NCBI RefSeq assembly: GCF_016937535.1
Contig: NZ_JAFHKK010000012.1
Location: forward strand, 1 to 64,000
DNA from: Sulfurospirillum tamanense
GTDB taxonomy: Bacteria > Campylobacterota > Campylobacteria > Campylobacterales > Campylobacteraceae
Direction of reading: 5' to 3'
Length of the DNA stretch: 64,000 nucleotides
Both the position numbers and the translations under genes were made by a program. The stretch's first letter is position 1. Every line of letters starts with the position of its first letter. Positions 1 to 64,000 of the stretch are shown one piece after another. The notes under the pieces are model-generated. The model was given only the letters and a program-made list of their open reading frames with translations, was not told the DNA's origin and made no database searches.

Positions 1-1
1 T

Positions 2-1168
2 ATTGATGGGTTTAAAAACATAAACGACAGTTTTGAACACAGTGTTGGAGACAAACTGCTCATCGCTTTTGTCAAAAGGGTGCAATATCTTTTGGGCTAT
101 CGCTCCTCAATAGGCAGATTAAGCGCGGATCAATTTGTTGTATTTAAAAAAGTGGACTCTTTTGAAAGCAGCGGACATAAGATTAAAACCATGCTAGATG
201 AGCTACAAAAACCCTTTGAAATAGAAGATAAACAAATCAGTATCACTGTAAGTATTGGGGCGAGTTTGGCGCCAACGGATGGACGCAGTGGGGCATTGTT
301 GATTAAAAATGCGGATACGGCAAGGCACAAAGTAAAGCAAGAGGGCAGGAGTGGCTACACGTTTTTTAAAGACGAAATGACGCGACTCTCTTATGAGCGT
401 GTTTTGATGATAAACGCCCTTCGTGAGGCGATAGAAAAAGAAGATTTTACGCTTTTTTATCAGCCTCTTCAGGAGCTAAATTCGGGCAAGATTGTGGGTG
501 TTGAGGGGTTGTTGCGCTGGGAGAGCGAAGCTTTTGGGTCGGTTGCTCCTGCTAAGTTTATCCCTCTTGTGGAAGAGACAAAACTCATTGTTCCGTTGGG
601 TGCTTGGGTCATTAACGAAGCATGCCGGCAACTTGCATTGTGGAAAGAAAACCCCTTAACCAAGACGCTCACGCTTGCTATTAATATTTCAGGAGTACAA
701 CTTTACCACTGTGATCTTTTCAAAATACTCCAACACGCTGTGCATACGTTTAAGATAGACCCGCATCTTTTGAAACTTGAAATCACCGAATCGACCATGA
801 TGAACGCTTCCAATGAGACGGTGGGGCTCTTGCAAAAAATCAAAAACATGGGCATAGCGCTTAGTATTGATGATTTTGGGACGGGGTACTCTTCTCTTGC
901 AAGGCTCAAAAAACTCCCCGTGGATGTGCTCAAAGTCGACAGGAGTTTTACGGTGGATATTCCCCAAGACCAAGATGCGTGCATGTTGGCAAAATCCATT
1001 TTGTCCATCGCAAAGCAGATGCGACTTGGCGTGATTGTTGAAGGAGTTGAGACCAAAGAGCAACGCGCGTTTTATGAAAAAGAGAAGGGCTGTGTCCTTC
1101 AGGGGTACTTCCTTGCTAAACCCATGCCCATAGAGGCGCTAGAAGAGTGGCTAAAAAACCACGTATAA
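2..1168 (+). CDS. EAL-domain cyclic-di-GMP phosphodiesterase with degenerate GGDEF domain (5' end outside window)
   Basis: The open frame runs in from the left edge, so the start and any sensor domain are missing. The first ~120 visible residues are a GGDEF fold (DGFKNINDSF, then LSADQF where GGDEF should be), so the cyclase site is degenerate. The rest is an EAL domain: FYQPL, EGLLRW in place of EALLRW, NISGVQL, EITES, DDFGTGYSS, LKVDRSF, EGVET and QGYFLAKP. All metal- and substrate-binding acidic residues I expect are present, so it probably hydrolyses c-di-GMP, with the GGDEF part perhaps only binding GTP. A TATAAT hexamer overlaps its stop codon and may serve the next gene. Confidence 0.88.
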   Translation: MDGFKNINDSFEHSVGDKLLIAFVKRVQYLLGYRSSIGRLSADQFVVFKKVDSFESSGHKIKTMLDELQKPFEIEDKQISITVSIGASLAPTDGRSGALLIKNADTARHKVKQEGRSGYTFFKDEMTRLSYERVLMINALREAIEKEDFTLFYQPLQELNSGKIVGVEGLLRWESEAFGSVAPAKFIPLVEETKLIVPLGAWVINEACRQLALWKENPLTKTLTLAINISGVQLYHCDLFKILQHAVHTFKIDPHLLKLEITESTMMNASNETVGLLQKIKNMGIALSIDDFGTGYSSLARLKKLPVDVLKVDRSFTVDIPQDQDACMLAKSILSIAKQMRLGVIVEGVETKEQRAFYEKEKGCVLQGYFLAKPMPIEALEEWLKNHV

Positions 1169-1191
1169 TCCCTTACATGTAAAGGAACTTT

Positions 1192-2316
1192 ATGCGGTGT
1201 GATACGTTAACCTCGTTTATGGTGATGGATATTGTGCGCGAAGCCTCACAGTACGACGACGCGATTCATTTTGAGATAGGACAACCCGACCTTGCACCCT
1301 CGCCAAAGGTGCTAAGTGCTTTGCAAGAGGCAATAGGAAAAACGGCGTACACGGAGAGCTTGGGATTGTTGGCGCTGAGGCAAAAAATCGCACGTTATTA
1401 TGCTGTGACTCATGGCGTGGACGTGCCCAGTGAACGCATCGTGCTCACTCCTGGCACGAGTGGGGCTTTTGTGATTGCTTATGCGCTAGCGCTTTCTAAG
1501 GGAGAGCGGCTTGGCCTGAGCGACCCTTCGTATCCGTGCTATAAAAACGTGGCGCAGGTGCTGGACATAGAGCCTTATTTTATGCCCATTTCCAAAGAAG
1601 ACAGCTACCAGCTAACGCCTTTACATGTAAAGGGAAAAGGGCTGCATGCCTTGCAAATTTCTTCCCCCGCAAACCCTACAGGCAATCTTTATGACCCGAA
1701 CACTTTAAGCGCACTAATCGCTACATGTAAAGAAGAAAAAATAGCCTTTATTTCTGATGAACTGTATCATGGATTGACCTATGGAACAAAAGCACATACG
1801 GCGTTGGAGTTTGACAAGGACGCGTATGTGATTAATGGATTTTCCAAGTACTACTGTTTGCCGGGATTTCGCTTGGGGTGGGTGATTGTTCCTCAAAACA
1901 AGGTTAGAGAGGCGGAGAAGTTGGCGCAAAATCTCTTTATTTGCCCTGCAACATTAAGCCAATATGCTGCCCTTGAAGCGTTTGACGCGGCGCATTTGGA
2001 GAACGTACGCAGGGTATTTGAGGAACGACGTGATTATCTCTATGGCGCTCTTTCCCCTCTTTTTTCTATCGACGCAGCACCCGAGGGGGCTTTTTATCTG
2101 TGGGCAGATGTCTCCAAATACACAGACGACAGTACTGCTTTTGCCAAAAAAATGTTAGAAGAAATTCACGTGGCAGTAACGCCTGGAGCGGATTTTGGCA
2201 CAAATCAAACGCATTTATACGTGCGTTTTGCCTACACGCGAGACATTGCACATATGAAAGAAGGGGTGGCACGCATCAAAAAATGGCTTGGGAGGCACCT
2301 GCCTCCCAAGCACTAA
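1192..2316 (+). CDS. PLP-dependent class I/II aminotransferase
   Basis: 374 residues, fold type I aminotransferase of the aspartate-aminotransferase-like group. Visible: ATPGTSG-like LTPGTSGAF for PLP phosphate contact, [17 protein letters not shown], the Schiff-base lysine Lys219 in [11 protein letters not shown], and FRLGW. The usual substrate is an amino acid/2-oxoacid pair, but the specific one cannot be told from sequence. The ATG is preceded by AAAGGA at 1181-1186, which overlaps the right arm of a TTACATGTAA palindrome (1173-1182). Two more copies of the palindrome or its variant lie in the gene (1621, 1721). Its 3' end overlaps the convergent chemoreceptor gene by 4 bp. Confidence 0.85.
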
Positions 2317-4307
2317 GTTCTAAACTGAGAAAGTTTGGTGTTGAGGGTTTCACTCATGGTGCTGAGGTGGTTGGCGGCACTGCTCATCTCTTCCACACTG
2401 CGCGCATTTTCGCCCGAAAGGGTGTTGATTTGGCCAATGGTTTCGATAACCTCTTTTACCTTCTCGCCACTTTGGACGTAATCATTGACCGTGGATTCGC
2501 TCATAGTGATAGCTTTTTTCATCACTTGGGCCATTTGAGAGATTTTTGCCTCTACGGTTTGAGAGACAGAAGCTAACTCTTCCACTTTTTTAGCGTTTGT
2601 GTTCATGCCTTCGCTAGATTCGGTGATGGATTGGACGATGACATTGATGGTAGCGTTAATCTCGGTGAGGGATTTTTGAGTGCGTTCTGCCAGTTTCCGT
2701 ACTTCATCGGCCACAACAGCAAAGCCACGTCCGTGCTCTCCTGCGCGCGCCGCTTCGATGGCAGCATTGAGGGCGAGTAAGTTGGTTTGTTCAGCGATGT
2801 CAGAGATGACGGTGAGAATGTCTTTGACTTGACTCGCTTCACTGCTTAAATGTTCAATGCGGCGTGCCATTTCAATTTCATTATGGGCGCTGTGTTGGAT
2901 TTCGCTATTGAGGTGCAAGATAGACTCATTGGCTTCGCCAACATACCCAAGGGCCTTGGAGAGCTCCTCTTTGTTGGTTTTGGCTTTTTCAATGGAGGTT
3001 TGCATCTCGTTGCGAATGTGCTTGGATTGTTCGGTGGTGGTGCTGACAAGGTGGGTTGTCTCTTCGACGCGCTTGCCTGTTTGCATGGTGGTGGAAGAAA
3101 ATTCATTGGCAATGGAAGAGTTTTCACTAGAGACAGATTTAATTTCTGTAATAGTGGTGCGTACTTTTTCAATGAAATGGTTAATCTGCTCGCTCACAAG
3201 GGCCACTTCATCATCTCCTTTGACGGCCATTTTGCGGGTCAAGTCGCCTTCACCCGAAGCGATGTCTTTAACATTGTCGCGCAAAGCATTAAGAGGCTTG
3301 GCAATCATGCGTTGGGCCAAAAAGGTGTTAATGGCAACCAGTAAAAGGGTGAGGATAATAATGCCAATGATTAGGGTTTTTTCAATCTCATAAACCACGG
3401 CCATAAATTCATCCATATTTGCACTTGCCACAATAACCCAGTTGAGTTTTTCAAAAGCAGAAGTAATATAAAACTTATGAGTCCCTTGGTAGGTGTCTTC
3501 AAAGCTCCCTCCAATGTTGGCCATGATTTTGCTATAGGTTTGGAGACTATCGGCAGGTTTTCCCTCAAGAGTTGGGTGAATTTCTACGACATTGGTGCGG
3601 GTGTTTAGGATGTAGTAGTAGCCATTTTCGCCAATCTTAATCTCTTTGAGGCTTTGCTTAACGCCTTGAAATGCATCGGTGAAATTGTACCCAATAAACA
3701 AGATACCAATAAGCTCTTTTTCAGGATTGTAGATAGGGGAGTAGCGGGTCATGTAGTCTTTGCCAAATAAGCGGGCAATGCCGATGTAGGTTTCTCCTTT
3801 TATGATGGGCGCGTAAGCGGGAGAGTTTTTGCCCAGAAACGTTCCCATGGCACGGTCACCGTTTTCTTTGCGCAAAGAAGTGGTGATGCGTAAAAAATCA
3901 TCCCCTACTTTGGCAAACACTGTTGCTACAGCGCCACTGCCTGCGGTAAAGTCATCTACAACCGTAAAATCGTTGTTTAAAATGGTGGGCCCACTGATCA
4001 TCGCAGGTACATCGATGCCTGCAACGGGAACATTCATGCTTTGGACTTGGTTGAAAGTGTTATAGCGCCCAAAGGATTGCTCTAAAACAGAGTAAAGGAC
4101 ATTGGTACTGCTAAGGCTTTCGTTGTAAAACACGTCAAGCATTTTATTGGCCATGACAAGATTTTCACTGATGCCATTTTTAGCATCTTCTGCAATTTGG
4201 CTCTTAAGGACATAGTCTAGATAAAGTACGTTGCCGCCCATGGCAAGCACAAGAATAAAGGCAAGAAAAGTAGAGATTTTCCCCCCGATAGTTTTAAAAT
4301 AATTCAC
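2313..4307 (-). CDS. Methyl-accepting chemotaxis protein with periplasmic Cache sensor
   Basis: Transmembrane chemoreceptor that passes ligand binding to the CheA kinase. I start it at GTG 4307 (664 aa) because a strong TAGGAGGG ribosome site lies 6 bases upstream (4313-4320); longer reading upstream would lack one. TM1 is about residues 10-31, a Cache_3/Cache_2-type periplasmic domain about 32-309, TM2 about 310-331, then HAMP and a long coiled coil with the conserved signalling tip ([37 protein letters not shown]). No C-terminal CheR-docking pentapeptide is seen; it ends NTKLSQFRT. The ligand is not predictable. It has its own sigma-70-like promoter upstream. Confidence 0.93.
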
Positions 4308-4345
4308 AACAACCCTCCTACGGAACAATGATGATAATTTTAAAA

Positions 4346-4375
4346 AGTATATCCTAAATGACAAGCATATGACAA
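4346..4375 (-). promoter_or_regulatory. Candidate sigma-70 promoter of the chemoreceptor gene
   Basis: Read on the minus strand: -35 TTGTCA (4375-4370), an 18-base spacer, and -10 TATACT (4351-4346), about 38 bases before the GTG start at 4307. The spacing and both hexamers fit a vegetative promoter; no experimental support. Confidence 0.5.
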
Positions 4376-4397
4376 GAAATTTTACGTGTAAGGCGTA

Positions 4398-5414
4398 TTA
4401 CCGCGAAAGAGCGAAGCCTATGCTAACCCGATTGGTCAGTTTGTCGTAATCAATTAAGCTTTCACCATAACCATAGTAATACTGAATAAACCCAAAAACA
4501 CCAGATTCTAGAAGTGGGAAGCTCCACTCTAGGGCTACGCCACTACGGTTGTTGGAGGTGTGGAGGTTGTTGGTGAGTGTGGCTTTAAAGAGATTTTTCC
4601 CCTTGGGGTAGAGCAAGGTAAGGTCGCCGTAGCCGAGGTAATCATGAATGTCAGGATTGTCATCTTTGTCTGATTCGCGCAAGCGGTACCATACTCTTGG
4701 GGTTACAAAAACGGTACCAATTTGTAAAATCGTGCTGGCATACAAGCGGTCCCAGGAGCGGGATTTTTGGCCATCTTGGCCGTTGGATTGGTGAAGATAA
4801 CCAAATTTAAAGGCTTTAAAGGTGCTTCCATCGCCCTTGTAAGGAACGGTTACAAAAAACTCAGGCTGGTAGTTGGTTTCCCGAAAAGGGGAGGACTCTT
4901 GGAGGATTTGCCACCACGCAGTTTGGGTGTAGCCAAAAGAGTAGCTCTCGTCTAGCCCAAGCCAATCATGCCCTAGCTCTTTTTGAAAACTAAACTGAAA
5001 TTTTGTCTCGGTTTTCTTACGGCCACTGCTTGCGCGCCCGTCATAGCTAAAGGGGGCAAGGTAATTGGTGTGGTAGGGGATGAGTCCAAATGTTCCAGAG
5101 ATCATTTGAAGGATGGTCTCTTGGGCGTCCCCGTCTTCAATAGGGTCAAGGTGCGCACTGTAGGCCTTGGCGCGCTCGTATTGGCGCACATAAGGCGGTA
5201 TGGCTTGAAGCCTCTTTTCAAGGGCTGCAGGAGTTTCCTTGGGTTGAGGCGAGGCTGGATTTGTTGAAGCTAGGGCGGCTTTTTTGTACCACTCCATGGC
5301 ATTTTGAATGTCGCCTTTGGCTTCGTACTCGCGCGCTATTTCGATCATATCAGACTGGGCAAACGCAACACAAGCTCCCGCAAAGAGTGCTAAAAATAGT
5401 ATAAGCTTGGGCAT
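4398..5414 (-). CDS. pldA: Outer-membrane phospholipase A (PldA)
   Basis: 338 residues. Signal peptide about 1-19 (hydrophobic stretch ending AFAQ), then a charged N-terminal extension with a TPR-like piece (AREYEAKGDIQNAMEWYKKA), then the 12-strand barrel of OMPLA. Catalytic residues are visible as His208 and Ser210 in YLHQSNGQ, followed by SRSWDR, with a later asparagine in NNRSGVALEW for the triad. It hydrolyses acyl chains of phospholipids that reach the outer leaflet, usually as a calcium-dependent dimer. Its ATG overlaps the TAA of the upstream Dabb gene by one base, so the two are probably co-transcribed. The N-terminal repeat-like region is longer than in E. coli PldA. Confidence 0.92.
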   Translation of the reverse strand: MPKLILFLALFAGACVAFAQSDMIEIAREYEAKGDIQNAMEWYKKAALASTNPASPQPKETPAALEKRLQAIPPYVRQYERAKAYSAHLDPIEDGDAQETILQMISGTFGLIPYHTNYLAPFSYDGRASSGRKKTETKFQFSFQKELGHDWLGLDESYSFGYTQTAWWQILQESSPFRETNYQPEFFVTVPYKGDGSTFKAFKFGYLHQSNGQDGQKSRSWDRLYASTILQIGTVFVTPRVWYRLRESDKDDNPDIHDYLGYGDLTLLYPKGKNLFKATLTNNLHTSNNRSGVALEWSFPLLESGVFGFIQYYYGYGESLIDYDKLTNRVSIGFALSR

Positions 5415-5701
5415 TAGTACTCGTAATCTACTACTTTGGTTTGGGTGTTGATGGATTTTAAAAACGTTACGACCTCTACATGTACAGGGTCGACAGCGTA
5501 GCGTGCTAAATCCTCTTTGGTGTAAAAATCTGTGATGAGTGCCAAATCAAACGCGCGCTCTTGGTCGCAAAAATTCACGCCTACTTCGATGTGGCTTAAG
5601 TAAGGAATCTTGCCCTGCATGCTCATGATGCGCGCTTTTACAGCCTCTTTGTTGGCCTCAGAGTTGTCTTCGAGTTTAAAAAAAACGATGTGTTTAATCA
5701 T
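5414..5701 (-). CDS. Dabb (stress-response A/B barrel) domain protein
   Basis: 95 residues, the ferredoxin-like dimeric A+B barrel family: MIKHIVFFKL at the start, then SHIEVGVNF, LALITDF, and a YAVDPVHVEVVTFLK segment with the family's conserved histidine region. Members form small dimers; some bind small organic ligands, but the role in this bacterium is unknown. AAGGAG lies 5 bases before the ATG. It precedes pldA with a one-base overlap. A one-mismatch relative of the window's palindrome (CTACATGTAC, 5476-5485) is inside it. Confidence 0.85.
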   Translation of the reverse strand: MIKHIVFFKLEDNSEANKEAVKARIMSMQGKIPYLSHIEVGVNFCDQERAFDLALITDFYTKEDLARYAVDPVHVEVVTFLKSINTQTKVVDYEY

Positions 5702-5758
5702 GGGTTACTCCTTTTTTCAAGTAGGATAGCACAAGAAAGGTTAAAGGTCGCATGTAAT

Positions 5759-6319
5759 CTACAGCGCCGCTTCGTATTCGTGCGGGTGGTTGAGGTTGGT
5801 AAAGGGCGCGGTTTCATCAAATTCCACATACACCGCGTTGGCGCGTTCTAGTAAGATACCCAGTTTATGGTCTCCTTGGCAGGCCAAAGTGTTGGCAAGA
5901 GGAGCAAGGGAGCTGTGGTAGAGGCCACACAAAGGGTGGCGGGTGTGCGGGTCGCGGGGGATGAGTGCGTTGGCGTGGGTGGCTTGGGCGGCCTTCCATA
6001 GGGCCTCAATGTGTTTTTTTTCCACAAACGGGGCGTCCACACTCAGGCAAAAAACATAGGTGTCAGTAAAGTGTTCTAACACCGAAGAAAGCGCGACCAT
6101 GGGTGAAAAGCTCTCTTGTTCGGTGTCTAAAATGAGCGAAAATTCTCCGTTAAATTTGTCGGTTTTGGTGCTTACATGTAAGGAGCTAAACAGCGGCAAA
6201 AGGCGGGAGGCTTGGTAGTGGGTGAGGGTGGCGTGTCCGTGAAAAGGGAGCAAGGATTTGTCTTGCCCCATGCGCGAACTTTTTCCCCCGGCGATGATGA
6301 CACAGGGGAAGGGAAACAT
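5759..6319 (-). CDS. mobA: Molybdenum cofactor guanylyltransferase MobA
   Basis: 186 residues, nucleotidyltransferase fold. It joins GMP to molybdopterin to make the MGD form of molybdenum cofactor used by DMSO-reductase-family enzymes such as periplasmic nitrate reductase and formate dehydrogenase. The signature IIAGGKSSRMGQDKSLL sits at residues 8-24; the catalytic metal-binding aspartate is in LSVDAPF, and ALIPRD and HPLCGLYH follow as in MobA. Its ATG overlaps the leuC stop at 6319, so it is translated behind leuC although the pathways are unrelated. No other Moa/Moe gene is in the window. Confidence 0.9.
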   Translation of the reverse strand: MFPFPCVIIAGGKSSRMGQDKSLLPFHGHATLTHYQASRLLPLFSSLHVSTKTDKFNGEFSLILDTEQESFSPMVALSSVLEHFTDTYVFCLSVDAPFVEKKHIEALWKAAQATHANALIPRDPHTRHPLCGLYHSSLAPLANTLACQGDHKLGILLERANAVYVEFDETAPFTNLNHPHEYEAAL

Positions 6320-7584
6320 TATAAATCCCTTGGGTCGGCGATTTTCCCAGCAATGGCAGAAGCGGCTGCTACTGCGGAGTTGGCCAAATAAATCTCACTG
6401 GTGCGGTCTCCCATGCGGCCCACAAAGTTGCGGTTGGTGGTGGCCACACAACGCTCTCCTTTGCCTAAAATCCCCATGTAGCCACCAAGACATGCGCCGC
6501 AGGTGGGGTTGGAAAACACGCCGCCTGCTTCGATGAAGATGTCTACGAGCCCTTCTTTTTGGGCTTGTTGGGCGATTTTTTGGGTCGCTGGGGTGATGAT
6601 GAGGCGGGTTTTGCGCGCCACACGTTTACCCTTTAAAATCTCCGCGGCGATGCGTAGGTCGCTGATGCGTCCGTTGGTGCAACTGCCGATGAAAACTTGG
6701 TCGATGGCCAAATCGTCTTTGACTGCTTGGCGCACGCTTTTGCCATTACTGGGCAAGAACGGATACGCGATAACAGGGTCAAGGTTGCTCACGTCCACTT
6801 CGAGGGTTTGCACATACGTCGCGTCGGCGTCAGAATAAAAATACTTGGGCTGACGGGGTAAAGTTTTGTCCGCTAAAAAGGCTTTGGTGATCTCATCTGC
6901 AGCGATGATGCCGTTTTTGGCACCCGCTTCGATGGCCATGTTGCACAAACTAAAGCGGTCGTCCATCTTTAAATGTGCAATAGCATCGCCCATGAATTCG
7001 AGGCTTTTGTACAGGGCGCCGTCCACCCCGATTTGGCGGATGATTTCAAGGATGAGGTCTTTGCCGTAAATGTGCTGACCAGGTTTTCCTGTAAAGACCA
7101 CGCGGATGGCTTCGGGTACTTTAAACCAGTTGCGCCCTGTAATCATCGCATAGGCCAAATCCGTCGAACCCATGCCCGTAGCAAAGGTGCCAAGGGCGCC
7201 GTGGGTACAGGTATGGCTGTCTGCGCCGATGATGACGTCGCCTGGGACGATGAGTCCTTTTTCAGGCAAAAGGGCGTGTTCGATACCCATGTCTTTTTCG
7301 TCAAAATAGTGCTTCAAGTCGTGCTTGTAGGCAAACTCACGGCTGATTTTAGCTTGGTTGGCACTAGCGATGTCTTTGGCGGGAATGTAGTGGTCCATGA
7401 CGATGGAAAAACCGTCGGGATTGGCCAGTGTGGTCGCGCCACTTTCTTCAAAGGCACGGATGGAAATGGGCGTGGTGATGTCGTTGCCGATGACCATGTC
7501 GATGGGGCTTTGGACGATTTGGCCAGCTTTTGCTTCAAGGGCACAGTGGTCGGAGAAGATTTTTTCGGTGATGGTTTGTTGCAT
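6319..7584 (-). CDS. leuC: 3-isopropylmalate dehydratase large subunit
   Basis: 421 residues, the shorter bacterial/archaeal LeuC (HacA-like) type of the aconitase family. It isomerises 2- to 3-isopropylmalate in leucine synthesis with a [4Fe-4S] cluster. Visible: GADSHTCTHGALG, IGSCTNGRISDL and NPTCGACLGGYMG, which carry the three cluster cysteines, and NRNFVGRMG near the end. It needs the small subunit LeuD, which is not next to it; the neighbour downstream is mobA. The gene is the first of its unit, starting just after the foldback element in the intergenic region. Confidence 0.93.
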   Translation of the reverse strand: MQQTITEKIFSDHCALEAKAGQIVQSPIDMVIGNDITTPISIRAFEESGATTLANPDGFSIVMDHYIPAKDIASANQAKISREFAYKHDLKHYFDEKDMGIEHALLPEKGLIVPGDVIIGADSHTCTHGALGTFATGMGSTDLAYAMITGRNWFKVPEAIRVVFTGKPGQHIYGKDLILEIIRQIGVDGALYKSLEFMGDAIAHLKMDDRFSLCNMAIEAGAKNGIIAADEITKAFLADKTLPRQPKYFYSDADATYVQTLEVDVSNLDPVIAYPFLPSNGKSVRQAVKDDLAIDQVFIGSCTNGRISDLRIAAEILKGKRVARKTRLIITPATQKIAQQAQKEGLVDIFIEAGGVFSNPTCGACLGGYMGILGKGERCVATTNRNFVGRMGDRTSEIYLANSAVAAASAIAGKIADPRDL

Positions 7585-7608
7585 GGGAACCTCGTTAATG
7601 GCGATGCG

Positions 7609-7780
7609 CGTGCCTAGTGTCTCTCATTTGGGAAAGTTGCGTTTTTTCCTGCGGAGCGCTAAAGCGGTCTCTTTGGATGGCAAAACTCGGCTACGCCTCA
7701 AACAGTTGCCATCCATCCCAAGGGACCAGACACCCCTTTAGCTAAAAACGCAAATCCCTGCTTCGTGCCACTAGGCACAC
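7609..7780. repeat. Large foldback (nested inverted-repeat) element in the leuC-rqcH gap
   Basis: The 306-bp gap 7585-7890 is mostly one imperfect inverted repeat. Matching arms, outside to inside: GTGCCTAGTG (7610-7619) with CACTAGGCAC (7769-7778); TTGCGTTTTT (7637-7646) with AAAAACGCAA (7744-7753), flanked by GGGA/TCCC; GGTCTCTT near 7667 with AAGGGACC near 7720; and a perfect GGATGGCAA (7675-7683) with TTGCCATCC (7706-7714) closing a 22-base loop. The whole could fold as a ~170-nt hairpin RNA on either strand. It has no ORF I can support. It may be a MITE-like element or a structured RNA. Confidence 0.75.
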
Positions 7781-7826
7781 GTTTAAAAATTGGGTCGATT
7801 CTAGCAAAGTTTGGTTTAAAAGCGGG

Positions 7827-7832
7827 TATAAT
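7827..7832 (+). promoter_or_regulatory. Promoter -10 element of rqcH
   Basis: A perfect TATAAT preceded by GCGGG lies 58 bases before the GTG start of rqcH. No clear -35 hexamer is seen, as is common in Campylobacterota sigma-70 promoters. Just upstream is the end of the foldback element. Confidence 0.6.
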
Positions 7833-7890
7833 CGCGTTATAAACCCTCAATAATAGTTTAGCGCCTCGCCCAAAAGAAGGATGTATAGAA

Positions 7891-9216
7891 GTGAAACAGT
7901 ATCAACTCCAAGAACTTGCCCAGTATTTATCCCACTTTCGTAAAATCCACGTTATCGAACGGGTGGATGATATGGTGCTTAAAATCGTGTTTGACCGACA
8001 CGAGCCGCTTTTTTTTGACCTGCGCCGTGGGGATGCCCATGTGTTTATGTGTGAAGATTTTAAACGTGCCAAAGTCTATGGTGCGCCTTTTGATGTGTTG
8101 CTACGCAAGTATTTTGCCAAGGCGACACTCTTACATGTAGAGGTGCCCGAGGGCAATCGCATTATGCGTTTACATGTAAGTGCTAGCAACCAGTACAAGG
8201 CGAGCGAATACGTGTTGCAGTTGGAGTTTACGGGGCGCAATACCAATGTCATTATGTTAGACACCCAAGAGATCGTCCAAGAAGCGTTGCGGCACATTGA
8301 CGCGAGTGTTTCGTTTCGTTCGGTCAAGGTTGGGGAGCCTTTGTTAGCGCTTCCACCGCGGGAATTTTCAGAAACCAAAGCCCCTTTTGTGTTGCCCGAA
8401 GCACTTTTTGAAGCGTATGAAGAGCGCAACAGCGCCAGACTTACCCAGGCGATTTCCCTTAAAAAAGCGCAATTGGCGAAAAAACTGGAGCGTTTTCGTG
8501 CACACTTGGGAAAACTTGAAAGCGAAGAAGAGTTAGAAGCAAAAGCCCAAGTGTTGTACTACGAGGGTTCTTTGGTGTTGGCTAATTTACACCGCATTCC
8601 GCCGTATGCACCGCAGGTTGAAGTGGAAGATTTTGAGCAAAAGCCGTACACATTGAACCTTCCTCCAAACGCCAGAACGCCCCAAGAAGCGGCCAATCTA
8701 CTCTTTTCTCAGGCAAAAAAACTGCGCCAAAAAGCCAGTTCGCTGCACATCGAACGGGAAAATCTAGAAGGAAAGATTGCCTTTTGGGAGCGCCTTGATG
8801 GGGTGCTTGGGCGCGCTAAGAGTGTAGAAGAGTTGAACATTTTATTGCCCAAGCAAACCCACGCCAAAAAGACCCAGCGGGAAAATCTTTCGTATGAGAG
8901 TTTTTACATCGAAGGCCACAAGGTCATGGTGGGAAAAAACGAAAAAGGAAACATTGCCCTGCTTAAGGAGGCGAAAAAAAGTGATGTATGGTTACATGTA
9001 AAGGATATGCCCTCTTCTCATGTCATTATCCGTACCGATAAGCAAAGTGTGCCCTCTCAAGTGCTCTCTTTTGCAGCAAAGTTATGCGTAGAATTTAGCC
9101 AGACTCAAGGGGGAAATTATTTGGTCGATTATACACCCAGACGAAATGTCAAAATGGTGCAAGGTGCCCTTGTGCATTATGTGGAGTATCAGACGCTAAG
9201 CGTCACAAAGGAGTAG
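7891..9216 (+). CDS. rqcH: RqcH/NFACT-family ribosome quality control protein
   Basis: 441 residues. NFACT-N-like region about 1-180 (MRLHVSASNQYK, LEFTGRNTNVIMLD), coiled-coil middle about 185-310 (rich in Lys/Glu, ERENLEGKIAFWERL), and an NFACT-R (DUF814) domain from about 320 with the diagnostic WLHVKDMPSSHVII and YTPRRNVKMVQGA. Family members bind stalled 50S subunits and direct alanine tailing of the nascent chain. It is shorter than Bacillus RqcH (about 570 aa), as in other Campylobacterota by my recollection. Start is GTG with GAAGGAT upstream. Three copies of the palindrome or its variant lie in it, one coding the conserved WLHVKD motif. Confidence 0.88.
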   Translation: MKQYQLQELAQYLSHFRKIHVIERVDDMVLKIVFDRHEPLFFDLRRGDAHVFMCEDFKRAKVYGAPFDVLLRKYFAKATLLHVEVPEGNRIMRLHVSASNQYKASEYVLQLEFTGRNTNVIMLDTQEIVQEALRHIDASVSFRSVKVGEPLLALPPREFSETKAPFVLPEALFEAYEERNSARLTQAISLKKAQLAKKLERFRAHLGKLESEEELEAKAQVLYYEGSLVLANLHRIPPYAPQVEVEDFEQKPYTLNLPPNARTPQEAANLLFSQAKKLRQKASSLHIERENLEGKIAFWERLDGVLGRAKSVEELNILLPKQTHAKKTQRENLSYESFYIEGHKVMVGKNEKGNIALLKEAKKSDVWLHVKDMPSSHVIIRTDKQSVPSQVLSFAAKLCVEFSQTQGGNYLVDYTPRRNVKMVQGALVHYVEYQTLSVTKE

Positions 9217-9219
9217 TCC

Positions 9220-9537
9220 ATGGCTGTTAGTCCCATCGGTGGAATGGTGTACGCGAACCAAAGCCTTCCTATGGCTGCTTCAAAGCAAATGGATTTTCAA
9301 ACGCGCATGGAAGCACAAAACCTCGCCGCTGGCGTAGCCGCCAACGAAAAAGACAAAGAAGTGCAAGCGGTGCGTCCCACCGAAGAAACCCATAAAATCG
9401 ACCCCGAAAGAGAGCACGAGCAAAAGAAAAAAGACCAAGAAGCTGGTGCTGATGAGAGCCAAGTGTTTCGCAAAAAACATGAAGAGGACGAAGAGGATTT
9501 GCCTCCTCCGCCCCGTCTTTTAGACATTACCATTTAG
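9220..9537 (+). CDS. Small highly charged protein of unknown function
   Basis: 105 residues, ATG preceded by AAGGAG within the end of rqcH, so probably co-translated with it. Residues 1-35 are mildly hydrophobic (SPIGGMVYANQSLPMAASKQ); residues about 40-95 are almost all charged (EKDKEVQ, EREHEQKKKDQE, KKHEEDEEDLPPPPR). No domain recognised. It looks intrinsically disordered or coiled-coil. The good ribosome site and tight spacing make it a real gene rather than a chance frame. An acidic-proline tail (EEDLPPPPRLLD) is its most distinctive feature. Confidence 0.7.
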   Translation: MAVSPIGGMVYANQSLPMAASKQMDFQTRMEAQNLAAGVAANEKDKEVQAVRPTEETHKIDPEREHEQKKKDQEAGADESQVFRKKHEEDEEDLPPPPRLLDITI

Positions 9538-9609
9538 CCATGCTTTTAGCAAATCCTCACCTTAGCTTTGGTAAGATGCCGTAAACTTCCCCTCTCCAAA
9601 GGACGTCCC

Positions 9610-10359
9610 ATGAATGAAAACACCCTTGAGCGCATTGTGACAGGCGTTGTTATGCTTGTTGTTGCCGTTCTTTTGGCACTTGTAGATAGCTTTTTGGTAA
9701 CGTGGTTTATGTTGGGACTAATCTACTTGATTGCCTTTCGCGAAGCGTGCAAACTGTTCCAAACAGAAAATACGACGATTTATGTCCTTGCTCTTGGTTT
9801 GTGGATTGTGGCAGGTTTTAGTGCCGCCCCAGAATACCTAGGCGTGCTTGTGGTGCTTGGTCTTGTGGCAATGATGGCACACCAAAAAGAGATGGATACG
9901 TCCATTTTAAAGCCTTTTTTGTACCCCACAATGTCTATGCTCTTTTTACTCTCATTGTACGTGAGTGCAGGAATGCCAGCACTTATTTGGCTTGTACTTA
10001 TTGTGGCACTGACCGATACAGGTGCATTTATTGTAGGTAAAAACTTTGGCAAAACCTCTTTTTCGCCCACTTCTCCCAATAAAACATGGGAAGGAGTTGT
10101 GGGGGGTATTGCTGTGGCGACATTGGCAGGAGCATTTTTTGGGATGGCTTCGGTAGGTTTTTTAAGTGCTTTGATGATTGCTTTTTTAACCAGTGCTGCT
10201 TCTGTATGGGGAGATTTGTTTGAGAGTTACCTCAAGCGTGAAGCGGACGTGAAAGATAGTGGGACGATTTTCCCAGGACATGGGGGGATGCTTGACCGGC
10301 TTGATGGTTACCTTTTTGGAGGGATTGTGTTGTTTGTGTTGCTCAAAAGTTTTGCATAA
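9610..10359 (+). CDS. cdsA: Phosphatidate cytidylyltransferase
   Basis: 249 residues from ATG 9610, chosen because AAAGGA precedes it by about 7 bases and the protein then begins in register with the family. An integral membrane enzyme that makes CDP-diacylglycerol from phosphatidate and CTP, the branch point for phosphatidylethanolamine and phosphatidylglycerol. At least six hydrophobic helices; the CdsA signature is intact near the C-terminus (SVWGDLFESYLKRE, VKDSG, FPGHGGMLDRLDG). It lies 3 bases before dxr, an arrangement also common in other bacteria. Confidence 0.94.
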   Translation: MNENTLERIVTGVVMLVVAVLLALVDSFLVTWFMLGLIYLIAFREACKLFQTENTTIYVLALGLWIVAGFSAAPEYLGVLVVLGLVAMMAHQKEMDTSILKPFLYPTMSMLFLLSLYVSAGMPALIWLVLIVALTDTGAFIVGKNFGKTSFSPTSPNKTWEGVVGGIAVATLAGAFFGMASVGFLSALMIAFLTSAASVWGDLFESYLKREADVKDSGTIFPGHGGMLDRLDGYLFGGIVLFVLLKSFA

Positions 10360-10362
10360 CCG

Positions 10363-11439
10363 ATGGTTGTATTAGGCAGCACAGGGTCTATTGGGGTTAA
10401 TGCCCTGCACATTGCCAAGGCGCACGGTTTACATGTAGAAGGGCTGTGTGCGGGCCGTAATGTCGCGCTGTTAAACGAACAAATCAACGCCTTTAATCCT
10501 AAGTTTGTCGTCATTGGCGAGGCCGCGCTAGCCCATCAGGTTGCTCATCCTAATGTTTGGGTGGGGGAAGAGGGCATCATGCGGATGCTTGAAGAGGCTA
10601 AAAGCCCCCTCGTGGTCAATGCCTTGGTGGGCTTTTTGGGTTTAAAGCCCACCCTAAAAGCCCAAAGCCTAGGCAAAAAAGTCGCCTTGGCCAACAAAGA
10701 GTCCTTAGTGGCCGCGGGGGCATTTTTAGACACAAGCGCCATCGTGCCCATTGACAGCGAACATTTTGGCCTGTGGTATTTGCTCTCGCACCGCCCCATG
10801 AAACGCCTGTGTATCACCGCAAGCGGGGGTGCTTTTCGGGACACACCCTTGGACCAACTTCCTCACATGCGCCCCCAAGATGCCCTCAAGCACCCCAACT
10901 GGTCCATGGGGCAAAAAATCACCATCGACAGCGCCACCATGGTTAATAAGCTTTTTGAACTCTTAGAAGCGCAGTGGCTCTTTACATGTAAGGCTTACGA
11001 CGCTTTCATTGAAACCAAATCCATCATCCACGCACTCATCGACTTTGAAGATGGCAGTTCCACAGCCCACATTGCGGGGACAAGCATGCAACTGCCCATC
11101 GCCTTTGCCCTCTTGGGTGAAGTGAAAGAAGCAGTATTGCCAAGCGTGGATTTGACCCAAGTGGGAAGCTTGGAGTTTCGCTCCATTGACCCTGCGCGTT
11201 ATCCTGTGTGGGAGCTTAAAAATGCGCTTTTGGAAAACCCAAAACTGGGTGCGGTGGTGAATGCCGCCAACGAAGCCATGATGACCCATTTTTTAGAAGG
11301 ACGGTGTGGGGTAGTGCAAATGGCCAGAGGCATTGTGCAAGCCTATGAAGCCTATGAAACACAAGAGCCCCAAGCTTTAGAGGATGTGTTTGCGTTAGAC
11401 AAAGAAGTGCGTGCATTTTGTAAAAATCCAATTTTTTAA
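10363..11439 (+). CDS. dxr: 1-deoxy-D-xylulose 5-phosphate reductoisomerase
   Basis: 358 residues. Converts DXP to methylerythritol 4-phosphate with NADPH, the committed step of the MEP isoprenoid pathway. N-terminal Rossmann loop VVLGSTGSIG (residues 2-11), NKESLVAAG, PIDSEHFGL for metal binding, SGGAFRDTP, HPNWSMGQKITIDSATMVNK, and NAANEAM in the C-terminal part. Full length compared with Campylobacter Dxr. Immediately downstream of cdsA. Palindrome copies at 10429 (variant) and 10982. Confidence 0.96.
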   Translation: MVVLGSTGSIGVNALHIAKAHGLHVEGLCAGRNVALLNEQINAFNPKFVVIGEAALAHQVAHPNVWVGEEGIMRMLEEAKSPLVVNALVGFLGLKPTLKAQSLGKKVALANKESLVAAGAFLDTSAIVPIDSEHFGLWYLLSHRPMKRLCITASGGAFRDTPLDQLPHMRPQDALKHPNWSMGQKITIDSATMVNKLFELLEAQWLFTCKAYDAFIETKSIIHALIDFEDGSSTAHIAGTSMQLPIAFALLGEVKEAVLPSVDLTQVGSLEFRSIDPARYPVWELKNALLENPKLGAVVNAANEAMMTHFLEGRCGVVQMARGIVQAYEAYETQEPQALEDVFALDKEVRAFCKNPIF

Positions 11440-11448
11440 GAGGTGTTG

Positions 11449-12696
11449 ATGAGCAAGATTGCCTACCGTTTTACGCTCAAGGAGAGCATTGTTGGCTTGC
11501 AGTTTTTATTTGTTGCCTTTGGGGCCTTGGTGTTGGTGCCACTTCTGACGGGACTTGACCCAAATGTAGCACTGTTTACTGCGGGGATTGGGACACTGAT
11601 TTTTCAGTTTGTTAACCGCCAAAACGTACCGCCGATTTTCTTGGCTTCCTCTTTTGCGTTTATCGCACCCATTATTTATGGGGTGCAAACATGGGGCATC
11701 GCAGGGACAATGTCGGGCCTAATTGCAGCGGGTGTATTTTACATTTTGCTAAGCTTCCTCGTGCGGGTGCGCGGGTCGGAGTTTTTGCACCGCTTGTTGC
11801 CAGCGGTGGTCGTGGGGCCAGTGATTATGACCATTGGGCTTATTCTTTCGCCTGTGGCTGTGAACATGGCTCTTGGAAAAACAGGTGATGGTGCTGTTCA
11901 GCTTGTGCCCCAAACACCCTCGATGATTATCGCCTTTATCACCTTAGCGGTGACAATCATGGTTACGCTCAAAGGGACAGGGATTTTTCGCTTGCTTCCT
12001 ATCTTTTTTGGGATCATTACAGGGTATGTGGTGGCGTTGGCGTTGGGTGTTGTGAGTTTTGATTCTTTTTACAATGCACCGTTGTTTGCCATGCCCGCTT
12101 TTGTATTTCCTGAGTTTAACCTTGAAGCCATTATCTTCATCTTGCCTATTGCTATTGCCCCTGCGGTGGAGCACGTGGGCGATATGTTGGCCATTAGTAA
12201 TGTTACCAAGGAAGATTACCTTAAAAAACCAGGCCTTCAAAATACCCTTTTGGGTGATGGTTTAGCCACTTCTGCGGCGTCGCTTTTGGGTGGCCCACCT
12301 AATACAACCTATTCCGAAGTCACGGGTGCGGTGACCATCACCAAAGCCTTCAATCCTGCCATCATGACATGGGCGGCGATTTTTGCCATTGTCCTTGCGT
12401 TTGTGGGGAAACTTGGTGGTTTGTTGGCGACTATTCCTGTGCCAGTAATGGGCGGCATTTTGCTCTTGTTGTTTGGGATTATCACGGCTGTGGGCATGGA
12501 AACGCTCATTAAAGAGAAGGTTGATTTAGCCGATCCGCGTAACATGATTATCGTTTCCATCATTCTTGTGTTTGCCATTGGCGGGATGACCTTTAATTTT
12601 GGCGGTGTGGGGTTTAGTGGGATTGGACTTGGGGCAATTGTGGGGATTTTACTTAACCTCGTGTTGCCAAAAACAAAGCATTTTGACGGCTACTAG
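11449..12696 (+). CDS. uraA: Uracil:proton symporter, NCS2 family
   Basis: 416 residues. I start at ATG 11449, with AAGAGG 5-6 bases before it, rather than the in-frame GTG/TTG just upstream. About 14 membrane segments. The NCS2 signature GGPPNTTYSEVTGA (with substrate-contacting residues) and APAVEHVGDML match UraA-type uracil permeases better than xanthine carriers. Its partner, uracil phosphoribosyltransferase (upp), is 49 kb away in this window. It follows dxr by 9 bases and is followed by a strong hairpin terminator. Confidence 0.9.
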   Translation: MSKIAYRFTLKESIVGLQFLFVAFGALVLVPLLTGLDPNVALFTAGIGTLIFQFVNRQNVPPIFLASSFAFIAPIIYGVQTWGIAGTMSGLIAAGVFYILLSFLVRVRGSEFLHRLLPAVVVGPVIMTIGLILSPVAVNMALGKTGDGAVQLVPQTPSMIIAFITLAVTIMVTLKGTGIFRLLPIFFGIITGYVVALALGVVSFDSFYNAPLFAMPAFVFPEFNLEAIIFILPIAIAPAVEHVGDMLAISNVTKEDYLKKPGLQNTLLGDGLATSAASLLGGPPNTTYSEVTGAVTITKAFNPAIMTWAAIFAIVLAFVGKLGGLLATIPVPVMGGILLLLFGIITAVGMETLIKEKVDLADPRNMIIVSIILVFAIGGMTFNFGGVGFSGIGLGAIVGILLNLVLPKTKHFDGY

Positions 12697-12707
12697 CACG
12701 TAAAAGA

Positions 12708-12735
12708 GGGGGCATGTGCCCCCTTAGTGTTTTTG
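12708..12735 (+). terminator. Rho-independent terminator after uraA
   Basis: Stem GGGGGC (12708-12713), loop ATGT, stem GCCCCC (12718-12723), then a T-rich run (GTGTTTTTG). It ends the cdsA-dxr-uraA unit and overlaps the stop codon of the convergent methyltransferase-like gene. Confidence 0.8.
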
Positions 12736-13284
12736 TATCACCATCCGAATGAGGTAGCGCTCTTCTTTTAAACCCTTTCCATGAGTGATCAAGGAGAGCT
12801 CTTTACCTAATTTAAGAAGACGGCAAGGTAAGCTTTCAAAAAGCGTATACAGAGCAATGAGCCCGTAAGGCTCTATGGCGGGATCTGCATGAGCTGAGGG
12901 TTTGCCATCCCCTATGACCTCTCCTATTAAAATACCTTTTGGCGCCAATGAAGAGAGGATTTTTTCAAATAAAAACGTGTGCTTGGAGCTAGAGAGTTCA
13001 AGCTCTCCTAAAACAATCGCATCATAAGTGTGGGGAAGTTGCCAGTATTCGATGCGTGTATGGCGAGTGATAATAAACAATCCTTCTTTACTGGCCTCTT
13101 CTTGCAGGTGAACAAGCTCTGCATTGTTCGCATCCAAGACCTCTACATGTAAGCCCATTTTTGCAACCAAAAGAGCATTTTTGGTATGGTTTTTCCCCAA
13201 AAAAAGAACCCTACTTCCTGCTGGTATAGCGCTGAGGTTTGCCATGGCAAAATTGTACGGTTCGGTACGCCTGTCTAGGGTCAT
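12724..13284 (-). CDS. Class I SAM-methyltransferase-like protein
   Basis: 186 residues with a Rossmann core: RVLFLGKNHTKNALLVAKMG in place of the glycine-rich motif I, then VEVLDANNAE (acidic end of strand 2) and YDAIVLGELEL, ending LIGEVIGDG. Motif I is weakly glycine-rich, so SAM binding is plausible but not certain. Some such proteins in Campylobacterota are spermidine-synthase-like; I cannot assign a substrate. It lies 3 bases downstream of the aldo/keto reductase gene and is probably co-transcribed with it. Confidence 0.6.
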   Translation of the reverse strand: MTLDRRTEPYNFAMANLSAIPAGSRVLFLGKNHTKNALLVAKMGLHVEVLDANNAELVHLQEEASKEGLFIITRHTRIEYWQLPHTYDAIVLGELELSSSKHTFLFEKILSSLAPKGILIGEVIGDGKPSAHADPAIEPYGLIALYTLFESLPCRLLKLGKELSLITHGKGLKEERYLIRMVIQKH

Positions 13285-13287
13285 GGT

Positions 13288-14307
13288 TTAGCCCATCGGA
13301 TATAAAATAGCTTGCTGCACTTCATGCAAGGCACGCAAGAGCTCTGGGTTAAGGCTTACATGTAAAGCCGCCAAAGTTTCATCCAACTGCCCTGCGTGGG
13401 TCGCTCCGATGATGGAAGAAGCTACAAAGGGGTGTTGCATACTCCAAGCGGTTGCCATGGTGGTGAGGTTTAGTCCGTATTCAGTGGCGATGGTTTGGTA
13501 GCGCGCCGTGGCTTCGAGGGTTTTAGTGTTGACAAAGCGTCCAGCTTGGGCTTGAAGGCGTGGGTTTTGGTGGTTCACATACTTGGCAAAGCGCGCGGTT
13601 GGCGGGAAAAATCCACCATTGTATTTGCCCGTAAGCACCCCGCCAGCCAAGGGCGAATAGGGTAACAAGGAAATGGACTCTTTTTCACACACGGTGCTAA
13701 GTTCATCTAAAAAGCGCGGGTTGAGCAGGGAAAAATTGTTTTGAATGGATTCAAAGCGCGTTAAACCTTTGAATCTAGCGGTTTCGTTGGCTTTAGTGAG
13801 TCCGTATGCGGAGTCGTTGGAAGTCCCAATGACACGGATTTTCCCTGCTTTGACCAGTTCATCCAATACAGATAAGCTCTCTTCAATGGGCACGGTTTGG
13901 TCGGGCCAGTGGATTTGGTAGAGATCGATATAATCGGTTTTTAGGCGTTTTAGGCTTCCCTCAAGGGCGCGGGTGATGTGAAAGCGGTCGATGGCGGTAA
14001 GGCCGTGGCGAATGGGCGGAACAAACCACCCGTTCGCAGCACCTGCGACCTTGGTGGCAAGGATGATGGAGTCGCGCGGTTTGGTTTTAAGCCATTCGCC
14101 CACAATCTCTTCCGTGCGCCCCGCAAGTTCACCACTTGGAGGTACAGGGTAAAGCTCGGCGGTGTCAAAAAAGTTAATGCCCGCGTCGTAGGCTTTGTCT
14201 AAAATTTTAAAGGCTTCTTTTTTATCGCATTGGGTTCCAAAGGTCATGGTGCCCATGCACAGCGGGCTGACTCTTAATCCACTTTTGCCAACATAACGGT
14301 AATTCAT
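13288..14307 (-). CDS. Aldo/keto reductase
   Basis: 339 residues, (beta/alpha)8 NADPH-dependent oxidoreductase of the Tas/YajO-like group. Visible: MGTMTFGTQ, the catalytic Asp-Tyr pair in FFDTAELYPVP, lysine in LATKVAGA, histidine in YQIHWPD, and the cofactor region SLLPYSPLAGGVLTGKY and SIIGATHAGQLDE. Reduces aldehydes or ketones; the physiological substrate is unknown. It is transcribed away from the M15 peptidase gene; the 100-bp gap between them holds promoter-like hexamers. Confidence 0.88.
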   Translation of the reverse strand: MNYRYVGKSGLRVSPLCMGTMTFGTQCDKKEAFKILDKAYDAGINFFDTAELYPVPPSGELAGRTEEIVGEWLKTKPRDSIILATKVAGAANGWFVPPIRHGLTAIDRFHITRALEGSLKRLKTDYIDLYQIHWPDQTVPIEESLSVLDELVKAGKIRVIGTSNDSAYGLTKANETARFKGLTRFESIQNNFSLLNPRFLDELSTVCEKESISLLPYSPLAGGVLTGKYNGGFFPPTARFAKYVNHQNPRLQAQAGRFVNTKTLEATARYQTIATEYGLNLTTMATAWSMQHPFVASSIIGATHAGQLDETLAALHVSLNPELLRALHEVQQAILYPMG

Positions 14308-14328
14308 GGTGCTCCTTAATTCTGGCGG

Positions 14329-14368
14329 TATAATTGTAACAAAAAACTCAGCATCTGCGTGGTATACT
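14329..14368 (+). promoter_or_regulatory. Candidate promoter(s) of the M15 peptidase gene
   Basis: Two good -10 hexamers on the plus strand in the divergent gap: TATAAT at 14329-14334 and TATACT (after GTGG) at 14363-14368, 77 and 43 bases before the ATG at 14411. Which is used cannot be told. Confidence 0.45.
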
Positions 14369-14410
14369 AAGCCTTTTTACTCAAATACCACTACAAATGA
14401 GTTTAACCCA

Positions 14411-15163
14411 ATGCACCGACGCACCTTTTTGGGACTGGTAGCCGCTAGCGCTGCCTCCATGGCTTTTGCCCAAGAGTCTTCCCCTGCTTCTGTCTTTTTG
14501 CATGTTGATGAGTTGGCTGATTTTGAATCAGCAAGACAACGTTTGGACCGTGTAAGTCGATACGTAGGGTTTGGCAATTTCAATATCATTAGCTTCGACT
14601 TAGTGTTGCATTATGCCCGTAATGTGAGCAAAATCGGTGCTTTTACGCCCAGCGAGCTCGTACTTTTTGAAAGACTTTTTTACGATGCAACGGAGCCTTA
14701 TGGGTTTTTTGGACAGCGTACGTGTGAAGCACTTACTGCTGTTATTTCAGAAAAAGAGGTCTATAAGGTGCCTCGGTCTGGACATTATTTGTTTCAAGGC
14801 GAAGCACTGCATGCCTTTGAGCGTTTGCAAAAAGACGTAGGCCCCACGCTGGTGTTGACTTCTGGTGTACGCAGTGTTGCTAAGCAAATGAGCCTCTTTT
14901 TGGACAAAATCAGTGCGTGCGAGGGCAATATTTCCCTTGCTGCTAAATCCATCGCTCCTCCAGGACATTCGTACCATAGCATTGGCGATTTTGATGTGGG
15001 AAAAAAAGGGTTTGGGTATTTGAACTTTACTGAAGAGTTTGCCAAGACAGATGAGTTTTTGACACTCCAGCAGTTGCCTTACGTGCGCACCCGCTATCTT
15101 CCTAGAAACCCTGATGGGGTCTGGTTTGAGCCGTGGCACATTCAGATTATTAAGACGGTGTAG
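14411..15163 (+). CDS. Tat-exported M15 family peptidase (D,D-carboxypeptidase-like)
   Basis: 250 residues from ATG 14411. The N-terminus MHRRTFLGL followed by an alanine-rich hydrophobic stretch ending AFAQ is a twin-arginine signal, so the protein is probably exported folded with its metal. The C-terminal half is an M15 zinc peptidase: SGVRSVAKQM, then GHSYHSIGDFDVG (His and Asp ligands) and WFEPWHIQ (last His). Family members trim D-Ala-D-Ala or other peptidoglycan peptides. A longer upstream reading is possible in frame but would bury the Tat motif. It is followed by tsaD two bases later. Confidence 0.82.
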   Translation: MHRRTFLGLVAASAASMAFAQESSPASVFLHVDELADFESARQRLDRVSRYVGFGNFNIISFDLVLHYARNVSKIGAFTPSELVLFERLFYDATEPYGFFGQRTCEALTAVISEKEVYKVPRSGHYLFQGEALHAFERLQKDVGPTLVLTSGVRSVAKQMSLFLDKISACEGNISLAAKSIAPPGHSYHSIGDFDVGKKGFGYLNFTEEFAKTDEFLTLQQLPYVRTRYLPRNPDGVWFEPWHIQIIKTV

Positions 15164-15165
15164 GC

Positions 15166-16158
15166 GTGATTTTAAGCATTGAAAGCAGTTGTGATGATAG
15201 CTCTATTGCGTTAACGCGCCTTGAAGATTGCCAGTTAGTCTTTCACAAAAAAATCTCTCAAGAACTCGACCATGCTAAGTACGGCGGCGTGGTGCCCGAA
15301 CTTGCCGCAAGGCTTCACGCGGAAGCGCTTCCAAAGATTCTCGAAGAAACCACGCCTTATTTGCAAGAAGTCAAAGCCGTTGCGGTAACGACAGAGCCTG
15401 GTCTTTCGGTGACCTTGGTGGAGGGTTTGGTGATGGCAAAGGCACTGTGTATTGCTCTAGATGTGCCGTTGCTTCCCATTAACCACCTGCATGGGCACAT
15501 TTATTCGCTTTTTTTAGAACAACCTGCTGTGTTTCCCTTGGGGGTATTGCTAGTCTCAGGGGGCCATACGCAGCTCTTACATGTAAAGGCGCATGGGAAC
15601 ATAACCTGTTTGGCCACCACCATGGACGATAGTTTTGGTGAAAGTTTTGATAAGGTTTCTAAAATGCTTGGCCTTGGGTATCCAGGTGGGCCTGTAGTAG
15701 AAAAAATGGCAAAACAAGGTGATGCGAAGCGGTTTAATTTTACCGTGCCGTTGTTGCGTACTCCCAAGTTGGCATTTAGCTATTCGGGCCTAAAAAACCA
15801 AGTGCGTTTGGCTATTGAGGAGTTGGGAGAAAAAAGAGACGAGCAAGACACCTGTGATGTTTGCGCCAGTTTTCAAGCTACCGCCACAGCCCATTTACTT
15901 AACAAACTTGAACGGGCGTTTAAAGCCCACCCTTTTGAGTGTTTTGCAGTAGTGGGAGGGGCAAGTGCCAATCTTTATCTGCGCACTCACTTGGAAAAAC
16001 TGGTAGAAAAGTACCGCATGCCGCCTTTGATGGTCGCACCGTTGGTCTATTGTTCGGACAATGCCGCAATGATTGGACGGTGTGGGGTGGAGGCGTACAA
16101 ACGTGGGGAGTTTGTGGGATTGGATGATGTGCGCGTAAACCCTAAAGTGGCTTTTTAA
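15166..16158 (+). CDS. tsaD: tRNA N6-threonylcarbamoyladenosine transferase subunit TsaD
   Basis: 330 residues, GTG start at 15166. Transfers threonylcarbamoyl from TC-AMP to A37 of tRNAs reading ANN codons, with TsaB and TsaE. ASKHA fold; ILSIESSCDDSS at the start, metal-binding HLHGH near residue 109, VSGGHTQL, DSFGESFDKV, LGLGYPGGP, and VVGGASANL near the C-terminus, then CSDNAAMIGRCG. Full length. Its 3' end overlaps convergent murB by 4 bp. Palindrome at 15577 codes for LLHVKA. Confidence 0.96.
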   Translation: MILSIESSCDDSSIALTRLEDCQLVFHKKISQELDHAKYGGVVPELAARLHAEALPKILEETTPYLQEVKAVAVTTEPGLSVTLVEGLVMAKALCIALDVPLLPINHLHGHIYSLFLEQPAVFPLGVLLVSGGHTQLLHVKAHGNITCLATTMDDSFGESFDKVSKMLGLGYPGGPVVEKMAKQGDAKRFNFTVPLLRTPKLAFSYSGLKNQVRLAIEELGEKRDEQDTCDVCASFQATATAHLLNKLERAFKAHPFECFAVVGGASANLYLRTHLEKLVEKYRMPPLMVAPLVYCSDNAAMIGRCGVEAYKRGEFVGLDDVRVNPKVAF

Positions 16159-16940
16159 AAGGGTGCAGGGAGATTGATAATTTTGATTTCAAGCTCTAGT
16201 AAGATGCCTGTTTCGGCTAAAACCGTCGCTTTGGCCTCTTGGATGAGTGCAATCGCTTCTTCATAAGTACCTCCGCCAAGGTTGACAAGAAAATTGGCGT
16301 GTTGTGGGCTAAAAGCCATGCCTCCGCGTTGTTTTCCTCGAAAGCCCACCGCCTCTAAAAGCCTGCCCGCGCTCTCGTTTGGTGGGTTTTTAAAACAACT
16401 TCCAGCACTTGGGTCTTTGGGCTGATTGGCACGCATCTGGCGAAACTGTTCTGCTAAATCCCTATCAAACCCCTCTTTACATGTAAAGGTTGCCTCAAAG
16501 ACATTATCAGGGAGATAGGCGTAGCGGTAGCCGTGTTTAATTGTTGCCTTTTTCACCCATCCTTTGTGGGTGCGCACCGCTACAAGGGGATTGAAAATCT
16601 CCCATCCTTTTAATCCCGCATTCATGGCAAGCATCCCGCCAAGAGTGCCAGGGAGTTGTTGCATAAACTCAAACCCGCCAAGGTCATGTTTTTTGGCAAA
16701 AGAAAAGAGCTTGCCGCTGGGGGTTGCAGCCCCTACATGTAAAACTCCATTGTCTAGGCGAATAAAATCAAACGTTTTGCTAAGCATTGCAAGGGGAGGG
16801 GGCGTGGGGCCAATGAGAAGGTTATTGGCCCCACCAATGATAAAACGCTCTAAAGGGCCAGCTTCTTCCACAACAAGCACGTCAACCTTTGGTCCAATCC
16901 GCAGGTTAGAAAAGGTCGAAAAATCGACAGTTTTAACCAT
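16155..16940 (-). CDS. murB: UDP-N-acetylenolpyruvoylglucosamine reductase
   Basis: 261 residues, FAD flavoenzyme that reduces the enolpyruvyl group to give UDP-MurNAc in peptidoglycan synthesis. Short (type II/epsilon) MurB: FAD-binding GGANNLLIG, QLPGTLGGMLAMNAG, and AGSCFKNPP with the catalytic serine, then the conserved glutamate near the end (ETGILLELEIKII). ATG overlaps the fliQ stop by 4 bases (ATGA), so translation is coupled. Palindrome at 16477 and a variant at 16733. Confidence 0.95.
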   Translation of the reverse strand: MVKTVDFSTFSNLRIGPKVDVLVVEEAGPLERFIIGGANNLLIGPTPPPLAMLSKTFDFIRLDNGVLHVGAATPSGKLFSFAKKHDLGGFEFMQQLPGTLGGMLAMNAGLKGWEIFNPLVAVRTHKGWVKKATIKHGYRYAYLPDNVFEATFTCKEGFDRDLAEQFRQMRANQPKDPSAGSCFKNPPNESAGRLLEAVGFRGKQRGGMAFSPQHANFLVNLGGGTYEEAIALIQEAKATVLAETGILLELEIKIINLPAPF

Positions 16941-17206
16941 CAGTGTACAAAAGTGGGAATCATGTTAAACACCCGAGTGGTAAATTCAATCATCATGTTC
17001 ATCATCCATGGCATGGCAAAGATGATGACGGTAACCACGAGCAAGATTTTAGGCACAAAGCTTAGGGTCATTTCGTTGATTTGGGTGGTGGCTTGGAAAA
17101 TACTAATGGCAAGACCCGCTAAAAGCCCCGCCATGAGCATGGGTAGGGCTAACGAGAGGGCGATTTTAAAGGTTTGAACGCCTAGGCCAATGAGTGTAGA
17201 TTCCAC
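16940..17206 (-). CDS. fliQ: Flagellar export gate protein FliQ
   Basis: 88 residues, two transmembrane helices (about 15-37 and 50-72), the small conserved FliQ of the flagellar type III export gate with FliP and FliR. Motifs: SLALPMLMAGLLAGLAISIFQA and QINEMTLSFVPKI. GTG start at 17206, overlapping the TAG of mqnD. Its place between mqnD and murB rather than in a flagellar operon is typical of scattered flagellar genes in Campylobacterota. Confidence 0.95.
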   Translation of the reverse strand: MESTLIGLGVQTFKIALSLALPMLMAGLLAGLAISIFQATTQINEMTLSFVPKILLVVTVIIFAMPWMMNMMIEFTTRVFNMIPTFVH

Positions 17207-18069
17207 TAGCTAAACCTCGCTGTTTCGTAGTGGGAAGGGATGAGGTAATCGTGCACATCCAAAGGCACGTCGTAAACACCGTGGTCAAAACCCAGTTTAA
17301 AAAGATGGTTAATGGCGCTTAGTTGGGTTTCGTTCATGGAAACAGAGGCGTCATTGGCATACATGGAAAGGTAAGTTTCAAGCTTTGAAGCGTCAACTCG
17401 AAAAAGCCCCCGTTCTAGTAGCATACGTGAAAGCAGCGGCTTAGAGACATTGCCAAGGCGCACAGCATCTGTTAGGGATTTTTCGTAAGCAATGGCCTTA
17501 ACCAAAGGAAGTGAGCGGCGCAAGGCCATGCCTCCAAGGGGCAAAGGCATGCCCTCGCCTCCAAGGTCACACCATATGTCCCACAACTCTTTTTCGACTT
17601 CCAAACTCTCATCAAAGGTTAAAATACTCTCGTGAATCAACACGCCCGCATCTACTTCACCGCACAAAACGGCGGGCTCTATGTCTAAAAAGTTTTTATA
17701 CACAACGCGTGCATCAGGATAAGCTAAGCGAAACAAAAGGGCATTGGTGGTGTATTTGCCACTGAGGGCCACTTTGAAATTGCGTTTGAGTTTAGCACCC
17801 TTTCGCTTAATGAGTTTTGGCCCATACCCCTCTCCAAAACTCACGGCTGTACGCAAAAGTGCGTAGTCGTTACGGATGTGTGGGTAAAGCCCAAAACTGA
17901 TGGCAGTAATGTCGTAGGTCCCCTTCAGTGCCTCTTGGTTAAGGGTTTCGATGTCAAGAGCGATATTTTCAAAAGAGACTCCCTCAACACTCACCCAGCC
18001 AAGCTTGATGGCATAGTACATAAAAATATCGTCTGCATCGGGAGAATGAGCCACTGTAATCACGAACAT
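17206..18069 (-). CDS. mqnD: 1,4-dihydroxy-6-naphthoate synthase (MqnD/MqnA family)
   Basis: 287 residues from ATG 18069. Member of the MqnA/MqnD periplasmic-binding-protein-like family of the futalosine route to menaquinone: HSPDADDIFMYYA at the N-terminus, YDITAISFGLYPHI, GYGPKLI, and GEVDAGVLIHES. I favour MqnD from the HSPDADD start, but MqnA-like activity cannot be excluded from sequence. A GTG at 18099 is an alternative start; AAAGG directly abuts the ATG, which is closer than usual. In C. jejuni the homologue sits beside upp; here it leads the mqnD-fliQ-murB unit. Confidence 0.83.
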   Translation of the reverse strand: MFVITVAHSPDADDIFMYYAIKLGWVSVEGVSFENIALDIETLNQEALKGTYDITAISFGLYPHIRNDYALLRTAVSFGEGYGPKLIKRKGAKLKRNFKVALSGKYTTNALLFRLAYPDARVVYKNFLDIEPAVLCGEVDAGVLIHESILTFDESLEVEKELWDIWCDLGGEGMPLPLGGMALRRSLPLVKAIAYEKSLTDAVRLGNVSKPLLSRMLLERGLFRVDASKLETYLSMYANDASVSMNETQLSAINHLFKLGFDHGVYDVPLDVHDYLIPSHYETARFS

Positions 18070-18161
18070 CCTTTGAGAAAATTGGACCGATTGTAACACA
18101 GGTGGGCTAAAAATTACATTTCAAATTGCCATCTTTTTGAGGGCTATGGCCGTGCATGGGG

Positions 18162-18167
18162 TATAAT
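18162..18167 (+). promoter_or_regulatory. Promoter -10 element of recA-eno
   Basis: TATAAT preceded by TGGGG, 57 bases before the recA ATG. No LexA-type operator was seen, consistent with the lack of a classical SOS response in Campylobacterota. Confidence 0.6.
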
Positions 18168-18224
18168 CAGAAGTTTTTTAAAGCAAAGATGTTACAATCC
18201 CAACTACTCTCATAAAGGAATCTT

Positions 18225-19271
18225 ATGGCTATGGATGAGAACAAACGCAAAGCACTTGAATTAACAATGAAGCAGATTGATAAGGCTTTTGGTAAGGGGG
18301 CGATTGTTCGTTTAGGCGACAAAGAAATCGAACCCATTGCCTCTATTGGAACAGGCTCGCTCGGGCTTGATATTGCCCTTGGAATCGGTGGAGTGCCCCG
18401 AGGTAGGGTTATTGAAATCTACGGTCCTGAGAGCTCAGGCAAAACAACCCTTGCTCTTCAAATTACGGCACAAGCCCAAAAAGCAGGCGGTATTTGTGCC
18501 TTTGTAGACGCAGAGCATGCACTGGATGTAAAGTATGCCCATAACTTAGGAGTCGATACGGAAAACTTGCTTGTTTCACAGCCAGATTTTGGCGAACAAG
18601 CCTTGGATATCGTCGAAACCCTTGCTCGCAGTGGCGCGGTGGATGTGATTGTCATTGACTCGGTGGCCGCTCTTACTCCCAAAAGCGAAATTGATGGCGA
18701 CATGGGCGATGCCCACGTGGGGCTTCAAGCTAGGCTCATGAGCCAAGCTCTGCGTAAGCTCACAGGCGTGGTGCATAAGATGAACGTGACGATTATTTTT
18801 ATCAACCAAATCCGCATGAAGATTGGGATGATGGGGTACGGCTCACCTGAGACCACCACGGGTGGCAATGCCTTGAAATTTTATGCCTCTGTACGTATCG
18901 ATGTGCGTAAAATCGCAACCCTTAAACAAGGGGAAGACCAGATTGGTAACCGCGTTAAGGCTAAGGTCATTAAAAACAAAGTTGCCCCTCCTTTTCGCAT
19001 CGCTGAGTTTGACATCATGTTTGGTGAGGGTATTTCGCGCGAGGGCGAGTTAGTGGATTATGGTGTAAAACTTGACGTGATTGACAAAAGCGGTGCGTGG
19101 TTTAGCTACAAAGACAAAAAATTAGGGCAAGGGCGTGAAAATGCCAAAGCACTTTTGAAAGAAAACAAAGAATTAGCAGAAGAGATTGAAGAAGCAGTTA
19201 AGCAGGCCATGGGGCTTAATCCTAGTGTCATGGTGGTTGGAGATGATGAACTTACGGAGGATGAGGCATGA
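18225..19271 (+). CDS. recA: Recombinase RecA
   Basis: 348 residues, strand-exchange ATPase. Walker [10 protein letters not shown] near residues 67-75, [11 protein letters not shown] (Walker B region), [37 protein letters not shown] (loops L1/L2 region), VKNKVAPPF-like KNKVAPPFR, and [12 protein letters not shown]. Acidic tail. AAAGGAATCTT precedes the ATG. Its last codons overlap the eno start by 4 bases (ATGA). It contains no copy of the TTACATGTAA palindrome, like other genes in 18-24 kb. Confidence 0.98.
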
Positions 19272-20533
19272 TTTTTATTGATGAAGTACGCGCAGATGAG
19301 GTATTGGATAGTCGAGGCAACCCTACGGTGCGAGCAACGGTGGTCTTGAGTGATGGCACGGTAGCCAATGCCATTGTGCCTAGTGGCGCAAGCACTGGCA
19401 AACGTGAGGCGCTAGAGCTTCGCGATCAAGATGAGCGCTACATGGGCAAAGGTGTACGCAAAGCAGTGGAAAATGTGAATGTGCAAATTGCTGATGAGAT
19501 TACAGGAATGAGCCCTTTTAACCAAGCTGAAATTGATAGCACAATGAAAGCACTTGATGGTACAGAAAACTACTCTAATTTGGGCGCTAATGCGGTGCTG
19601 GGTGTCTCTATGGCTGTAGCGCGTGCGGCAGCTTCGAGCCTTGGGATGCCTCTTTACCGTTATTTGGGCGGATCAAATGCGAGGGTAGTGCCCACGCCGA
19701 TGTTTAATATCATCAACGGTGGAAGCCATGCCGATAACAGCGTGGATTTTCAAGAATACATGATTATGCCTTTAGGATTTGCTTGTTTTGAAGAGGCACT
19801 GCGCGCCGCAGCTGAGGTGTACCAACATCTCAAAAAAGCGTTACATGGTAAGGGACACAGCACAGCTTTGGGTGACGAGGGTGGTTTTGCGCCCAATCTT
19901 GCCAACAACGAAGAGCCTATTGGGGTGATTTTGGAAGCTATTAAAGCAGCAGGATACACTCCTGGTGTGGAGATTGCCATCGCACTCGATGTGGCTAGTA
20001 GTGAACTTGTGTGTGAAGGCGGGTACCGTTTGGCATCCGAAAACCGCACCCTAAGCAGTAAAGAACTTGTCGAATACTACGCCTCGATGTGTGAAAAATA
20101 CCCTATTGTTTCTATCGAAGATGGACTAAGTGAAGACGATTGGGAGGGATGGCAGTATTTGACCCAGCGCCTTGGTGAAAAAGTGCAATTGGTAGGCGAT
20201 GATTTGTTTGTCACTAACGCAACTATCTTGCGTGAGGGCATTGAGAAAAAAATCGCTAATTCGATTTTAATCAAGCCCAATCAAATCGGTTCTGTAAGCG
20301 AAACCATGGAAACCGTTAGGCTTGCCCAACGCAACAACTATACGTGTGTTATGAGCCATCGAAGTGGCGAGAGCGAAGATGCATTTATTGCCGATTTTGC
20401 CGTAGCGCTTAACACAGGACAAATTAAAACAGGCGCAACCGCAAGAGGGGAGCGCAATGCTAAATACAACCGTTTGCTAGAGATTGATAAAGAACTTGGT
20501 GGCGGCGAGTATTTGGGTGGCGAATTGTTTTAG
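19268..20533 (+). CDS. eno: Enolase
   Basis: 421 residues, 2-phosphoglycerate dehydratase of glycolysis/gluconeogenesis. Visible: [51 protein letters not shown] (catalytic Glu), [11 protein letters not shown] and GDDLFVTN (Mg ligands), IKPNQIGS (catalytic Lys), and SHRSGESED. Full length. Translationally coupled to recA and followed after 2 bases by the FtsB-like gene; the recA-eno-ftsB-like-AMIN order matches that in Campylobacter. Confidence 0.98.
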
Positions 20534-20535
20534 TA

Positions 20536-20811
20536 ATGCGTGAAATTTTAGAGGAGTATAAGACAAGCGAGATACGGCAGTTTTACCGTAGCCGTTTTGC
20601 ACTCAAACTCCTCTTTGCTTCTTTGGTGGTCGTTGGATTTGGAATTTATATGGGCGATCTTTTTTTTGGAAGAAGCTCTCTTGATGTGCTTTTAGGGCTT
20701 CAGTCAGGCAAAGAACAATTGCAAAAAAGGGTCATTGAGTTAAAGCATGAAAATGCCGCACTTCAAAAAGAGTATTTTGAGTTGCGTCAACTTGATCCGG
20801 ATATGCGCTAA
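20536..20811 (+). CDS. FtsB/DivIC-like septum protein
   Basis: 91 residues: a cytoplasmic N-terminus, one membrane helix about 25-43 (LLFASLVVVGFGIYMG), then a coiled coil about 55-85 (KEQLQKRVIELKHENAALQKEYFEL). This layout and the eno neighbourhood fit the FtsB/DivIC family, which bridges early and late divisome proteins. Sequence identity to E. coli FtsB cannot be judged by eye, so the name is not given. Two bases after eno; overlapped region to the AMIN gene contains its ribosome site. Confidence 0.72.
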   Translation: MREILEEYKTSEIRQFYRSRFALKLLFASLVVVGFGIYMGDLFFGRSSLDVLLGLQSGKEQLQKRVIELKHENAALQKEYFELRQLDPDMR

Positions 20812-20824
20812 TGCAAGGAGTGAC

Positions 20825-21493
20825 ATGAGAGCCATCATTATCTTAGGAATAGGCCTTGTTGCCAGTTGTTTTGCAAGAGAAAACCCTTTTTTACCCACCT
20901 CTGAAACAGTCACTACACCCACCAATATTCAAGAGCAACGGGGAGATTTTGAACAACAAGCCACGACGTTGCCTAGCCGTGCGCGGGTGCTTCAGTATGT
21001 TGTTTTTGGGTATCAAGGCGTTGATGGCGGAACAGAAGAGTTGCGCATGGAGGTGGATAAGAACGTTGATTGGCACGATCCTTTAGTAGTAACCACAGAA
21101 AGTCTTTTGCTTCGTCCAGCTCCTGTTAGTGTGCCTTCCGAGCCAGTACCTGAACCTCTTAGGCAAGAAACTGTTGAGCTTAAACAACCTCTTGTAAAAG
21201 AGGTGGGCTTTGGAGGATTTATTGTTTTTGAAGCAACCCAAATGCGACTAAAGGTCTTGACGAATGATGTGCTTGTGCGGCATTTTATGGTCGCAGACCC
21301 CTATAAGGTTGTTTTGGATTTTGAGCGCGATACTGCTTTTTATACTAAAGTCCTTGAAGTTAAAAATGGGGCGTTTAAGACAATTACTATGGGAAACCAC
21401 AACGGACGCTACCGCGCGGCCATTTTGCTTGACGGACACTACCTGTATGAGCTCAAAAAGATCGAAGATGGCTACGAGGTTTTGCTAAAGTAG
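20825..21493 (+). CDS. AMIN-domain envelope protein
   Basis: 222 residues from ATG 20825, with AAGGAG 4 bases upstream. Short signal peptide (AIIILGIGLVASCFA; the Cys could also make it a lipoprotein, but no clear lipobox glycine). Middle is proline-rich (residues about 95-120, PAPVSVPSEPVPEP). C-terminal AMIN-like domain about 135-222 (KVLTNDVLVRHFMVADPYKVVLDFERD, GNHNGRYRAAILLDG). AMIN domains localise envelope proteins to septum or pole through peptidoglycan. Positional equivalent of the C. jejuni glycoprotein after Cj1671c; no clear N-glycosylation sequon of the D/E-X-N-X-S/T type was noticed here. Confidence 0.75.
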   Translation: MRAIIILGIGLVASCFARENPFLPTSETVTTPTNIQEQRGDFEQQATTLPSRARVLQYVVFGYQGVDGGTEELRMEVDKNVDWHDPLVVTTESLLLRPAPVSVPSEPVPEPLRQETVELKQPLVKEVGFGGFIVFEATQMRLKVLTNDVLVRHFMVADPYKVVLDFERDTAFYTKVLEVKNGAFKTITMGNHNGRYRAAILLDGHYLYELKKIEDGYEVLLK

Positions 21494-21495
21494 TA

Positions 21496-21519
21496 TTGGC
21501 CCCCTCGGCAGGGAGCCAA
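21496..21519. terminator. Hairpin between the recA-eno unit and convergent gltA
   Basis: Stem TTGGC-C-CCCT, loop CGGC, stem AGGG-A-GCCAA (21496-21519). No clean T-run follows on the plus strand, so it may act as a bidirectional attenuating hairpin for the two convergent units. Confidence 0.5.
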
Positions 21520-21526
21520 CAAGGGC

Positions 21527-22807
21527 TTAGTGCTTGGGGGTAATGTCGACTGGCCCAAGGTAAAGCTGACGTGGGCGAGCGATTTTGATTGTAGGCTGTT
21601 CTTTGAGTTCTATCCACTGAGAAATCCATCCAGGCGTGCGACCAATCACAAAAATAACGGCAAACATCTCTTTTGGGATTTTTAGTGCTTGCAGAATGAG
21701 GCCTGAGTAGAAATCAATGTTAGGGTACAGCTTGCGGCTGATAAAATAATCATCTGTAAGAGCAATTTCTTCGATTCTGTTTGCTACCTCTACTAGCTTG
21801 CTATCAATTTCAATCTCTTTCATGAGTTCGGTGCGAATTTTTTTCAAAATGTTGGCACGCGGGTCAAAGTTTTTGTACACGCGGTGGCCAAAGCCCATGA
21901 GTCTAAAAGGATCATCCTTATCTTTGGCGCGCTTGATGAATTCATCCACGCGGTCCACAGAGCCAATCATTTCTAATTGACGAATCACCGATTCATTAGC
22001 TCCGCCATGGGCTCTTCCCCATAACGCACCAATACCTGCACTAATGGCAGCATAAGGGTGGGCGTGCGTGGAAGCTACGTTACGCACAGTGGTGGTTGAT
22101 GCGTTTTGTTCATGGTCGGCATGAAGGGTAAAGATGGTGTCGAGAGCTTTGATTTCGATAGGTTTTAAGTCGATGTGTTTGTGGGGATAGCCACGCAACA
22201 TATACAAAAAGTTTTCCGTAAAACCACGGTCAAGGTCAGGATAGATGATGGGTAGACCCAAGCTACTGCGGTAAGAAAAAGCAGCAATGGTAGGGATTTT
22301 TGCCACAATACGTTTGGCCATTTCCATGTATTCATCAGGATTGTCAATGTCAATATGCTCAAAATAAAAGGTTGAAAGGGCCGAAACACCTGCAGAAAGA
22401 ATAGCCATAGGGTGGGCGTTGTCAGGGAAAGCATCAAAGAGTTTTTTCATTCCTTCATGAATAAAAGAGCGTTTTTTCATCTCAAGACAAAAATCTACGC
22501 GTTGTTCAATAGTAGGAAGCTCTTTATTTAAAAGCAAGTAAGCAACATCTAGAAAAGTACGCTCTTGGGCCAAATAAGAGATGTCGTACCCACGGTACAT
22601 GAGCTGTCCTTTGTCGCCATCGATGAACGTGATGCGTGAGCGGCAAGAGGCAGTAGACGTGTATCCGCGGTCAAAGGTAAACATGCCTGTGTCTTGGTAA
22701 AACGTAGAAATGTCAACCACCGAGGGCCCCATGGTGCCATCAAGAATGGGAAATTCGAAGCTCTCTCCTGTGCGGTTATTGGTAAACGTAACAGTGTCTT
22801 TACTCAT
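21527..22807 (-). CDS. gltA: Citrate synthase
   Basis: 426 residues from ATG 22807. An ATG 6 bases upstream (22813) is in frame but abuts the AAAAGG ribosome site; the second ATG has the proper 6-base spacing, so I choose it. Type II hexameric citrate synthase: FIDGDKGQLMYRGYDI, catalytic His in LHADHEQNASTT, HAHPYAAISAGIGALWGRAHGGANE, and GFGHRVYKNFDPRA with the catalytic Asp later in PNIDFYSG. Entry step of the TCA cycle (here probably oxidative or combined). Own promoter upstream. Confidence 0.96.
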   Translation of the reverse strand: MSKDTVTFTNNRTGESFEFPILDGTMGPSVVDISTFYQDTGMFTFDRGYTSTASCRSRITFIDGDKGQLMYRGYDISYLAQERTFLDVAYLLLNKELPTIEQRVDFCLEMKKRSFIHEGMKKLFDAFPDNAHPMAILSAGVSALSTFYFEHIDIDNPDEYMEMAKRIVAKIPTIAAFSYRSSLGLPIIYPDLDRGFTENFLYMLRGYPHKHIDLKPIEIKALDTIFTLHADHEQNASTTTVRNVASTHAHPYAAISAGIGALWGRAHGGANESVIRQLEMIGSVDRVDEFIKRAKDKDDPFRLMGFGHRVYKNFDPRANILKKIRTELMKEIEIDSKLVEVANRIEEIALTDDYFISRKLYPNIDFYSGLILQALKIPKEMFAVIFVIGRTPGWISQWIELKEQPTIKIARPRQLYLGPVDITPKH

Positions 22808-22834
22808 AGGCATCCTTTTTATAATTTTTCACAG

Positions 22835-22840
22835 ATTATA
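22835..22840 (-). promoter_or_regulatory. Promoter -10 element of gltA
   Basis: On the minus strand TATAAT (22840-22835) preceded by GTGG, 28 bases before the chosen gltA ATG. Confidence 0.5.
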
Positions 22841-22902
22841 CCACAGTGGGGGTATCTTAACAGAAATTTTGTTAAGCCTACGAAAGCCAAAAAAAGGTAC
22901 TC

Positions 22903-24054
22903 CTATTTTTTTATTTTCCCAACAACATGCAGTAACTTAATGCCTAACATTGCAATAATAACTTCGGCAAGGCTTGTTAAAATAAGCGCATAGTAGAGTG
23001 TCTCAGAAATAGTGCGAGATTTAAAAGCAATGGTGGCCACTGCAATTAAAAGGGTAAGGGGCATGGAGTGGGAAAGGGCCAGCAAGCAGGACTTTTTTGC
23101 CCCCAAGTGCTTCCAAAAAGCGATGCTTGAAAGTTGCCGAACCACCAACATGGCAAGGGTGATTGTTGCCGCAGTTGTTACTACACCTTCCATTTGGAGA
23201 GCATTTAACGGAAAGGTGGAACCAATGTAAATAAAAAAAGTGGGCACCAAAAAACCAAACCCAAAGGAAGAAAGCTTATGGGGAAGCTCTTTTTTGTGTT
23301 CAAAAAAGGTGGCGATAAATGCTCCCGCGATAAACGCTCCAAAGGCAATCTCTAAGCGCAAAAAAATCATAATGGCAATCATAACGATAAACACAGACAT
23401 GGAAAGGCGAATATCTTTTTCATCTTTGTCATAATGGGGCATAAGGAATATTTTAAGTTGAGGAAACCACCAAAATAAAACTTGCAATCCTTGAAAAAGA
23501 ATAATAATAAGTGCAAGAAATCCCACTAAATAAACCAAAGACATATACAGTTGTGCGCCTATTCCAAACTCTAAAATAGCGCCGGTAAAGGTTAGTAAGG
23601 CAATGCTCACAAGTTCGCCCATAATACCCACAAACATAGCAAGGTTAAGCCAAGGTTGGTCTTTGCCGTACTCTTTGTAAAGGGTTAAAATAAGCCCAAT
23701 GGAGAGCAAGGGCAAAATGACCATCATGAGCATGCTATAGCCCATGTAGAGAGTAAAACAAAAGGAGAAAAAGTAAAGCAAACACACGTAAACCAACCCC
23801 TTTTTAATCAGGGCTTTGTCGGTGCGCACAAAGACGCGCAGGTTTACTTCCACGCCGGCGAGAAACATAAGGTAAAAAAAGCCAATCTCTGCCACAAGCT
23901 CAAATAGATAATAATCACTTATAAACCCATAATACCCAGCTAGCATTCCAAGGATGATTTCCACAGAAGGAATGGGCATTTTAAACATTTTTGAAAGATA
24001 CGGCGAAGTGAAAATAATCACGGCAACGGTGATGAGAATGGAGAGTTCGTTCAT
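22903..24054 (-). CDS. Monovalent cation:proton antiporter, CPA2 family
   Basis: 383 residues, about 11-12 membrane helices, Kef/NapA-like. N-terminus MNELSILITVAVIIFTSPYLSKMFKMPIPSVEIILGMLAGYYG and FLAGVEVNLR match CPA2 proteins; the IAFGAFIAGAF segment is the helix with the conserved acidic/polar ion site region. No C-terminal RCK/TrkA domain, so it lacks ligand gating. Probably exchanges Na+ or K+ for H+. ATG overlaps the phosphoesterase stop by 4 bases. The gene is richer in A+T at its 3' end than neighbours. Confidence 0.85.
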   Translation of the reverse strand: MNELSILITVAVIIFTSPYLSKMFKMPIPSVEIILGMLAGYYGFISDYYLFELVAEIGFFYLMFLAGVEVNLRVFVRTDKALIKKGLVYVCLLYFFSFCFTLYMGYSMLMMVILPLLSIGLILTLYKEYGKDQPWLNLAMFVGIMGELVSIALLTFTGAILEFGIGAQLYMSLVYLVGFLALIIILFQGLQVLFWWFPQLKIFLMPHYDKDEKDIRLSMSVFIVMIAIMIFLRLEIAFGAFIAGAFIATFFEHKKELPHKLSSFGFGFLVPTFFIYIGSTFPLNALQMEGVVTTAATITLAMLVVRQLSSIAFWKHLGAKKSCLLALSHSMPLTLLIAVATIAFKSRTISETLYYALILTSLAEVIIAMLGIKLLHVVGKIKK

Positions 24055-24566
24055 GAACTAAAGGCCCAGTACTCTTTTTTCCAGACCCGCTTGTCGGGTT
24101 TACATGTAAAGCGTGTTACGTCCCATCGCGGAGTGTTTACATGTAAAAGAGCGCATTCGCACGCCTCTTTTTTTCTAGCACACACTTCCCCAGGGTTGAG
24201 AAAAAATGTGCCATTGTTTAGCGAGGCTTCAAAAAAATGCGTATGCCCATACACGACCAAATCTGCCCCCTCTGGTGTGAGGTAAAAAGGGTGGTGCATA
24301 AGCTTTACATGTAAGCCTTTGTGGGTGAAACTGTGGGGCTCTTGCACGAGGGCGTAAGTGTCTGCAAGATTGTATAAATGCATGTCGTTGTTACCCAGAA
24401 CTGCCTTGTAGGGAACGCCGCATTTTTCCAAGAGTTTCAACGTTTTCTCCTCTACGATGTCGCCCGCGTGCAACAAAAACTCCGCTCCATTTTCAATGAG
24501 TGTGTCGATGCAAAACTTCGCTAAATCACTTCGGCGGTGCGAATCAGATAAAACCCCTAGCGTCAC
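24051..24566 (-). CDS. YfcE/MJ0936-type metallophosphoesterase
   Basis: 171 residues, calcineurin-like small phosphodiesterase. Dinuclear-metal motifs in order: LSDSHRR (D-x-H), HAGDIVE (GD), LGNNDMH (GN-D/H), HHPF and VYGHTHF (GHTH). Members hydrolyse artificial phosphodiesters; the natural substrate is unknown. Unusual in holding three perfect TTACATGTAA copies in 516 bp (24100, 24137, 24305), two of them at its C-terminal end (FTCKP, LLHVN). It sits between topA and the antiporter with 4-base overlaps at both ends. Confidence 0.9.
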   Translation of the reverse strand: MTLGVLSDSHRRSDLAKFCIDTLIENGAEFLLHAGDIVEEKTLKLLEKCGVPYKAVLGNNDMHLYNLADTYALVQEPHSFTHKGLHVKLMHHPFYLTPEGADLVVYGHTHFFEASLNNGTFFLNPGEVCARKKEACECALLHVNTPRWDVTRFTCKPDKRVWKKEYWAFSS

Positions 24567-26629
24567 TCTGGAATTACCTTATGTTTGCACTTAATACATT
24601 CAAGCAAGGCTTTGCCCCGAAGGGTTTTGGCTGCCATGAGGTACCCGCACTCAGGGCACGGTGTAGCGGTGGGTTCATAGGTGGAGATGAAGGTGCACTT
24701 GGGGTAGTTGGCGCACCCGTAAAATTTCCCACGTCTGGAGCTTCGTTGTAAGATGTCGCCGCCGCATTCTGGGCAAGGGACGTCTAGCTTGGCGGGTGCG
24801 GCTTTGGGCGAAGCGGCGAGGTTTTTGGAGTATTTGCATTTAGGAAAAGCGCTGCACGCGATGAACTCGCCATAGCGCCCTTTGCGTTGCAATAAAGGCG
24901 CACCGCACTCTGGGCAGTCTTCGCCAGTAGGAATGGCGACTTTTTGGCTAGCGATATTTTTCTTTCCTTCTTCAATTTGAGCAATGAAAGGCCCGTAGAA
25001 TTCGCTGAGCACGTGTTGCCAATCGCGGCTGTTTTCTGCAATCTCATCGAGCTTTTCTTCCATGGACGAGGTAAAGTTGCTATCGACAATCTCAGCAAAG
25101 TTTTTTTCCAAAAGTTCAATCACCACAAAGGCAGTGTCGGTGGGGACGAGTTGTTTTTTTTCTACATTAATGTAATCGCGTGCCGTGAGCAAGGAGACCG
25201 TGGGTGCGTAAGTAGAAGGTCGCCCGATGCCAAGGCTTTCGAGTTTTTTAATCAAACTCGCTTCTGAGTAACGTGCGGGTGGCTCGGTAAAGTGTTGGTT
25301 GGCCACAAGCGAGTCCAAAAAGGCACGGTCTCCTGTGGTGAGCGTGGGCAGGAGCTTGTCTTTGTCGCTGTTGCCGTAGACTTTGTAAAAGCCATCAAAG
25401 ACCAGTTTGCGTCCGCTGGCTTTGAACACTCCTTTATTACATGTAAAGAAAACTGTTTGAGACTCAAACTGAGCGTCAGTCATCTGGCACGCAAGAAATC
25501 GGGTGTAGATGAGGGTGTAGAGTCTGAGTTCGTCTTTGTCTAAAAACTTGGCGGCGACTTCGGGAGTGAAGTCAATGACCGTAGGGCGGATGGCCTCGTG
25601 GGCTTCTTGGGCGCCTTTGGATTTGGTGCTGTAAAAAGCGGGCTTGGCAGGCAAATAGGCCGTGCCGTAGGTACTTTTGATGTGTTCTCTGGCTTTGTCT
25701 ACCGCTTCTTTGGCAAGGCTCAACGAGTCTGTCCGCATGTAGGTGATGACCCCTTGGGTACCTTGGTGGGTCTTGACCCCTTCGTACAAGCTTTGGGCGA
25801 GCATCATGGTTTTCTTAGGTGAAAAGCCCAGCATAGACGAAGCGGTTTGTTGTAAGGTGGAGGTCATAAACGGTGGTGGCGAAGAGGTTTTGCGTGCTTT
25901 GGTTTCGATGGTACCAACAGTGTAGGTTTCCTCTTTGAGGTTCGTCTCAATGTAGCGCGCGCGGTCTCCTTGAGAGATGGTCATCTTGTCGATTTTTTGG
26001 CCCTCAAACTCTACCAATTGCGCTTCGACGTTGCCGTTAAAGAGCGCATCTAAGCTCCAGTACTCTTCAGGTTTAAAGGCGCGGATTTCACGCTCGCGGT
26101 CGACGACGATTTTGAGGGCGGAGGATTGCACGCGGCCAGCACTGAGGCCTTTTTGGATCTTGGAAGCTAGAAGTGGGGAGAGTTTGTACCCCACGATGCG
26201 GTCGAGCAAGCGTCTGGTTTGTTGGGCGTTGATGCTTTGGATGTCGAGCTTTCTAGGGTTTTCAAGGGCGTGGATGATAGCGGTTTTGGTGATTTCGTGA
26301 AAGACAATGCGGGGTAATTCTTCAGGCTCCTTGCCAATGGCCATGGCAATGTGGTAGCCGATGGCTTCTCCTTCGCGGTCCTCATCCGTCGCGATAAAAA
26401 CGGTGTCGCTTGCTTTGGCTTTGGCTTTGATTTCGCTGACGATTTTGGCATTTTCTTTGGCGACGCGGTATTCGGGCTTGAAAGTGCCCTCTTCGATTTT
26501 GATGCCAAAACTGCTTTTGGGAAGGTCACGCACATGACCTTTGGAGGCGATAACTTCGTACTCTTTGCCCAAAAAGTTTTTGATGGTTTTGGCTTTTGTG
26601 GGGGATTCGACGATGATTAAGTGTTTCAA
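24563..26629 (-). CDS. topA: DNA topoisomerase I
   Basis: 688 residues, type IA topoisomerase that relaxes negative supercoils. TOPRIM N-terminus LIIVESPTKAKTIKNFLG with the acidic DEDREGE, RRLLDRIVGYKLSPLL, and the active-site tyrosine in ITYMRTDS. Three C-terminal zinc-finger repeats start at CPECGAP, CPECGGD and CPECGYL; the first two have the full four-cysteine pattern. Leads the topA-phosphoesterase-antiporter unit and is divergent from flagellin. One palindrome copy at 25437 (FTCNKG). Confidence 0.97.
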   Translation of the reverse strand: MKHLIIVESPTKAKTIKNFLGKEYEVIASKGHVRDLPKSSFGIKIEEGTFKPEYRVAKENAKIVSEIKAKAKASDTVFIATDEDREGEAIGYHIAMAIGKEPEELPRIVFHEITKTAIIHALENPRKLDIQSINAQQTRRLLDRIVGYKLSPLLASKIQKGLSAGRVQSSALKIVVDREREIRAFKPEEYWSLDALFNGNVEAQLVEFEGQKIDKMTISQGDRARYIETNLKEETYTVGTIETKARKTSSPPPFMTSTLQQTASSMLGFSPKKTMMLAQSLYEGVKTHQGTQGVITYMRTDSLSLAKEAVDKAREHIKSTYGTAYLPAKPAFYSTKSKGAQEAHEAIRPTVIDFTPEVAAKFLDKDELRLYTLIYTRFLACQMTDAQFESQTVFFTCNKGVFKASGRKLVFDGFYKVYGNSDKDKLLPTLTTGDRAFLDSLVANQHFTEPPARYSEASLIKKLESLGIGRPSTYAPTVSLLTARDYINVEKKQLVPTDTAFVVIELLEKNFAEIVDSNFTSSMEEKLDEIAENSRDWQHVLSEFYGPFIAQIEEGKKNIASQKVAIPTGEDCPECGAPLLQRKGRYGEFIACSAFPKCKYSKNLAASPKAAPAKLDVPCPECGGDILQRSSRRGKFYGCANYPKCTFISTYEPTATPCPECGYLMAAKTLRGKALLECIKCKHKVIPE

Positions 26630-26698
26630 AATACTGTCCTGCTTTCCATTTAATGGTGCAATTCTAGCAGAAAAAGGAAAATTTGTAAGGCAGGGGTA

Positions 26699-26725
26699 TA
26701 AAGTTTTTTGCTAAGGGAGCGATAT
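26699..26725 (+). promoter_or_regulatory. Sigma-28 (FliA) promoter of flagellin
   Basis: TAAA at 26699-26702, 15 bases, then AGCGATAT at 26718-26725. This matches the sigma-28 consensus TAAA-N15-GCCGATAA at six of eight positions of the -10 block, with CGAT intact, 45 bases before the flagellin ATG. It fits late-class flagellin expression. Confidence 0.8.
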
Positions 26726-26770
26726 GGTTTCTAACAGCAAGGATGCTGAATACACTTAAAAGGATTTAAG

Positions 26771-28243
26771 ATGAGTTTCCGTATTAACACCAACGTATCG
26801 GCGATGAACGCCCACACGTCTAGCGTTGCCAACAACCGTAACCTTTCGGGTTCTTTGGCGAAACTTTCCTCAGGTTTGAGAATCAACACTGCCGCTGATG
26901 ATGCATCAGGTATGGCTATTGCTGACTCTCTTCGTTCACAAGCAAGTGCACTTGGTCAGGCTATCAACAACGCAAATGACGCGATTTCGATGGCACAAAC
27001 TGCCGACAAGGCGATGGACGAGCAATTAAAAATCCTCGACACCATCAAAGTCAAAGCAACCCAAGCGGCACAAGATGGCCAAAATGCTAACTCACGTAAA
27101 GCCCTTCAAGCGGACATCAAACGTCTTACTGAGCAACTTGACAACATTGCAGGTCAAACAACCTTTAACGGCAAAAGCTTGCTTTCAGGTTCGTTTACCA
27201 ATGCTCAGTTTCAAGTGGGTGCTTACAGCGGCCAAACGGTTAGTATGTCTATTGGTGCAACTAGCTCCGATAAAATCGGCCAAACCCGTTTTGAAACTAG
27301 TGATATGGGTGGAACCCTAACGAGTTCTGCTGTTGTAACATTTACCGATGTACGCGGCAACACAACTGACTTTGAAGGTGTTGTTATTTCTACAAGTGCA
27401 GGTACAGGTATCGGTGCTTTGGCAGAAGTCATTAACAAAAACTCTGACCTTACAGGTGTAACAGCAAGTTGGAGCTTGACACAAACCAGTTCAGCAGCCG
27501 TCACTTCAGGCTCAGTGTCCACCTTGACTATTAACGGCATTATTGTTGCTGAGAGCCTTGATGTCGAGGCCAATGACCGCAGTGGGGTGCTTGTAGATGC
27601 GATTAACCAGTATAAGGAAACAACAGGCGTTACAGCAAGCGTAGATGCTCGCGGTAATCTTGAACTAACCTCTACTGATGGTCGCGCTATCGAGGCTTCT
27701 GGTTTTGGTGGTGTTGAGGGTGGTGATATTGAAGGTACCTTTACAGGACGTTTAACACTCATGAGCGCAGGTGCGGCGGATATTCAAATGACTATCGCGG
27801 GCGCAGCTGACCTTGACACATCAGGCGCGAACGAGAAAAGTGTAAGTCTTCGCGATATGATGAGCGAGATTGACAATGACACTGCCGAAGCAATGGGCGC
27901 TTTTGCTAACGACAATGTAATGGGTGCAACTGATGAGCTAGGTGCAGGTGTTACTACCTTTACAGGCGCACAAGCGATGATGAAAGTAGCGCAATCTGCT
28001 CAAGAAAAACTTGACAGCATCCGTGCGGACATCGGTTCTGCTCAAAACCAATTGGTAGCAACCGTGAACAACATCTCTGTAACACAAGTAAACGTGAAAG
28101 CGGCTGAATCTCAGATTCGCGACGTTGACTTTGCTGCTGAGTCTGCGAGCTTCTCTAAGTTTAACATCCTTGCACAATCAGGAAGTTATGCCATGAGCCA
28201 AGCTAACGCGGTACAGCAAAACGTACTCAGACTACTTCAGTAG
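26771..28243 (+). CDS. flaA: Major flagellin
   Basis: 490 residues. Conserved N-terminal D0/D1 (MSFRINTNVSAMNAH, GSLAKLSSGLRINTAADDASGMAIADSLRSQ) and C-terminal D1/D0 (ADIGSAQNQLVATVNNIS, ESQIRDVDFAAESASFSKFNILAQSGSYAMSQANAVQQNVLRLLQ in overlapping pieces). Middle about 175-390 is variable and rich in Ser, Thr, Gly and Ala, the surface region that carries O-linked nonulosonic acids in relatives. Ribosome site AAAAGGA 6 bases before ATG. A maf gene follows, so glycosylation is likely. Whether it is FlaA or FlaB in the C. jejuni sense is not decidable; only one full-length flagellin is in the window. Confidence 0.95.
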   Translation: MSFRINTNVSAMNAHTSSVANNRNLSGSLAKLSSGLRINTAADDASGMAIADSLRSQASALGQAINNANDAISMAQTADKAMDEQLKILDTIKVKATQAAQDGQNANSRKALQADIKRLTEQLDNIAGQTTFNGKSLLSGSFTNAQFQVGAYSGQTVSMSIGATSSDKIGQTRFETSDMGGTLTSSAVVTFTDVRGNTTDFEGVVISTSAGTGIGALAEVINKNSDLTGVTASWSLTQTSSAAVTSGSVSTLTINGIIVAESLDVEANDRSGVLVDAINQYKETTGVTASVDARGNLELTSTDGRAIEASGFGGVEGGDIEGTFTGRLTLMSAGAADIQMTIAGAADLDTSGANEKSVSLRDMMSEIDNDTAEAMGAFANDNVMGATDELGAGVTTFTGAQAMMKVAQSAQEKLDSIRADIGSAQNQLVATVNNISVTQVNVKAAESQIRDVDFAAESASFSKFNILAQSGSYAMSQANAVQQNVLRLLQ

Positions 28244-28259
28244 TCTCGGGTTGATTTTT

Positions 28260-28294
28260 AAGCCGATGGGAGGAGACTCTCATCGGCTTTTTTG
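28260..28294 (+). terminator. Rho-independent terminator after flagellin
   Basis: Stem AAGCCGATG-G-GAG, loop GAGA, stem CTC-T-CATCGGCTT, then a TTTTTT run. A strong terminator that separates flagellin from the downstream maf operon, so maf needs its own promoter or read-through. Confidence 0.9.
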
Positions 28295-28350
28295 GTTTAA
28301 GGGGCATGGTTTTTGCTTTACATGTAAGACCTTAATCTAAAAGGCGGATG

Positions 28351-31098
28351 ATGGAATTTTTTGAAACTAATCTTTCTGTGCTTGATACACACAACCCTCC
28401 TCTTGCACGTCGCCTTCGTGTTGTAGGGGAATTAAAACATTTTGAGATTTTTATGGACGAGGGCAATGTCGCCTCGCTCAATGCAGTGCACACAACCCAT
28501 TTTACCCCTCTTTATGAAGGCTCTCCTGCGCAAAGTGTAGAGGAAGATACTGCGCGTTACGTAGCTTTTGATGAACATCCCTTTCTTTACATGTATGGAC
28601 TAGGCAATGGGATGCTCATCAAAACGCTACTGGCAAACCCAAAACATGAGCGCATCGTAGTGGTGGAGCCTGAAGATGAGCTGGCGTTTGTAGTGCTGCA
28701 TATGGTGGATTTTTCTGCTGAGCTTCAAAGCGGAAGGTTGGCACTTTTTGGGCAAGAGGAGGTGAATTTCCCTAATGCTTTGGCCCTCTTTGGGCATTTG
28801 AAAGAACAGCGCTACGCAAGGGTGTACGACTTACATGTAACGACAGAGTATTATTTAAAGTGCCATGAACTTGCGCTGAGGACGACCAATCAGGTATTTT
28901 TAGAAGCTCTGTATCATGGAATCAATGCGGCTGGAAATGACCCAACCGATAGTCTTATTGGGCTTAAACACCATCTTGTCAATCTTCCCAAGGTGCTCAA
29001 AACCCCTCCCGCACTAGAGCTTTTTAAGAAGCTTGGCACGACAGAAATCGCCGTGCTTGTCTCTACGGGCCCTTCGCTTACTAAACAACTTCCTCTTTTA
29101 AAACGCATTGCGCCTTATGTGCGCATCGTGGCAGCGGATGCTAGCTTTCCTGTGCTTTACCGTGCGGGCATCAAGCCTGATGTGGTGGTTTCCATAGAGC
29201 GGGTGGTGGAAAGTGCGAAGTTTTTCACAGAGCTTCCCAAGGAGGCCTTTGAGGGCGTGGTGTTTGCGCTCACTTCTTTGCAACACAAAGAAGTGCTAGA
29301 GAGCATCAAGGGGGGTACTTTACAGGTGAGTTTGCGCCCTCTTGGGTACATGATGCTCACAGGACCCGATGAGTGGGGATACATTGGCCTAGGAATGAGC
29401 GCCGCGAATATGGCGTACGAGCTTATCTACCACAGCAAATTTAAAACATGTATGTTGATAGGGCAGGATTTGGCCTACGGGGAAGATGGCACTTCACACG
29501 CAGAAGGCCATGTGTTTGGAAGCACTAATGTTAAAGAAAAAGAAGCCGACGCATGGGTTGAAGGCTGGGGTGGGGTAGGGCGTGTACGTACCAACCATAC
29601 GTGGGACATGTTTCGTAAGTTTTTTGAAAAAGACATAGCAGAGACAAAGGCGCGGATGCTCACCATTAATGCAACAGAAGGCGGAGCGAGCATTTACGGG
29701 GCGGTTGAAATCCCTTTTGCTGAGGCTGTGGCTTTACATGTAAAGCAAGAGAAAGTAAAAATACCGCTTGAGTTGCGCTACGCAAGCCAAAAGGATGCAG
29801 TGCGCATTGGCGCTGAGGTGGAGCGCAAAGTGGAAGAGATGGCTACGTACACCCAAGCGCTTTTAGAAGAAACCAAGGCGCTTTTTTTGGATGTGGCGGC
29901 TGCGAGTGAAGATGAGGCAACAAGTGCGACTGTTTTTGAAGAGTTGATGGTGCGCATAGAAAAAGTCAAAGAGCGCTTTGAAGAGCCGCTTTTTGAAAAA
30001 GTGGTGTGGCACATAGCTCAGTCGATGATGCTTTCTCAGGAAATTTCTCTTGCATCCCTTGAAGTGCAAAAGGTCGAAACGGCAGCACAACAAGAGGAGA
30101 AAACCCGCGCGCTTGTGGAGGCGTACAAGTCGTGGTTGTTCGCTTTTGCGGGGATTATGGATGCGATTTTAAAGACCATTACCTTTGCTAAAACACGAAG
30201 GCTCATCGATGAGGTGGAGCGCATTGACGTCGAAGTGGAAGGCAAGGTGATAGATAGCTTTACATGTAAAGAACTCAAACCCACGTTTGGGCGGGTGTTT
30301 GACGTGGATATGCGCGGGATTTTGTACGACATGCCAGACATGCATGTGGGCAAAGCCGCGGTTTTTAAAGACGCCAAAACGGGCAAGGTGCTGCCAGAAG
30401 CGTTCGTGAGCGTCATCACACGAGAGGATGAGAAATACAATGAACTCAGCTTCATGAAAAGCCTCGAAGAGCCCATCGACGAAGAGAAGATAAAAGACCT
30501 CTACTGTCCCAACGCCATCGGGTTCTTGGCCACGGAAGAAAATCTGGCGGATGAGGAGTTTGTGGGGTATATTAAAGAGTTGATGGAGCGATTTCCTGAT
30601 GTGGAGTTTAAGGGGTTTTGTTTTGGTGGAAATATAAAAGAGTTTTACGAAATTTTTGTCGACACTAAAAAATGCAAGGCTTTAGTTGTTGGCCACATAG
30701 AGAGTATTGCAACAACAATAGGTTTTTGGATTCACAATAGTAAAGATGTGAAAACCAATGCTATCATAAAAGTTTTGCCTGATAATTATGGTGTTTTATT
30801 TTGTTACTTTGATGGTAATTTTGAAAAAACAATCATCGACTTAGAAAATACATACCATCAAAGCAATCAGCTTGCTTTAAAAAAATACAGGTTACTTTTT
30901 GGGGATACAAAACCATGGATTACGAATTTTTATATAGAAACGCTCTATAATGGCCTTTTTGAGGAGTTTGGCTACAAGGAGTGCAAAATAGACATACATT
31001 CAACTTTTAAAGAGTTTAATATATTAAGAATCTCTTTATGTCTCTCAAATTTTCAGTTTTATAAACAACTTGTTAAATTGAGAAAATTACTCAAATAA
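28351..31098 (+). CDS. Maf motility accessory factor (flagellin nonulosonic acid transferase)
   Basis: 915 residues. I take ATG 28351 because AAGGCGG is spaced better for it than for the ATG one codon upstream. DUF115/MAF_flag10 core about 200-470: VLVSTGPSLTKQLPLLK, IVAADASFPVLYRAGI, PDVVVSIERV, IGQDLAYGEDGTSH and HVFG. Maf proteins are needed to put pseudaminic or legionaminic acid onto flagellin. A long helical region follows. From about nt 30600 (residue 751) base composition falls sharply, from 31/60 G+C at 30361-30420 to 19/60 at 30601-30660, so the last ~165 residues look like foreign sequence joined to a native gene. Four palindrome copies lie before, none after, that point. Confidence 0.9.
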   Translation: MEFFETNLSVLDTHNPPLARRLRVVGELKHFEIFMDEGNVASLNAVHTTHFTPLYEGSPAQSVEEDTARYVAFDEHPFLYMYGLGNGMLIKTLLANPKHERIVVVEPEDELAFVVLHMVDFSAELQSGRLALFGQEEVNFPNALALFGHLKEQRYARVYDLHVTTEYYLKCHELALRTTNQVFLEALYHGINAAGNDPTDSLIGLKHHLVNLPKVLKTPPALELFKKLGTTEIAVLVSTGPSLTKQLPLLKRIAPYVRIVAADASFPVLYRAGIKPDVVVSIERVVESAKFFTELPKEAFEGVVFALTSLQHKEVLESIKGGTLQVSLRPLGYMMLTGPDEWGYIGLGMSAANMAYELIYHSKFKTCMLIGQDLAYGEDGTSHAEGHVFGSTNVKEKEADAWVEGWGGVGRVRTNHTWDMFRKFFEKDIAETKARMLTINATEGGASIYGAVEIPFAEAVALHVKQEKVKIPLELRYASQKDAVRIGAEVERKVEEMATYTQALLEETKALFLDVAAASEDEATSATVFEELMVRIEKVKERFEEPLFEKVVWHIAQSMMLSQEISLASLEVQKVETAAQQEEKTRALVEAYKSWLFAFAGIMDAILKTITFAKTRRLIDEVERIDVEVEGKVIDSFTCKELKPTFGRVFDVDMRGILYDMPDMHVGKAAVFKDAKTGKVLPEAFVSVITREDEKYNELSFMKSLEEPIDEEKIKDLYCPNAIGFLATEENLADEEFVGYIKELMERFPDVEFKGFCFGGNIKEFYEIFVDTKKCKALVVGHIESIATTIGFWIHNSKDVKTNAIIKVLPDNYGVLFCYFDGNFEKTIIDLENTYHQSNQLALKKYRLLFGDTKPWITNFYIETLYNGLFEEFGYKECKIDIHSTFKEFNILRISLCLSNFQFYKQLVKLRKLLK

Positions 31099-31119
31099 AA
31101 ACGAGAAAGGCAGCTTAGC

Positions 31120-32646
31120 TTGAATTTAAATAAACTTATTATTAAGCCAACATTACAGTGCACGGCCGATTGTTTTGGGTGTGTTTCTAGACGTTCTTTG
31201 CATAAAGAAAAGCGAAAACTAGAACAAGTAACCCTATGGCGGTGGAAAGAAATTTTAGAAGAAGCGGTTGCTCTGGGTTGCAGGAATCTTGAAATCAGTG
31301 GGGGAGAGCCCACTCTATATAAAAATTTATTAGAAATAATTGAGCTAGGAAAAAGGCTTGGTTTACATGTGCATATGAATACAAATGGGAGCATGATTAA
31401 TGATGCTTATGCTGAAAAATTAATGGAATCAGGACTTGATAGCATTATGCTGTCTCTATATAGCCACGATGCAAATACTCTAGATTCCATGAGGAGAAGC
31501 AAGGGTCTGTGGAAAAAAGCTACAGCTACAGCAGCAGCAATAAATAAGGCAAGAATAAGGTTCCCAAACTTTAACTTTTACACTCAAACCATATTGTGTC
31601 GAGAAAATTTTAAAGATTTTAATCATCTGATAGCGTTGCATTATAGTATCGGTTCAGACAGAATGGCAATCTCTTATCTGGAGGGGGATTTCCAAAAAAA
31701 ATTTTTACTTAAAAAGGATGAAATTAAGTATTTTCGAGAAACAGTTATTCCCAAAAGCATTAGTTTAGTTAGTGAGCTTGGGATTTATAATAAAAGAGAG
31801 GCTGTTGGTGCTTTAAAAATGTTATATGCTGAAGAGATTAGTACTCTTGATGATTTCTCTCAAGGCATTTACTGGAAAAATAAAAAGTGTTCTGTTCCGT
31901 CCAGCTCGGCATTAATTCTTTCAAATGGCGATATTCACCCATGCAATATTGTGGAATACGCCCATAAACCTATTATGGGAAATATCATAAAAAATAACTT
32001 AACCGATTTATGGAATTCGGACTTGTGGAATCAGTATCGAATTCATTTGCATGAAAAATGTGAACTTTGTCCAATGAATATTCACACCTCGCTTGGGCTT
32101 AATGAATTTAAATTTACTAGAATGACCCAAGAAGAGCTTGATAAATTAAATATTTTGGCAGGTTCTCTCCCTAGCTCAAGTAATATTGTTGAGATTGGTT
32201 CTTATTACGGCGCATCATCCTTGGCTATTGCAAAAGGAATTAGCCTAAAAGAAAATGCAATACTTTTTTGTATTGACACGTGGAAAAACACATCAATGTC
32301 GGAAAGTGATAAAGATATTTATGAGGAATTTTTAGTAAACATAGATACACATAAGCACTTGATTAGGCCAATTAGGGGGTATAGTCACAATGTGCACAAT
32401 CAGATAAAACATCTTGCAAAAAGTGGAATCGATATGCTTTTTATTGATGGTGATCACTCGTATGAAGGCGTTAAGAGGGATTGGGACTTGTACTCTCCCA
32501 TGCTAAAAAGTGGTTCTGTGGTTATTTTTCATGATGTTGGATGGGCCGAAGGGGTAAAAAAAGTTATAAGAGAAAATGTGAAACCCGTTGTATTTAAGGA
32601 GTCAAATTTTGAACTACCAAATATGTATTGGGCCTGGATAAAGTGA
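31120..32646 (+). CDS. Radical SAM/SPASM protein fused to a class I methyltransferase
   Basis: 508 residues, TTG start with GAAAGG upstream. N-terminal radical SAM about 1-250: CTADCFGC gives the CX3CX2C cluster motif, EISGGEPTLY is the GGE motif. A SPASM-like region about 260-330 holds CSVPSSSALILSNGDIHPC and CELC. The C-terminal ~170 residues form a Methyltransf_24-type domain: IVEIGSYYGASSLAIAKG, FCIDTW, IDMLFIDGDHSYEGVKRDW, VVIFHDVGW. Fusing the two activities in one chain is unusual. The substrate is probably a sugar or glycan intermediate, by context only. A+T-rich like its neighbours. Confidence 0.85.
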   Translation: MNLNKLIIKPTLQCTADCFGCVSRRSLHKEKRKLEQVTLWRWKEILEEAVALGCRNLEISGGEPTLYKNLLEIIELGKRLGLHVHMNTNGSMINDAYAEKLMESGLDSIMLSLYSHDANTLDSMRRSKGLWKKATATAAAINKARIRFPNFNFYTQTILCRENFKDFNHLIALHYSIGSDRMAISYLEGDFQKKFLLKKDEIKYFRETVIPKSISLVSELGIYNKREAVGALKMLYAEEISTLDDFSQGIYWKNKKCSVPSSSALILSNGDIHPCNIVEYAHKPIMGNIIKNNLTDLWNSDLWNQYRIHLHEKCELCPMNIHTSLGLNEFKFTRMTQEELDKLNILAGSLPSSSNIVEIGSYYGASSLAIAKGISLKENAILFCIDTWKNTSMSESDKDIYEEFLVNIDTHKHLIRPIRGYSHNVHNQIKHLAKSGIDMLFIDGDHSYEGVKRDWDLYSPMLKSGSVVIFHDVGWAEGVKKVIRENVKPVVFKESNFELPNMYWAWIK

Positions 32647-33566
32647 TCTTAAGTGTTATAATACCCACCAAAGACAGATCAAGCCTATTGGCAAAAGCCC
32701 TAGGAAGTATTGAAAGACAAACACTTCCTGAAAAATTATTTGAAATACTTGTGATTGATAACGGTTCTGCTGACAATACCAGAGAAATCGTCAAACAATA
32801 TGAAGCCAAAATTGAAAATTTAAGATATTTTTATGATGCTACTGCTGGCCTGCACACGGGAAGACATGTAGGATTGAGAGAATCTAGAGCCGATCTACTG
32901 GTATATCTTGATGATGATGTTGAGTTATTCCCTAATCACTTATGCAGCGTTTTGGAATCATTTGAAGACAAGTGTGTGGCCTTGGTTGGAGGAAAAAACC
33001 TGCCTGTTTTTGAAGAAAATCCTCCAGCATGGCTTTTGTCAATGTGGAGAAAGGAAGGCATGGTAGGACAGTTGAGTGTTCTTGATTTGGGTGATAAAAT
33101 GAAAGAAATAGACTCCTCTTTTGTTTGGGGCTGCAACTTCTCTGTTAGAAAATCAGTGCTATATTTGGCAAACGGCTTCCATCCTGATGCTTTTCCCCAG
33201 GAGTTTATTAGGCTTCGAGGGGACGGGGAAAGCCATGTGTCGGACTATGTGAAGGAAAATGGCTATAAAACAATATATAACCCAGGCGCAAGTGTTTATC
33301 ATTTTGTATCAAAAGAGCGAATGACGGAAGAGTATTTTTGCAAAAGAATGTTTAATCAGGGCATTTCAAATTCGTACTCAAAGCTAAGAAAGTATCAAAA
33401 GTTTAGTGATTTGAAAAATAGGTTTGAAAAAAAAATTATCCCCCCAATGACCTTAGAAGATAAAATGAATAATGCCTATCTTGATGGATATATTTTTCAT
33501 CAAATTGAATGTTTGAAGGATGCTGAATTATTAAAATGGGTTTTGAAGGAAAGGTATTTTGAATAA
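32643..33566 (+). CDS. Family 2 glycosyltransferase
   Basis: 307 residues if started at GTG 32643, which overlaps the previous stop as GTGA; a TTG 15 bases upstream is possible. GT-A fold: LSVIIPTKDRSSLLAKAL, ILVIDNGSADNT, LVYLDDDVELF (DXD-type metal site), then FVWGCNFSVRKS with RLRGDGESHVSDYV as acceptor-side motifs. Inverting transferase, donor unknown. Part of the A+T-rich cassette. The C-terminal 70 residues are Lys-rich, suggesting membrane or partner contact. Confidence 0.88.
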   Translation: MILSVIIPTKDRSSLLAKALGSIERQTLPEKLFEILVIDNGSADNTREIVKQYEAKIENLRYFYDATAGLHTGRHVGLRESRADLLVYLDDDVELFPNHLCSVLESFEDKCVALVGGKNLPVFEENPPAWLLSMWRKEGMVGQLSVLDLGDKMKEIDSSFVWGCNFSVRKSVLYLANGFHPDAFPQEFIRLRGDGESHVSDYVKENGYKTIYNPGASVYHFVSKERMTEEYFCKRMFNQGISNSYSKLRKYQKFSDLKNRFEKKIIPPMTLEDKMNNAYLDGYIFHQIECLKDAELLKWVLKERYFE

Positions 33567-33586
33567 ATATAAAAAAGTTTTATTAA

Positions 33587-34174
33587 ATGGTATGTAGATG
33601 GTTTAGGCAACTAATTAACTTGCTAATGCTTAAAGCTCGGTTGATGGTGGTGGTTAAAAGAAAAGGAAATATTCAGATTGAAACACCTCGGACCATAAGT
33701 TTGAAATCACTATTTTATTGTGATGGCAAATATATTAAAATTGGAAAAAACACCATCGTTAGGGAATATGCTTATATCCGCCTGTATGGGGGAAGTGTTG
33801 AGATAGGGGAAGATTGTTCAATAAATCCATTTTGTGTTATTTATGGACACGGTGGACTTTTTATTGGAAATAATGTCAGAATAGCAGCACATTGTACAAT
33901 AATACCAGCAAACCATATCTATAAAGATCCCAATAAGCCGATTTCTCAACAAGGAGAGACACGTTTGGGAATTAAAATCCATGATGATGTATGGATTGGC
34001 ACAGGGGTTAGAATACTGGATGGAGTTGAAATTGGAGAGGGCAGTGTTGTGGCAGCGGGTAGCGTCGTTGTTAAAAGTATCCCGCCATATTCTGTTGTTG
34101 CTGGGGTTCCTGCAAAAATAATAAAAAAAAGAAAAATTAATGATATGGCGGGAGAGAGTATTGACAACTATTAA
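33587..34174 (+). CDS. Left-handed beta-helix acyltransferase
   Basis: 195 residues. N-terminal hydrophobic/basic segment (MVCRWFRQLINLLMLKARLMVVV), then hexapeptide repeats from about residue 50: IKIGKNTIV, VEIGEDCSI, LFIGNNVRI, with catalytic-type histidine in RIAAHCTIIPANH, and VWIGTGVRILDGVEIGEGSVVAAGSVVVK, VVAGVPAKIIKK. O- or N-acetyltransferase of the maltose/sugar acetyltransferase group. In this locus it probably acylates an amino- or deoxysugar. An 89-bp gap follows, with an A+T-rich TATAAA stretch that could be an internal promoter. Confidence 0.85.
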   Translation: MVCRWFRQLINLLMLKARLMVVVKRKGNIQIETPRTISLKSLFYCDGKYIKIGKNTIVREYAYIRLYGGSVEIGEDCSINPFCVIYGHGGLFIGNNVRIAAHCTIIPANHIYKDPNKPISQQGETRLGIKIHDDVWIGTGVRILDGVEIGEGSVVAAGSVVVKSIPPYSVVAGVPAKIIKKRKINDMAGESIDNY

Positions 34175-34263
34175 AATAATATGGTTTACTGTGTTTATAT
34201 AAAATGATTTTTACCATACAAAAAAGTGAGCCGGTTAGTTATTGATGACAGGAAGGGCTATTT

Positions 34264-35091
34264 ATGACCAAAAAAATATATCAATCAGAAGTTGATTTTT
34301 CTAAAAATCCACTAGAAAACTATAGTTATTTTACCTCTATGGCGGACGAACTTGAAGCGCGTGGAGCTAACGTTGTTGTTGAAAACATCGACATTGATGA
34401 CTTTAAGTGTTGGTTATCCATGTTTTCAAATATAGATAACCAGTATAGAGGCTGTGGAGATGTTTATATTGAAAAGTGTTTAGAGCACTATCTAAGCTAT
34501 AAATTACTTGATTTTTTACCCACTGATGTATTTATGGATGTAGCGGCAAGTGGAAGCCAATACGCAAATGAACTGTATTATGCTAAAAAAGTAAAGCAAA
34601 CATATTTGCTGGATTTGGCTTATGCAGAAGGAATCAATGGAATTAAAATCGGTGCAAATGCTGGTGATATGAGATTGCCGAAGAATTTTGTGGATAAAAT
34701 GAGCATGCATTGTGCCTATGAGTGCTTTGAGGGAAATGCTGATATTGGGTTTTTAAAAGAGGCATCAACTGTCCTGAATAAAAATGGTAAATTTGTTATA
34801 ACTCCTTTATACTTGGATAAAACGTACTACAATTGTACAAGTGAAAAATGTGATCAAAGTGAAATACAGTTTGACAGCAAAGCGTTGAAAGTGTGGAGAG
34901 ATGATGAGTATAGTGTTCCTTTTTCAAGACATTATTCTCCTGAAAGTTTGTGCCAGCGAGTTATTCATAATATGCCAAGTAACATTCAATACAAGCTTTA
35001 TTTCTTTGAAAATTTACCGGAGCTAATGAGGGAGTTTGTGGGACAGAGAATTTATTGTTATTTTTTGCTATATGGTGAAAAAAATGATTAA
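34264..35091 (+). CDS. Divergent class I methyltransferase-like protein
   Basis: 275 residues, ATG behind AGGAAGGG. A Rossmann-like core is suggested by FMDVAASGSQYANELYY (motif I, with only one glycine), TYLLDLAYAEG (acidic loop), DMRLPKNFVDKM and MSMHCAYECFEG, then LKEASTVLNKNGKFVITPLY as in the late motifs of methyltransferases. Because motif I is weak, SAM use is only probable. Overlaps the cupin gene by 8 bases. Codon use is A+T-rich (19/60 G+C at 34561-34620). Confidence 0.6.
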   Translation: MTKKIYQSEVDFSKNPLENYSYFTSMADELEARGANVVVENIDIDDFKCWLSMFSNIDNQYRGCGDVYIEKCLEHYLSYKLLDFLPTDVFMDVAASGSQYANELYYAKKVKQTYLLDLAYAEGINGIKIGANAGDMRLPKNFVDKMSMHCAYECFEGNADIGFLKEASTVLNKNGKFVITPLYLDKTYYNCTSEKCDQSEIQFDSKALKVWRDDEYSVPFSRHYSPESLCQRVIHNMPSNIQYKLYFFENLPELMREFVGQRIYCYFLLYGEKND

Positions 35092-35515
35092 GACAATTAT
35101 CCACAACACCCAGCAACTTGCAATTATTATAAAGAATAGATATCAAAAAGATGGCGTTGAATTTTTTACCCCAAGTGACTATTCTCAACAATTGGCATAT
35201 ATGTCTCATAAAAAAGGTAAAAAAATTGATGCACATATACACAATAGGGTCTCTCGGGACGTTTATTTAACTCAAGAAGTTCTTGTAATAAGAAAAGGAA
35301 AACTTAGAGTAGATTTTTATTCTCAAGAGAAAGCTTATTTGGAAAGTGTAGTTTTGGAAAGCGGAGATGTAATTTTGCTCGCAAGCGGTGGGCATGGGTT
35401 TGAGGTGTTGGAGGATTTGGAAATGATTGAAATTAAGCAAGGTCCGTATTTGGGGGATGAAGACAAAACACGATTTGAGCATGTTTCAAGCGACAAATTG
35501 GATATAAAACAATGA
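35084..35515 (+). CDS. Cupin-domain protein
   Basis: 143 residues from ATG 35084 (an ATG at 35072 is also possible; neither has a strong ribosome site). Single cupin barrel: DAHIHNR at the first metal motif, EVLVIRKGKLRVDFY, ESGDVILLASGGHGFEVLED at the second, then MIEIKQGPYLGDEDKTRF. Such small cupins commonly accompany sugar aminotransferases in nonulosonic acid and O-antigen loci and may be isomerases or epimerases; this one lacks obvious FdtA-type motifs. ATGA overlap with the aminotransferase gene. Confidence 0.78.
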   Translation: MIKTIIHNTQQLAIIIKNRYQKDGVEFFTPSDYSQQLAYMSHKKGKKIDAHIHNRVSRDVYLTQEVLVIRKGKLRVDFYSQEKAYLESVVLESGDVILLASGGHGFEVLEDLEMIEIKQGPYLGDEDKTRFEHVSSDKLDIKQ

Positions 35516-36618
35516 TACCAGTAAATACGCCTTTGCTGAATGGGAATGAAAAGAAATATCTTAATGAGTGCATAGATACAGGCTGGGTAAGTAGTGAAGG
35601 CCCCTTTGTGGCGCGTTTTGAAAAGGAGATGGCTAGCTATACAGGAAGAGAGTTTGCAATAGCATGCGCAAATGGGAGTGCAGCGCTGGACATTGCGGTT
35701 AAGGCCCTAGGATTTCAGAAAGGAGATGAGGTCATTATGCCTTCCTTCACAATCATATCTTGCGCTCAGGCATTGATAGGCCAGGGGATAACCCCCGTTC
35801 TCGTTGATAACGATTTTTATACATTCAATATGAGTGCTGATGCGATTGAGGGTAAAATTACACAAAAAACAAAAGCTATCATGATTGTTCATATTTACGG
35901 ATTGTCTGTAGACATAGATCCAATTATCGCCTTAGCTAAAAAACATAACTTGAAAATAATTGAAGATGCTGCTCAAATGCATGGTCAAGAGTACAAAGGT
36001 AAAAAGTGCGGTAGTTTTGGGGATATAAGCATTTTTAGTTTTTATCCAAATAAGCTTATTACTACCGGCGAAGGTGGTATGATTCTTACAGATAACGAAA
36101 ACCTTTATGAAAGATCAAAAAGCTTGCGAAATCTCTGTTTTGGAAAAGAGCGATTTATTCATGAAGAGCTTGGATGGAATTATCGTATGACAAATATGCA
36201 GGCAGCATTAGGGGTTGCCCAGTTGGAACAAATAAATAAGTTTGTCAAAAAAAAGCGCAATATGGGCAAAAAATATAATGAACTTTTAAATGGGATTAAA
36301 GCTATAAATTTACCAATAGCAAAAACTTCATATTGTGAAAATATTTACTGGGTCTATGCTATTACATTAAAAAATAATTATAAAAAAAATGTAAAAGATG
36401 TTGTAAATGAACTTGGGGCGCTTGGTGTGGGAACAAGGCCATTTTTTTATCCCATTCACCTCCAGCCTGTGTTGAAAAAAATGGGTTTTTTTGCAAATGA
36501 AAAGCTCCCAAATAGTGAAAAACTTTACGCTAGAGGTTTTTATATCCCAAGCGGTTTGGGTTTGACTGAAGAGGAGATTGAAAAAGTGTCTGATGTTCTC
36601 CATAAGGTCTTAATATGA
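35512..36618 (+). CDS. DegT/DnrJ/EryC1/StrS sugar aminotransferase
   Basis: 368 residues, PLP enzyme that transaminates a keto group of a nucleotide-activated sugar. IPVNTPLLNGNEKKYL, GWVSSEGPFVARFE, CANGSAALDIAVKAL, EDAAQMHG, and the PLP lysine in FSFYPNKLITTGEGGM, ending in RPFFYPIH. Resembles perosamine synthase/PglE-type 4-aminotransferases. Distinct from pseC elsewhere in the window, so a second amino sugar besides pseudaminic acid is likely. Start and stop are both in 4-base ATGA overlaps with neighbours. Confidence 0.9.
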   Translation: MIPVNTPLLNGNEKKYLNECIDTGWVSSEGPFVARFEKEMASYTGREFAIACANGSAALDIAVKALGFQKGDEVIMPSFTIISCAQALIGQGITPVLVDNDFYTFNMSADAIEGKITQKTKAIMIVHIYGLSVDIDPIIALAKKHNLKIIEDAAQMHGQEYKGKKCGSFGDISIFSFYPNKLITTGEGGMILTDNENLYERSKSLRNLCFGKERFIHEELGWNYRMTNMQAALGVAQLEQINKFVKKKRNMGKKYNELLNGIKAINLPIAKTSYCENIYWVYAITLKNNYKKNVKDVVNELGALGVGTRPFFYPIHLQPVLKKMGFFANEKLPNSEKLYARGFYIPSGLGLTEEEIEKVSDVLHKVLI

Positions 36619-37379
36619 GCTCTTTTGGCGATATATATTCAAAATATTACGATTTACTTTACGGCGATAAAGACTATGTTGGTGAAGTAGACTATGTGAT
36701 TGGATTGTTGAACTCCTTTGGGGCTAAAGAGGCCAAGACAGTTTTAGATTTAGGTTGCGGCACGGGAAAGCATGCTGAATTGTTTTGCGAAAAGGGCTAT
36801 GTTGTTCACGGCGTAGATTCAAGTAAAGATATGCTTAAAATAGCACAAAGCAGGAGAAGTGGAAGAGAGGATGGACTTAGTTTTAGTTGTTCAAAAATTC
36901 AGCACTTAAATCTTAAAAAAAAGTTTGATGTAGTAACCTCCTTGTTTCATGTGATGGGTTATCAAAATTCGAACGAGGATTTGGTTCAGGCGTTTAGGGT
37001 GGCGAAAGAGCACTTGCAATGTGGAGGACTCTTTATTTTTGATTTTTGGTACGGACCAGCAGTCTTGACCGACCTGCCTAAGGTTAAAGTAAAAAGATTT
37101 GAAAATAAATTCATCAAGATAACACGCATTGCAGAACCAGCTTTAAGGGCTCAAGAAAATGTTGTTGATATAGAGTTTGATGTTTTTATTGAAGATAAAT
37201 TTTCCAATAATATTACACAAAAAAAAGAGATACACTCAATGCGTTATTTTTTTGACACAGAATTGGAGCTTATTTGTCATTTAGTTGACTTTGAGATTCT
37301 TGAAAAATATGCATGGATGAGACAGAAGAGTTTGGGTTTTGATAGTTGGAATGCAGTTTGGATTTTAAAAGCTAAATAA
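36615..37379 (+). CDS. SAM-dependent methyltransferase
   Basis: 254 residues, class I fold: TVLDLGCGTGKHAELF is motif I, VVHGVDSSKDML the acidic loop, FDVVTSLFHVMGY motif III, then LQCGGLFIFDFWYGPAV. Similar to SAM enzymes that methylate hydroxyl or amino groups in sugar clusters. The substrate is unknown. Starts in an ATGA overlap with the aminotransferase. A+T-rich cassette member. Confidence 0.85.
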   Translation: MSSFGDIYSKYYDLLYGDKDYVGEVDYVIGLLNSFGAKEAKTVLDLGCGTGKHAELFCEKGYVVHGVDSSKDMLKIAQSRRSGREDGLSFSCSKIQHLNLKKKFDVVTSLFHVMGYQNSNEDLVQAFRVAKEHLQCGGLFIFDFWYGPAVLTDLPKVKVKRFENKFIKITRIAEPALRAQENVVDIEFDVFIEDKFSNNITQKKEIHSMRYFFDTELELICHLVDFEILEKYAWMRQKSLGFDSWNAVWILKAK

Positions 37380-37390
37380 AAGAGGGAAAA

Positions 37391-38071
37391 ATGCCAACAT
37401 TAGAATGGTTAAAAAAAGAATTCCACTATGGATATACTAGTGGTAATATGGTGAAAAATAGCGATGAGATACGCGAAAGAGAAGAGAGAAAAATAGGTGG
37501 AAATTATATTGAAATAGTGCAAAAACTTTTAGTGAGTCATATCCAGCCAAATTTTAGCGTATTGGAGCTTGGCCCAGGAAGGGGCTCGTGGAGTCAAGTG
37601 ATTTTAAGTCTATTGAATCGAGATGGAAAATTTACAACGCTTGATTTTCAGGATGTTTCAAAATGGATAAATAGTGTAGAAGATGGTCCAAAAGTTGAGC
37701 ATTTTCAAATTGATTCTTTTGACTATTCTTTTTTAAAAAATGATGAGTTTAATTTTTTCTGGTCTTTTGGTGTATTGTGCCATAATAATATAGACTCTAT
37801 TTATCAAATATTTCACAATATTTATCCAAAGATGAAAAAAGGTGCCATTTTAATCCACCAGTACGCAGACTGGGAAAAGCTAGAGAATTTTGGATGGGAG
37901 AAAGGGGGTGTGCCTCCTGCATTCAAAGAGAAAATGGATAATGAAATTTGGTGGCCAAGGAACAATCAAAAAGCAATGCGAGCAATCTTGGAGGGCAATG
38001 GGTATGAAGTTTTAGCCATTGATTGTAATTTGGTTCAACGAGACTCGATTTTCATATGTAAAAAAATATAG
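37391..38071 (+). CDS. SAM-dependent methyltransferase
   Basis: 226 residues, ATG behind AGAGGG. Motif I VLELGPGRGSWSQVI, then FTTLDFQDVSKW and FNFFWSFGVLCHNN, ending with GNGYEVLAIDCNLVQRDSIFICKK as is common at the end of these folds. Resembles FkbM-unrelated small glycan methyltransferases, but I cannot name a substrate. Overlapping frames beyond its stop were considered for the next gene; the better start there is at 38091. Confidence 0.82.
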   Translation: MPTLEWLKKEFHYGYTSGNMVKNSDEIREREERKIGGNYIEIVQKLLVSHIQPNFSVLELGPGRGSWSQVILSLLNRDGKFTTLDFQDVSKWINSVEDGPKVEHFQIDSFDYSFLKNDEFNFFWSFGVLCHNNIDSIYQIFHNIYPKMKKGAILIHQYADWEKLENFGWEKGGVPPAFKEKMDNEIWWPRNNQKAMRAILEGNGYEVLAIDCNLVQRDSIFICKKI

Positions 38072-38090
38072 CAAGAGCAAAACACAACCA

Positions 38091-39170
38091 ATGAAAAATA
38101 TTCAAGAGAAGAATATACTAGTTGTCGGATATGAAAAAAAAGACAAGATTCGCTATCCCCATCTTTCATATTTTCTTTTAGAATTAAGAAAATATGCCAA
38201 TGTCGAATATTGCCATTACAGGGAAAGAGGATATTTTTTAGATTCAGACAATGATAAAGCATTTTTTGACCTACTTGACGAATTTAAAGATGCTGTTGCC
38301 GACCATGTTGGTCAAGATGTCTATGTTATAGCAATTGATAATTTGGCTTATGTGTTTTGCTGTTTGCTTTTTGAAAATGTCATATTATTGAGCTTTGATT
38401 TTGTAACCGAAAAAGAAAAAAATTTTCATTCTGTAGTCCAGCATCAGATAAGAAAGAATGTTAAAAAATATCTAAATAAAAAAAAGAAAATTATTATTCA
38501 GGATACTTTGAGGTATGAGCTTTTTTTAAGAACCCATTCTTTTGAAGTGACGGAACTGGATGTTTTTTATCTTCCTGTGTCTCTACCTGCAGTAAAAGAG
38601 CACGATTTTTGCATGCTAAAAAGAAAAAAAACCAAGCCCCTGGTTCTTCAAATAGGAGGAATTAGCGAAGATAGATCAGCCTCTCAGAGTATAATAGATG
38701 AATATCAAAAAGGTTTATGCTATACATTGAAACTTCATGGTTTTATCACTGAATCTGTGCGATTGTATAGTGAAAACGTTAGAAAGAAACCAGTATTGTC
38801 GGAGTTATTGGATGATGAGCAAAGTGTTCATAGTGTGGTTGAAACATGTGATATAGGGATTGTGTGCTACAATGTTTCAAATGAAAATTTTTATTTAACT
38901 GCATTTGCCTCTGGTCAAGCTGTCGAATTTCTGAGATGTGGCAAGCCTCTTATAGTTTACGGCCATACAAATTTAAAGAAACATATAGAAAACCACAGGG
39001 CTGGTATCGGTATTGAGTCTTTGGATGATTTGGAAAAGTGTGTTGAAGATATAACTAAAGAGTATGAGAAATTTTCTTCGAACGCCTTGAAATTATTTAA
39101 AAAATATTATGATTTAGCATTGTACTCAGATAGTATTTTTCCATGGGTGCTAAAAAAAGAGGAAGCATGA
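38091..39170 (+). CDS. GT-B-like glycosyltransferase (family uncertain)
   Basis: 359 residues from ATG 38091, which avoids reading through the upstream methyltransferase. N-terminal half: ILVVGYEKKDKIRYPHLSYFLLEL. C-terminal half has GT-B features: PLVLQIGGISEDRSA, CDIGIVCYN, and AFASGQAVEFLRCGKPLIVYGHTNLKKHI with AGIGIESLDDL, as in GT4-type donor-binding domains. No clear EX7E motif, so the family is left open. ATGA overlap with the following gene. Confidence 0.68.
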   Translation: MKNIQEKNILVVGYEKKDKIRYPHLSYFLLELRKYANVEYCHYRERGYFLDSDNDKAFFDLLDEFKDAVADHVGQDVYVIAIDNLAYVFCCLLFENVILLSFDFVTEKEKNFHSVVQHQIRKNVKKYLNKKKKIIIQDTLRYELFLRTHSFEVTELDVFYLPVSLPAVKEHDFCMLKRKKTKPLVLQIGGISEDRSASQSIIDEYQKGLCYTLKLHGFITESVRLYSENVRKKPVLSELLDDEQSVHSVVETCDIGIVCYNVSNENFYLTAFASGQAVEFLRCGKPLIVYGHTNLKKHIENHRAGIGIESLDDLEKCVEDITKEYEKFSSNALKLFKKYYDLALYSDSIFPWVLKKEEA

Positions 39171-40024
39171 AGTGTAAAATGTGCAAATCGACTCGTATTG
39201 TGCGTCTTGAAGTGGTAGAGTCGATACATATAAAAGAAAAATATAAATTTGATGTAGCTAGATTTTTTCAACAAGAAAAATTCGATTTATTAAAATGTTT
39301 AGACTGTGATTTGAAATTTTTTAATAAAGTTGTTTCGGGAGACTCGCTTTTTTACGACTTATTGCAAGAAAATGAATTTTATTATGAAAAAGAGAAGGCA
39401 GAATTCGATTTTGCATTATCAAAAATCGCTCATCTAAATCCAAAAAAAATATTGGAAATAGGAGCAGGAAAAGGGTGTTTTGTAGAAAAAATTAAAGACT
39501 ATTACGATGTTAGGGTTAGTGAATTTAGCAAAAAAAGTATTGATTTTTTGGAAAAAAATAATGTGACATTTGATTCAAGTAACGATACATATGATTTTAT
39601 TTGTGCTTTTCAAGTCTTGGAACATGTGGAAAGACTGGATATTTTTTTAGAATTTATTGACAGTAAGTTGGAAGACAATGGTTACTTATTGCTTTCTGTC
39701 CCAAATAATGATTCGGAATATTTTAAAAACGTATTTGATGCGCTGGATTATCCTCCGCATCATATGTATCAGTTTAGCCGCAAAGCACTTCATAGCATAG
39801 GTGTTAAGTTGCATTATTCGGTGGAGGACTATTGGACTGAACCTCTGAGGATAGAGCATTATTTTTCTATTATTAAATCAAAAAGGCTTAAACTTATGAA
39901 AGCACATCCAATAAAGAGAAATTTTTTTTCATTATTTGACTATCTTTTGGCCCCATACTTTTACGATAAAAGTCAAATTGGACACACCCACGCGATTTTA
40001 TTTCAAAAAATTACTAAAAAATGA
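39167..40024 (+). CDS. Zinc-finger-tagged SAM methyltransferase
   Basis: 285 residues from ATG 39167 in an ATGA overlap. N-terminal zinc-ribbon-like module (MKCKMCKS near residue 1, LKCLDCDLKFF about 40), then class I methyltransferase: KILEIGAGKGCFVEKI, VRVSEFSKKSIDFLE, FICAFQVLEHV, GYLLLSVPN. This two-part build is typical of sugar C- or O-methyltransferases in polysaccharide loci, including some TylF-unrelated 3-C-methyltransferases. Substrate unknown. ATGA overlap with the next gene. Confidence 0.83.
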   Translation: MKCKMCKSTRIVRLEVVESIHIKEKYKFDVARFFQQEKFDLLKCLDCDLKFFNKVVSGDSLFYDLLQENEFYYEKEKAEFDFALSKIAHLNPKKILEIGAGKGCFVEKIKDYYDVRVSEFSKKSIDFLEKNNVTFDSSNDTYDFICAFQVLEHVERLDIFLEFIDSKLEDNGYLLLSVPNNDSEYFKNVFDALDYPPHHMYQFSRKALHSIGVKLHYSVEDYWTEPLRIEHYFSIIKSKRLKLMKAHPIKRNFFSLFDYLLAPYFYDKSQIGHTHAILFQKITKK

Positions 40025-40770
40025 AAATGGCAAACCTAGGCTGTGGGGGCCGCTATCATAAAGATTGGGTAAATCTAGATTTTAAATCGAACAACAAAGA
40101 TGTTATTGAGCACGATTTAAATACCCCTTTACCATTTGCAAATGAAGGTTTTGATGTGGTTTACAGCTCTCATGTGTTGGAGCATTTATCAAAAACATTT
40201 GCTCCAAAATTTCTAAAAGAATGTTACAGGGTGTTAAAGCCCAGTGGAATTATTCGAGTTGTTGTGCCTGATTTGGAGCAGCTTGCTAGAAATTATTTAC
40301 TTTTTTTAGAAGAAGCCAAAAGGGGAAATAGGGATGCTCAGGAAAAATATGAATGGACAATGATCGAGCTTTTTGACCAGATGGTCCGAAACTTTAGTGG
40401 CGGAGAGATGCTTGAGTATTGGCGACAAAATCCCATGCCACAAGAAGGTTTTATTGCAGAAAGAGTGGGCTCAGAACTTAAAAATGCAATTGACAAACTA
40501 CGTCAAAGCCCGATCGGAAAACAAGTTGGTGAACGTGCCAAAAAGTCTGCGGAAGAAATAGGAAAATTTAGACTTTCAGGAGAAGTGCATCAGTGGATGT
40601 ATGACGAGTATTCTCTTGGAAGGCTTTTGCAAGGGGCCGGTTTTGGAAATATTAGAAGATGCAAAGCCAGCGAGTCACTTATTCCTAACTTTAACAAATA
40701 TATGCTTGACATTGAGGATAATGGAGACACAAGAAAGCCTGACTCTTTGTTTATGGAGGCTATTAAATAG
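40021..40770 (+). CDS. SAM-dependent methyltransferase
   Basis: 249 residues: MKMANLGCGGRYHKDWVNLDF is the typical start of this polysaccharide-locus methyltransferase group, followed by VIEHDLNTPLPFANEGFDVVYSSHVLEHL and ECYRVLKPSGIIRVVVPDLEQLAR. A helical insert about 100-190 is followed by GEVHQWMYDEYSLGRLLQGAGF. The enzyme is complete. Substrate unknown. ATGA overlap upstream and a 2-base gap before the glycosyltransferase. Confidence 0.87.
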   Translation: MKMANLGCGGRYHKDWVNLDFKSNNKDVIEHDLNTPLPFANEGFDVVYSSHVLEHLSKTFAPKFLKECYRVLKPSGIIRVVVPDLEQLARNYLLFLEEAKRGNRDAQEKYEWTMIELFDQMVRNFSGGEMLEYWRQNPMPQEGFIAERVGSELKNAIDKLRQSPIGKQVGERAKKSAEEIGKFRLSGEVHQWMYDEYSLGRLLQGAGFGNIRRCKASESLIPNFNKYMLDIEDNGDTRKPDSLFMEAIK

Positions 40771-40772
40771 AG

Positions 40773-42389
40773 ATGAGAGTTCTGACGGTAAGCTCTTTTG
40801 ACATACATGGTGGGGCTGCGAAGGCTGCATATAGGCTGCATGAGGGTTTGCAAAAATTTGGCGTTGAATCAAAGATGGTGGTGCAAAAAAAAAGTAGTAA
40901 AGATTCTAGCGTGTTTGAATTTTCAAATAGGGAGAGTGCGCTTTATGACAAATCTTTTTTGGAAGCGTATTCAAAAAAAACGCAAACACTTTTTTCAACA
41001 TCTGCTATCAATCACCAAAGATTAATTGAGTATATTAACAATAGTAATGCGGATATTGTTCATCTGCACTGGATAGCTAATGGTTTTATTTCCATAGAAA
41101 ATCTACTGGAGATTAAAAAACCTCTTGTTTGGACTTTGCATGACATGTGGGCATTTACGGGTGGTTGCCACTATAGTGAAACATGCCACAAATACTTTCT
41201 AGAATGTGATTCTTGTGAGGTCCTTAAGAGTTACTCATCAAAAGACTTAAGCTCAATTAACTTCCAAAGAAAACAAGATGTGTATGCTAATTTGAATAAT
41301 CTAAACATCATAGGTCTAAGTCATTGGATTAGTAGTTGTGCACAGCAAAGCGCGCTGTTGAGAAAGAAGAATATCGTTACATTGCCAAACCCTATAGACA
41401 CGACAGTGTATAAAATGCTTGATAAAAGACAAGCAAGAGATGAACTAGGATTTTCTTCGAATAAAAAAATTGTTTTATATGGGGCTATGAATGCCACAGA
41501 AGACCCTCGCAAGGGATATCGATTTTTGGAAGAAGCGTCAAAAAAACTAGATTGCGACAAATATCTTTTTTTAATCTTTGGCACTGTTGGTAATGCGCAA
41601 AAGCCCAATACGGTATATTGTGGCAATATTCAAGACAGTGCTTATTTAAATAAGCTGTACAGTTGTGCAGATGTTATGGTGGTGCCTAGTGTGCAGGAAA
41701 ATTTATCTAATGCAATTATGGAGTCATTGAGCTCCGGCACTCCTGTGGTGGCGTTTGACATTGGCGGTAATTCGGATATGGTGGAGCATAAAAAAAATGG
41801 ATATCTTGCAAAGCCTTTTGATGCAAACGATTTAATTTGTGGAATCGAATGGGTAACTAAGAATATTAATATTTTATCTCTTTCTGGCAATTCAAGAGAT
41901 AAGACAATGAAAAATTTTAGTCATGAGATTGTTATTCCTAAATACATACAGTTCTATAAAGATATCTTGAGGAAAAACAATATTCATGGTCAAACCCTTG
42001 GTCTTTCGGTCGACTTAAAAATGACGAATATGCTAGTAGAGTCCTTAGCTGTCAATTGTTTTGCCACAACCAACTTTTCTATTAAATTTAATAGTTTTTT
42101 TAACCAAATAATAAATTTACGCTCAAAGGCCATTATCTACGGCCACGGGACTGTAGGTAAAACTATTCAGGCGCTTATTCCTGACTCCATTATTGCTTTT
42201 GTGGATCAAAAAAGCACCCTTATTTCTCAAGACATTCAAAAGGGCGAAGTGTATAGCCCTGCCAATATTCCCAACATGTCCTTTGATAAAATCATCATTT
42301 CCGTGCTTGGACGAGAGGAAGAAATAGAGTGCTATCTCACACAAACCTTACATGTAAACAAAGAAAAGATTATAAGGCTTTCCTTGTGA
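40773..42389 (+). CDS. Family 4 glycosyltransferase with C-terminal Rossmann-like module
   Basis: 538 residues. N-terminal GT-B domain opens SSFDIHGGAAKAAYRLHEGL; WTLHDMWAFTGGCHYS and KGYRFLEEASKKL follow; donor-side EX7E motif in QENLSNAIMESLSSGTPVVAFDIGG. This is GT4-type retaining glycosyltransferase architecture. The last ~90 residues are a separate module (AIIYGHGTVGKTI, FVDQKS, VYSPANI, IIISVLGREEEI) also found on the next gene. Composition rises abruptly inside the gene from 12/60 G+C at 42061-42120 to 29/60 at 42121-42180, at the start of the module, and a palindrome copy reappears at 42348. Confidence 0.87.
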   Translation: MRVLTVSSFDIHGGAAKAAYRLHEGLQKFGVESKMVVQKKSSKDSSVFEFSNRESALYDKSFLEAYSKKTQTLFSTSAINHQRLIEYINNSNADIVHLHWIANGFISIENLLEIKKPLVWTLHDMWAFTGGCHYSETCHKYFLECDSCEVLKSYSSKDLSSINFQRKQDVYANLNNLNIIGLSHWISSCAQQSALLRKKNIVTLPNPIDTTVYKMLDKRQARDELGFSSNKKIVLYGAMNATEDPRKGYRFLEEASKKLDCDKYLFLIFGTVGNAQKPNTVYCGNIQDSAYLNKLYSCADVMVVPSVQENLSNAIMESLSSGTPVVAFDIGGNSDMVEHKKNGYLAKPFDANDLICGIEWVTKNINILSLSGNSRDKTMKNFSHEIVIPKYIQFYKDILRKNNIHGQTLGLSVDLKMTNMLVESLAVNCFATTNFSIKFNSFFNQIINLRSKAIIYGHGTVGKTIQALIPDSIIAFVDQKSTLISQDIQKGEVYSPANIPNMSFDKIIISVLGREEEIECYLTQTLHVNKEKIIRLSL

Positions 42390-43459
42390 CTTTTTTTCCT
42401 AAAATCACCATCGTCACCGTAACCTATAATGCAGAAGCCTATTTGGAACAAACCATCCAAAGCGTTTTAGGCCAAAACTATCCCAATCTTGAATACATTA
42501 TCATCGATGGCGCCAGCACGGACGGCACTGTTGATATTATAAAAAAATACGAAAAACAGATAGCGTATTGGGTGAGTGAGCCTGATGATGGAATCTACTA
42601 TGCCATGAACAAGGGCATTGATGCGGCAACAGGAGAATGGATTAATTTTATGAATGCGGGAGATAGTTTCTACTGTTCGTCAACATTGCTTGATGTTGCA
42701 CGCTTTATGAAGGAAGCTATAGAGGTGGTTTATGGTGGAGCTTCCCTTCTTGGTCAAGATGGAGTTGTTGGGGGATATCATGCACCAAGACCCATGGAGT
42801 CAGCATGGGAGGGTTCGTATTGCAACCATCAAGCGCTATTTGTAAGGCTTGAAAAAATGCGACTGCTAAAATTTGATACGTTTTATAAGATTGCTGCCGA
42901 GAAAAAGCTTTTTTTACAACTTTTTTTACAACAATGTCGCTACAAAAAGCTTGACACTCCTCTTGTTAATTTTCAAATATCTGAAGATTCTGTGAGCAAG
43001 AAGCAGAAAATTAAAGACTCTGTGGAAATGTTGCATATTCTTGCCTCTTTAGCCCCATCCGCGCAAATGCTTTTTTCCCATGAGCACTATGCTAGGCTGC
43101 AATCATATGCTTCCGAAAATTCCTGTCTAGCTTCCGCTGGGCGGCTTGCGTTGTCTAGGGAATTGAGCATTCTTTATGCTAAGGCCAGCAGCGTTGCAAA
43201 ATGCTGTCAAAGAATAGTTTTTTATGGCTATGGTTCAGTTGCAAAAATGATAGAACATCTTTTTGTTGACAATACAATTTTAATTGTTGATAGCTGCCTA
43301 GAAAATAGCGGTACAAATCACCCTGTTTATTCCCCTGATGCTATCAAGGACCTAATTTATGACGGGATTTTGATTACAGCTCTTGGGCGCGAGGAAGAGA
43401 TTTCTAATGCGCTTATGCTGTCCCATGGGGTTCCTTCTGAAAAGATTTTCACTCTTTAG
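42386..43459 (+). CDS. Family 2 glycosyltransferase with C-terminal Rossmann-like module
   Basis: 357 residues from GTG 42386, in a GTGA overlap with the previous stop, with AAGG 8 bases upstream. GT-A domain: KITIVTVTYNAEAYLEQTIQSV, YIIIDGASTDGT, YWVSEPDDGIYYAMNKGI, NFMNAGDSFY; close to the WcaA/colanic-acid GT2 group. The last ~85 residues (RIVFYGYGSVAKMIEHL, LIVDS, PVYSPDAI, GILITALGREEEI, EKIFTL) align with the C-terminal module of the preceding glycosyltransferase. Converges on the radical SAM gene with an 11-bp overlap of 3' ends. Confidence 0.87.
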   Translation: MTFFPKITIVTVTYNAEAYLEQTIQSVLGQNYPNLEYIIIDGASTDGTVDIIKKYEKQIAYWVSEPDDGIYYAMNKGIDAATGEWINFMNAGDSFYCSSTLLDVARFMKEAIEVVYGGASLLGQDGVVGGYHAPRPMESAWEGSYCNHQALFVRLEKMRLLKFDTFYKIAAEKKLFLQLFLQQCRYKKLDTPLVNFQISEDSVSKKQKIKDSVEMLHILASLAPSAQMLFSHEHYARLQSYASENSCLASAGRLALSRELSILYAKASSVAKCCQRIVFYGYGSVAKMIEHLFVDNTILIVDSCLENSGTNHPVYSPDAIKDLIYDGILITALGREEEISNALMLSHGVPSEKIFTL

Positions 43460-44705
43460 TAATTACCATTTTTTTCTTGAGATGATTATCAATATAGTGG
43501 CTAAAGTCGATTGAAGCAAAGTGGCAGCTTTTACAAGGAGGAAAGGTTTTTGGTCCAAAAGACCATAAACGCTCTCGCCACGATAAAAAATTTTTAGAAA
43601 AATACATATCAAAAATGGTTTCATACTCCTGAATGTTTCCAAGTACGTAAGCGCGTTGTTTCGGATCATCTGAACGTATATTGCAGCACGGTACTGCGTC
43701 GCCAGTGTGGTCAATGTATAAATCAGAAAAAGGGAGAAAGCAGGGAGAGGACCTATTGGACAAAGAGGGACTAGGTATGATATCGCCTCTTGGGTTTCCA
43801 TTTTTTCTAAAATCACGAGCATACATGCGAATATGCATGGTCTTAAATGTGCAAGCAAACTCTATCCAGTCATCTGTTTTTTGCGATAAGGTCGCCTTGA
43901 GCGAAGGGGTTTTTTTTAGGGTTTTTTCAGCAAGGCCTTGGACGTAGGTGTATTCGAAGGGCTGATGTTGTGGAAGATAAAGTTGAATATTTAAGCTATT
44001 TAACCCACTTTCATAGGCTTTTGAGAGTGTGGCATCAGTGAGGAAATCACCGTTTGTGTTCGCGTGTAGCGTTGCCTGGGGGAGAGATGAGCGAATCTTT
44101 TTCAGGGTCGAGTAAAACACATCATTGCCAAAGGGTTCACTGTAGCGTGTGAAAGAGATGGTTTGGTCATAGTTAATTTCTGCAAGGCCATGTATGAGTT
44201 TTTGTAAAATACTCTCATCCATAAACTTAGTATTGCTGCGACGATCTAGGTAGCTGTTGGGGCAAAACCAACAAGTACGATTGCAGTAGGAGTGGGGCTC
44301 TAGTTCTACAAGACGCACCATTTTTTTAAAAAGATGCATTTTTTGTTGAAGATTGTTGTTGGGAGAAAGATAGTGTTGACTAAGAGCAAAGAGGGGGCTC
44401 TTGGTCAACTCTTGGTGAATAAGAATTTCGTTGGCGAGACCAAGGCTTTCTATCTTGGCCAAAATATTTTCCAAATGTCCGCCCCAAAGTACGATAGGGT
44501 CTGGCCATTGGTGTAGCTGCGCTGGGGAAATAATGGGGATATTTTGAAAAAATGTCCCTGTGAGTTTGGGGTTGTTGTCGACAATGGCGCGAATAGGCAG
44601 TGTGTTCCAGTGTGTTTTGGTGGTTTTTGATAAGCCCCAAGCGAGTAAAGAGGTATCGTTGCGTTGTTGTAGTTCTTGGTGTGTCACGGAGGTGATTGCA
44701 TTCAT
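43449..44705 (-). CDS. Radical SAM/SPASM protein with N-terminal Rossmann-like module
   Basis: 418 residues from ATG 44705 (ATGA overlap). N-terminal ~100 residues resemble the sensor-like module of the two converging glycosyltransferases (IRAIVDNNPKLTG, IPIISPAQL, PIVLWGG). Radical SAM core has CNRTCWFC (CX3CX2C) about residue 140; SPASM cysteines appear at AVPCCNIRSDD and PPCKSCHF. SPASM proteins modify peptides or sugars by radical chemistry. The last gene of the leftward pse operon, so it may act on the glycan or on a protein carrying it. Confidence 0.82.
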   Translation of the reverse strand: MNAITSVTHQELQQRNDTSLLAWGLSKTTKTHWNTLPIRAIVDNNPKLTGTFFQNIPIISPAQLHQWPDPIVLWGGHLENILAKIESLGLANEILIHQELTKSPLFALSQHYLSPNNNLQQKMHLFKKMVRLVELEPHSYCNRTCWFCPNSYLDRRSNTKFMDESILQKLIHGLAEINYDQTISFTRYSEPFGNDVFYSTLKKIRSSLPQATLHANTNGDFLTDATLSKAYESGLNSLNIQLYLPQHQPFEYTYVQGLAEKTLKKTPSLKATLSQKTDDWIEFACTFKTMHIRMYARDFRKNGNPRGDIIPSPSLSNRSSPCFLPFSDLYIDHTGDAVPCCNIRSDDPKQRAYVLGNIQEYETIFDMYFSKNFLSWRERLWSFGPKTFPPCKSCHFASIDFSHYIDNHLKKKMVITKE

Positions 44706-45835
44706 GGTGCTATTCTTTGTGAGAGGGAGTCTATTTCTTGTTTTAGTGTATTTCCTCCAGACAGCCAAAAAGCCTCTTTGTCTATATACCTAAATTCGCT
44801 TACAAATCTAGCATAGCCCCACCATGCATTGTGCAGTTGCCGTAGCATATTTGGCTGAAGCAGGGGGAGTTTTTTGAGCTTTGGTTTTGGCGCTGAAGGG
44901 GTTAGTAGGTTGTGCCAAAAGATAGGTTGCATTATTGTTTGGGCGTGAAGCTGTATGTAGCGGTTTTTTCCAGAGAGAGGGCAGATGGGGCCATGCAAGA
45001 ATGTCCCCTTTTTCCCAAAATAAGGGGCTTCTTGCAGGACGCTCGATGATATAGCAATAAATTCCAAAGAGCCAGAAAAGCACAAAAGATTGTAGATATT
45101 TTCATCTAAAAAACTGATACGCTTGCATAGGGTTTTTAATGTTTCAAACTCTTTTTTGGCATGGTCTTTGGCATAAGGATGCGGAAGGTAATAGATGTTT
45201 TGATCGTGAAAACTTTGCTTGGTGTCTATGTGCTCGATGGAGATAAAGGCTCCTTTGGCGTCTACAAGTGAAGCATCTTTGGCGGTTTGACCAACGTAAA
45301 TAAGTGCATTATCTTCCAAGGAAGGTTGTGGTTTGTATCTTCCGTAGGCCGTCATAAGTGAGGCCTCAAGAAGAAATTCTTCTTGTAAGACCTCTTTTTT
45401 TTGAAACTTTTTCATAAAGTTGACATTGTTGGATTTTAGGCAAATATATAAATCTCTTGCAAAGCGGAGGGGACTGATGCGTATATCTATAAAATCAATA
45501 TTTTCTGCTACGCAAAATTTTTCGAGCCAAGGAGGCATTTCATAGCTTACAATAAGTGTTTTTGGGCGCAGGTTTTCAAGAAGGTAGGCTTGGGCGCGAG
45601 GGGGTATTTCATGGTAGTTGGCAGGCCAAGGGCTATTGAAAAAGCTCAAAAATCTTTCGAGAGAAAAAGTGGGCTTAAGATTGTGTTCATAGTGCCTAAA
45701 AGTGGGGCAGGAACCGATATTTAAGCCAGTTGCTTGTCTGATTGGTTCTCTAAGAAGATTATAAAAAAACTCTTTTGCAAGGCCGTATTCTTGGCGCAAT
45801 ACGTCGTCAAAACACACAATATACTCATATTTCAT
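44702..45835 (-). CDS. Protein of unknown function in the glycan operon
   Basis: 377 residues, cytoplasmic by appearance. I do not recognise a family. Visible: MKYEYIVCFDDVLRQEY start; LKPTFSLERFLSFFNSPW; LIVSYEMPPWLEKF; AYGRYKPQPS; ALIYVGQTAKDASL; FISIEHID; IYYLPHPYAKDHAKKEFETL; GPICPLSGKNRYIQL. The YLPHP and late phosphate-loop-like segments faintly recall GT-B sugar or sialyl transferases, which would fit a nonulosonic acid operon, but this is a guess. 4-base overlaps at both ends show it is an integral operon member. Confidence 0.55.
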   Translation of the reverse strand: MKYEYIVCFDDVLRQEYGLAKEFFYNLLREPIRQATGLNIGSCPTFRHYEHNLKPTFSLERFLSFFNSPWPANYHEIPPRAQAYLLENLRPKTLIVSYEMPPWLEKFCVAENIDFIDIRISPLRFARDLYICLKSNNVNFMKKFQKKEVLQEEFLLEASLMTAYGRYKPQPSLEDNALIYVGQTAKDASLVDAKGAFISIEHIDTKQSFHDQNIYYLPHPYAKDHAKKEFETLKTLCKRISFLDENIYNLLCFSGSLEFIAISSSVLQEAPYFGKKGTFLHGPICPLSGKNRYIQLHAQTIMQPIFWHNLLTPSAPKPKLKKLPLLQPNMLRQLHNAWWGYARFVSEFRYIDKEAFWLSGGNTLKQEIDSLSQRIAP

Positions 45836-46935
45836 TTTTCCACCCTTGTTGCTGTTTGCAAAGCTTTCTCCACCACATCGTCCATGTCGTAGTACTTATA
45901 TTCAGCCAATCTTCCTAGGAGGAGGAGGTTGGGGTATTGTTTTGCGTGGTTGGCATAGCACGCGTAAAGCGCTTGTGCGTTCTGGGTGAAAAACGGATAG
46001 TAAGGTTCAGTTTTGTTCTTTACATGTAAACATGGAAACTCTTTTAAAATCACCGTTTTTTGGCTTTTGGCGGCATGGATGTGTTTAAACTCCGTGATGC
46101 GTGTAAAATCATAATCGTTTGGGTAGTTTACAGTGGCAGCATCTTGAAACCATATTTTGTTGATTGTTTCAAACTCCAGATGGATGCTTCGATAAGGAAG
46201 TTCCCCATAACAATAATCAAACAACCTGTCAAGCATTCCTGTGTAAATCACTCGCATGGAAGATGCGGGGTCAAATACAAAAGGGGTTGCAAGTTTGAGG
46301 GTAATGTTGGGGTGATTCAAAAGATTTTCAAATAGTTTTGCATAGCCCTCTTTGGGGACGGCTTGGAAGGTGTCATTGAAGTATCTGTCGTCTTCCCCCA
46401 CAAAAACAGGCACGCGCGCCGTAACAGCGCCATCAAGCTCTTCGGGCCTGATTCCCCATTGTTTGGCCGTGTAGCCCACAAATACCTTTTCATACACAAA
46501 ATCAGCCAGTTTTTGCAGCAGTGGATTGGGGTGTTGTTTAAGTTCCAAAATAGCCACTTTGGTGTTGGGCGCATAGTGGCCCAAAAGGGCATCAATAAAC
46601 TTTTGCGCCTCTTGGGGCGGAAAAAGCACGCGCAAGCTGTTGAAATTAAACGGCAAGGGAGCATTAACGCCGTTGATGTGGGCTTTGACTTTGTGCTCGT
46701 AAGGCGTCCATTGGGTAAAGCGCGAAAGAAAGTCCCAAACGTCTTCATTGGAAGTGTGAAACAAATGGGGCCCGTACTGGTGCACACGAATGCCCTCAGG
46801 GGAAAGCACATCGTAACAGTTTCCGCCGATGTGCGACCGTTCTTCTAGCACAAGGACATGTGCTCCTTTTTCGGCCAACACCCGCGCACTAACACTCCCC
46901 GCAAGTCCAGCGCCTGCGATAATCACATCAGCCAT
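45832..46935 (-). CDS. glf: UDP-galactopyranose mutase
   Basis: 367 residues from ATG 46935 (8-base overlap with the previous gene; AAAAGG upstream). Flavoenzyme that interconverts UDP-galactopyranose and UDP-galactofuranose. FAD motif DVIIAGAGLAGSVSARVLAEKG at residues 3-24, HIGGNCYD, GPHLFHTS, FNFNSL, and GYTAKQWGIRPEEL, YSGMLD-like YTGMLDRLFDYCYG, ending with RLAEYKYYDMDDVV. Its presence says the operon's glycan contains galactofuranose. The GT2 just upstream is a likely partner. Confidence 0.95.
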   Translation of the reverse strand: MADVIIAGAGLAGSVSARVLAEKGAHVLVLEERSHIGGNCYDVLSPEGIRVHQYGPHLFHTSNEDVWDFLSRFTQWTPYEHKVKAHINGVNAPLPFNFNSLRVLFPPQEAQKFIDALLGHYAPNTKVAILELKQHPNPLLQKLADFVYEKVFVGYTAKQWGIRPEELDGAVTARVPVFVGEDDRYFNDTFQAVPKEGYAKLFENLLNHPNITLKLATPFVFDPASSMRVIYTGMLDRLFDYCYGELPYRSIHLEFETINKIWFQDAATVNYPNDYDFTRITEFKHIHAAKSQKTVILKEFPCLHVKNKTEPYYPFFTQNAQALYACYANHAKQYPNLLLLGRLAEYKYYDMDDVVEKALQTATRVEK

Positions 46936-47902
46936 GCAAAAGCCTTTTGGCTTTGGTGTTGTCAAAGCGGCCTAGGAGCCCATCAGCCACAGAGTGCGTC
47001 GCAAACTTTAAGCGGAGCCATTTGTGGTCATCGTAAAGAAGGATATCTTTGACAAGTTCTCCATAAAGCCGTGCAATCTCCCAGTACACCCAAGGGCTTT
47101 TACTGTACGTCTTGGCAAGCCAGATGGCGTTGCGCAAACCAAAAAACTTCAACCACAGGCGCTCGAAGCGCACCCGTTTTTTGTGCCATCCCAGTAGCTT
47201 GCGCTCTATCTTTTCCTCTTGGCGCTCTTCTTTGTGGTAAATTTTGGCTTCATTGATGAGTAAAATCTTTCCCAGTGTTGCAAGACGCAAGCTGTATTCT
47301 GTGTCATCATGGTGGATAAAAAACTCTTTTTTGGGCAATCCAATGGCTTCAAAGGAGGAGCGCGGCACCAAAATACCCACGAAAGAAGCCATGTCTATTT
47401 CGTACGTATCGCACTCAAATGCCTCCAGAGGGAGGCGCTGTTGAAAGGCAGGCAGGGTGCGTTGGTAGTCAAACGCACCTCGGTGGCCAAAAGTGGAAAG
47501 GTGGTGGTTTTCTAGGGTCCCAATGCGCACCTGTGGAGCATATGCCGCGTAATGGGGCGCTTTTTCAATGGCAGCAACAAGTAGCGCAAGTGCGTTTGTT
47601 TCGGGCTCGGCGTCATCGTCCATGAGCCACACATACTGAGCTCCTTGCGCTTGCGCATGCCGCATTCCTTCAAAGAAGCCCCCCGCTCCGCCTAGGTTTT
47701 CTTTGAGGCAAAGGGAGGTAAAAAGCGGGTTGTTTTCATAGGTTTCAACAATGGCTTGCGTGTTGTCTGTTGAAGCATTGTCCACTACAACCACATGGGT
47801 GGGGTAGGTTTGCGCAAGCAGCGCATCGATGCATTCTTTAAGTAGAGCACTGCGGTTGTAGGTTACAACGACTGTATAAATGGGCCAAAGCGTCTCTTTC
47901 AC
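46928..47902 (-). CDS. Family 2 glycosyltransferase, galactofuranosyl/rhamnosyltransferase-like
   Basis: 324 residues. GT-A core: TVVVTYNRSALLKECIDALL, VVDNASTDNTQA, GGAGGFFEGMRHA, and VWLMDDDAEPE (DDD metal motif), then FIHHDDTEYSLRL. The GGAGGF and HDDxEY features match the GlfT2/WbbL-type group, and glf follows directly, so UDP-galactofuranose is the most likely donor. C-terminal ~90 residues are basic and helical. Overlaps HAD gene upstream by 4 bases and glf by 8. Confidence 0.85.
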   Translation of the reverse strand: MKETLWPIYTVVVTYNRSALLKECIDALLAQTYPTHVVVVDNASTDNTQAIVETYENNPLFTSLCLKENLGGAGGFFEGMRHAQAQGAQYVWLMDDDAEPETNALALLVAAIEKAPHYAAYAPQVRIGTLENHHLSTFGHRGAFDYQRTLPAFQQRLPLEAFECDTYEIDMASFVGILVPRSSFEAIGLPKKEFFIHHDDTEYSLRLATLGKILLINEAKIYHKEERQEEKIERKLLGWHKKRVRFERLWLKFFGLRNAIWLAKTYSKSPWVYWEIARLYGELVKDILLYDDHKWLRLKFATHSVADGLLGRFDNTKAKRLLHG

Positions 47903-48576
47903 ACCCTTCCTTCTTGTAGATTTAGCAACGCATCCAACGTCTCAATCCTTCGCTCTGCCTCGTACGCCGCTTCTTTTTCAACCTCTGCAAACATCCCGCG
48001 CATGATGCGCACGGTCCCAAACCCTAAGGGTTTGATGCCTACAAAGTCTTTATGGGGATTATCTCCCACATAGAGCACCTCGTAGGGAGCAACCCCCTCG
48101 CGTGCGCAGATTTTTTCGAAACAGTAAGGCGAAGGTTTGGCGTGCATTGTACCATAGCGGTGGGTGATAAACACATGCTCCATCCACCGCGCAAGCCCCA
48201 ATGCGTTGGCTTTGTTAGCCTGGACTATCTTGTGCCCGTCGGTTACCACATACAGCTTTACATGTAACGCTTTTAAGTGTTCCAGACACGCCGTTGCATC
48301 GGGCAAGAGTGTGATGGCGGGAGTGTGATGGCGGTATGCGTGCAAACAGCGGCGCACCAAGGTTTTGGAGTAGAGTCCAAACGCATCTAGCACCCTATCA
48401 AAGACTTTTCCGCGCCCATGCTGTGCCAGTATCTCTTCACACGCTTTGGCTACCGCACCCTCTGGCGTGCCGTAGTGCGCGCACAAAAACCCATCCACGG
48501 CCAAAAAACCGCTTGAAACATAACTGTGCTCATGGTATAAAGTGTCATCCATGTCAAACACCACAACCTTTACCAT
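47899..48576 (-). CDS. HAD-superfamily phosphatase
   Basis: 225 residues. Motif I VVFDMDDTLYHEHSY (nucleophile Asp8, acid/base Asp10), motif II VVTDGHK, motif III lysine in AKPSPYCF, motif IV VLYVGDNPHKDF. Cap of the C1 type about 15-90. Subfamily I phosphatase for a small phosphorylated metabolite; within this operon the substrate is probably a sugar phosphate. Paired with the ATP-grasp gene by a 7-base overlap. Confidence 0.87.
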   Translation of the reverse strand: MVKVVVFDMDDTLYHEHSYVSSGFLAVDGFLCAHYGTPEGAVAKACEEILAQHGRGKVFDRVLDAFGLYSKTLVRRCLHAYRHHTPAITLLPDATACLEHLKALHVKLYVVTDGHKIVQANKANALGLARWMEHVFITHRYGTMHAKPSPYCFEKICAREGVAPYEVLYVGDNPHKDFVGIKPLGFGTVRIMRGMFAEVEKEAAYEAERRIETLDALLNLQEGRV

Positions 48577-49490
48577 CGCACATCCTGTTCGACGCGCAGT
48601 TGATGGGTCACTGAGGTGTCCAAAACAAACACGTAAGATTCCCCTAAAAGCTCTTTAAAAAACCACTCGAAACTGCGCAAGCCCATGGCGTAGGAGAGGG
48701 TGCTAGCCCCACCAAAACGCACGTTGCATTCGATGAGGTGGATACCTCGGTCGTTTTGCAAAAATTGGGCGACCAAATGGCCCTTTACATGTAAGGTCTG
48801 GGCAAGGGTTTTGGTAGCCTCCAAAAGTGCGGGAGCGTCCACGTAGGCGGTGAGTTTGGCTTCGCCGTGCTTTACATGTAAGCGCGCTCTAGCCACGCCG
48901 CCGACCCACCCTTCTTTGCCATTGACGTACCCATCTACACTAAACTCTTCACCTTCGATAAAGGGTTGAAACAGGGGGGAGGAGAGGGTTTTGCCAAAAT
49001 CTAAAGCTTCTGTTTTGGTGGCATTTAGCAGCATAGCGCGACCGCCTGCGCCAAAGCGCTCTTTAACCACAAAACGGGAAGCATCTAGGGTGGTGATGTC
49101 AGTACTTGCAGGGATGGCTAAAGGATGTGTACTGGCAAAAAAAAGCTTGTCTTGGCATGCCTCCACCGCTTGAAGCGGCGCACAAAAAAGGGCAATATTA
49201 GCCCCCTCGAAGGCCGCTTTATGGCGGGCAAAAAAATGCACGTCTTCGTCGCGAGTAGGGATGATGGCGCCGATGCCTTGGTCTTTGCAGTAGGAAATAA
49301 ACGTCTGGGCAGTACACGATGCCAGTGGCGGCATGGCCCAAAACGCATCCACCCCGTAGCGCCCAAGGCACGCAGGGTTGGCATCGGCTCCAAAAAGTTT
49401 CGCCTTTTCTCCAAGCACATACAGAGCGCTTTTTAATGCACTAAGCAGGGGAAATTTTGCTCCAATGCTCGTGACAAGGACGTTATACAT
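48570..49490 (-). CDS. ATP-grasp enzyme of the pse operon
   Basis: 306 residues, carbamoyl-phosphate-synthase-like ATP-grasp ligase. N-terminal Rossmann-like domain (NVLVTSIGAKFPLLSAL, FGADANPACLG, IIPTRDEDVHFFARH), ATP-grasp fold about 110-270 with SRFVVKERFGAGGRAM, FIEGEEFSVDGYV and the metal-binding LIECNVRFGGASTL. Such enzymes join an acid and an amine with ATP. Directly behind pseI it may decorate pseudaminic acid. Its ATG lies inside a palindrome-like word (ATACATGTAA, 49485-49494) that also holds the pseI stop. Two more copies lie in the gene. Confidence 0.83.
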   Translation of the reverse strand: MYNVLVTSIGAKFPLLSALKSALYVLGEKAKLFGADANPACLGRYGVDAFWAMPPLASCTAQTFISYCKDQGIGAIIPTRDEDVHFFARHKAAFEGANIALFCAPLQAVEACQDKLFFASTHPLAIPASTDITTLDASRFVVKERFGAGGRAMLLNATKTEALDFGKTLSSPLFQPFIEGEEFSVDGYVNGKEGWVGGVARARLHVKHGEAKLTAYVDAPALLEATKTLAQTLHVKGHLVAQFLQNDRGIHLIECNVRFGGASTLSYAMGLRSFEWFFKELLGESYVFVLDTSVTHQLRVEQDVRW

Positions 49491-50523
49491 GTAAATCCTC
49501 TAGGCGCAATCGTTCCCCTTTTTGCAAGTCTCTTGCTGCTTTTTTGCCAAGGACTTGGGGCAGGTGGCGCGGGTGCAGTCCGTAGCCTGGGCGTACGCTT
49601 TTGATGTTGGCTGTCGTGAGGCGCTCACCCGCTTTAATGGGGGCGCTCACGTACAGGCTGCGTGCAAAACGGCGGTTTTTTTCTTTGTACGCATCCATGG
49701 CAAAGCTGGGTTTTCCTAGCAGCGCTTCGCACTGGCGCACGGAAGCAACCATGGCACCAAAGGCGTGTTCGTCTAGGGAAAAGGCGTGGTCGGGACTGGG
49801 AATGGTGCCATCTAAGATGAAATGTTTTTCGATGACGCGCGCTCCTAAGGCCACCGCAGCAACGGGCGCGGTGATACCAAGGGTGTGGTCAGAAAAGCCC
49901 GCCAGGACACCAAAGCGTTCGGGGATTTTGGCAAGGGTGGTGAGGTTGGCCCGTTCAAGGGGCGCGGGGTAGGCGGAGACGCAATGCAAGAAAATAAGCT
50001 GTTCGTTGCCAGTTTTTCGCGCCAAGGCGACCACTTCGTCTAACTCCTCTTCGGTGGCGATGCCCGTGGAAAGGATGAGCGGTTTGCCCGTGCGCAAACA
50101 TAGTTCTATTAAAGCGTGGTCAGTTGCTTCAAAACTGGCGATTTTGTACGCGGGTGGGTCAAATTGCTCCAAAAACTCTACCGCGCTACTGTCAAATGGG
50201 CTGGAAAAGCAGAGCAGCCCTGCTTCTTTGGCCGCAGCAAAAAGCTTGGCGTGCCATTCCCAGGGTGTGTAGGCTTTTTGGTACAAGGCGTGCAAGCTTT
50301 GCCCATCCCAAAGCGTACCTCCGTCGATGCGAAAATCAGGCGTGTCGGCGTCTAGGGTGATGGTGTCGGCGGTGTAGGTTTGGAGTTTGATGGCGTCTGC
50401 TCCTGCGCGCGCGGCGGCACGAATGGTCTGGATGGCCAAATCAAGAGAGCCGTTGTGGTTGGCGGAAAGTTCGGCGATGATGAAGGTTTTTTGGGTTGCA
50501 AAATCAAAGGTGCCAATGCGCAA
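49483..50523 (-). CDS. pseI: Pseudaminic acid synthase
   Basis: 346 residues, NeuB family. Condenses 2,4-diacetamido-2,4,6-trideoxy-altrose with phosphoenolpyruvate to give pseudaminic acid. TIM barrel with FIIAELSANHNGSLDLA, ADAIKLQTYTADTITLD, CFSSPFDSSAVEFLEQ, YKIASFEATDH, STGIATEEEL, FSDHTLG, and ARVIEKHFILDG; a C-terminal SAF domain (ARSLYVSAPIKAGERLT, SVRPGYGLHP). Sequence matches PseI better than NeuB or LegI. Overlaps pseG by 20 bases. Confidence 0.95.
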   Translation of the reverse strand: MRIGTFDFATQKTFIIAELSANHNGSLDLAIQTIRAAARAGADAIKLQTYTADTITLDADTPDFRIDGGTLWDGQSLHALYQKAYTPWEWHAKLFAAAKEAGLLCFSSPFDSSAVEFLEQFDPPAYKIASFEATDHALIELCLRTGKPLILSTGIATEEELDEVVALARKTGNEQLIFLHCVSAYPAPLERANLTTLAKIPERFGVLAGFSDHTLGITAPVAAVALGARVIEKHFILDGTIPSPDHAFSLDEHAFGAMVASVRQCEALLGKPSFAMDAYKEKNRRFARSLYVSAPIKAGERLTTANIKSVRPGYGLHPRHLPQVLGKKAARDLQKGERLRLEDLHV

Positions 50524-51382
50524 AACTACTCCTTAAAGTGTGCTCAAACAATGCCTCGTCCCATCTGTCTATGGTGCGATAGCCTTGTGCTTGGAGGTAT
50601 GCTACCATATCGGCCTGATTGTCCGCGGTTTTAATGGCCAAAAACGGCACGTCCATGAAGAGCACTTCGTGGGCAAGGGTGCTGGCAGAGATGATGGCAA
50701 AACGGCTTTGGTGGAGGAGTTTTGCCACCTCCTTTGTGTTGACATGTAAGGATACGTTGGGTTTGGTCTTGACATATGTTTTGAGTGCTTCAAGGTTGGC
50801 ATTGGCGTTAGTGCTCAGGACGTTTACATGTAAGGTTTTAGGTAAAGCTTTGAGGATGGGAGTGGTAAGATTAGCACTATCTGTCCCGCCCATGGCCAGA
50901 AAAATATCACTGATTTTTTCTCGTTTTATTTTTTTTTCACGGTAAAATTCTTCGCGGATGAGAGGTATGCCACACTGAAGTTCGCAGTAGCTTGGCACCA
51001 AGCCCTTGTAACGCGAAGCATCAGCACACAGGTTGGGATTGCGCAAAGTATCGCAACAATGTTTTTCATAGGTGTCATCAAATGCGAGGATTTTCACCCC
51101 TGTTTTTTCTTTTATTTTTCTCTCAGCTTCATAGTTAATACCGTAATGGTCGATGATTAACATCTTTACATGTAACGCCGAAATAAGTTTTATAATTTCT
51201 TCAGGTTCATTGGAAGGCACTACATGTAACGGATAAGGAATCTGACTATTGATGTTGCCCTCAAGGTTGCGACACGCAAAATGCACCGCCTTCTTCGGGT
51301 ACTCCTTAGACAACACTAAACAACGCATCACATGCCCAAGGCCAAGGACGCTTGAACTATCGCACCGAAAGAGAATGCTCAC
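50504..51382 (-). CDS. pseG: UDP-2,4-diacetamido-2,4,6-trideoxy-altropyranose hydrolase
   Basis: 292 residues, GT-B-like hydrolase that removes UDP to give the substrate of PseI. N-terminal RCDSSSVLGLGHVMRCLVL carries the conserved catalytic histidine region; DIFLAMGGTDSANL and FAIISASTLAHEVLFMDVPFLAI belong to the C-terminal donor domain. Four LHV tripeptides are coded by palindromes or partial matches (50824, 51166, 51220 and TGACATGTAA at 50740). Overlaps pseF by 26 and pseI by 20 bases. Confidence 0.93.
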   Translation of the reverse strand: MSILFRCDSSSVLGLGHVMRCLVLSKEYPKKAVHFACRNLEGNINSQIPYPLHVVPSNEPEEIIKLISALHVKMLIIDHYGINYEAERKIKEKTGVKILAFDDTYEKHCCDTLRNPNLCADASRYKGLVPSYCELQCGIPLIREEFYREKKIKREKISDIFLAMGGTDSANLTTPILKALPKTLHVNVLSTNANANLEALKTYVKTKPNVSLHVNTKEVAKLLHQSRFAIISASTLAHEVLFMDVPFLAIKTADNQADMVAYLQAQGYRTIDRWDEALFEHTLRSSFAHWHL

Positions 51383-52045
51383 GCCACGCCTTATACATCA
51401 GCTCCGCCCGTGTCCAATCTTCCATGGTGTCGATGTCTTGCACCAAGTGGCGAGGTAGCTCTACCATGACGCTTTGGGGTGAAAAAACCGCTTTTTGCGC
51501 AAGCCACGTTTGGGGCCTCGCCCAGTAAAACTGTCCTGCGTCGTGGTAGGCTTCTTCTAAATCTTGACTTCGCGTGGGAGCAAATTGGGGGTAAAACATC
51601 GCTACTCCATCGCCACTGCGCTTCAGGGCACGCTGGATGGGATAGGCAAAGGTGGTAGCACTAAAAGCAAAATCCGCCTTACATGTAAGGAGTTTTTCGA
51701 GTCCCGCTTGCAAATAGTGGGTTTGTAAAAAAGGCGCCGTGGCGTAGATACAACACGCCGCTTCTACCGCGTCCAAATCCATACATGTAAGGGCGTGGGC
51801 GACCACGGGTGTGGTGCCAGTGAAATCATCGGCTAGCGCATAGGGACGCATCAAAACCTCGGCGCCACGTGCCTTTGCCACTTGGGCAATTTCTGCATCA
51901 TCGGTGCTGACAATAATACGCCCAAACAACCCACTTTCTCGCGCCACATCAATGCTATAAGCGATGAGCGGTTTCCCGCAAAAAGCTTTAATGTTTTTAC
52001 GCGGAATGCGCTTGCTCCCCCCCCGCGCGGGGATGATGGCGATGT

Positions 52046-52058
<13 letters not shown>
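51357..52058 (-). CDS. pseF: Pseudaminic acid cytidylyltransferase
   Basis: 233 residues from ATG 52058, the length of C. jejuni PseF; a longer frame runs 26 codons upstream into pseC but has no support. Activates pseudaminic acid as CMP-Pse. Motifs: IAIIPARGGSKRIPRKNIKAFCGKP in overlapping parts, SIDVARESGLFGRIIVSTDD, CIYATAPFL, ATTFAYPIQRALK, LVQDIDTMEDW. Member of the CMP-sugar synthetase family (NeuA-like). Overlaps pseC by 13 bases. Confidence 0.93.
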
Positions 52059-54246
<2,188 letters not shown>

Positions 54247-54270
54247 TTAAGATGCATTAAGGAGGTTCTT

Positions 54271-54996
54271 ATGCAAATCGGATCACTTACTAACACGTTC
54301 ACCTCCACGGTGATGAATCAGCACAAAACCAACACAGAAGACACCCTAGCAAAAATCGCGGCAACGCGAGAACTAAGCGGCAAAGACGGGGCCAATCTCA
54401 TTAACGCCAACATGCTCAACTCCCAGCTTGCCACCATGACCCAACAAGTCCAAAACGAAAACGCGACTATCGGGATGCTTCAAGTGGCCGATGGTGCGCT
54501 CAAAGGGGTGCAAGCAGGGGCAGAGCGCCTCAACGAACTCTCCGTCGCGTACAATAACGCCGCTTTGGGAAGTGACCAAAGAGCGATGCTAGAGCAAGAA
54601 TTCAACACCACGCGCGATGCCATGAGTGACATGATGAATCAAACCACCTTTAACGGACAAGCTCTTTTTGGAAACGCGTCTGCTTTGGGGCTTGGCGAGG
54701 TCAGCATGGGAGAGGTTGCCATTGACAACCAAGAAAGCATCGAAGGGTTGCGAGAGCAAGTGAGCGGATTGTTCTCAGATGTGGGCAGTGCGAGCCAAGG
54801 GGCACAAGTAGCGGTGAATAATTTACTTGCAGGCATCAGCAGCACCGCATCAAGCTACGCGCAAGTTTCTGAGACACCCCTAAGCCAAAAGCTCAATGAG
54901 CTTAGCCAAAGTCAAACGGGACTTACCGCTTCGGCGATGGCCCAATCCCACAACATGGCCATTTTGCAACAGCAAATGACCATGTTGCTAGGGTAA
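54271..54996 (+). CDS. flaC: FlaC-type short flagellin-like protein
   Basis: 241 residues, a short flagellin-family protein without the large variable domain. N-terminal half follows D0/D1 (LAKIAATRELSGKDGANLINANML, LQVADGALKGVQAGAERLNEL, GSDQRAMLEQEF) and the C-terminal end ALNS-like LQQQMTMLLG. Fits C. jejuni FlaC (249 aa), including the VAIDNQESIEGLREQ stretch, which is secreted through the flagellar apparatus. Strong ribosome site AAGGAGG. Divergent from pseB. Confidence 0.88.
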   Translation: MQIGSLTNTFTSTVMNQHKTNTEDTLAKIAATRELSGKDGANLINANMLNSQLATMTQQVQNENATIGMLQVADGALKGVQAGAERLNELSVAYNNAALGSDQRAMLEQEFNTTRDAMSDMMNQTTFNGQALFGNASALGLGEVSMGEVAIDNQESIEGLREQVSGLFSDVGSASQGAQVAVNNLLAGISSTASSYAQVSETPLSQKLNELSQSQTGLTASAMAQSHNMAILQQQMTMLLG

Positions 54997-54999
54997 AAA

Positions 55000-55560
55000 T
55001 TACCTCAAAATACGAGGCAGGGTGATGCCAGTTTGTCCTTGGTACTTGCCCGCCTTGTCCTTATACGTCGTTTCACACGGTTCGTCCCCTTCCAAAAAGA
55101 GCACTTGCGCGATGCCTTCGTTAGCATAAATCTTCGCAGGTAACGGTGTAGTATTAGAAATCTCGATGGTAATATGCCCTTCAAAATCAGGCTCAAAAGG
55201 CGTGACATTAACGATGATGCCACATCTGGCGTAGGTGCTTTTTCCTAGACAAATGGCGAGCACATTGCGGGGAATGCGAAAGTACTCCACTGTGCGTGCA
55301 AGAGCAAAGGAGTTGGGAGGCACGATGCACACATCCCCTTCAAAATCCACCACGTTTTGGGCATCAAAGTGCTTGGGGTCTACCACTGTAGAGTTGACAT
55401 TGGTAAAGATTTTGAACTCGCGCCCGACGCGGATGTCGTATCCGTAACTGCTCACACCGTAGCTAACGACGTTTTTTCCTACCTGTTCTTCGCAAAACGG
55501 TTCTATCATTTTTTCCTCAAGTGACTTCTTTCGAATCCAGCTGTCGGCTTTCAAACCCAT
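55000..55560 (-). CDS. dcd: dCTP deaminase
   Basis: 186 residues from ATG 55560, with AAGGAT upstream. Converts dCTP to dUTP for thymidylate synthesis. [46 protein letters not shown] in overlapping pieces, [10 protein letters not shown]-like [13 protein letters not shown], and GKYQGQTGI. Full length. Converges on flaC with a 3-base gap. dcd lies beside pseB in C. jejuni too. Confidence 0.95.
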
Positions 55561-55595
55561 GGGTATCCTTAAGTGCAAGTTAGTTGAATATGTGG

Positions 55596-55602
55596 TATTA
55601 TA
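55596..55602. promoter_or_regulatory. Overlapping divergent -10 elements for accB and dcd
   Basis: TATTAT (55596-55601) reads to the right for accB (start 55669) while TATAAT (55602-55597) reads to the left for dcd (start 55560). The two promoters share the same bases, so only one polymerase can bind at a time. Confidence 0.45.
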
Positions 55603-55668
55603 ACACAAAATTGTGCCGCCAAAAATCCTTCAAAGCGGTTCAAAACCCTCACATTTAGGAGCCTCCTT

Positions 55669-56115
55669 ATGAAGAAACAAGACATCAAAGATTTGATGAA
55701 ATTTTTTGATAGTACTGGAATTACCCGTTTACATGTAAAAGAAAATGATTTTGAAATCGAAATCGAAAAAAAAGGCGAAATCACCACTGTTGTGTCTGCC
55801 GCCCCTGTTTCACAAGTTGCTCCCAAGGAAGTTTCTGTTTCCGCACCACAAGCCGCACCTGTTCCTTGCAGTGAGGGCCCAAGCATCAAATCTCCTATGG
55901 TGGGGACTTTCTACCAAGCTCCAGCTCCAGATGCGGCACCTTTTGTTAAAGTAGGGCAAGTGGTCAGAAAAGGACAAGCCATTGGCATCATCGAAGCCAT
56001 GAAAATCATGAATGAAATCGAAGCAGATTTTGATTGTAAAGTTGTTAGCATTTTAGTGGAAGATGGACAGCCGGTAGAGTTTGATATGCCGTTGTTTAGT
56101 GTGGAGAAATTGTAA
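55669..56115 (+). CDS. accB: Biotin carboxyl carrier protein of acetyl-CoA carboxylase
   Basis: 148 residues. N-terminal part MKKQDIKDLMKFFDSTGITRLHVKENDFEIEIEK, a short linker rich in Ala, Pro and Val (about 40-70), and the biotinyl domain about 75-148 with biotinylated Lys112 in EAMKIMNE. The palindrome at 55729 codes RLHVKE in the conserved N-terminal region. Its stop overlaps the accC start by one base. Confidence 0.95.
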   Translation: MKKQDIKDLMKFFDSTGITRLHVKENDFEIEIEKKGEITTVVSAAPVSQVAPKEVSVSAPQAAPVPCSEGPSIKSPMVGTFYQAPAPDAAPFVKVGQVVRKGQAIGIIEAMKIMNEIEADFDCKVVSILVEDGQPVEFDMPLFSVEKL

Positions 56116-57446
56116 TGAAGATCGAAAAGATCCTTGTTGCCAATCGCGGTGAAATCGCCCTTCGCGCGATTCGCACCATTCAAGAAATGGGCAAACAAGC
56201 TATTGCGGTATACTCCACAGCGGACAAAGATGCACTGTATCTAAAGTATGCTGATGCGTCTATTTGCATTGGTGGCCCAAAGTCGGCCCAAAGCTACTTG
56301 AGCATTCCCTCCATCATCACGGCTGCTGAAATCAGTGAATGCGATGCGATTTTCCCCGGATACGGCTTTTTGAGTGAAAACCAAAGCTTTGTGGAAATTT
56401 GTGAGCACCATAAAATCAAGTTCATCGGCCCGAGTGTGGATGTGATGATGATGATGAGCGACAAGTCCAAAGCTAAAGAGGTGATGAAAAAAGCAGGCGT
56501 GCCTGTCATCCCAGGAAGCGAAGGTGCGCTTAAGAGTGTTGAGGAGGCCAGAGCATTAGCCAATGCAATGGGCTACCCTGTCATCATTAAAGCCGCCGCA
56601 GGTGGCGGTGGACGTGGTATGCGCGTCGTGCACAAAGAAGAAGACGTAGAAAAACTCTTTTTGGGTGCCGAGAGCGAAGCAGTGAGCGCCTTTGGCGATG
56701 GCACCTTGTACATGGAAAAATACATCTTAAAACCCCGCCACATCGAAGTGCAAGTCATGGGAGATAGTCACGGCAACGCCATTCACATCGGTGAGCGCGA
56801 TTGTTCGTTGCAGCGTCGCCATCAAAAACTCATCGAAGAATCTCCCGCTATTTTGCTTGATGATGAAACCCGTGCTAAGCTTCTTGCTACCGCCGTGAAA
56901 GCCACCAAAGCTATCGGTTATGAAAACGCGGGCACTTTTGAGTTTTTGGTCGATGCGGATAAAAACTTTTACTTCATGGAAATGAACACCCGTTTACAAG
57001 TGGAACATTGTGTCAGCGAAATGGTCAGTGGTTTAGACATCATTGAACTCATGATTCGTGTGGCTGAGGGTGAAGCTTTGCCTCCTCAAGAAGCCATTAC
57101 ATGTAAAGGCCATTCCATTGAGTGCCGCATTACCGCGGAAGACCCCGTGCGTTTCATCCCAAGTCCTGGAAAAATCACCACGTTCATTGCTCCTGGTGGG
57201 CGCAACGTGCGGTTAGATTCCCATGCCTATTCGGGCTATGTGGTGCCTTCGCACTATGATTCGATGATTGGAAAGCTTGTCGTGTGGGCGGAGGACCGAC
57301 CGCGCGCGATTGCTAAGATGAAACAAGCGTTAAAAGAGTTACATGTAGAAGGGATTAAGACCGTGCGAGATTTCCACCTTGCCATGATGGATAATCCTGA
57401 TTTTATCAGCAATAATTACGACACCAACTACCTCTCAACTCTTTAA
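56115..57446 (+). CDS. accC: Acetyl-CoA carboxylase, biotin carboxylase subunit
   Basis: 443 residues. ATP-grasp enzyme that carboxylates biotin on AccB. KILVANRGEIALRAIRTIQEMG, IFPGYGFLSEN, KAAAGGGGRGMRVV (glycine loop), HIEVQVMGDSHGNAIHIGERDCSLQRRHQK, EFLVDADKNFYFMEMNTRLQVEH, and GHSIECRITAEDP. Coupled to accB by one base. Palindromes at 57097 and variant 57339. Confidence 0.96.
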   Translation: MKIEKILVANRGEIALRAIRTIQEMGKQAIAVYSTADKDALYLKYADASICIGGPKSAQSYLSIPSIITAAEISECDAIFPGYGFLSENQSFVEICEHHKIKFIGPSVDVMMMMSDKSKAKEVMKKAGVPVIPGSEGALKSVEEARALANAMGYPVIIKAAAGGGGRGMRVVHKEEDVEKLFLGAESEAVSAFGDGTLYMEKYILKPRHIEVQVMGDSHGNAIHIGERDCSLQRRHQKLIEESPAILLDDETRAKLLATAVKATKAIGYENAGTFEFLVDADKNFYFMEMNTRLQVEHCVSEMVSGLDIIELMIRVAEGEALPPQEAITCKGHSIECRITAEDPVRFIPSPGKITTFIAPGGRNVRLDSHAYSGYVVPSHYDSMIGKLVVWAEDRPRAIAKMKQALKELHVEGIKTVRDFHLAMMDNPDFISNNYDTNYLSTL

Positions 57447-57461
57447 AAAAGGAGCTAGTGC

Positions 57462-58067
57462 GTGAAGATACACTCGGCGTTTGGGACAAACATTAACCAT
57501 GTTCAACAACAGCGCGTCAGTACTTCACCCACGCTCTCCCCTGCTAAAGAGGCAGCTTCTCTTGCGTCACACCAAACACCTAAAAGTATCCTAACGCACC
57601 AATTATTAAACACCCATTCAAATGAGGGATTTTTACAAGCTTTGCATCAAGGGGTGGGCACTTTAGAAAAAGAGATGAAGGGGTTGCGCGCCCTTGTAAA
57701 CATGCCTTCCTCAAAAGAAACATTTGACGCACTTCGGGAAAAAATGATGGACTTAGTAGATAATTCTCTTTATGAGAACCATTCTTTGTTTCACAGCACC
57801 TCGTCTTTATTGCTTCCTGAGGGCTCGACAGAATCCCCTTCTTTTGGCTTTTTAGAAACATTGGAATACGATGATGAAGCAGGGTTGGAAGAGGCGCTAA
57901 AGTATTTAAATGCTGCAAGCTTAAAGTTGGAAAAAGCGCTTTTTGTGAATCGCGTGACCACTTTCAATACCCTTGCTGCGCTAAGCACAGGTGGATTGGC
58001 TGATGAGAAAGGTGATGCCTATGCACACATCAGGGAGCACATAGGCACGCTACTTAAGGACGTCTAA
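57462..58067 (+). CDS. Hypothetical protein, possibly flagellum-linked
   Basis: 201 residues, GTG start with AAGGAG 7 bases upstream, 15 bases after accC. No domain recognised. N-terminal 45 residues are Ser/Thr/Gln-rich and probably disordered; the rest is helical (LHQGVGTLEKEMKGLRALVN, FDALREKMMDLVDNS, AGLEEALKYLNAASLKLEKALF). The helical layout, like flagellar filament-cap or hook-associated chaperones, is the only hint of a flagellar role and is weak. Ends converge on the SurA-like gene with 14 bases of overlap. Confidence 0.6.
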   Translation: MKIHSAFGTNINHVQQQRVSTSPTLSPAKEAASLASHQTPKSILTHQLLNTHSNEGFLQALHQGVGTLEKEMKGLRALVNMPSSKETFDALREKMMDLVDNSLYENHSLFHSTSSLLLPEGSTESPSFGFLETLEYDDEAGLEEALKYLNAASLKLEKALFVNRVTTFNTLAALSTGGLADEKGDAYAHIREHIGTLLKDV

Positions 58068-58899
58068 GGACGACAATATCTGCACTAGCTTTGAGTTTTT
58101 CAAAGTAGTTGTTAATGGCTTCTTGGCGACGCTTTTCTTCAAGGTGATTTTCGATAGCGCCTCGGGCGCGCTCAAAAGGAACCGATTCAAACCCACTTTT
58201 TTTGCTTACCAAGTACATAGCCACACCTTGATTACCTGTTGCAATGGGAGTAAATTCTCCTTCGTTTGTTTGGTTGAGGTAATAGTGCGTTCGTCCATCC
58301 AAAGAGCCTGCTTGGAGAGTTTCTTCTTTAATGGTAACGCCCGAAACAACACTCATGGGCGAAGCGATAACACGCTCTAGGGCTTCGGCATTAGGGGCTT
58401 CGTATCGGATAACTTGAAAAGTGTTTGCTTGTAGAAATTCTTCTGGATTGGCTTCGTAGTACCGTCGTACTTCCGCCCCGTCAATGGGTGCGATGGCATT
58501 GGCAAAGATGCGTTGGTAAAGCTTTTCTTGTTTGATGGCGCGCTCTAGTTCCTTTTTATAAGCTTCCAATCCCATATTCCGGCTAGCAATAAAGGCAGTA
58601 AGCTCGGTTACGCTAATCCCATTTTGTGCCGCGATACCCTCCATGCGTGATTGCACTTCAAAGGCGTTGGCACTAATGCCAAGACGTTTGATTTGAGAAT
58701 CCTCAAGTCGCTCTTGCACGAGCATGTCTAGGGCTTCCCGCAAGGAGATGTTTTTTGCCCCAGCGGCTTTATGGATTTCATACAGGGTGATGGGTTCACT
58801 GTTGACAGTGACAGAGATAGCATTGACAAGCCCAGCGTAGGAGAGAGAGCATGTCGCAACCACCGCCAAAAGGGAAAGTTTTAAAGGTTTTAGGGTCAT
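58054..58899 (-). CDS. SurA-like periplasmic chaperone (parvulin PPIase family)
   Basis: 281 residues. Signal peptide about 1-22 (LKLSLLAVVATCSLSYA). SurA_N-like chaperone domain: ISVTVNSEPITLYEIHKA, LREALDMLVQERLEDSQIKRLGI, then a helical lobe and a PpiC-like segment about 150-240 (FQVIRYEAPNAEALER, GSLDGRTHYYL). Matches the C. jejuni Peb4-type/Cj1289 chaperone in size and in position beside gltX. Helps outer-membrane proteins fold. The isomerase active-site residues are not clear, so catalysis is uncertain. Confidence 0.83.
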   Translation of the reverse strand: MTLKPLKLSLLAVVATCSLSYAGLVNAISVTVNSEPITLYEIHKAAGAKNISLREALDMLVQERLEDSQIKRLGISANAFEVQSRMEGIAAQNGISVTELTAFIASRNMGLEAYKKELERAIKQEKLYQRIFANAIAPIDGAEVRRYYEANPEEFLQANTFQVIRYEAPNAEALERVIASPMSVVSGVTIKEETLQAGSLDGRTHYYLNQTNEGEFTPIATGNQGVAMYLVSKKSGFESVPFERARGAIENHLEEKRRQEAINNYFEKLKASADIVVLRRP

Positions 58900-59061
58900 G
58901 GGAATTATCCTTTATTTAAGTAAGAAGTCAATATAATTTAAACTCAAACAAGCTTTAATCATAGCATTAAAACAATTGAATTTAACTAAAATCTTTCGCC
59001 CCAGTGTGAATGTTTTTGTAAAATCCCTATGATTGACATGCTTACATGTAAAAGGAAAATA

Positions 59062-60462
59062 ATGGTTGTAACGCGGTTTGCCCCTTCTCCGACAGGTTAT
59101 TTGCATATTGGTGGGTTGCGCACAGCGCTGTATTCGTACTTGTGGGCGCGACGTATGGGTGGGAAATTTCTCCTCCGTATCGAAGATACTGATCAAAAGC
59201 GCAATTCTGTTGAGGCGGCACAAGCCATTGAAGAGGCTTTTGCGTGGTGCGGGATGGAGCATGATAGTGAAGTAGTGTATCAGTCTTCACGCATGGCTAT
59301 TTACCAAGAACACATCCAGAAACTTTTGGATGGGGGAAAGGCGTATTATTGCTACATGTCCAAAGAAGAGCTTGATGCCCTCAGGGAAGACCAAACTGCC
59401 CGTAAAGAACGTCCTAAATACGACGGGAGATACCGTGATTTTACAGGTACGCCTCCTGAGGGGATTGCTCCAGTAGTGCGCATCAAAGCGCCGTTTGAGG
59501 GGGAAATTCGCTTCCACGATGGCGTAAAAGGCGACATGCGGTTTCAAGCAGCGGACATCTTGGATGATTTCATCATCGCGCGCAGTGATGGCACGCCTAC
59601 GTACAATTTTGTTGTCGCAGTGGATGACGCACTGATGGGCGTAAATCATGTGATTCGCGGGGACGACCACCTCTCCAACACACCCAAACAAATTATCATT
59701 TATGAAGCACTGGGATTTGATGTGCCAAAGTTTTTTCACGTCCCAATGATTCTTAATGCAAGTGGCAAAAAACTCTCCAAGCGTGACGGGGCGACGGACG
59801 TGATGGAATACCCTAAAATGGGTTACTTAAAAGAGGCGTTATTAAACTTTTTGGTACGCCTTGGATGGAGCCATGGAGACCAAGAGATTTTTTCTATGGA
59901 AGAGATGAGGACGTTGTTTGACCCCAATACTATTAACGCCTCTGCTTCAGCTTTTAATGCCCAAAAGCTTGATTGGCTTAATGCCCATTATATTAAAACA
60001 CTGCCCCATGAGGCACTTGTAAAAGAGCTAAAGCGTTTTGATGTAGACGTAAGCGCGCACCCTCAGCAAATTTTATTAATTGACGCGTTGCGTGAGCGCG
60101 CAAAAACCCTTGTGGAGCTTGCCGCAGGTGTGCGTACAATCATTGAAGCACCTAAGGCTTACGATGAAAAAGCGGTCAGTAAGTTCATGTCTCCCGAGAC
60201 ATTGGAGCTTTTGGAGCTGTTTTGTGCGGCCATTCAAACACAAGAGGAACCAACGTGTGTTGAAGATTTTGAAGGGGTGGCCAAAACCCTTTTGGAAGCG
60301 CACGGCGTGGGACTTGGGAAGCTAGCCCAGCCTATTCGCATTAGCTTAGTAGGAAGTGCTGTAAGCCCCTCGGTGTTTCACGTCATGGCAGTGCTTGGAC
60401 AAGAAGAAAGTGTTGCACGCATGAAGAGATTTATCACATTTTATAAGGAGTCAGGCAAATGA
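59062..60462 (+). CDS. gltX: Glutamyl-tRNA synthetase
   Basis: 466 residues from ATG 59062; AAAAGGA upstream is spaced for it and overlaps the right arm of a palindrome (59042-59051), while upstream ATGs are not. Class I synthetase: RFAPSPTGYLHIGGLRTALY (HIGH motif), VIRGDDHLSNTP, and KLSKRDGAT (KMSKS motif). Campylobacterota usually carry two GltX-type enzymes, one of which may charge tRNA-Gln; which one this is cannot be decided. ATGA overlap with malic enzyme. Confidence 0.94.
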   Translation: MVVTRFAPSPTGYLHIGGLRTALYSYLWARRMGGKFLLRIEDTDQKRNSVEAAQAIEEAFAWCGMEHDSEVVYQSSRMAIYQEHIQKLLDGGKAYYCYMSKEELDALREDQTARKERPKYDGRYRDFTGTPPEGIAPVVRIKAPFEGEIRFHDGVKGDMRFQAADILDDFIIARSDGTPTYNFVVAVDDALMGVNHVIRGDDHLSNTPKQIIIYEALGFDVPKFFHVPMILNASGKKLSKRDGATDVMEYPKMGYLKEALLNFLVRLGWSHGDQEIFSMEEMRTLFDPNTINASASAFNAQKLDWLNAHYIKTLPHEALVKELKRFDVDVSAHPQQILLIDALRERAKTLVELAAGVRTIIEAPKAYDEKAVSKFMSPETLELLELFCAAIQTQEEPTCVEDFEGVAKTLLEAHGVGLGKLAQPIRISLVGSAVSPSVFHVMAVLGQEESVARMKRFITFYKESGK

Positions 60463-61721
60463 GTAAAACGGGTAAAGTTGAACGCGAAGAAGCGTTAGAA
60501 TACCACCTCGGTGGCAAAATTGGCATCGAGGTAACCAAGCCTTGTGTAACCCAGCGCGACCTTTCAACGGCTTATAGTCCTGGTGTTGCATTTCCTTGCT
60601 TGGAAATTGAAAGAGACCCTAAGCTCGCTTATGAATACACAGGAAAAGGCAATCTTGTGGGTGTTATTAGCGACGGTACGGCAGTGCTCGGTCTTGGTGA
60701 CATTGGCGCACTTGCCAGCAAGCCTGTTATGGAAGGTAAAGCGGTTTTGTTTAAAAAATTTGCAGGCGTGAATGCGTATGATATTGAAATCAACGAAAAA
60801 GACCCTGATAAATTTGTCGACATTTGTGTGGCAATTTCTGAAACATTTGGGGGCATTAACCTTGAAGATATTAGCGGTCCTCGCTGTTTTGAGATTGAGC
60901 AAAAGCTTCAAGAGCGCGTAAACATTCCTGTGATGCACGATGACCAACACGGCACGGCTATCATTTCTAGTGCGGGTTTACTTAATGCTCTTGAGATTAC
61001 AGGCAAAAAAATCGAAGCGATTAAAATCGTCGTTATTGGTGCGGGTGCTGCGGGTGTAGCGTGTGCGAAAATGTACAAAGCCATGGGTGCAAAAAATGTC
61101 ATCGTGCTAGACTCCAAGGGCGTTATTAACCATAAACGCGAAGGCCTAGACCGTGTCAAGCAAGAGCTTGTAACTCAAACCGACGAAGAAACGCTAGAGG
61201 AGGCTATGAAAGGTGCAGACATGGTGCTTGGCTTAAGCAAGGCGGGCATATTGACCCCTGAAATGATTGGTTCTATGAATGCAGACCCTATTATTTTTGC
61301 TTGCGCGAATCCAACACCTGAAATTCTTCCTGAAGAAGTAGCAGCGGTGCGCAGTGATGCCATCATGGGGACTGGCCGAAGCGATTATCCCAACCAAATC
61401 AACAACGTACTTGGTTTCCCCTTTATTTTCCGCGGTGCCCTTGATGTACGTGCGTCCAAGATTACCGAAAGCATGAAGCTTGCGGCTGCAAAAGCACTAG
61501 CGGCATTAGCAAAAGAAGACGTGCCAGAATCTATTAAAAAAACTTACGGTCGCGAAGAGATGAGTTTTGGGCGTGATTATGTTATTCCTACCCCTTTTGA
61601 TAAGCGTGTGTATGTGTGGGTTTCAGCGGCTGTGGCGCAAGCAGCATGGGAACATAAAGTGGCCAATGTCGAGAGCTTTGATGTTGAAAAGTATAAAGAA
61701 GAGCTAGAAGCTCGCATTTAA
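60459..61721 (+). CDS. Malic enzyme (malate dehydrogenase, decarboxylating)
   Basis: 420 residues. Oxidises malate to pyruvate and CO2 with NAD(P)+. CVTQRDLSTAYSPGVAFPC, VGVISDGTAVLGLGDIGALAS, GVNAYDIEINEKDPD, VMHDDQHGTAIISSAGLLNAL (metal and substrate), VVIGAGAAGVACAKMY (dinucleotide loop), and FACANPTPEI. Coupled to gltX by an ATGA overlap; followed by upp after 8 bases. Cofactor preference not determined. Confidence 0.95.
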   Translation: MSKTGKVEREEALEYHLGGKIGIEVTKPCVTQRDLSTAYSPGVAFPCLEIERDPKLAYEYTGKGNLVGVISDGTAVLGLGDIGALASKPVMEGKAVLFKKFAGVNAYDIEINEKDPDKFVDICVAISETFGGINLEDISGPRCFEIEQKLQERVNIPVMHDDQHGTAIISSAGLLNALEITGKKIEAIKIVVIGAGAAGVACAKMYKAMGAKNVIVLDSKGVINHKREGLDRVKQELVTQTDEETLEEAMKGADMVLGLSKAGILTPEMIGSMNADPIIFACANPTPEILPEEVAAVRSDAIMGTGRSDYPNQINNVLGFPFIFRGALDVRASKITESMKLAAAKALAALAKEDVPESIKKTYGREEMSFGRDYVIPTPFDKRVYVWVSAAVAQAAWEHKVANVESFDVEKYKEELEARI

Positions 61722-61729
61722 GGAGTCAT

Positions 61730-62359
61730 ATGCAAAACGTTCATGTCATCAACCACCCACTGATTGAGCACAAACTTGCTATTTTGAGGGACAGTAAAAC
61801 AGAGCCGTTTCACTTTCGTTTGCTAGTGGATGAGATTTCGTACCTCATGCTTTTTGAGGCAACCCGAGATTTACCCCTTAAGCCCGTGGAGGTGCAAACG
61901 CCTGTGGCGGTAGCAAAAGCCCAAAAACTTGCCACCAGTGTGATGATTTGTCCGATTTTGCGCGCAGCCCTTGGAATGCTGGATGGTATTTTTAAACTCA
62001 TTCCGGATGCGAGCGTTGGGTTTTTAGGCTTTCAACGCAACGAAACAACCTTGGAGGCGGAGTTTTATTATGCGAAACTTCCTGCCGACCATGCTTCGCG
62101 TACGGCCATCATCATCGATCCCATGTTTGCTACAGGAGGCACTGCCATAGATGCGGTGAATTTTTTGAAAGCCAAAGGCGTCAAAGACATTCGGTTTTTG
62201 GCCCTTGTCTCAGCGCCTGAGGGGCTCAATAAATTTGCAGCAGTCCATCCTGACGTGCCAGTATACACGGCGTGTATTGATGAAAAATTAAATGAAAACG
62301 GTTATATTGTACCAGGACTTGGAGACGCAGGAGACCGTGTGTTTAATACGGGGAATTAG
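61730..62359 (+). CDS. upp: Uracil phosphoribosyltransferase
   Basis: 209 residues, uracil salvage with PRPP. NVHVINHPLIEHKLAILRD start, LLVDEISYLMLFEATRDLPL, RAALGMLDGI, and the PRPP loop in IIIDPMFATGGTAIDAV, then PGLGDAGDRVFNTGN. Full length. Last gene of the gltX-malic enzyme-upp unit; the transporter for its substrate, UraA, is elsewhere in the window. A palindrome begins two bases after the stop codon. Confidence 0.96.
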   Translation: MQNVHVINHPLIEHKLAILRDSKTEPFHFRLLVDEISYLMLFEATRDLPLKPVEVQTPVAVAKAQKLATSVMICPILRAALGMLDGIFKLIPDASVGFLGFQRNETTLEAEFYYAKLPADHASRTAIIIDPMFATGGTAIDAVNFLKAKGVKDIRFLALVSAPEGLNKFAAVHPDVPVYTACIDEKLNENGYIVPGLGDAGDRVFNTGN

Positions 62360-62380
62360 CTTTACATGTAAAGAAAAAAC

Positions 62381-62426
62381 CGACGCACCCCAACACGAAA
62401 AACGTGCTTAGGCAAGGGGTGTGTCG
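62381..62426. terminator. Hairpin after upp
   Basis: Outer stem CGACGCACCCC (62381-62391) pairs with GGGGTGTGTCG (62416-62426) with one G-T wobble; an inner CACG/CGTG stem (62394-62397, 62403-62406) closes a 5-base loop. No long T-run follows, so it may terminate imperfectly or act from either strand for upp and convergent gdhA. Confidence 0.55.
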
Positions 62427-62521
62427 AAATCTCATTAGGCAAATGATGGTAGAAGTGTAGCGCATTTGCATGACAAAAAAATGAACTAAAGTCCACAAAA
62501 CCTTTTTTGAAATCTGTTTTA

Positions 62522-63886
62522 CTAAATTGCCCCTTGATCAATCATTGCATCGGCCACCTTACGGAATCCTGCAATATTGGCGCCCATGACCAAATTTCCT
62601 TCCTCTCCAAATTCTTGAGACGTTGCATAGGAAGTGTTAAAAATGGAACGCATGATGCAGTGGAGTTTGCTGTCCACTTCGGCAAAACTCCAACTTTGCA
62701 TACTGGCATTTTGACTCATTTCCAGTTGCGAGGTAGCAACTCCGCCTGCATTGGCTGCCTTGGCGGGCCCATAAAGAATCTCTTTGTGGGCAATGATAAA
62801 ATCCATCGCCTCCATTGTAGTAGGCATGTTGGCACCTTCGCAAATAAGGCGACACCCATTAGCATAAAGGGTTTGGACATCTTCAAGATTCATTTCATTT
62901 TGCGTAGCGCTTGGAAAAGCGGCGTCACAAGGGATGCTCCACACGCCGTTGCACTCTTTTTTGTATTGGTGGCAAGGAATATACCGTGCATTGGGATGGA
63001 CGCGCACGTATTCACTTAGAGACTCACGCTGTATCTCTTTTATCAATTTAAGGGTGTCAAGATCAATGCCGTTTTTGTCATAAACCATTCCGCGCGAATC
63101 GCTACATGTAACGGGCAATGCTTCCATGGAATAAAGCTTTTGGATGGTGTAAATTGCTACATTTCCTGCCCCTGAAACAGTACATACTTTACCTTTAAGG
63201 CTCTCTCCATTTTTGTTTAACATCTCCTCGGCAAAGTACACGGAGCCAAACCCCGTGGCTTCTTTGCGCACCAAAGACCCACCCCAGTTTAACCCTTTGC
63301 CTGTTAGCACTCCTTCAAAATTTCCCGTCAGCCGCTTATACTGACCAAACATGTAGCCCAGTTCGCGCGCACCCACGCCGATGTCGCCCGCAGGGATGTC
63401 TTTGGTCTCGCCGATGTGCTTGTAGAGTTCACTCATAAAGGCTTGGCAAAACTTCATGATTTCGTTGTCGCTTTTGCCTTTGGGGTCAAAGTTGCTTCCC
63501 CCTTTGCCTCCGCCAATGTTAAGGCCCGTGAGGGAGTTTTTAAAAATCTGTTCGAAGCCCAGAAACTTGATGATGCCTAGATTGACCGACGGGTGAAACC
63601 GCAACCCTCCCTTGTACGGCCCAATGGCAGAGTTAAACTGCACGCGGTAGCCGATGTTGGTGCGGTACACGCCCGCGTCATCCACCCACACCACGCGAAA
63701 AATAATCGTGCGCTCAGGCACAACAATGCGGTCGATGATGTTGTATTTATCATATTTAGGTTCGGCTTGCAAAAGGGGTGCCAAAGAGCGCAAAACCTCT
63801 TCGGCGGCTTGGTAAAATTCGGTCTGACCAGGTGTGGCGTCTTGGATGCGTTCTAGTACGGTGTCAATATAGCGAGTGACAGACAT
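62522..63886 (-). CDS. gdhA: NADP-specific glutamate dehydrogenase
   Basis: 454 residues, hexameric Glu/Leu/Phe/Val dehydrogenase family. Reductive amination of 2-oxoglutarate for ammonia assimilation. GPYKGGLRFHPSVN, GGGKGGSNFDPKGKSDNEIMKFCQAFM in overlapping parts, PAGDIGVGARELGYMFGQYK, TGKGLNWGGSLVRKEATGFG, and TVSGAGNVAIYT (NADP loop). Length and motifs match type I GdhA. A one-mismatch palindrome at 63102 codes for VTCSD. Confidence 0.95.
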   Translation of the reverse strand: MSVTRYIDTVLERIQDATPGQTEFYQAAEEVLRSLAPLLQAEPKYDKYNIIDRIVVPERTIIFRVVWVDDAGVYRTNIGYRVQFNSAIGPYKGGLRFHPSVNLGIIKFLGFEQIFKNSLTGLNIGGGKGGSNFDPKGKSDNEIMKFCQAFMSELYKHIGETKDIPAGDIGVGARELGYMFGQYKRLTGNFEGVLTGKGLNWGGSLVRKEATGFGSVYFAEEMLNKNGESLKGKVCTVSGAGNVAIYTIQKLYSMEALPVTCSDSRGMVYDKNGIDLDTLKLIKEIQRESLSEYVRVHPNARYIPCHQYKKECNGVWSIPCDAAFPSATQNEMNLEDVQTLYANGCRLICEGANMPTTMEAMDFIIAHKEILYGPAKAANAGGVATSQLEMSQNASMQSWSFAEVDSKLHCIMRSIFNTSYATSQEFGEEGNLVMGANIAGFRKVADAMIDQGAI

Positions 63887-64000
63887 GGGGGTTCCTTGGC
63901 AGAAAAATAGTTCGCTTCTACTTTAACAAAAGTAAAGACCAAAGCAGATAAGGCTAAAGGCTTGGCCCAACGAATAAAGCCATGCGTTACAGAGGGTTAC

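Follow-up and report, generated by a model that had tools for sequence, protein, structure and literature searches.

The window, the whole 64,000-nt stretch of DNA analysed here, carries the divergently oriented genes leuC (6319–7584, minus strand), encoding the large subunit of 3-isopropylmalate dehydratase of the aconitase family (PF00330, E = 8.6e-98), and an rqcH/NFACT-family gene (7891–9216, plus strand; PF05833, E = 2.1e-25). The 306-bp gap between them is mostly taken up by a foldback, a near-palindrome of ~175 nt composed of nested stems whose best limits are 7607–7781. We assign the element to the minus strand, which carries the conserved core described below, is the better folder and corresponds to the sense of the leuC mRNA. 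Fold energies of -68.2 kcal/mol (plus strand) and -73.5 kcal/mol (minus strand) were obtained, compared with shuffle means of -44.6 and -51.4 kcal/mol (z = -6.1 and -5.2, respectively), and the energy of the foldback was matched by none of 200 shuffles. A chance origin of the foldback is excluded by this shuffle folding. In agreement with the first-pass annotation, which had described nested arms able to form a hairpin of ~170 nt, both the arm pairings and the z scores support such a structure.

From the outside inwards, the outer arms (P1; 7607–7619 and 7769–7781) pair at 12 of 13 positions, and stem P2 (7637–7646 with 7744–7753) pairs at all ten and shows compensatory changes among relatives; on the minus strand its 7744–7753 arm reads TTGCGTTTTT followed by AGC, which is kept as TTTTTAG in relatives. 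Adjoining P2 is a lateral hairpin with a GNA triloop, TCC-GCA-GGA (7647–7655, minus strand), and TCC-GNA-GGA is kept in most type-1 relatives (a second type, with a different outer part, is described below). Stem P3 (7658–7672 with 7728–7742) pairs at 13 of 15 positions, with two-sided changes in all 13 of its model pairs; an alternative pairing, 7666–7680 with 7713–7727, also reaches 13/15. A second lateral hairpin, TCCCTTGGGA (7716–7725, minus strand), occupies the position of the GCC-GNA-GGC hairpin of the relatives. Stem P4 (7674–7683 with 7706–7715; 10/10), which is helix 4 in the covariation test, leads to the conserved apical core, AACTGTTTGA-GGC-GTA-GCC-GAGTTTT (7682–7707, minus strand), whose short apical stem covaries across genera. 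The element scored 128.7 and 109.6 bits with covariance models R1 and R2, respectively, the latter being built from the window element and its relatives.

The statement of the first-pass annotation that no ORF, rRNA or tRNA explains the foldback holds. No tRNA was found in the window and no Rfam family scored above its gathering score for the element; the mechanically called ORFs that cross it on the plus strand, antisense to leuC, are without support. Two Rfam matches listed for the window do not touch the element and fail to reach their own gathering scores. A match to a trypanosomatid snoRNA (7911–7980, inside rqcH; E = 0.0058), far under its gathering score, is attributed to chance. A match to 6S RNA (RF00013) was absent from the host genome.

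Sequence inspection predicts a -10 box for leuC (TAGAAT, 7798–7803, minus strand), which is kept in sister genera lacking the element, and one for rqcH (TATAAT, 7827–7832, plus strand), which was placed with the help of the same comparison. The sister genera retain the stretch GATTCTAGCAAAGTTTGGTTTAAAAGCGGGTATAAT, in which two overlapping promoters can be read. The foldback had been described as lying between divergent promoters; the promoters are indeed divergent, but the predicted elements overlap at ~7798–7832, and the foldback is not midway between them but on the leuC side. It is thus probably situated within the untranslated leuC leader, ~10 nt past the start predicted near 7791. In two sister genera (G009 and G012) leuC and rqcH likewise diverge, separated by 76 and about 146 bp, and no foldback is present; several more genera have comparable divergent pairs a short distance apart, and R2 gave zero matches at the rqcH loci tested in other genera (L004, L005 and L031). 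Apart from the host genome (G000), the element is present at the leuC-rqcH site only in the metagenome-assembled genome Kmv14 (G001), whose gap is 97% identical to that of the host, the element being no better conserved than the remainder of the gap. Judged from these gene arrangements, the foldback is an insertion specific to the host genus, because other genera keep divergent leuC and rqcH genes with short gaps and without a foldback.

Searches of the host genome by DNA similarity, end motif, loop words, stem words and R2 yielded no second copy with a foldback, so that the check proposed in the first-pass annotation, a search for further copies, returned a single copy in its own genome; the accompanying condition that "no copies elsewhere" would speak against the proposal would have misled if confined to the host genome. 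The host genome is also the sole R2-positive genome of its own family (f1). On reading the flanks by eye no target duplication was recognisable around the window copy, and searches of plasmid and phage DNA for similarity to the window element gave nothing useful. A weak R2 match at 31603–31719 of the window (19.3 bits, E = 0.13) did not adopt the architecture of the element on folding and is probably due to chance.

Independently of the foldback, the palindrome TTACATGTAA occurs at 32 sites in the 64 kb (0.08 expected from shuffles), both within genes such as rqcH and between genes (for example at 1173, 6172, 8170, 8992, 10982, 24100, 51166 and 62362), often flanked by CTTTACATGTAAAG. It is frequent in the examined pieces of G001, G155 and G207 and absent from those of G364 and family f7, and it looks like an uptake sequence or a similar genome-wide signal.

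Relatives of the element were found widely in the order. In a DNA search of 399 Campylobacterales genomes the apical core was matched in several families, twice with the flanking stem included. The pattern AACTGTTTGA-N(5-12)-GAGTTTT was present in 29 of 299 genomes at unrelated loci, part of these matches being chance occurrences inside genes; a reversed control pattern also gave scattered matches. In well-formed cores the spacer folds as a short hairpin, and the two sides of its stem vary together (GCGAAGC, GCGTAGC, ACGAAGT, GACGAAGTC, GGCGAAGCC, GGTGTAACC and GGGCAAAGCCC); on folding, each of these cores caps a long foldback. Elements of family f7 match the whole architecture of the window element: a variable outer stem, a conserved internal loop, a stem ending in TTTTTAG and a variable stem are followed by a lateral GCC-GNA-GGC hairpin, the inner stem with the core, and a lateral TCC-GNA-GGA hairpin. 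R1 gave 20 matches in eight f7 genomes, with E values down to 6e-38. With R2, 68 of the 399 Campylobacterales genomes and 32 of 88 genera were positive, which is a lower bound given the strict filters, and the elements found are often multi-copy and intergenic. Other families contain a second form that differs in its outer part (type 2), and in some there is a third that differs at the tip. Several type-2 elements are arranged as inverted pairs ~150–270 bp apart, some giving folds of ~500 nt (L269, L270, L271, L272, L273 and L073). Homologues adjoin mnmG/ribE, an ABC-F gene, a BrnT toxin gene and others, in both orientations; the names mnmG and ABC-F at the loci of genus g49 were read off the flanking sequence. 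On plasmid pILYOP01 of Ilyobacter polytropus (L212; Fusobacteriota) a foldback with the core precedes a GTTACTTTTC/GAAAAGTAAC hairpin, which suggests spread past Campylobacterota. Matches to the core pattern in viral contigs rarely form the apical hairpin, and most look like chance. A description of the family was found neither in Rfam nor in the open-access literature, and apparently it has no existing name.

Evidence for movement comes from relatives in two genomes, G364 and G376. Genome G364 (genus g39) contains near-identical 182-bp copies at unrelated sites, with 23-bp terminal repeats and the ends CACGGTAATTCAAC. Among seven complete copies in G364 and G376, three are flanked by exact 9-bp repeats (ATTAATTGG, AATATTTAT and TCTATTTTT); of the other four, one has an 8/9 repeat, two have 9/10 over 10 bp and one has none. 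A 74-bp internally deleted derivative in these genomes has GCTAACGCT on both sides, again an exact 9-bp repeat. A search of G364 and G376 for an autonomous partner with shared ends recovered the end pattern only in short, truncated or contig-edge copies, the draft assemblies being broken at copies. Multi-copy sets with 75–96% identity are present in G081, G132, G156 and G240. Different f7 species retain elements at identical loci, a persistence that pure selfishness does not require. At one locus (L265; G062 C37:11000-23206) foldbacks alternate with a BrnT toxin gene plus a CopG-type antitoxin gene and with a small ORF that occurs twice; this cassette-array-like region also holds a diversity-generating retroelement (reverse transcriptase, bAvd and a candidate target protein).

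The first-pass annotation had also proposed looking for compensating base changes among relatives, and these are abundant. In an unfitted alignment of seven type-1 elements, two-sided compensatory changes were present in 26 of 44 predicted pairs. In a 44-sequence alignment, 38 of 44 pairs had changes on both sides, 92.6% of cells could pair (66.4% when shuffled), and two-sided cells numbered 393, compared with 114 +/- 9 after shuffling and 79–102 when the partners were slid; as this alignment was fitted to the model, pairing is favoured in it, and the seven-sequence alignment is the cleaner test. Among orthologous elements of genus g49 (at mnmG, ABC-F and a third locus), most pairs likewise had more two-sided changes than independence of the two sides would give. 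Conservation is seen in the interior fold and the apical core; the end sequences differ by lineage yet stay self-complementary. As judged from the alignments, the folded shape is far better conserved across the family than the sequence.

One strand carries the fold preferentially. On the core strand, G.T outnumbered A.C mismatches 55 to 12 in four helices (18 of the 55 G.T in one column) and 61 to 6 in single-sequence folds. Of 64 elements, the core strand was a better folder than the complementary strand in 59 with RNA parameters and in 57 with DNA parameters, and 34 of the 50 triloops on the core strand are C(GNA)G; all these counts come from related elements and are thus not independent. 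The heptamer d(GCGAAGC) forms an unusually stable DNA mini-hairpin, and tips of this kind suggest a possible single-stranded DNA form of the element. Template switching between the arms, considered as the sole cause of the palindromes, fails to predict the G.T-over-A.C bias and the conserved loops.

Together these results make it likely, though not certain, that the window foldback represents one copy, probably inactive and of old insertion, of a non-autonomous, non-coding MITE-like family of roughly 180–250 bp that occurs across the Campylobacterales. We classify the family as MITE-like on several grounds: the elements are short and non-coding with inverted ends (12/13-bp outer arms in the window, 23-bp repeats in G364), target duplications of 9–10 bp accompany recent copies in G364 and G376, and dispersed copies occur in relatives, the host genome having one copy only. 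The suggestion of a MITE-like mobile piece made in the first-pass annotation thus gains from the multi-copy homologues with target duplications in related genomes, but not from the host genome, where further copies are lacking; for the window copy, mobility is presumed because its relatives move. Counting against this reading are the single host copy without a recognisable duplication, the failure to find an autonomous partner in G364 and G376, the retention of f7 elements at identical loci, and end sequences that vary between lineages, unlike those of an ordinary MITE family. Among known systems, QMITE2 of Coxiella is similarly non-coding, about 180–200 bp long, intergenic and strongly folded, and has 23–29 bp terminal inverted repeats and 7–9 bp direct repeats (PMC10969869), whereas the part conserved across genera here is the interior fold with the apical core, the ends being self-complementary and varying by lineage. 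The 127-bp ERIC/IRU repeats are also near-palindromic and non-coding, lie between genes where they are transcribed, and affect mRNA in a way that depends on their orientation (PMC2229807); they have a TA terminal motif, in contrast to the 9–10 bp duplications and branched covarying arms of the present family, to which they are not known to be related in sequence. NEMIS/Correia elements resemble it as short mobile hairpins near genes, and RNase III processing of their RNA hairpins has been proposed (PMC2229807), but they have a TA motif at their ends and differ in size, structure and phylum. REP/REPIN sequences and attC sites share folded, strand-specific palindromic DNA with the family, and differ from it in length, ends, copy number and target duplications.

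Other readings of the foldback were weighed against this background. Domestication, in which an element of mobile origin gives a core-strand transcript that now serves the cell (in mRNA stability, RNase III processing or as an sRNA) and whose fold is under selection, appears unlikely to us. It would account for the g49 foldbacks being kept at the same loci across species with compensatory changes, for the better folding of the core strand (59/64) with its preference for G.T over A.C, and for the position of the window copy, whose core strand is leuC sense and lies just past the predicted start; at the mnmG locus, however, the promoter reading into the element belongs to a gene to which the core strand is antisense, the gene and orientation vary among loci, and the element in G000 and G001 is conserved no more than the rest of the gap. 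For some copies, notably those fixed at shared loci in genus g49, a retained cellular role keeps a small probability. A structured leucine-pathway leader, either an attenuator or riboswitch-like, controlling leuC, as the first-pass annotation had suggested, is very improbable. Apart from the location in the predicted leuC 5' leader, the observations run against it: no intrinsic terminator and no Rfam match was found, the reading frames of the leader are not leucine-rich (as the annotation itself had remarked of a leader peptide), the leuC leaders of sister genera lack the foldback, and homologues adjoin unrelated genes in either orientation.

Two further explanations invoke folded DNA. That they belong to the REP/REPIN-type palindromes, which a Y1 (RAYT) transposase mobilises, seems hardly probable: the elements are far longer than REPs (20–40 bp; PMC3733652), branched, low in copy number and flanked by 9-bp target duplications, and a GTAG/CGTC foot was not seen on inspection, even though they share a palindromic, intergenic and strand-specific nature and some type-2 elements form inverted pairs 150–270 bp apart. 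Slightest of all is the chance that the foldback is an attC-like recombination site, folded as in integrons. Strand-specific folding, variable arms with conserved pairing, and the G062 locus, where elements are interspersed with the BrnT toxin and antitoxin genes, the small ORF found twice and the retroelement described above, speak for such a site; GTTRRRY/RYYYAAC boxes were not seen by eye at the ends, the window copy and most others are solitary, and 9-bp duplications as found at the G364 copies are not an integron outcome. Of the "paired-strand recombination relic" proposed earlier, the involvement of one particular strand's folding survives, but its identity as an attC site is not supported, the ends being without boxes by eye.

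Returning to the MITE-like family, the element would have inserted into the leuC leader before the split of the two known species of the genus. The leuC transcript would now include it as a long hairpin in the 5' leader, and any influence on leuC expression would be a by-product of mRNA structure. Folding of the core strand may matter for how the elements spread or are maintained, since the arms change without loss of pairing and one strand folds better. More tentatively, and as a possibility we rate below even chances, the mobilising machinery might read a folded single strand by its shape and apical core instead of by its terminal sequence, still leaving duplications of 9–10 bp; this would explain the conserved interior with variable ends, and the maintenance of pairing through sequence turnover.

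The analysis thus describes an element family that occurs in roughly one in three of the Campylobacterales genera sampled and is absent from Rfam, with distant kin in Fusobacteriota. It supplies annotators with a search model and an explanation for leader and spacer hairpins of these genomes that does not involve gene-specific regulation. The conservation pattern is the reverse of that of ordinary MITEs, the interior fold being kept and the ends being free, which raises the question of whether a transposition system can recognise the shape of DNA or RNA rather than the sequence of the ends.
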